This document shows positions 1 through 18,086 of a DNA stretch of 18,086 nucleotides, piece after piece. How positions within the stretch are numbered: the first letter of the stretch is position 1; every line of letters starts with the position of its first letter. The position numbers were made by a program, and so were the translations under genes. Source of the stretch: Anaerolineae bacterium (GTDB lineage: Bacteria > Chloroflexota > Anaerolineae > B4-G1 > SLSP01); contig JAFGSL010000203.1 in the NCBI GenBank assembly GCA_016934645.1, positions 1-18,086 on the forward strand, given 5' to 3'. Below the pieces are notes generated by a model. The model saw nothing but the letters and a program-made list of their open reading frames with translations, had not been told where the DNA came from and searched no databases.

Positions 1-19
1 ATATGCTGATAACTGATTT

Positions 20-991
20 TCATTGCGCCCTCGGGTGGCATGATTTCTCACAGTCTACCCGTTTTTGCTTATTGTGCAACAACTCTACTGTAATTCCCTT
101 CACGGCTTCGGGGAAAACGACGCCAGTGACATCCAAGGATTTGCTGGCGGCGAGTTGCACCAGTCCACGAACGTCGAAGGCAACGTCGCCTAAAACCTGG
201 ATGCCTCTGGGCAGGTCGCGCAAATCATGCCCCGCGTGACAAAACCAGTTGTCGTCGAGAGAGGAGGTGTAGTGTGGCGACAGGTCCACCATATTGAGGC
301 TGGCCTCTGGACTCCGTGGCGCAATGGGACAGAAGCTGTCAATGCGGGCCATGCTAAACCCTTCATAGGCATGCTCATTTGGCTCGACCGTCAGGGCAAT
401 CAGGAAGGGGGCCGATTCAGTCATCGTTGAGACAAAGTCAAGCGTCACGATTTCCTCATTGGGGAAGGGGTTGTTGATTGTGTACCGGTAGAGGTGTATT
501 TTGTAACCCAACTTGTGGGCGGCTTCATTTTCGCCCGTCCAGGCGATCTCAGTATCCGTAGGGATGGGATCGCCTTCCTGCACCCACCAGTCTTTCAGGT
601 GGCGTTGATAGATAAGGGGAATGTACTTGGTTTGACCATTGGCATAGTGGAGAATATACTCGCCAACCTTGGTATCTTCTTCGGCTTGCCAGGCTGTGCC
701 ATGGAGGAAATGCAACTTTTTGCCTTTGTAGTTGACTTTGATGCCCTTGACGCTTGGTGGAAAAGCGCGTCCTGTTTCCGCTTCTGTTCCCTTTCCCGCG
801 AGCTGGATGAGTCCGCGAACATCGAAAGCAGCTTCGGCAAAGACCTGGATGCTTTTAGGTAAAGCTGCGAGACTGGCTCCGGACTTTCCCAGCCAATCCT
901 CATCGAGCGCGTTTGTATAATAAGCCGTCAAATCGACCATATCTGTGTTGGCTTGCCGGCTTCTCTGCGGAATACTCCTTTTCTTCTCCAT
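20..991 (-). CDS. Two-domain protein of unknown function with repeated FDVRG(L/V)xQLA motif; second domain probably frameshifted
   Basis: The protein has 323 residues from the ATG at 991, chosen because AAGGAG sits about nine bases upstream; a TTG at 1027 would add 12 residues and overlap the preceding lacI stop. No signal peptide or membrane segment is visible. It holds the same domain twice: residues 18-87 and 234-303 both run NMVDL..YT..LD..W, then LP..IQV, then AFDVRGLxQLA, then FP..VKGI.V. Copy 1 continues through LHFLHGTAW, YILHYANG and KDWW. Similar FDVRG-(V/I/L)-IQLAG domains are familiar from hypothetical proteins of Planctomycetes, Verrucomicrobia and Chloroflexi; their role is not known to me. 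Copy 2 departs from this pattern after residue 310 and stops at 20, although another frame shows NHATRGRNENQLSAY, which resembles the HGTAW...KVGEY stretch of copy 1. The gene follows lacI with about 32 bases between stop and start, so one operon is likely. Confidence 0.7.
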   Translation of the reverse strand: MEKKRSIPQRSRQANTDMVDLTAYYTNALDEDWLGKSGASLAALPKSIQVFAEAAFDVRGLIQLAGKGTEAETGRAFPPSVKGIKVNYKGKKLHFLHGTAWQAEEDTKVGEYILHYANGQTKYIPLIYQRHLKDWWVQEGDPIPTDTEIAWTGENEAAHKLGYKIHLYRYTINNPFPNEEIVTLDFVSTMTESAPFLIALTVEPNEHAYEGFSMARIDSFCPIAPRSPEASLNMVDLSPHYTSSLDDNWFCHAGHDLRDLPRGIQVLGDVAFDVRGLVQLAASKSLDVTGVVFPEAVKGITVELLHNKQKRVDCEKSCHPRAQ

Positions 992-1023
992 AACGTATTT
1001 CTCCTTGATTAGAATTGTGCGAT

Positions 1024-2040
1024 TCAATGTGTCTCTGGCTGATTACAGCCACAGGAGCGACGGATTACCAATTCGGTGGGAATCACGCGCGTCTCAGGCG
1101 GCGTTTCTGATCCCTGCATCCTGGCAAGCAACATCCGCACGGCAAGTTGGCCTTGCCCGATGATGTCCTGATGTACCGTGGTCAGTGGTGGTCGCAGATA
1201 GCGGGCCGGTTCAATGTCGTCGAATCCAGCCAGAGCTATATCTTCGGGGATGCGCAATCCGCTTTCATAGACCGCTGCCATTGCCCCTATCGCCATCTGA
1301 TCGTTGGCCGCAAAAACCGCATCTGGTCGTGGCTGTTGTTGGAGCACTTGCTGCATGGCCGCGTACCCGCTCTGTTCATCGAAAGCGCCTGGAACAATGA
1401 GTTCGGGCGCGCAGGACAATCCGTAGGTGTCCAGAGCGTCGCAAAAACCACGCAAACGCTCCTGTGCGTGCGTTTGCATCTCAGGGCCTTGGATGAACGC
1501 AATGCGGCGGTAGCCGTGTTCGAGTAAGTGGGTCACAATTTGCATCGCGCCGCCCGCATTGTCGGGGCTGATGCTGTCACCGGTTATCTCACCTGGTTCT
1601 TCACCGAGTAGCACGATGGGGATCCCCTGATGCAGTAAGTCCCCCATGCAGTTCTGGTGGATGCCTCGACTCGCCAGGATGAGGCCATCTACTTTAGTGG
1701 TGAGCAATCCGAGGGTCTGGTCTTCATCGCTGGTTGTACTGCCGGCGATTCCGTAGATCAGCAGGTGATACCCGGTGGCGCTGGCTTCTGTTTCGGCCCC
1801 GCGAATCAACTCCGAGAAAAAGGGGCCGGAGAGTTTGGGAAAGATCAGTGCTATCGTCCCCGTCGTTTTTGTAGCTAGTCCGCGCGCCGAGGCATTGGGC
1901 ACATAGCCCAAATCTGCGATGGCGGCGCGGACTTTTGCCTCTGTTTCCGCATTGATATGCGCGTTCCCGTTAAGAAAGCGTGAGACTGTTGCGATAGACA
2001 CACCAGCTTTTGCTGCGACTGTGCGAATGGTGGGGCGCAT
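1024..2040 (-). CDS. LacI-family transcriptional repressor
   Basis: The protein has 338 residues, normal length for the family. Residues 4-23 form the LacI helix-turn-helix (TIRTVAAKAGVS.ATVSRFLNG), followed by the hinge region YVPNASARGLAT at 46-57. A periplasmic-binding-protein-like effector domain (type I fold) fills the rest, with typical family stretches DGLILAS, AVFAANDQMAIGAM and IALAGFDDIEPARYLRPPLTTVHQD. It ends in SCGC. The effector is probably a sugar, by family analogy; the sequence does not say which. The start ATG at 2040 is preceded by GGAGGTAACAG. A consensus promoter and a LacI-type operator lie immediately upstream, so autoregulation is likely. The only gene visible in the same operon is the FDVRG-domain protein, which is not a usual sugar-uptake gene. 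Confidence 0.93.
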   Translation of the reverse strand: MRPTIRTVAAKAGVSIATVSRFLNGNAHINAETEAKVRAAIADLGYVPNASARGLATKTTGTIALIFPKLSGPFFSELIRGAETEASATGYHLLIYGIAGSTTSDEDQTLGLLTTKVDGLILASRGIHQNCMGDLLHQGIPIVLLGEEPGEITGDSISPDNAGGAMQIVTHLLEHGYRRIAFIQGPEMQTHAQERLRGFCDALDTYGLSCAPELIVPGAFDEQSGYAAMQQVLQQQPRPDAVFAANDQMAIGAMAAVYESGLRIPEDIALAGFDDIEPARYLRPPLTTVHQDIIGQGQLAVRMLLARMQGSETPPETRVIPTELVIRRSCGCNQPETH

Positions 2041-2051
2041 CTGTTACCTCC

Positions 2052-2067
2052 ATGTAAACGGTTACAT
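2052..2067. promoter_or_regulatory. LacI-type operator
   Basis: ATGTAAACGGTTACAT is a near-perfect dyad with the central CG typical of LacI-family operators; only one symmetric pair of positions is mismatched. It starts five bases past the -10 box and covers the predicted transcription start, so a bound repressor would block RNA polymerase. It is the likely autoregulatory site of the lacI gene next to it. Confidence 0.75.
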
Positions 2068-2071
2068 GATA

Positions 2072-2099
2072 ATTATAGAGGTGCCGTAGGGAATGTCAA
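2072..2099 (-). promoter_or_regulatory. Sigma-70-type promoter of lacI
   Basis: Read on the minus strand, TTGACA (2099-2094) and TATAAT (2077-2072) are separated by 16 bases. Both hexamers match consensus exactly. The expected transcription start is near 2065, about 25 bases before the lacI ATG, which gives a very short leader. Confidence 0.8.
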
Positions 2100-2186
2100 G
2101 GCCTTTGGATTTCCCCTTTCTTAACCCACATCCTGAGTGTTACGCGGAGGAGAGACTGTTTTTCCAGTGCGTTATTTTAAGAGAAT

Positions 2187-2215
2187 TTGACAGTCTGCAG
2201 AAATCATGTTATGGT
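2187..2215 (+). promoter_or_regulatory. Candidate promoter for the rpsU leader or a small RNA
   Basis: TTGACA at 2187-2192 and TATGGT at 2210-2215 are separated by 17 bases. The -35 box is perfect and the -10 is weaker. It would start a transcript near 2222 that runs through a structured region into rpsU, about 440 bases downstream. Confidence 0.45.
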
Positions 2216-2583
2216 CATGATCCGTATGCTGTACTGGTGCTGGTCCGATTCTGGCCTTTGTTGCGAGAGTTTTCTCTCGTGAAAGTGCTTAAACAACTTG
2301 TATTCTGTCTTCCTTAATAGACTCATATGTGACCATTCGGGTCTTTCTGATTTCTTAGTACTTGTCTGAGAATTCTCTACCGATTCATCGGAAACGCTTG
2401 TAAGAAGAATTTTCGGATAGAGTCTTCGTCTATCGCGATCGATTTTTGGAGGATGAGACCAAGGTAGGTACACTACCACGCAGGGTAGTTGGCTATCTGA
2501 AGAGGCTGTACATTCTGTCTCTACGCAAGTGAATGCCGGATAGGGGCTGTGTCTTGGCCGCTATCTGTGTTTAAAGCAACGAC
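2216..2583 (+). other. Structured gene-free stretch before rpsU (leader or noncoding RNA candidate)
   Basis: No convincing coding frame lies here. Visible hairpins are CGAGAG-tttt-CTCTCG at 2264-2279, GATAGA...TCTATC around 2416-2434, and CTACC...GGTAG around 2475-2490. A repeat related to the element at 17841-17912 occupies 2377-2426. I looked for hallmarks of tmRNA, RNase P RNA, 6S RNA and SRP RNA and did not recognise any. With a promoter before it and a terminator-like hairpin after it, the stretch could be an independent RNA of about 400 nt or a long rpsU leader. Confidence 0.35.
2377..2426 (+). repeat. Dispersed palindromic repeat, shorter copy
   Basis: This stretch resembles the reverse complement of 17841-17912. 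Shared blocks are CTA-CCG, ATTCATCG, AAACGCT, AAG and the identical 18-base block ATTTTCGGATAGAGTCTT. Relative to the other copy it lacks bases in the left arm and in the centre, as if internally deleted. No coding sequence is present, which fits a small non-autonomous palindromic element. Confidence 0.55.
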
Positions 2584-2626
2584 AAACCTGGTTCGTACCG
2601 GTAGTGGTATGGTACCAGGTTTTTTT
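2584..2626 (+). terminator. rpsU: Intrinsic-terminator-like hairpin 35 nt before rpsU
   Basis: AAACCTGGT (2584-2592) pairs perfectly with ACCAGGTTT (2614-2622), and the right arm runs into seven T residues. A small inner pairing TACC/GGTA is possible in the loop. There is no room for a promoter between this hairpin and rpsU, so rpsU would have to be reached by read-through. That makes it a candidate attenuator of rpsU, or the end of a separate upstream RNA. Confidence 0.65.
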
Positions 2627-2660
2627 GTTGTGCACCATTTTGATCATTTTAGGAGGTATG

Positions 2661-2858
2661 ATGACCTACGTAGTTCGAGGTGAGAACGAATCTTTTGATA
2701 GTTTACTGAAACGGTTCCGCAAGAAGGTGAATCGAGACCGCATTAAGACTGAACTGCGGAAACGGCGTTACTTTGTGACCAAAGGGGAACGCGACCGTAT
2801 AGCAGAGCGCAAGGGAGCCCAAAGAGCACGTCGCCGCCAACGTCGCGCGCGCCGCTGA
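2661..2858 (+). CDS. rpsU: Small ribosomal subunit protein bS21
   Basis: The protein has 65 residues, of ordinary bS21 length. The N-terminal pattern VVRGENESFDSLLKRFRKKV followed by ELRKRRYF and a strongly basic tail (RARRRQRRARR) is characteristic. bS21 sits on the 30S platform near the anti-Shine-Dalgarno end of 16S rRNA and assists initiation. AGGAGG lies at 2651-2656; the ATG at 2661 is preferred because the overlapping ATG at 2658 is only one base from the Shine-Dalgarno. Upstream is a terminator-like hairpin that may control expression. The next gene starts 65 bases downstream in the same direction. Confidence 0.92.
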   Translation: MTYVVRGENESFDSLLKRFRKKVNRDRIKTELRKRRYFVTKGERDRIAERKGAQRARRRQRRARR

Positions 2859-2923
2859 TAGTGTCGACCGGGAATGCGTTTTTCGTTGAGCGTGCATGCA
2901 AACTGACCTAGAGGGATATGCAC

Positions 2924-3220
2924 ATGGCGGATTCAACCGAATATCAACAACTTATTGAGGATTATCCGAAGCTTCAAGATCAGGAACATAGGGAGGCGTT
3001 CGACAAGTTTGTCGCGCGGATGTGGACTAAGCCAACAAGCTTTAATCATTATCTGCGTGCATATTTGGAATTTCTCACCCCTGAGAAACCCACGTTCAGA
3101 AGACTCAATGATCTGGATAACAAGAAGCAACAGGCGAAGCAATCTTCACAACAATCAAGCAAGCGGAGACGTTCTGGCAGAAGGAGCCGACGGTCTCGGA
3201 GTAGACGAAAGGACACGTAG
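2924..3220 (+). CDS. Small protein with acidic/mixed N-terminal part and highly basic C-terminal tail, function unknown
   Basis: The protein has 98 residues from the ATG at 2924, chosen because GAGGG ends eight bases before it; an ATG at 2918 is too close. Residues 1-65 look like a small helical domain (EYQQLIEDYPKLQDQ..., NHYLRAYLEFLTPE). From about residue 68 the chain is Gln/Ser-rich and then almost entirely Arg/Ser/Lys. Such a tail suggests contact with RNA or DNA, and its place directly after rpsU makes a ribosome- or RNA-related role plausible, but that is inference. I do not recognise the family. Codon use and a good ribosome binding site support a real gene. Confidence 0.65.
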   Translation: MADSTEYQQLIEDYPKLQDQEHREAFDKFVARMWTKPTSFNHYLRAYLEFLTPEKPTFRRLNDLDNKKQQAKQSSQQSSKRRRSGRRSRRSRSRRKDT

Positions 3221-3239
3221 CAACAGCACGGCATAGACT

Positions 3240-3267
3240 TTGACAATTCCTCGAAAGTGTATAGAAT
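3240..3267 (+). promoter_or_regulatory. Promoter of the cysteine-cluster/ICMT/TetR operon
   Basis: TTGACA at 3240-3245 and TAGAAT at 3262-3267 are separated by 16 bases. The predicted start near 3274 falls inside the operator at 3272-3285. The first gene begins at 3319. Confidence 0.7.
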
Positions 3268-3271
3268 AATA

Positions 3272-3285
3272 ACTGACCAGTCAGT
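3272..3285. promoter_or_regulatory. TetR-type operator, site 1
   Basis: ACTGACCAGTCAGT is a perfect dyad of two 6-base arms around a 2-base centre and sits on the predicted transcription start. Its core TGACCAGTCA recurs, inverted, at 3772-3781. Short perfect dyads of this kind are usual for TetR/AcrR-family regulators, and the operon ends in a tetR gene, so autorepression is the simplest reading. Confidence 0.7.
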
Positions 3286-3318
3286 CATTTATTTGATAGC
3301 AGGAGGAATGAGAACTCG

Positions 3319-3774
3319 ATGTCCGCGCGATTCCATGGCATTATGAGTCTTACGTTGGTGGCGGTGACAGTGATCATCGCGGCCTTGGTGCTGGCACAGG
3401 TTACCTGTGGATGGGCAGTGGGATACCTTCTGCTCTGTGTGGCAGGGGGAAGTGCCATTCTCTACGCCTGTTGCGCCAAGTGCCCCTGTAAAACCTGTTG
3501 TGAGCATGTACTGCCCGGCAATCTTGCCGGGCAGTTTCCACGTAAACCAGGACCGTATTCTGCCATCGAGCTGGCAGGGGTGATTATCGCTGGGTTGCTG
3601 ATCCTGGGATTACCACAGCTCTGGCTCTGGCGGAGTTTGGTAGCGGGTATCGTTTTCTGGGTATTAAACACCATCGCCTTCGTGCAAATCCTGCTCGGCG
3701 TTTGTAGTGCCTGTGCCAACTCGCATTGCCCGATAGGAAAAATGCGAGCACCCCACGTCGGGCATCAGATGTGA
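3319..3774 (+). CDS. Cysteine-cluster four-helix membrane protein A
   Basis: The protein has 151 residues. Hydrophobic segments at about 8-28, 31-50, 83-100 and 105-127 suggest four membrane helices. Cysteine clusters follow helix 2 (C51, C52, C55, C57, C60, C61, the CCAKCPCKTCC stretch) and helix 4 (C129-x2-C132-x4-C137-P). A PRKPGPYS motif precedes helix 3. Gene B downstream has the same plan, so the two are paralogues. The cysteines could bind metal or an iron-sulfur cluster or take part in thiol chemistry; the sequence cannot decide. AGGAGG at 3301-3306 lies 12 bases before the ATG, which is a little far. The gene is first in the TetR-controlled operon, and its stop codon overlaps operator site 2. 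I know no named family for it. Confidence 0.75.
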   Translation: MSARFHGIMSLTLVAVTVIIAALVLAQVTCGWAVGYLLLCVAGGSAILYACCAKCPCKTCCEHVLPGNLAGQFPRKPGPYSAIELAGVIIAGLLILGLPQLWLWRSLVAGIVFWVLNTIAFVQILLGVCSACANSHCPIGKMRAPHVGHQM

Positions 3775-3781
3775 CTGGTCA
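3772..3781. promoter_or_regulatory. TetR-type operator, site 2
   Basis: TGACTGGTCA is the exact reverse complement of the core of site 1. It overlaps the stop codon of membrane protein A and lies about 30 bases before membrane protein B. It may give a second repressor contact or control a weak internal promoter; TACTAT at 3784-3789 could be a -10 box, but no good -35 box is visible. Confidence 0.5.
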
Positions 3782-3811
3782 TTTACTATTCACCGCTTTT
3801 AGGAGGGTAGA

Positions 3812-4438
3812 ATGTCTGTAGAGTCAGTTGATTCGATACCGTGTAATTTTCGGAGACAAGGGGAGTGTGTAGGTTGCGCTCTTGAGGGCCAGTTGATGTG
3901 TCACTATGATGCGCGTGACACGGTGAAGTTCTTCATGGTGGCGCTGCCCTTTATGGTCACAGGGATCATCGGAGCGATCCAGGCCGGGTATGCTTGGTAT
4001 CTGCTGCTGTGGGTCGCCTATTCGCTGCTCTTTTTCTTCGGCTGGGAGGCGCGGGTATTGTGCAGTCACTGCCCGATGTGGGCGGAGGAAGGGCGCGTGC
4101 TTCACTGTCACGCCAACTACGGCGTGATCAAATTCTGGAAATACCGTCCCGGCCCGATGAGCAAGACCGAGCAGGCTCAGTTCATCATCGGCGCGTTGAT
4201 TTGGATGGGCTTCCCGTTGGTATTGACGCTGCTTGGTGGGGAATATCTATGGGCAGCAGCGGGATTAGTCGCGGCAGTCAGTGCAGCGTACAACCTGCGC
4301 ATCGTCAGTTGCGGGCGCTGCATCAATTTCTCGTGCCCACTGAATACCGTGCCGAAAGCTGAGGTCGATGCCTATCTCCGGCGCAATCCGGCCATGCGCG
4401 AAGCATGGGAATCTGCCGGATACCGGCTAGGAGACTGA
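3812..4438 (+). CDS. Cysteine-cluster four-helix membrane protein B (paralogue of A)
   Basis: The protein has 208 residues with a strong AGGAGG before its ATG. It has an extra N-terminal cysteine cluster (C11, C19, C22, C30). Helices at about 39-58, 61-78, 122-141 and 144-162 follow the same order as in protein A. After helix 2 comes CSHCP (C84, C87) with C99, then YRPGPMS before helix 3, matching PRKPGPYS of protein A. After helix 4 comes C167-x2-C170-x4-C175-P, matching the last cluster of protein A. The C-terminal 30 residues are soluble. Its stop is one base before the next start, so translation is probably coupled. Its function is unknown; a metal, iron-sulfur or thiol role is inferred only from the conserved clusters. 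Confidence 0.77.
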   Translation: MSVESVDSIPCNFRRQGECVGCALEGQLMCHYDARDTVKFFMVALPFMVTGIIGAIQAGYAWYLLLWVAYSLLFFFGWEARVLCSHCPMWAEEGRVLHCHANYGVIKFWKYRPGPMSKTEQAQFIIGALIWMGFPLVLTLLGGEYLWAAAGLVAAVSAAYNLRIVSCGRCINFSCPLNTVPKAEVDAYLRRNPAMREAWESAGYRLGD

Positions 4439-4439
4439 G

Positions 4440-5060
4440 ATGACTCAGGCAACGATAGCTTGGTTGAATTTTGCTGTGTTGGTGTTTTCTTCGATAGCGT
4501 TTTCGATACTGTATGTGCTCAGCGTGCGTCCGGCACACCTGGAACAAAAGATCGGCGAAAAGGCGTACCGGCGTTGTGGACACTATCGTATGGTTGCGAT
4601 GGTCCCGATGGTGGTCGCCAGCCTCAACTACGTGCTGTATCGCTGGTATCCATTGCCCATTGATCCGCTCCCTGCCCGCTTTCCCAGGCCTTACGGGATC
4701 AATGTGACGCTCGCGACCATTATCGGCATTCCGGCGATGGCGCTGATGCTCTGGGGGGTGCGTGACGCGGGGAAAGAGGGGCTGGCTCCTGACAAGTCGC
4801 ACACGATGTACGGCGGCATCTACGAGAAAATCCGCCATCCGCAAGCCGTGGGCGAAGCGCCAATCTGGATTGTGATGGCGTTGTTGATCAATTCACCTTT
4901 CCTAGCTGTTTTCTCCCTGCTCTACCTGGGTGTGTGGTATTGGTGGTGCGTGGAAGAGGAAAAGGATTTGCTCCTGCGTTACGGGCAGGCCTATGCCGGT
5001 TACTGCGCGCGCACGGGGATGCTCTGGCCGAAACGACAGCGGGGTAGTGATGTCTCCTAA
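4440..5060 (+). CDS. Isoprenylcysteine carboxyl methyltransferase / phospholipid methyltransferase-like membrane protein
   Basis: The protein has 206 residues. Hydrophobic segments at about 8-28, 50-68, 88-106 and 140-170 agree with an integral membrane methyltransferase. The C-terminal half carries the ICMT/PEMT signature: GIYEKIRHPQ (127-135), then after a hydrophobic hairpin VEEEKDLLLRYGQAYAGYC (171-189) and a final WP. In this family these residues bind S-adenosylmethionine. Known relatives methylate prenylcysteines, phospholipids or small thiols; which applies here is not visible. GGAG lies before the ATG, one base after gene B ends, and the 3' end overlaps tetR by 11 bases, so it is an integral part of the operon. 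Confidence 0.82.
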   Translation: MTQATIAWLNFAVLVFSSIAFSILYVLSVRPAHLEQKIGEKAYRRCGHYRMVAMVPMVVASLNYVLYRWYPLPIDPLPARFPRPYGINVTLATIIGIPAMALMLWGVRDAGKEGLAPDKSHTMYGGIYEKIRHPQAVGEAPIWIVMALLINSPFLAVFSLLYLGVWYWWCVEEEKDLLLRYGQAYAGYCARTGMLWPKRQRGSDVS

Positions 5061-5655
5061 ACCCGATGTCAGTGAAGAACGCACCGAACAGATCATCGAA
5101 GCGGCCCTCAAGGTCTTCGCCGAACACGGTGTGGAGAAGGCCCGCATGGAGGATATTGGAGACGCTGCCGGGTTGAGCAAAGCCACACTATACCTGTATT
5201 TCAAGACAAAGGATGTGCTCATTGGCGTGATCTTACGGCGGTTGTTCGAGTATATGCTGCATAGTTTTCGATCCCTGGATACAGAAGATGGCTCGGCCCA
5301 GGAGCGACTACGCAGTTTTGCGACGCAATTGGTGGATGAACTGCATCGGATGCGGCCCCTTCTTCCACTGCTCTATGAGTTCTATGCGATGGGGCTGCGC
5401 AAATCTGCCGCGCGTGAGGTATTAGGGGAATTCGTGGCGGAATTTATTGCCATCCTCGCGCCGGTGATACAGCAGGGAGTGGTAAATGGTGAATTGCGCG
5501 CTGTAGATGCCGAAAAATCTGCCATTGCCTTGGGCGCGATGCTCGAAGGAACGCTCCTGCTGTGGGCCTTTGCGCCGGAGCGCGTGGATATGGAAACGCA
5601 GTTGATGTACGGGATGGAGTTGTTCATCCATTCGGTGACGGTTTCGTCGCTTTGA
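5050..5655 (+). CDS. TetR/AcrR-family transcriptional regulator
   Basis: The protein has 201 residues. The N-terminal helix-turn-helix is clear: RTEQIIEAALKVFAEHGVE, MEDIGDAAGLSKATLYLYF, KTKDVLIGV (residues 11-60). The C-terminal ligand-binding domain is diverse, as usual. The ATG at 5050 overlaps the end of the methyltransferase gene by 11 bases; a longer in-frame version from 4930 would lie inside that gene and is rejected. As the last gene of the operon it probably represses it through the two TGAC-N2-GTCA sites at 3272 and 3772. Its 3' end overlaps the convergent 856-residue gene by about 32 bases. Confidence 0.92.
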   Translation: MSPKPDVSEERTEQIIEAALKVFAEHGVEKARMEDIGDAAGLSKATLYLYFKTKDVLIGVILRRLFEYMLHSFRSLDTEDGSAQERLRSFATQLVDELHRMRPLLPLLYEFYAMGLRKSAAREVLGEFVAEFIAILAPVIQQGVVNGELRAVDAEKSAIALGAMLEGTLLLWAFAPERVDMETQLMYGMELFIHSVTVSSL

Positions 5656-8194
5656 TCAACGCAGAAAGGTTCTTCACGAAGCGGTTAAACCCAACGACGT
5701 AACTGTCGAGATAATCCTGCGCCAGATCATCGGCGAGAGAGGCCGCATCCGCGACGTACAACAAGGGGACGAAGGGGCGAAAGTCACGCAGGCTGATGTG
5801 CATTGTCCCGTCGTCATCACTCAAGATACCCCACACCAATTCCTTCGTCGCGCCGTCGTCTTTGGCGCTTAGAAAGCGGTGTGGGCTGGTGTGCGGCGCG
5901 ACGCACCCCAGATTGGAGAAAACTTCGCTGCCTTTGATGACCTCATTCAAGACCCCGATGCGCTGTGGAATCTGGTCGAGGATGTGCTGTATGGAAGGTG
6001 GTAGATGTCCCAGGAGGCGCAGCGTGGCGGTGTTGAAGCTCTCCCCGCGCATCGTGACGGCCTTCAGTGTGTCCAGGAATTCCCCAAAGGCTTTGAGATG
6101 CGCCAGGAACGCGCGCCGTGCCTCGTCGAATTTACCCCAACTGGCTACATTCTGTTCCAGACGATAGCGTAGATACTGTTCCTGGACTTCGTCGAACAAA
6201 GGCATAATCGTAGGTAGTGGGTTGCGGAAGGTGGTGGGGAACAAGCGCGCCTTCGGGGCAACATGGCTGGCGTCCATTGGGATAAGCAGTGCGGGATTGG
6301 TCTCGCGGTCGTGAGCCAGGGTTTGGGTGATACTCTCCTGGATGGTACGGCATTGTTTGGTGTCTAGCCGCTTCCCCAAATCATCCAGTTCTTGCTGGAT
6401 GGAGGCCGAAAGCGAATAGGTCGAAGCGTGGAAGCCCCGGTAAAGCAGCAGCAAATCGTTGACGGTGAGGTGAACCCCGCGTTGATCGAGCCATGTGCGC
6501 AATCGCGTCAGAGTCCTGGTATTGATGGCCGTGGACTCGGCGGCGGCTTCGCGCGGGAGCGCGTTTTTGCCGGCCATGACGACGACTTCCGGTGTGCCGA
6601 GCAGCGCCAGCGGCGTGACGGTGAGCGGTTCAGAGGGCGCGGAGTGTTTCACGAACCGGCGGTAGGCGTGAACCGCGCTATCGGTCACAATCTCAGCCAC
6701 TGCCATCCCCCACATTCCATCGAAGAAGATGTGCGACTGGTCGAATATCGTGCTTTCGGGTGTGCGGAAAATCGTGAGGGCGTGATCGCCGACGCCGCGC
6801 CGGTTGCGCCGGATGTGCGCCAATGGCTGCTCGTTGGAGCTTACGTCCCAGTTGATGAGGACGGGAGCGCGGCACAGGCGTCCGAGGACCTTTTGGGTCG
6901 CCGGAGGAAGTTTGTTGCGCAGTTGGGATTGCATAGCGCGTGGGATTTCGGCCAGCACAAGGTCGAGGTCGGCGGCTTTAGCGCGTGGCGCGTTGAAAAC
7001 GCCAGCGACCCACGCCAGGATTGTGTCTGGTGTGGGCGGGCGGAGTGTTCCTAGCACTTGTTTGCTCTCACGATACCATACGCGCCCGCCCCGGTCGGAG
7101 TCCAGCGCTACGCCCTCAGCATCGCACAAAGTGCCGTTGCGGTTGGCGTACAGTGGAATGGGCACGTCATCCGACGCGCCGTCAGGCGGGTAGCAGAGCG
7201 GGCTTCCGGCGCTGTTGCGCTGGCAAACGGGTAACAGGTACGTCTGCCCCTGCCAGATGAAGCCGACAAAGGCCCGCGACAGTGTGTAATACGTTTTATG
7301 TTCCTTGTGCGTTTCCGGCGTCAGTGCAGTGAGGAGCGTCATCTGCTCTACATAAGATGGCAATTCGTCCCGACAACGTGCGTCGAAGCGTTCGTGGACG
7401 CGGGCTTGCGCGGCACGGTTGAGTGCGGCTATGCGCGCCTGGATGAACCGTTCGAAGGTTTCCAGGCGGTGACGGAGATAGTCACTGTCATCGCTGGGCG
7501 CGTGATAGGGGCGCGCCGCGTTCCAGTCACGCCAAAGTGTGGCGAGGGGAGGGCGTTGGTTCATCCTGGTCTCTATGGCTTCTTCTTGCACTAACCGCAG
7601 TAGCACGTGTTCGCGCCAGTCGGTGCGCAGCAGATCGTCATATGTGTAAAGAAGCTGCAACGCGGCGCTGACCCACGCGGCGGCTTCGCCGACTTGGTCG
7701 CGTGGCGCGGGGATTGCGCGTTGGAAGCCTATGGTCTCGTGGGTGTGGTGTGCCGTATCCTCGCGCAGGCCAAACTCCAGATAGAACTGCCACGTCCCTT
7801 GCGGGAACGCGCTCTCCGTATCCTTGCCTGCCAGTTGCAGGAGCTTTTGATAGGCATAAAGCAGGGCCGCCGGACCGCCGATAACGACGCCGAACAGGCC
7901 CTGAGGGAGCAACTCCAGGCTGCGCAACAGGGCTGTGATGTCCTGCCGCACCCGCTCGGCATTGATTTTGCGCCCCTTGAGCTGCATCAAGCCGTTGAGG
8001 ATGAAGGCCGGAAGGTTGCCGGCGGGCAAAACTTGCGCGATTTCCTGTTGGATCTCGCGGATTTCCGGCAGCGTTAAGCGCGTAAGCCTTTGTAGGGTGT
8101 CCTCATCGATCTGCGACAGCGCCGCGAGCGTGGCATCCTTGGCGCGGGTCAACGTCTCTAGTTGTTCTTGCGTGATACGTCCTTTAGCTGTCAT
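5624..8194 (-). CDS. Large cytoplasmic protein of unknown function (856 residues)
   Basis: The product has no signal peptide or clear membrane helix. Residues 10-120 are helical and rich in Leu, Gln and Glu. A conserved-looking segment YLEFGLREDTAHHTHETIGFQ lies at about 138-158. A beta-rich part follows at 305-380 (YYTLSRAFVGFIWQGQTYLLPV). Around 446-512 is INWDVSSNEQPLAHI..., then SHIFFDGMWGMAVAEI with H488 and D492-G493, an HxxxDG arrangement like that of some CoA-dependent acyltransferases; I regard this only as a hint. The C-terminal third is helical. The ribosome binding site is weak (GGATAACGT before the ATG). It follows the kinase gene in the same direction across a heptamer array, so it may be co-transcribed with it. 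Its 3' end overlaps tetR on the other strand. I do not recognise a named family. Confidence 0.75.
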   Translation of the reverse strand: MTAKGRITQEQLETLTRAKDATLAALSQIDEDTLQRLTRLTLPEIREIQQEIAQVLPAGNLPAFILNGLMQLKGRKINAERVRQDITALLRSLELLPQGLFGVVIGGPAALLYAYQKLLQLAGKDTESAFPQGTWQFYLEFGLREDTAHHTHETIGFQRAIPAPRDQVGEAAAWVSAALQLLYTYDDLLRTDWREHVLLRLVQEEAIETRMNQRPPLATLWRDWNAARPYHAPSDDSDYLRHRLETFERFIQARIAALNRAAQARVHERFDARCRDELPSYVEQMTLLTALTPETHKEHKTYYTLSRAFVGFIWQGQTYLLPVCQRNSAGSPLCYPPDGASDDVPIPLYANRNGTLCDAEGVALDSDRGGRVWYRESKQVLGTLRPPTPDTILAWVAGVFNAPRAKAADLDLVLAEIPRAMQSQLRNKLPPATQKVLGRLCRAPVLINWDVSSNEQPLAHIRRNRRGVGDHALTIFRTPESTIFDQSHIFFDGMWGMAVAEIVTDSAVHAYRRFVKHSAPSEPLTVTPLALLGTPEVVVMAGKNALPREAAAESTAINTRTLTRLRTWLDQRGVHLTVNDLLLLYRGFHASTYSLSASIQQELDDLGKRLDTKQCRTIQESITQTLAHDRETNPALLIPMDASHVAPKARLFPTTFRNPLPTIMPLFDEVQEQYLRYRLEQNVASWGKFDEARRAFLAHLKAFGEFLDTLKAVTMRGESFNTATLRLLGHLPPSIQHILDQIPQRIGVLNEVIKGSEVFSNLGCVAPHTSPHRFLSAKDDGATKELVWGILSDDDGTMHISLRDFRPFVPLLYVADAASLADDLAQDYLDSYVVGFNRFVKNLSALIKATKPSPNG

Positions 8195-8202
8195 ACGTTA
8201 TC

Positions 8203-8299
8203 CAGGGATTAGTGATTAGGGATTGGTAACTGGTGACTCGCGGCCGATTGCTGGTCACCAATCCCCAATCACTGATGACCAGTCACCAATCGCCAGTCT
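8203..8299. repeat. Inverted heptamer array A
   Basis: Degenerate 7-base units run in strict register. Left half, 8203-8237: CAGGGAT, TAGTGAT, TAGGGAT, TGGTAAC, TGGTGAC. Right half, 8251-8299: CTGGTCA, CCAATCC, CCAATCA, CTGATGA, CCAGTCA, CCAATCG, CCAGTCT. The right half is the inverted form of the left, so the array can fold into a long hairpin around a 13-base centre. It fills the gap between the kinase stop codon, which it touches, and the start of the 856-residue gene. Short tandemly repeated heptamers are known from filamentous cyanobacteria; this looks like the same kind of repeat. Confidence 0.75.
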
Positions 8300-10445
8300 A
8301 CGGCAACTGCTCACCGATGACAACACAGCGGAACCCGAGCGTGGCACTCTTAGCGGGGCGTTCGTCGCCTACGACCGCGCTTTCCGGCTTGCCGAAGGTG
8401 CGGTACGTCGTGCGCACTTCGTATTCTACCGATTTTTCGATGGGCGCGCCCGCACCACCGCGCATGACGCGATAAATGCCGCTTTCCGGCCCGGTCGGAT
8501 CGGAGGGCAAATCCGTGACGCTGTAGTAATCCTTGTCGTACCAGTCGCCAGTCCACTCGAATACATTGCCCGCCAAATCCAGGATACCATACGCACTGGC
8601 GTTGTTCGGGTAACTTCCGACGGCGACTGGACGATTGCCGATGGGGATGCGCGTGCGGTCGTATTCGTCTCCCCAGGGGTAGCGCCGCTTAGACGCTGTC
8701 ACTGGATCCCACGAGGCGGCCTTTTCCCATCCGGCCTCGGTGGGCAGGCGCGCATCCCATCCGGTGACGTCGGCAACCCAAGCGCAGTAACCCGCTGCCT
8801 GTTCCCAACTGATGAGGACCATGGGATAGTTGCCTTTGTTTACAGCGTCGTATTGGTCGCGCGTGATGGGTTCCGTGCACGCCTCTGCAGCGACGCAAAG
8901 CTTGTACTGGTCAGTTGTCACTTCTGTCTCGTCCATCCAAAATGCGTTGAAGGTGACTTCGTGCTGCGGTTGCTCATCCTCGGAAGCGAGTTCGTCATCC
9001 TCTGCTGCGCCCATCAAAAATGTACCTCCTGGTACGAAGTGCATCGTCATCGCGTCAACGGTGCGCGTGCGCGTTTCACCCGGCGCAAGTGTGGGCGTCG
9101 GTGTGGGGGTGGGAGGTGTGGTTGGTGTTGCAGTCGCTGTCGCCGTTGGACGGGGTGTCAGCGTGGCGGTAGGCGAGGGCGAGGGTGTGGCCGTCGCAGT
9201 TGGTGGTGCCGCCACGGGTTCGGTTTCGGGCCGCGAGGTGGCTGTGGCGGTAGGAGACGTTGTCGGTAACGCTGTGGGCGACGCTGTCAGTGTCGCCGTT
9301 GGTGTCGCCGTCGGCGCGAGGAGCGGGACGTTGAGCAGCGTGCTGCGCCCGGTGAGCTCCAGATAGGCGAACACGCCGAGGGCAATCAGTATGAGCAGGA
9401 CTAACCACAATCCGCTTCTGCGACGGCGTGCAGGTGGTTCTGGCGGTGTGCGCAAGGCGTCGACCGGCGGTGGTGGCGTCTCGAAGGTGGTCGCGGTGGT
9501 TGGCGCGCTAACGGCCGGTGGCACACTCGACGGTGCGAGTGGTGGCGGCGGGATGGTATCTTCCGGGGACGGGACGGGGATGCGCGGCGACGGCGCGCGG
9601 GTGTCTCGCCACGCTTCTCGCAGTGCGGCGGCTAGCGCGTGCCCCGTGGGAAAGCGGGCGGCGGGGTCTTTCGCCAGGGCCTTCAAAATCATGGCCTCGA
9701 CAGCGACGGGCAGGTCAGGTCGATAGTGACGCAGCGGTGTAGGATCTTCGCTGATGTGCTTGAGCGCAATAGAGAGTGGCGAGTCATCCTCAAAAGGCAG
9801 ATGTCCGGTCAGCAACTCATACAGGATGCCACCGAGCGAATAGATGTCGGACTGGGGTACGGCGGCGCGTGAATTCATCGCTTGCTCCGGCGCGATGTAT
9901 TCCGGTGTGCCGAAAGTCTCGCCCGAGGTGATCTGACTGGCACGATTGCGCAGCATCACCAACCCAAAGTCACCCAGAATCGCTTCGCCGCGCTCACTCA
10001 ACATGATGTTGCCAGGTTTGACGTCCCGGTGAATAATGCCCTGCTCGTGTGCGTAGTCCAGCGCGGCGCCTGTTTGTTCGATAATGGTGAGAACCTCTGC
10101 TGGGGTAAATGGCCTACCGGCAATGCGCCGCTGATCCATTTCCATGCGGAGATCACGGCCTTTGATGTATTCCAACACCAGATACGGGCGACCCTGGTGC
10201 ATCCCAAAATCATAAACCTGGACGATGTGCTGGTGACGCAATGCGGCAATCGCCTGGGCCTCACGCTGAAAGCGCAGGACTACACTTTCATTATCCTGCA
10301 GCGTTTGCCCCAGGAATTTGAGGGCGACCGGTCGGCGCAGGGTCTGGTGATAGCCTTTATACACCTCGGCCATACCACCCCGCCCGATTTTTTCTATAAT
10401 TTTATAAGGCCCGATATACGTGCCGATTAAGTCATCTGTTGTCAT
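8298..10445 (-). CDS. Transmembrane Ser/Thr protein kinase with extracytoplasmic formylglycine-enzyme (FGE/SUMF1)-like domain
   Basis: The protein has 715 residues. Residues 14-275 are a complete PknB-like kinase domain: glycine loop GRGGMAEV (21-28), ATP lysine K43, E62, catalytic HRDVKPGN (139-146), DFG (159-161) and GTPEYIAPE (179-187). A Pro-rich stretch is followed by one membrane helix at about 345-363 and a Thr/Pro repeat linker at 378-455. Residues 463-712 form an FGE-sulfatase-type domain: FVPGGTFLMG, DETEVTTDQY, YPMVLISWEQAAGYCAW, RLPTEAGWEKA, YPWGDE, GNVFEWTGDWY, RVMRGG and GFRC. Many such bacterial domains do not make formylglycine but act as binding or maturation modules. The predicted arrangement is kinase inside and FGE-like domain outside. 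It has its own promoter and precedes the 856-residue gene, a possible partner. Confidence 0.93.
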   Translation of the reverse strand: MTTDDLIGTYIGPYKIIEKIGRGGMAEVYKGYHQTLRRPVALKFLGQTLQDNESVVLRFQREAQAIAALRHQHIVQVYDFGMHQGRPYLVLEYIKGRDLRMEMDQRRIAGRPFTPAEVLTIIEQTGAALDYAHEQGIIHRDVKPGNIMLSERGEAILGDFGLVMLRNRASQITSGETFGTPEYIAPEQAMNSRAAVPQSDIYSLGGILYELLTGHLPFEDDSPLSIALKHISEDPTPLRHYRPDLPVAVEAMILKALAKDPAARFPTGHALAAALREAWRDTRAPSPRIPVPSPEDTIPPPPLAPSSVPPAVSAPTTATTFETPPPPVDALRTPPEPPARRRRSGLWLVLLILIALGVFAYLELTGRSTLLNVPLLAPTATPTATLTASPTALPTTSPTATATSRPETEPVAAPPTATATPSPSPTATLTPRPTATATATPTTPPTPTPTPTLAPGETRTRTVDAMTMHFVPGGTFLMGAAEDDELASEDEQPQHEVTFNAFWMDETEVTTDQYKLCVAAEACTEPITRDQYDAVNKGNYPMVLISWEQAAGYCAWVADVTGWDARLPTEAGWEKAASWDPVTASKRRYPWGDEYDRTRIPIGNRPVAVGSYPNNASAYGILDLAGNVFEWTGDWYDKDYYSVTDLPSDPTGPESGIYRVMRGGAGAPIEKSVEYEVRTTYRTFGKPESAVVGDERPAKSATLGFRCVVIGEQLP

Positions 10446-10482
10446 GCGCTACCTAGTCACGAAATACGTCGTTCCAGTGATG

Positions 10483-10510
10483 AGTATAATGGAGTTTGTA
10501 ACTAAGTCAA
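10483..10510 (-). promoter_or_regulatory. Promoter of the kinase gene
   Basis: On the minus strand TTGACT (10510-10505) and TATACT (10488-10483) are separated by 16 bases. The predicted start near 10476 gives a leader of about 30 bases before the ATG at 10445. Confidence 0.65.
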
Positions 10511-10624
10511 CGCTTTTTTGTATGATATTTACATTGAAAATTAGGGCCTGTGCTTTCAAAATGATTAGATCGTGCAGCGGCATTATAGGCTCTGGACAAA
10601 AGCCGCAAAACCGATATTATCAGG

Positions 10625-10727
10625 TTAGTAACGGGTAACGAGTAATGAGTGATGCGTAACGAGTTGTGAGTAGGGCATATCCTATTCCTTTATTACTCAT
10701 TACTAATTTCTCATCACTCATTTCTAG
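10625..10727. repeat. Inverted heptamer array B
   Basis: Seven units in register on the left (10625-10673): TTAGTAA, CGGGTAA, CGAGTAA, TGAGTGA, TGCGTAA, CGAGTTG, TGAGTAG. Five inverted units on the right (10693-10727): TTACTCA, TTACTAA, TTTCTCA, TCACTCA, TTTCTAG. The halves can pair into a long imperfect hairpin around a centre of about 19 bases. It lies in the 307-base gap between the divergent kinase and epimerase genes, just before the epimerase start. Unit sequence differs from array A, but period and inverted plan are the same. Apart from this array and the kinase promoter I see nothing else clear in the gap. Confidence 0.75.
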
Positions 10728-10752
10728 TTTTTAATTTTTCAACGAGGTGAAT

Positions 10753-11670
10753 ATGAAAATCATTGTAACAGGTGGAGCAGGTTTTATCGGTTCGCACGTC
10801 GTCGATGCTTACGTTGCCAAAGGGCACGAGGTGATCATCATCGACAGCCTATGGGAAGAGGGCGGAGGACGTATAGAGAACGTCAATCCCCAGGCGCGCT
10901 TCTATCAATTGGATATCCGCAGCGACGAGGCGGCGGACCTGATTCGCCACGAGAAACCCGACGTACTCAATCATCATGCCGCACAGCATTCGGTGAAGAT
11001 CTCCACTGACAAACCCAAGTTGGACGCGGATGTTAATGTAGTTGGCTTGATCAATCTGCTCAATGCATGTGTGGATGCGGGCACGCGCAAGGTCATCTTC
11101 GCGGGCAGTGGTGCCAGTTACGGGACAGCAGAGCATATGCCGATTGATGAGCAGACCCCGCAACGACCCCAGTCGCCCTATGGCATCACGAAGATGGTCA
11201 CGGAGCATTATCTGCGCTATTACCTGCAGACGAAGGGGCTAGGCTACACGATTTTTCGTTACGGCAACGTCTTCGGGCCGCGCCAGGATCCCAACGGCGA
11301 AGCCGGGGTGATCGCCATTTTTGCTAACCGTATCCTCAAGGGCATGGACGTGCGCATCGATTGGGATGGCGAGCAGCAGAAGGACTACATCTACGTAGGT
11401 GATGTCGCCGCGGCGAACGTGTTAGCGCTTTCCGTGGGCGACAACGACGTCTTCTGTATAGCCAGTGGCAAGGGCACGTCTGTTAACGAGTTGTACCGGC
11501 AGTTGTGCGATATCATTGGCTTCGCTGCGCCGGTTGTTAAAGCGCCGATGCGGCCGGGTGACATCTACCTGTCGTACTTCGATTGTACAAAGGCAAAACG
11601 CATATTGGGTTGGCAGGCTCAGACCGGGCTGCGCGAAGGTCTGCAGGCCGTGGTCGATGCGTTAAGATGA
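10753..11670 (+). CDS. NAD-dependent nucleotide-sugar epimerase/dehydratase (UDP-glucose 4-epimerase-like)
   Basis: The protein has 305 residues, a normal length for the extended short-chain dehydrogenase family. The dinucleotide-binding motif is TGGAGFIGSH (6-15). The catalytic pair is Y143-x3-K147 in SPYGITK, with the upstream FAGSGASYG stretch. Sugar-nucleotide-side signatures RYGNVFGPRQDP (169-180), DYIYVGDVA (211-219) and the final LGW are present. The likely role is cytoplasmic conversion of a UDP- or dTDP-hexose, for example glucose to galactose; the substrate cannot be fixed by reading. The ATG at 10753 is chosen because GAGG sits five bases upstream; GTG at 10747 overlaps the Shine-Dalgarno. 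A heptamer array lies just before it, and the GH5 gene follows. Confidence 0.9.
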   Translation: MKIIVTGGAGFIGSHVVDAYVAKGHEVIIIDSLWEEGGGRIENVNPQARFYQLDIRSDEAADLIRHEKPDVLNHHAAQHSVKISTDKPKLDADVNVVGLINLLNACVDAGTRKVIFAGSGASYGTAEHMPIDEQTPQRPQSPYGITKMVTEHYLRYYLQTKGLGYTIFRYGNVFGPRQDPNGEAGVIAIFANRILKGMDVRIDWDGEQQKDYIYVGDVAAANVLALSVGDNDVFCIASGKGTSVNELYRQLCDIIGFAAPVVKAPMRPGDIYLSYFDCTKAKRILGWQAQTGLREGLQAVVDALR

Positions 11671-11685
11671 AGTAACTATTCAGCC

Positions 11686-11783
11686 ACCCTTGCGAAGGTT
11701 GCGAACGAGACTGCAGAGCGCGGTTATTTTGTCATCCGCGAGCGTATTTTGTGCCAAAACTCGCGTGAAACCTTCGCAAGGGT
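11686..11783. repeat. Small element with perfect 15-bp terminal inverted repeats
   Basis: ACCCTTGCGAAGGTT (11686-11700) and AACCTTCGCAAGGGT (11769-11783) are exact reverse complements with 68 bases between. Each arm is also nearly palindromic (CCTT-GCG-AAGG). No coding sequence lies inside and no target duplication is obvious. It fills the gap between the epimerase stop and the GH5 start, so it may act as a stem in the transcript, or be a miniature inverted-repeat element. Confidence 0.65.
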
Positions 11784-11796
11784 TGACGAGGTGAAT

Positions 11797-13062
11797 ATGA
11801 AAACATGGCGTGAGTTCCTGTGCCCTGGATTGCTCGCAATCGTGTTGCTTTTGACGGCATGCCGTCCTGCTGCAACGCCGGATAGTGCTAAGGAGTTGCC
11901 GGAGGTTGTTCCTTCTATAGAAGATAACGTGCCTCCCACAGCGACAGCGCCGACCGCCACACCTATACCGATACTTTCTCCCACGCCGACCCTGCAACCC
12001 ACGCTCGCACCGCCTGCTGTTCCACTCGACCGTATGGCGCAGGGACAGCGTCTAGGGCGCGGCGTGAATCTTGGCAACGCGCTGGAAGCGCCCCGCGAAG
12101 GCGAGTGGGGGATGGTGTTGCAAAAAGAATATTTCCGTCTCATCGCCGATGCGGGCTTCGATACGATTCGTGTGCCTATCCGCTGGTCGACACACGCCTT
12201 GGAAGAGCCGCCCTACACCGTGGACGAGAATTTCTTCGAGCGCGTGGATTGGGTGATCGAAAACGGGCTGGCCAACGGGCTGAACGTCGTCATCAACATG
12301 CACCACTACGAGGAAATCTTCGAAACCCCCTCTGCCCATGCGGAGCGCTTTATCGCCATCTGGGAACAGATTGCAGCGCGTTACAAGGGTAAGCCGGACA
12401 ACCTCTACTTCGAACCGCTCAACGAGCCGCACGGACAGCTCACGCAGGATAAGTGGATGCGCATCCTCGGCGATACCATTCTGGCGATCCGCCGTATTGA
12501 CAACCTGCACACGCTCATCGTCACCGGCGCGGAGTGGGGTGGGTACCGGGGACTACAGAGTCTGCGCTTGCCCGAAGGTGAGGAAAACTACGTCTGCACG
12601 TTCCACACTTACGAGCCGATGCTATTTACGCACCAGGGCGCGACATGGTCGGGCACCGGATATCAGACCCTCGGTGTGACGTGGCCTGGCCCGCCGGCAA
12701 AGCCGGTCACGATGGACCCGGAAGCGGCTAAGGTGGGTTGGGTGTTCTCGTGGTTCAGACAATATAATACTTACCCCTATGAGACCAACCCCGCCGGGCC
12801 GAAACCCATCTGGGATGCGTTCGATCGAGCTGTCAGAGCGGCTGAACAGCATGGCTGTGCGTTATGGTTGGGCGAATTCGGCGCGTTTGAGCAGGCCGAT
12901 ATGCAGTCGCGTATCAACTGGACGACGTTTGTGCGCGAAGAGGCTGAAGCGCGCGGGATGTCCTGGGCGTATTGGGAGTTCGGTGCGGGATTCGGCGTCT
13001 ACGACCGCGCGGCGGAGCAGTGGCACGAGGGACTACTTAAGGCATTGATACCTGAGAGGTAA
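11797..13062 (+). CDS. Glycoside hydrolase family 5 endoglucanase-like lipoprotein
   Basis: The protein has 421 residues. The N-terminus is a lipoprotein signal, MKTWREFLCPGLLAIVLLLTAC, with lipobox LLTAC and lipidated C22. A Thr/Pro-rich spacer runs to about residue 76. The catalytic domain starts at GRGVNLGNALEAP (88-100), typical of GH5 cellulases. RVPIRW (125-130), NMHHYEE (168-173), the acid/base E210 in PLNEPHG and the nucleophile E360 in WLGEFG are all present. It should cleave beta-1,4-glucans or related polymers at the cell surface, though GH5 also includes mannanases and others. The ATG at 11797 follows GAGGTGAAT; the codons upstream of it are not part of the protein. The 18 bases ACGAGGTGAATATGAAAA at this start also occur at the epimerase start. 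Confidence 0.93.
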   Translation: MKTWREFLCPGLLAIVLLLTACRPAATPDSAKELPEVVPSIEDNVPPTATAPTATPIPILSPTPTLQPTLAPPAVPLDRMAQGQRLGRGVNLGNALEAPREGEWGMVLQKEYFRLIADAGFDTIRVPIRWSTHALEEPPYTVDENFFERVDWVIENGLANGLNVVINMHHYEEIFETPSAHAERFIAIWEQIAARYKGKPDNLYFEPLNEPHGQLTQDKWMRILGDTILAIRRIDNLHTLIVTGAEWGGYRGLQSLRLPEGEENYVCTFHTYEPMLFTHQGATWSGTGYQTLGVTWPGPPAKPVTMDPEAAKVGWVFSWFRQYNTYPYETNPAGPKPIWDAFDRAVRAAEQHGCALWLGEFGAFEQADMQSRINWTTFVREEAEARGMSWAYWEFGAGFGVYDRAAEQWHEGLLKALIPER

Positions 13063-13067
13063 ATACG

Positions 13068-13169
13068 GTGGGACTGCAATTTGAGTGGGACCTTGATAAG
13101 GCGCATAGCAATCAACGTAAACATCACGTGACCTTTAGAGATTATGAACAAGGAAATTTCAGAAACTGA
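13068..13169 (+). pseudogene. brnT: Internally deleted BrnT-type toxin remnant
   Basis: A GTG-started frame encodes 33 residues. The first part, LQFEWDLDKAHSNQRKHHVTF, is the characteristic BrnT N-terminus (FEWD..KA..N..KH.V.F). It then jumps to RDYEQGNFRN, which looks like a BrnT C-terminal end. BrnT toxins are normally about 90 residues, so roughly 55-60 residues seem to be missing from the middle, in frame. The ribonuclease fold would be lost. The frame starts five bases after the GH5 stop and overlaps the antitoxin start, as in intact modules. Confidence 0.6.
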
Positions 13170-13386
13170 GGATGACCTGCGTCCAGAATACAATTTGCCC
13201 CAATTACTTAAGGATGGCGTGCGCGGCAAATATGCCACACAATATCAAGAAGGAGTCAATCTGGTTCTATTAGCGCCAGACGTAGCCGCTGCTTTTACCA
13301 GTGCTGAAGCAGTGAATGAGGCACTGCGACTAGTATTGCAACTTGCTCAGCTACCCGTATTGGAGCAAGCCAAGCCCGTTCCATAG
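13144..13386 (+). CDS. Antitoxin-like protein of a BrnT-type toxin-antitoxin pair
   Basis: The product has 80 residues and starts inside the toxin remnant. The pattern DLRPEYNLPQLLKDGVRGKYATQY, then VNLVLLAPDVAAAF and SAEAVNEALRLVLQLA, is familiar from small proteins encoded directly after BrnT-like toxins. The last part resembles a short helical DNA- or toxin-binding segment (AVNEALR). The final PVLEQAKPVP may be unstructured. With the toxin truncated, this is probably an orphan antitoxin. Family assignment is from pattern memory and not from a search. Confidence 0.65.
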   Translation: MNKEISETEDDLRPEYNLPQLLKDGVRGKYATQYQEGVNLVLLAPDVAAAFTSAEAVNEALRLVLQLAQLPVLEQAKPVP

Positions 13387-13417
13387 AAAGAGCAGAGATA
13401 TCGTAATTGGAAGATAT

Positions 13418-13442
13418 GTTTCGCCATAATTTGTGGTGAAAC
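13418..13442 (+). other. Hairpin before the DUF362 gene
   Basis: GTTTCGCCA (13418-13426) pairs with TGGTGAAAC (13434-13442) through one G-U pair, with a 7-base loop. No T-run follows. It ends 12 bases before the GGAGG of the DUF362 gene and could affect its translation or mRNA stability. Confidence 0.35.
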
Positions 13443-13466
13443 ACAGATTGATACGGAGGTTGCTTG

Positions 13467-14774
13467 ATGAACAACAGTGTGAATCAAAAACGAAATCGCC
13501 GCAAAACACTGACGCGCCGTGAGTTCTTGCAGGTTGCCGGTGTGACTGCGGGTGCGCTGCTCGTCGGCTGTGGTCCGAAAGTATCTCCAGCGCAGCCAGA
13601 GACCGTTGCGCCTTCTGCGACGGCCGTGCCAGCTACCGCAACGACTTTGCCAGTTACGGCAACGACTGCGCCAGCCGCCGCGACGGCACCACCAGCTACC
13701 GCAACGGCTGCGCCAGCCGCCGCAACGGCTGCCCCGGTTGCCGCGACGGCAGCACCAGCTACTGCAACGGCTGTGCCGGCGGCTGCAACTGGAGCGAAGA
13801 AGGCGCAGGTCGCCATTGCCCAGGCTAAAACTTACGATCCGCAAGTGTTGTATGACAAAATTCGCGATATGCTCGATAGTCTGGGGGGATTGGGCGACAT
13901 TGTCCGCCCAGGCGCGCGTGTGGCGATTAAGACCAATCTGACCGGCGGCACGTATTGGGAAGGCAAGACGCGTGGCCTTCCTGGCACCGAAACCTTTGTC
14001 ACGCATCCTGAGGTGGTCAGGGCTTTGGGCAAGCTCGTACTCGACGCGGGTGCGCAAGCGCTGTACATCGTGGAGGCGGTCTATGAGTGGGAATCCTACA
14101 CGGTGTGGGGTTACGATACCGTGGCAAAGGAATTGGGTGCGACGTTGATCGACCTGAATGCCAGCGCCCCCTATCCCGATTTTGTGGCGACGCCGGTTCC
14201 CGGTGGAGGCAAGCTCTACAACGAGTTCACCTTCAACCATATCCTGGAAGAAATCGACACGTTTATGTCCGTCTCTAAGATGAAGTGTCACTGGGTTGCG
14301 GGTGTTACCCACACGATGAAGAACTTGTTCGGCCTAGCGCCTCTCCAGTTCTACCGGGCGACTGCCCAGGATACCTACCGCTCGGGATTTCACGGACCGA
14401 ACGACGAGACTGCCGGACAGCGCGTGCCGCAAATCATCACCGATCTCAATCGCGCGCGTCCTTTGCACTTCGGACTGGTGGATGGCATCAAGACCACCGA
14501 ATCTGGGGAAGGCCCCTGGATTGGGGGTGTAGAACCGCTCGAACCAGGTGTGCTGTTCGCTGGCAAGAATGTCGTGGCGACGGATGCGGTCGCGACGGCG
14601 GCCATGGGCTTCGATCCAACCGCGGTTGCGGGTAGTACGCCCTTCATCCGTGGCCTTAATCATATCCAACTGGCGAACGATCTGGGATTGGGCACAAATC
14701 GCCTTGAGGAGATTGATGTGCTTGGACCGTCTATCAAGGATGTCACAACCAAGTTCCGCGCTGCGCTTGGGTAG
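13467..14774 (+). CDS. Tat-exported lipoprotein with DUF362 domain
   Basis: The protein has 435 residues from the ATG at 13467, which has GGAGG seven bases upstream. The signal is a twin-arginine lipoprotein type: TRREFLQVAG (16-25) then ALLVGC with C35. Residues 55-110 are eight consecutive 7-residue repeats of the form P-x-x-A-T-x-x, a flexible spacer. From about 112 the DUF362 domain follows: VAIKTNLTGG, THPEVVRALGKLVLDAGA, MSVSKMKCHW, GVTHTMKNLFGL, PQIITDLNRARPLHFGLVDGI and VVATDAVATAAMGFDP. DUF362 proteins are often linked to iron-sulfur or redox functions; no ferredoxin cysteine pattern is present in this one. The Tat route suggests a protein folded, perhaps with a cofactor, before export. 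Its role is unknown. Confidence 0.88.
   Translation: MNNSVNQKRNRRKTLTRREFLQVAGVTAGALLVGCGPKVSPAQPETVAPSATAVPATATTLPVTATTAPAAATAPPATATAAPAAATAAPVAATAAPATATAVPAAATGAKKAQVAIAQAKTYDPQVLYDKIRDMLDSLGGLGDIVRPGARVAIKTNLTGGTYWEGKTRGLPGTETFVTHPEVVRALGKLVLDAGAQALYIVEAVYEWESYTVWGYDTVAKELGATLIDLNASAPYPDFVATPVPGGGKLYNEFTFNHILEEIDTFMSVSKMKCHWVAGVTHTMKNLFGLAPLQFYRATAQDTYRSGFHGPNDETAGQRVPQIITDLNRARPLHFGLVDGIKTTESGEGPWIGGVEPLEPGVLFAGKNVVATDAVATAAMGFDPTAVAGSTPFIRGLNHIQLANDLGLGTNRLEEIDVLGPSIKDVTTKFRAALG
13629..13796 (+). repeat. 21-bp tandem repeat encoding a heptad spacer
   Basis: Eight units of 21 bases lie inside the DUF362 gene and encode PATATTL, PVTATTA, PAAATAP, PATATAA, PAAATAA, PVAATAA, PATATAV and PAAATGA. 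Spacer length could vary by slippage between strains without breaking the reading frame. Confidence 0.8.
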
Positions 14775-14805
14775 GGGATTTTGCAAGTCTTTTCACGATC
14801 TGGCG

Positions 14806-14896
14806 CCTTTTGCTAGGCGGGACGCACTTACGCCTGGCAAAAGGGCGGGAAAACGCAAAAACGCCCGGTTACAAGTCAACCAAGTGCGTCCCGCCT
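14806..14896. repeat. Inverted-repeat element with alternative foldings
   Basis: Two pairings share bases. Pairing A: CCTTTTGCTAGGCG (14806-14819) with CGCCTGGCAAAAGG (14831-14844), 14 pairs including one G-U, loop of 11. Pairing B: AGGCGGGACGCACTT (14815-14829) with AAGTGCGTCCCGCCT (14882-14896), 15 perfect pairs, enclosing GGGCG/CGCCC (14843-14847 with 14862-14866). A and B exclude each other. It lies between the DUF362 stop and the next promoter. It could be a terminator-like structure of the DUF362 transcript or a miniature inverted-repeat element. Confidence 0.65.
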
Positions 14897-14939
14897 TAAA
14901 TCGAAACGTACCCACCAGGCAACACCAGGCTAATTCCTC

Positions 14940-14969
14940 TTGACAAATCCTTTTTATTTGTGTTATACT
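14940..14969 (+). promoter_or_regulatory. Promoter of the 848-residue gene
   Basis: TTGACA at 14940-14945 and TATACT at 14964-14969 are 18 bases apart (17 if TTATAC is the -10 box). The predicted start is near 14976, at the first base of the operator. Confidence 0.75.
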
Positions 14970-14975
14970 AGGCTC

Positions 14976-14989
14976 TGGAAGCGCTTCCA
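14976..14989. promoter_or_regulatory. LacI/CelR-like operator
   Basis: TGGAAGCGCTTCCA is a perfect 14-bp dyad with central CG, the classical LacI-family operator form. It resembles the TGGGAGCGCTCCCA site of the cellulose-utilisation regulator CelR of actinomycetes. It sits at the predicted transcription start, so repression is expected. It differs from the operator of the lacI gene at 1024-2040, so another LacI-family protein outside the window may bind it. Confidence 0.8.
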
Positions 14990-15272
14990 AAGCGTGTGGG
15001 CGCGGAGATGTCCGGCCAGCTAACCGCAAGGCTTGAGCAGTGATGGTGCTCGTGCCTGTTGTTGTCTCTTTTCATAGCAAGTGAGTCATTACCAGTTGCG
15101 TAACCATTTAACAGTGTTACAATTTTCGATAGTTTTGCGATTGTGAAACTGCCGCTTTTTCCATCGTGGCGCTCACATTTCGGTTCAAGTATCGACCCTG
15201 AGTTTTTACAATGTTCTTTCGTGAGGATTTTTGAGATTCGTGGTTTATCTCCCGAGGAGGCTTTGCACTTAG
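14990..15272 (+). other. Long 5' leader of the 848-residue gene
   Basis: About 283 bases without a convincing gene. A hairpin AGGC-tt-GAGCA / TGCTC-gt-GCCT at 15029-15057 is followed by a T-rich stretch. I see no riboswitch that I can name. A short frame starting with GTG at 15143 overlaps the main start and has no ribosome binding site worth noting. Confidence 0.4.
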
Positions 15273-17819
15273 ATGACATCTTCTTATCTCGAGTACGAGT
15301 TGCACGACGGCTACATCCACAACTGGCTGGTCGCCGGCCCACAGGCGATAGCTGTTCCTGATCCTGACCACTACACTGGTGGGGAACCGGAGCGCAAGCT
15401 CCAAATCGCACAGTATTACTACACCCCGGAAAACCTTATCCAGCAGACTCCGGTTGACAGGGAGTCTTTTGCAATTGATGACACCACATTGACCTGGCAC
15501 TATACCCGTTGCCTTGACGATCACTTCGTTGATAAGTCCACCTTCCATCACACCTGGCACTATTTGCGCACCTGGGCCTACACCCAGCTTCACGTGTGGG
15601 AAGAGCAGGAAGCCACCTTCATCATCACCACGAACGGGCCGGCAGATGTATGGGTCAACGGAGAGCATGTTCACCGTCACGAGCACTTCCACCACCAACA
15701 GCCTGCGAGTGTGTCCTTCACCGCAAGGTTGCGAGAGACGGACGATGAGGGCGTGGGCAACGAGATCCTGGTCCGCTTCGAGGAAGTTGCCGCGCGCGAA
15801 TGTCCTTACGTGATGGCGTTGCGTGTGGCTGATATCGATCCTGAAGATGTTGAAGTGAAAGTGCCTTCGGCGACAACGCGCACCATTCGTCACATGATGT
15901 TGGAGCAAGTCTTTGAGCAGGCGTGCATTGAGGAAGTTGCGAACTACCGTGGTAAGGTGGTGAATCTTCACTGGCCAGACGATCTTGAGACGAACTTCAA
16001 CTACGATTACAGCATTCAAGACCCGAGAAACCGTATCTATGTCAGTGGCGAGACGGAGGCAAAGCCTGGCGAGGTTGCTGACATTGGTCACGGCTTCCGT
16101 ATCTGGCAAGGGCCCTTCCGTGCAGTGCTCCGCGCGGTTTCGCAGGAACATGCTTTCTGGAATGTCCGTTATCAATGGGATATGCCTTTCTATATTCTGG
16201 ACAATGAGTACTCGGAGACGCCTTACGGTACCGTAGAGGAACGCAGCCTTGAGGCGCTGAACTATGCAGCGACCCAGAAAGATAATCTCTATGCCGAGAT
16301 TGCCAAGTTCGAGCTTGGGAAATGGGAAGACGTTGACCAGGACGTCATCCTGAAAGCGATTACCTCTATCAACGCACGCGGGGATTGTAGCGACTTCGAT
16401 CTCGTTGGCCTGCTTGGGGTGATGTACCGCTATATGGATCAGAATGAATTCCCCGCCGATCTGAAAGCGCCTCTCAAGGAGTGCGTGCTCAACTTCAAGT
16501 ACTGGCACGATGAGCCTGGCGCTGACGCGATGTGCTACACCACGGAGAACCACAGCATCCTCTTCCACACCTGTGAAGTTCTGGCCGGGCAGCTCTACCC
16601 CGATGAGATTTTCACCAACACCGGGCAGACCGGTCAGTGGCATCGTGAGAAGGGCGAGCGCCTGGCATTGGCGTGGCTCAAGACGCGCGGCGCGACCGGT
16701 TTCTGGGAATGGGACTCCAATTGCTATTTCGAAGAAGACCTGCTGGCGCTATCGCATCTCGCTAGCCTGGCTGAGACCGAGCACGTTGTGGAGCTTGCGG
16801 CTGTCGTTATCGATAAGATGCTCTTCACGATGGCGGTCAACAGCTATAAAGGAGTCTTTGGTTCGACGCACGGGCGGACTTATAGCCCGATGATCAAAAG
16901 CGGTCAACTCGAACCTACATCGGGTATCTGCCGCTTGATGTGGGGACAGGGCGTTTACAACCAGCATTTACGCGGTTTGGTGGCGATGGCGTGCTCAGGA
17001 TATGATTTCCCGTTGATGATCGCTGGCATCGCGACAGACCGGCGTGAAGAGATGTGGAATCGCGAGCGCCACGTGATCAGTGAAGCTGGCGATGAGATCA
17101 ATAAGGTCACGTATAAAACCCCCGATTATATGCTGGCTTCGGTCCAGGATTACCGGCCTGGTGAAAAGGGTTACCAGCAACATATCTGGCAGGCGACCTT
17201 CGGCCCCGATGCCGTCGTCTTCGTTAATCATCCACCGGTCATCAGCGAGGATGGTGCTCATCGCCCTAATTTCTGGGCTGGCAACTACGTGCTGCCGCGT
17301 GTGGCGCAGTGGAAGGACGCGCTGATCGTGTTGTACAGTCTACCCGAGGACGATTGGCTGGGTTTCACTCACGCGCATTTCCCGGTCTATATGTTTGACG
17401 CTTACGAGGTCCGCGACAACTGGGCCTTTGCGCGCAAAGCGGATGGCTATCTCGCGCTGTCTGCATCGACTGGTCTGGCTTTGGTCAAACGCGGCCCGGC
17501 GGCCTATCGTGAGTTGCGCGCCTATGGCCGTGAGACGGTGTGGATTTGCCAGATGGGGCGCGCGGCGGTAGACGGCAGCTTCGAGGCGTTCCAAAAGAAG
17601 GTGCTGGAATCCACTGTGGATGTACAAGGGCTTACGGTCAGTTACACCACGCTGCGTGGCGAGACATTGGCTTTCGGATGGAAGGACACGTTCCTCTGTG
17701 ATGGTGAGGAACACCCCCTGACCGGCAAGCACTACGAGAATCCATACTGCACGGTCGAGCTGGCTGCTTCCGAGATGGATATTCGTTTTGGCGATTATGT
17801 GATGCGGCTTGTATTTTAA
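15273..17819 (+). CDS. Large cytoplasmic carbohydrate-active-enzyme-like protein (848 residues), family not identified
   Basis: There is no signal peptide. Residues 1-200 look beta-rich: IHNWLVAGPQAI near the start and a carbohydrate-binding-like sandwich at about 95-170 (HTWHYLRTWAY, PADVWVNGEHV, a His cluster at 132-141, NEILVRFEEVA). Residues 310-640 are helical with Trp, acidic and His residues spaced as in alpha/alpha-barrel glycosidases or lyases: RGDCSDFDLVGLLGV, CYTTENHSILFHTCEVLAGQ, ATGFWEWDSNCYFEEDLLAL, NSYKGVFGSTHGRTY. The last part (about 640-848) is again beta-rich and resembles the C-terminal sandwich of heparinase-like proteins (HPPV..., NFWAGNYVLPRVAQW). It probably acts on imported oligosaccharides, since a LacI/CelR-like operator controls it. 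GAGGAGG lies 12 bases before the ATG, a longish spacing. The substrate and exact family are unknown. Confidence 0.72.
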   Translation: MTSSYLEYELHDGYIHNWLVAGPQAIAVPDPDHYTGGEPERKLQIAQYYYTPENLIQQTPVDRESFAIDDTTLTWHYTRCLDDHFVDKSTFHHTWHYLRTWAYTQLHVWEEQEATFIITTNGPADVWVNGEHVHRHEHFHHQQPASVSFTARLRETDDEGVGNEILVRFEEVAARECPYVMALRVADIDPEDVEVKVPSATTRTIRHMMLEQVFEQACIEEVANYRGKVVNLHWPDDLETNFNYDYSIQDPRNRIYVSGETEAKPGEVADIGHGFRIWQGPFRAVLRAVSQEHAFWNVRYQWDMPFYILDNEYSETPYGTVEERSLEALNYAATQKDNLYAEIAKFELGKWEDVDQDVILKAITSINARGDCSDFDLVGLLGVMYRYMDQNEFPADLKAPLKECVLNFKYWHDEPGADAMCYTTENHSILFHTCEVLAGQLYPDEIFTNTGQTGQWHREKGERLALAWLKTRGATGFWEWDSNCYFEEDLLALSHLASLAETEHVVELAAVVIDKMLFTMAVNSYKGVFGSTHGRTYSPMIKSGQLEPTSGICRLMWGQGVYNQHLRGLVAMACSGYDFPLMIAGIATDRREEMWNRERHVISEAGDEINKVTYKTPDYMLASVQDYRPGEKGYQQHIWQATFGPDAVVFVNHPPVISEDGAHRPNFWAGNYVLPRVAQWKDALIVLYSLPEDDWLGFTHAHFPVYMFDAYEVRDNWAFARKADGYLALSASTGLALVKRGPAAYRELRAYGRETVWICQMGRAAVDGSFEAFQKKVLESTVDVQGLTVSYTTLRGETLAFGWKDTFLCDGEEHPLTGKHYENPYCTVELAASEMDIRFGDYVMRLVF

Positions 17820-17840
17820 CAGAATGTTAATAGAATGATT

Positions 17841-17912
17841 AAGACTCTATCCGAAAATCGTGCTTGCGAGCGTTTTTGGGTGCGTCAACGATGAATTTTC
17901 GGATAGGTTCTA
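17841..17912. repeat. Palindromic repeat element, longer copy
   Basis: GACTCTATCCGAAAAT (17843-17858) and ATTTTCGGATAGGTTC (17895-17910) are inverted repeats matching at 14 of 16 positions, about 36 bases apart. Its reverse complement matches 2377-2426. It starts 21 bases after the stop of the 848-residue gene and may also serve as a transcript-end stem, but no T-run follows. Confidence 0.6.
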
Positions 17913-18001
17913 AGGGTTCATAAAAATATAACTTCCCGTATTTCACGCTCGAAGCCCCGTCCCCGGGGCGTTTGCGCGGGAATTTATTCTTTTACAGACC
18001 C
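17911..18001. repeat. 91-bp tandem palindromic repeat, unit 1
   Basis: The unit begins TAAGG-RTTC-RTAAAAATATAAC. An outer stem pairs TAAAAATATAACTTCCCG (17921-17938) with the reverse complement of 17977-17994 at 15 of 18 positions. Inside is a perfect hairpin GCCCCG-TCCC-CGGGGC (17954-17969). No coding frame is visible. It is repeated directly at 18002. Confidence 0.75.
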
Positions 18002-18086
18002 TAAGGATTCGTAAAAATATAACTTCCCGTATTTCACGCTCGAAGCCCCGTCCCCGGGGCGCTCTGCGCGGGAACTTATTCTTTTA
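18002..18086. repeat. 91-bp tandem palindromic repeat, unit 2 (cut by the window end)
   Basis: This copy is nearly identical to unit 1 at a spacing of exactly 91 bases through the central hairpin (18045-18060). Differences are few: two in the first ten bases, a short change with one extra base after the hairpin (CTCTGCG for TTTGCG), and one base in the right arm. The window ends inside it, so more copies may follow. Confidence 0.75.

Follow-up and report, generated by a model that had tools for sequence, protein, structure and literature searches.

A probable TetR-regulated operon encoding two related four-helix cysteine-cluster membrane proteins and an ICMT/PEMT-type methyltransferase

Open reading frame translation of an 18,086-nucleotide window (the whole stretch of DNA that was analysed) revealed four same-strand genes, in the order A-B-M-T, within positions 3319 to 5655. 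A and B are remotely homologous membrane proteins with conserved cysteine clusters, M belongs to the ICMT/PEMT superfamily of membrane methyltransferases and T is a TetR-family repressor. The interpretation that we favour, at a probability of roughly 40%, is that a toxin induces the operon, whose products serve detoxification, with A and B acting as metal proteins (probably iron-sulfur) that face the cytosol and carry out redox work on a lipophilic compound. The features of the operon are as follows.

3240 to 3267, + strand: sigma-70-type promoter (TTGACA at 3240-3245, 16-base spacer, TAGAAT at 3262-3267)
3272 to 3285, no strand assigned: palindrome ACTGAC-CA-GTCAGT resembling an operator, 4 bases downstream of the -10 box; putative binding site of T
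about 3301 to 3306, + strand: ribosome-binding site of A, placed by eye
3319 to 3774, + strand: gene A, 151 aa, four-helix cysteine-cluster membrane protein
3472 to 3507, + strand: A motif after helix 2, C52-x2-C55-P-x4-C61-x-H63 (C52, C55, C61 and H63 invariant in 24 sequences)
3541 to 3561, + strand: A motif before helix 3, R-K-P-G-P-Y-S (R75, P79 and Y80 invariant, G78 nearly so, in 24 sequences)
3703 to 3732, + strand: A motif after helix 4, C129-x2-C132-x-N-x2-C137-P (invariant in 24 sequences)
3812 to 4438, + strand: gene B, 208 aa, four-helix cysteine-cluster membrane protein
3842 to 3901, + strand: B N-terminal motif, C11-x7-C19-x2-C22-x7-C30, defined by cysteine conservation
4061 to 4111, + strand: B motif after helix 2, C84-x-H86-C87-P88-x10-C99-H100, from a 40-sequence alignment
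4145 to 4162, + strand: B motif before helix 3, R-P-G-P-M-S (P115 invariant, P113 and M116 nearly so, in 38 sequences)
4310 to 4339, + strand: B motif after helix 4, C167-x-R-C170-x-N-F-S-C175-P176, from the 40-sequence alignment
4440 to 5060, + strand: gene M, 206 aa, ICMT/PEMT-superfamily membrane methyltransferase
5050 to 5655, + strand: gene T, 201 aa from the ATG at 5050, TetR-family repressor; last gene of the operon

An earlier sequence-only reading had described four tightly packed genes, and the coordinates confirmed this: A and B are separated by 37 bases, B and M by a single base, and M and T overlap by 11. The program-made list of open reading frames places the start of T at a GTG at 4930. 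The A-B-M-T order is repeated at a related locus (L001), against which dN/dS was about 0.19 for A, 0.11 for B, 0.12 for M and 0.08 for T; the shared order and the low ratios indicate that the arrangement exceeds chance. By Pfam, the gene that follows T shows no relation to the operon, and a search of positions 2800 to 6000 for an RNA element returned none.

The promoter upstream of A matches the consensus at 11 of 12 positions. Promoter-like sites in the region numbered two, against 2.1 expected in shuffles, and the weight of the call therefore lies in its recurrence before related operons. The palindrome at 3272-3285 has 0 mismatches to ACTGACCRGTCAGT, compared with a mean of 0.17 matches in shuffles at up to 2 mismatches. 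The same promoter and palindrome layout stands before seven related operons (L001, L002, L005, L008, L017, L028 and L075), with the palindrome 2-7 bases after the -10 box. Autoregulation by T through this presumed operator is consequently well supported, in agreement with the TetR control that had been proposed for the operon. Perfect consensus sites in six genomes numbered seven, six of them just before a B-locus operon and one before another TetR gene. A genome-wide search at up to 1 mismatch gave 0-3 sites per genome against 1-12 for a reversed-pattern control, so that only the placement of perfect sites carries weight; the operator of genome G001 itself has 2 mismatches and was missed by this search. 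At L126, an A'-T-ABC-2 operon whose contig ends 102 bases upstream, no palindrome was found before A'.

T scored 55.9 bits against PF00440 (TetR_N), above the curated cut-off of 24, and 43.9 bits against PF13977; together with the palindromic operator at the promoter of its own operon, this assigns T to the TetR family, as the sequence-only reading had it. Among the best 30 loci of the T group of repressors, 23 lie within 1.5 kb of an exporter component, which is an ABC-2, MacB or HlyD gene in 15 and only an ABC ATPase in eight; a loose palindrome occurs in 25, whereas base-shuffled sequences give a mean of 0.73. The toxic or reactive inducer suggested previously is plausible given this association with exporter components. 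The shared operator also offers a handle on function, since an inducer of T would reveal the target of the operon.

Profile comparison revealed A and B to be remote homologues. As noted earlier, they share a motif before helix 3 (RKPGPYS in A, RPGPMS in B) and both end in C-x2-C-x4-CP after helix 4; both also contain a second conserved cluster after helix 2. The helices of A were assigned from hydropathy and homology to B. For B, 349 database relatives were found at E <= 0.001, and a combined A-type profile gave 177 database matches (120 of these listed). The family as a whole occurs in bacteria, among them Chloroflexota and several further groups, and in archaea, namely Hermodarchaeota, Thorarchaeota and relatives of methanogens; one B locus, L006, belongs to Pelolinea submarina, a named strain whose genome is complete. 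Cysteine conservation among homologues, which had been named as a test of the earlier interpretation, was observed in both families. In B, C84, H86 and C87 are present in 40/40 aligned sequences, C99 in 38/40 (the other two being broken or cut off) and H100 in only 16/40; after helix 4, C167 is kept in 37/40 and C170 and C175 in 38/40, the remainder being cut off or unreadable. At the N-terminus, C22 and C30 are invariant and C11 and C19 reach at least 90% in 38 sequences selected so as to leave out truncated and fused members; when truncated, fused and divergent members are included, these cysteines are kept in 28-30 of 40. The N-terminal motif is absent from four archaeal members fused to an Rce1-like protease and from L015.

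The predicted structure of B (mean pLDDT 89.1, pTM 0.82) contains helices at residues 34-57, 63-82, 118-141 and 145-167, and the four long helices are likewise present in a first, shallower model (pLDDT 72.8). Neither model gave a solid structural match in the PDB, and the sequence profiles of A and B returned no solved relative of weight. Against NCBIfam, neither protein matched a family at E <= 1. Against Pfam, A matched none and B only a hantavirus glycoprotein model below its cut-off (16.3 bits against 28.5); scans of 38 B relatives and 24 A relatives gave scattered weak matches only, and no known redox or iron-sulfur family was detected in A or B. A strict cysteine signature is thus kept in a family that reached none of the cut-offs of the Pfam scans run here and lacks a clear solved-fold match. 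Lysine and arginine residues in B number two at the N-terminus, none in loop 1, four in loop 2, none in loop 3 and six at the C-terminus. By the positive-inside rule, both ends and the loop between helices 2 and 3 are predicted to lie in the cytosol, an orientation that would place the two core clusters and the N-terminal cluster on the cytosolic face. From the Cys/His conservation we infer that A and B bind metal, an iron-sulfur centre being probably likelier than zinc; zinc binding would yield an identical pattern, which counts against the iron-sulfur assignment.

M scored 29 bits against PF04191 (PEMT; cut-off 25) over residues 99-182, which upholds its description as an ICMT/PEMT-type enzyme, and 14.7 bits against PF04140 (ICMT), below the cut-off of 24. 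Residues 122-198 align with the solved relative 4a2n (E 3.1e-06), and RHPQ and EE.DL..RYG..Y..Y are invariant in five M orthologues. M falls short of the equivalog cut-offs for protein-S-isoprenylcysteine O-methyltransferase (NF040696, 37 bits against a cut-off of 160) and for the methanethiol S-methyltransferase MddA (NF045656, 15.9 bits against 270).

The genomic distribution of these genes argues against a fixed unit. We examined 51 B loci, a set that excludes L040, where the profile showed no B, and two weak hits interrupted by stops, L081 (two) and L100 (one). The loci are not independent, with close relatives by gene order in L019/L020/L022/L024, L011/L012, L018/L021 and L029/L030, and L013 and L038 belonging to one assembly; binomial values on these counts assume background rates. 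B has a same-strand TetR gene within 3 kb at 10/51 loci; at no locus was a TetR gene found beyond that distance (266 kb examined within and 219 kb beyond). An exporter part lies within 3 kb on the same strand at 6/51 loci, L001 not being among them, and beyond 3 kb at one: ABC-2 type exporters adjoin B in L002, L008, L073 and L075, and HlyD/MacB types in L017 and L028. ICMT-type genes occur within 3 kb at 4/51 loci, with loose matches beyond 3 kb at three; as the loose matches are nearly as common further away, only strict M orthologues carry weight. True M orthologues were found at 4/51 loci (L001, L002, L005 and L080), one of them 3.9 kb from B and the others within 3 kb. Against the M profile, its four source orthologues score 362-381 bits, and the ICMT-type genes at L010 and at L017 a generic 37 bits. 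A search of 90 genomes placed the M subfamily (270 bits or more) in two, G001 at its B locus and G024 at a contig end, no B being found in the latter genome; four more gave generic matches of 44-59 bits. An A-type gene accompanies B within 3 kb at 2/51 loci.

Within the class of G001, B was found in 16/298 genomes (G069 lacking profile confirmation) and across the phylum in 5/400, three of which were already in earlier sets and one of which, G610, is weak with a stop. A narrow A profile identified A in 1/298, a second match (G208) being the B of that genome, and a wider profile gave 6/298, comprising the A of G001, four B proteins (G143, G208, G219 and G224) and one A' (G058). The A' group was solid in 14/298, two matches at E about 1e-3 having been dropped. 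B and A' occur together in two of the 298 genomes (G001 and G097), in both on different contigs, with about 0.75 expected by chance; there is no significant co-occurrence. A fixed four-gene A-B-M-T system is therefore rejected: homologues of A, B and M are largely scattered without each other or without the ICMT gene, the outcome that the sequence-only reading had itself named as refuting it.

What recurs is an exporter-linked TetR repressor with a four-helix cysteine protein, accompanied by ABC-2/MacB-type exporters, by M or, at one locus, by a flavodoxin/ferredoxin protein. An A-type protein occurs with T and two ABC-2 genes in L126 and with T and B in L017. Redox neighbours of B are single cases amid many unrelated genes, namely a flavodoxin and a 4Fe-4S protein directly after T-B in L075, an F420H2-quinone-reductase family protein in L005 and a nitroreductase in L025. 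Since 41/51 B loci have no TetR gene within 3 kb (some on short contigs) and archaeal B genes have other surroundings, the family must have roles besides detoxification. A mobile or phage element was rejected, no A or B relative being found in viral contigs and no relative of B in the plasmids searched, as was a defence system, with 0 PADLOC families for A, B, M and T at E <= 0.01. Among the best-ranked open-access PMC matches, none describes the operon or the A/B family, which does not prove absence.

Under the detoxification model, T bound to the palindrome just downstream of the -10 box would block transcription until released by a toxic, probably lipophilic small molecule. The derepressed operon would produce A, B and M, with no exporter. 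The cysteine clusters of A and B would most likely hold a metal centre at the cytosolic face, and the two proteins would probably carry electrons from a soluble donor to a membrane compound or quinone, a chemistry that is our guess. M may methylate the same compound or a resulting hydrophobic thiol, acid or hydroxyl.

A real, if unlikely, alternative is that A and B bind zinc or another metal structurally and, without electron transfer, support membrane complexes such as ABC-2/MacB-type exporters in the role of accessory or assembly subunits. C-x2-C pairs with histidine are common zinc ligands, and the ligand pattern, the confident fold prediction for B and the six loci with a same-strand exporter part all accord with it. 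However, 45 of the 51 B loci, L001 included, have no such exporter within 3 kb, and the flavodoxin/ferredoxin and F420-type neighbours would be left unexplained. The previously suggested thiol- or metal-handling system, in which the clusters bind a thiol-reactive metal or electrophile, M methylates a thiol and T acts as the sensor, we judge distinctly less probable. It draws on the many cysteines on one face, a distant likeness of M to methanethiol S-methyltransferase and ICMT, and two related B genes near FeoB (L038 and L039). The methanethiol enzyme score is nevertheless far below its cut-off; no metal-efflux ATPase, MerR or ArsR was found in 59 Pfam-scanned proteins from B/A-type loci (part of the neighbours); and the relatives of T go with ABC-type exporters. 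The data fit redox work equally well, and the flavodoxin/4Fe-4S, F420H2-quinone-reductase and nitroreductase neighbours lean towards it.

That TetR operons are accidental neighbourhoods of a house-keeping B family is improbable: the neighbours of B do differ widely across lineages and the 51 loci are not independent, but the same-strand TetR genes cluster within 3 kb and the operator layout is common to eight operons. More doubtful still is a post-translational lipid-processing module with M as ICMT and B as partner of CAAX-type enzymes. In L019, L020, L022 and L024 B forms a fusion with an Rce1-like protease, and in L011 and L012 it follows one, all of these being Hermodarchaeota; B also lies near true M orthologues at four loci. 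Against this, neither A (GHQM) nor B (RLGD) ends in a CaaX box, M falls well short of the ICMT equivalog cut-off, and most of the many Rce1-like proteins are not CAAX proteases. Overall, the earlier interpretation is partly supported. A broader and quite tentative proposal, which we consider unlikely as it stands, is that A and B represent a new superfamily of minimal membrane redox proteins in bacteria and archaea, with four helices, cytosol-facing iron-sulfur or metal centres and no known fold relative, serving as an inducible reductase beside or replacing drug exporters and also as a protease-fused domain.

Several known systems bear comparison. PMC5928378 describes the NapH/NosR/RdhC (PceC) module as having four membrane segments and two CX3CP motifs, with C-terminal 2[4Fe-4S] motifs in NapH and NosR and an FMN domain in RdhC and NosR. 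B likewise has four membrane segments, and A and B each carry two cysteine-proline motifs on one face, one after helix 2 and one after helix 4; these read C-x-H-C-P or C-x2-C-P and C-x2-C-x4-C-P, not CX3CP. A and B may resemble the module in shape but by sequence do not group with it: the B profile matched E. coli NapH (one sequence) at a probability of 1.8%, and no ferredoxin or FMN Pfam domain was found at E <= 1 in A, B, the 38 B relatives or the 24 A relatives. If redox-active, the centre would define a simple membrane electron-transfer unit distinct from NapH/NosR. With the ICMT/PEMT superfamily (4a2n), M shares the C-terminal catalytic region bearing RHPx and EE.DL..RYG..Y..Y, but the alignment is confined to the segments given above and the score is far below the ICMT equivalog cut-off. 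A LonB-like protease (L138, in one genome of the class of G001) carries an A-type four-helix cysteine domain as its C-terminal tail in a different enzyme context, with no TetR or M within the 3.8 kb shown. In PMC10434189 the iron-starvation genes of two Bacteroidetes include, at separate loci, ICMT-family genes, a flavodoxin and a TetR/ABC locus, which we take as a lead only. TetR-controlled ABC-2/MacB-type exporter operons share the repressor group and the promoter-near palindrome with the window, whose own operon contains no exporter gene, its effectors being A, B and M. Should A and B prove redox-active, the operon would add a non-export branch to a group of repressors that otherwise accompany exporters.

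An ORF and motif check found the four genes spaced as in the sequence-only reading and confirmed its PGP motif and cysteine tails; curated cut-offs likewise upheld M as a PEMT/ICMT-superfamily protein and T as a TetR regulator. The cysteine-cluster membrane proteins A (3319-3774) and B (3812-4438) matched no family in NCBIfam, and none in Pfam scored above cut-off. Because the A and B profiles aligned all the way from the cysteines behind helix 2 to the tail (probability 93.9%, E 1.6e-7), and the A profile retrieved B proteins of other genomes, we read the two as copies, since diverged, of a single architecture that has two pairs of helices, each followed by a cysteine cluster. In L001, a locus of another genome with the same gene order, A (L001:5428-5901) is only 59% identical to its window counterpart versus 82-84% for B, M and T, so A would be either evolving faster or exchanged.

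By computation, A and B are homologous membrane proteins that strictly keep ligand-type residues. In A, C52, C55, C61, H63, C129, C132, C137 and P138 are invariant among 24 relatives. Across window B and 39 bacterial and archaeal relatives, C84, H86 and C87 are present in 40/40, C99, C170 and C175 in 38/40 and C167 in 37/40; the rows that lack any of the latter four are cut off, broken or unreadable. The N-terminal cluster of B is less constant (C11 and C19 28/40, C22 29/40, C30 30/40; several rows truncated) and is missing from L015 and from four archaeal proteins with a fused Rce1-like protease. This pattern marks the two clusters that follow helices 2 and 4 as the core and the N-terminal one as an addition of B. 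Positive charges place both ends and the 2-3 loop of B in the cytosol, hence all its clusters would lie on one face. A deeper AlphaFold model of B was confident (mean pLDDT 89.1, pTM 0.82); Foldseek matched it to no solved structure at E <= 0.001, which is not proof of a new fold.

The operon has its own repressor and operator, as predicted computationally. A promoter, TTGACA-16-TAGAAT (3240-3267), is followed 4 bases further on by the perfect palindrome ACTGAC-CA-GTCAGT. A like layout (hexamers with 0-3 mismatches in total; palindrome starting 2-7 bases past the -10 box) precedes the first gene at seven further loci. When six genomes were searched with the consensus, 6/7 perfect sites lay at related operons and the seventh 5' of another TetR gene; one-mismatch counts were at chance level against a reversed-pattern control. 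A shorter palindrome, TGAC-TG-GTCA (3772-3781), lies in the A-B gap, overlapping the stop of A, and may offer T a further, weak binding site.

Gene order at loci with relatives of A or B (A', A-type relative) and position of the promoter and palindrome
Window: A-B-M-T
L001: A-B-M-T; 5' of A
L002: M-x-T-ABC2-ABC2-B; 5' of M, second palindrome upstream
L005: T-B-x-M-F420H2-quinone-reductase type; 5' of T
L008: x-T-ABC2-B-ABC2-TetR; 5' of small gene, T next
L017: A'-T-B, then HlyD and MacB types; 5' of A-type gene
L028: T-B-HlyD-MacB; 5' of T
L073: T-ATPase-ABC2-B-ABC2-ATPase
L075: T-B-flavodoxin/ferredoxin-ABC2; 5' of T
L080: B-M
L126: A'-T-ABC2-ABC2-TetR; no B seen

A profile built from eight T proteins (E <= 1e-30) matched 100/298 genomes of one class. 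Among its 30 best loci, an exporter component lay no more than 1.5 kb away at 23 (an ABC-2, MacB or HlyD gene at 15, just an ABC ATPase at 8), a loose palindrome was present in 25 (100 base-shuffled controls: mean 0.73, largest 4) and an A, A' or B gene in 3. T thus belongs to an exporter-linked repressor group, and the window carries a variant operon in which A, B and M serve as the effector genes; computation links the operon to exporter regulation.

Several further genes were observed. The end of T overlaps tail-to-tail by 32 bases with a minus-strand gene (5624-8194) for an 856-aa protein having no Pfam match above cut-off and, by eye, stretches like carnitine acyltransferases. Upstream lie an 84-aa ribosomal S21-domain protein (2604-2858; 35.9 bits), with a likely membrane helix ahead of the domain as judged by eye, and an adjoining, very basic 100-aa protein (2918-3220). 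Elsewhere, in Hermodarchaeota, B is fused to an Rce1-like membrane protease (L019, L020, L022, L024) or adjoins it on the 3' side (L011, L012); a LonB-like protease (L138:2703-5648, minus strand) carries a C-terminal A-type four-helix cysteine domain. DUF3795 cysteine-rich genes occur near A-type or B genes at four loci (L009, L131, L133, L137), a genome with the label Dehalococcoidia has a heliorhodopsin gene (L016:7036-7797) downstream of B, and a flavodoxin protein with 4Fe-4S stretches (L075:1681-2466, minus strand) directly follows T-B, ahead of the ABC-2 gene.

We put at roughly 0.4 the probability that a toxin induces the operon, that A and B carry a metal or Fe-S redox centre and that M adds a methyl group to a related hydrophobic substrate. 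Induction taken alone is highly probable, and metal binding by A and B, through their Cys and His residues, somewhat less so. That the centre would be redox-active is suggested by redox neighbours that are each a single case: at L075 a flavodoxin that has two 4Fe-4S stretches, at L005 a member of the F420H2-quinone-reductase family and at L025 a nitroreductase. The company of B was surveyed at 51 loci (39/40, 11/12 and 1/2 taken from separate match lists). Within 3 kb, always on the strand of B, were TetR genes (10/51; none beyond), ABC-2, MacB or HlyD-type exporter proteins (6/51; one beyond), ICMT-type genes (4/51, one generic) and A or A-type genes (2/51); of three ICMT-type genes farther off, one, 3.9 kb from B, belongs to the L002 operon and is its true M. 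Counting against the three-part reading, TetR is missing within 3 kb at 41/51 loci and an exporter part at 45/51, archaeal contexts differ, and in the 298 genomes B and A' occur together no more often than chance would give.

A and B share their layout with the four-segment NapH/NosR/RdhC membrane module. However, their motif spacing differs, they lack the ferredoxin or FMN domains, and no similarity to NapH was detectable; by these spacing, domain and similarity tests they are not members. A and B may work like a module of this type.
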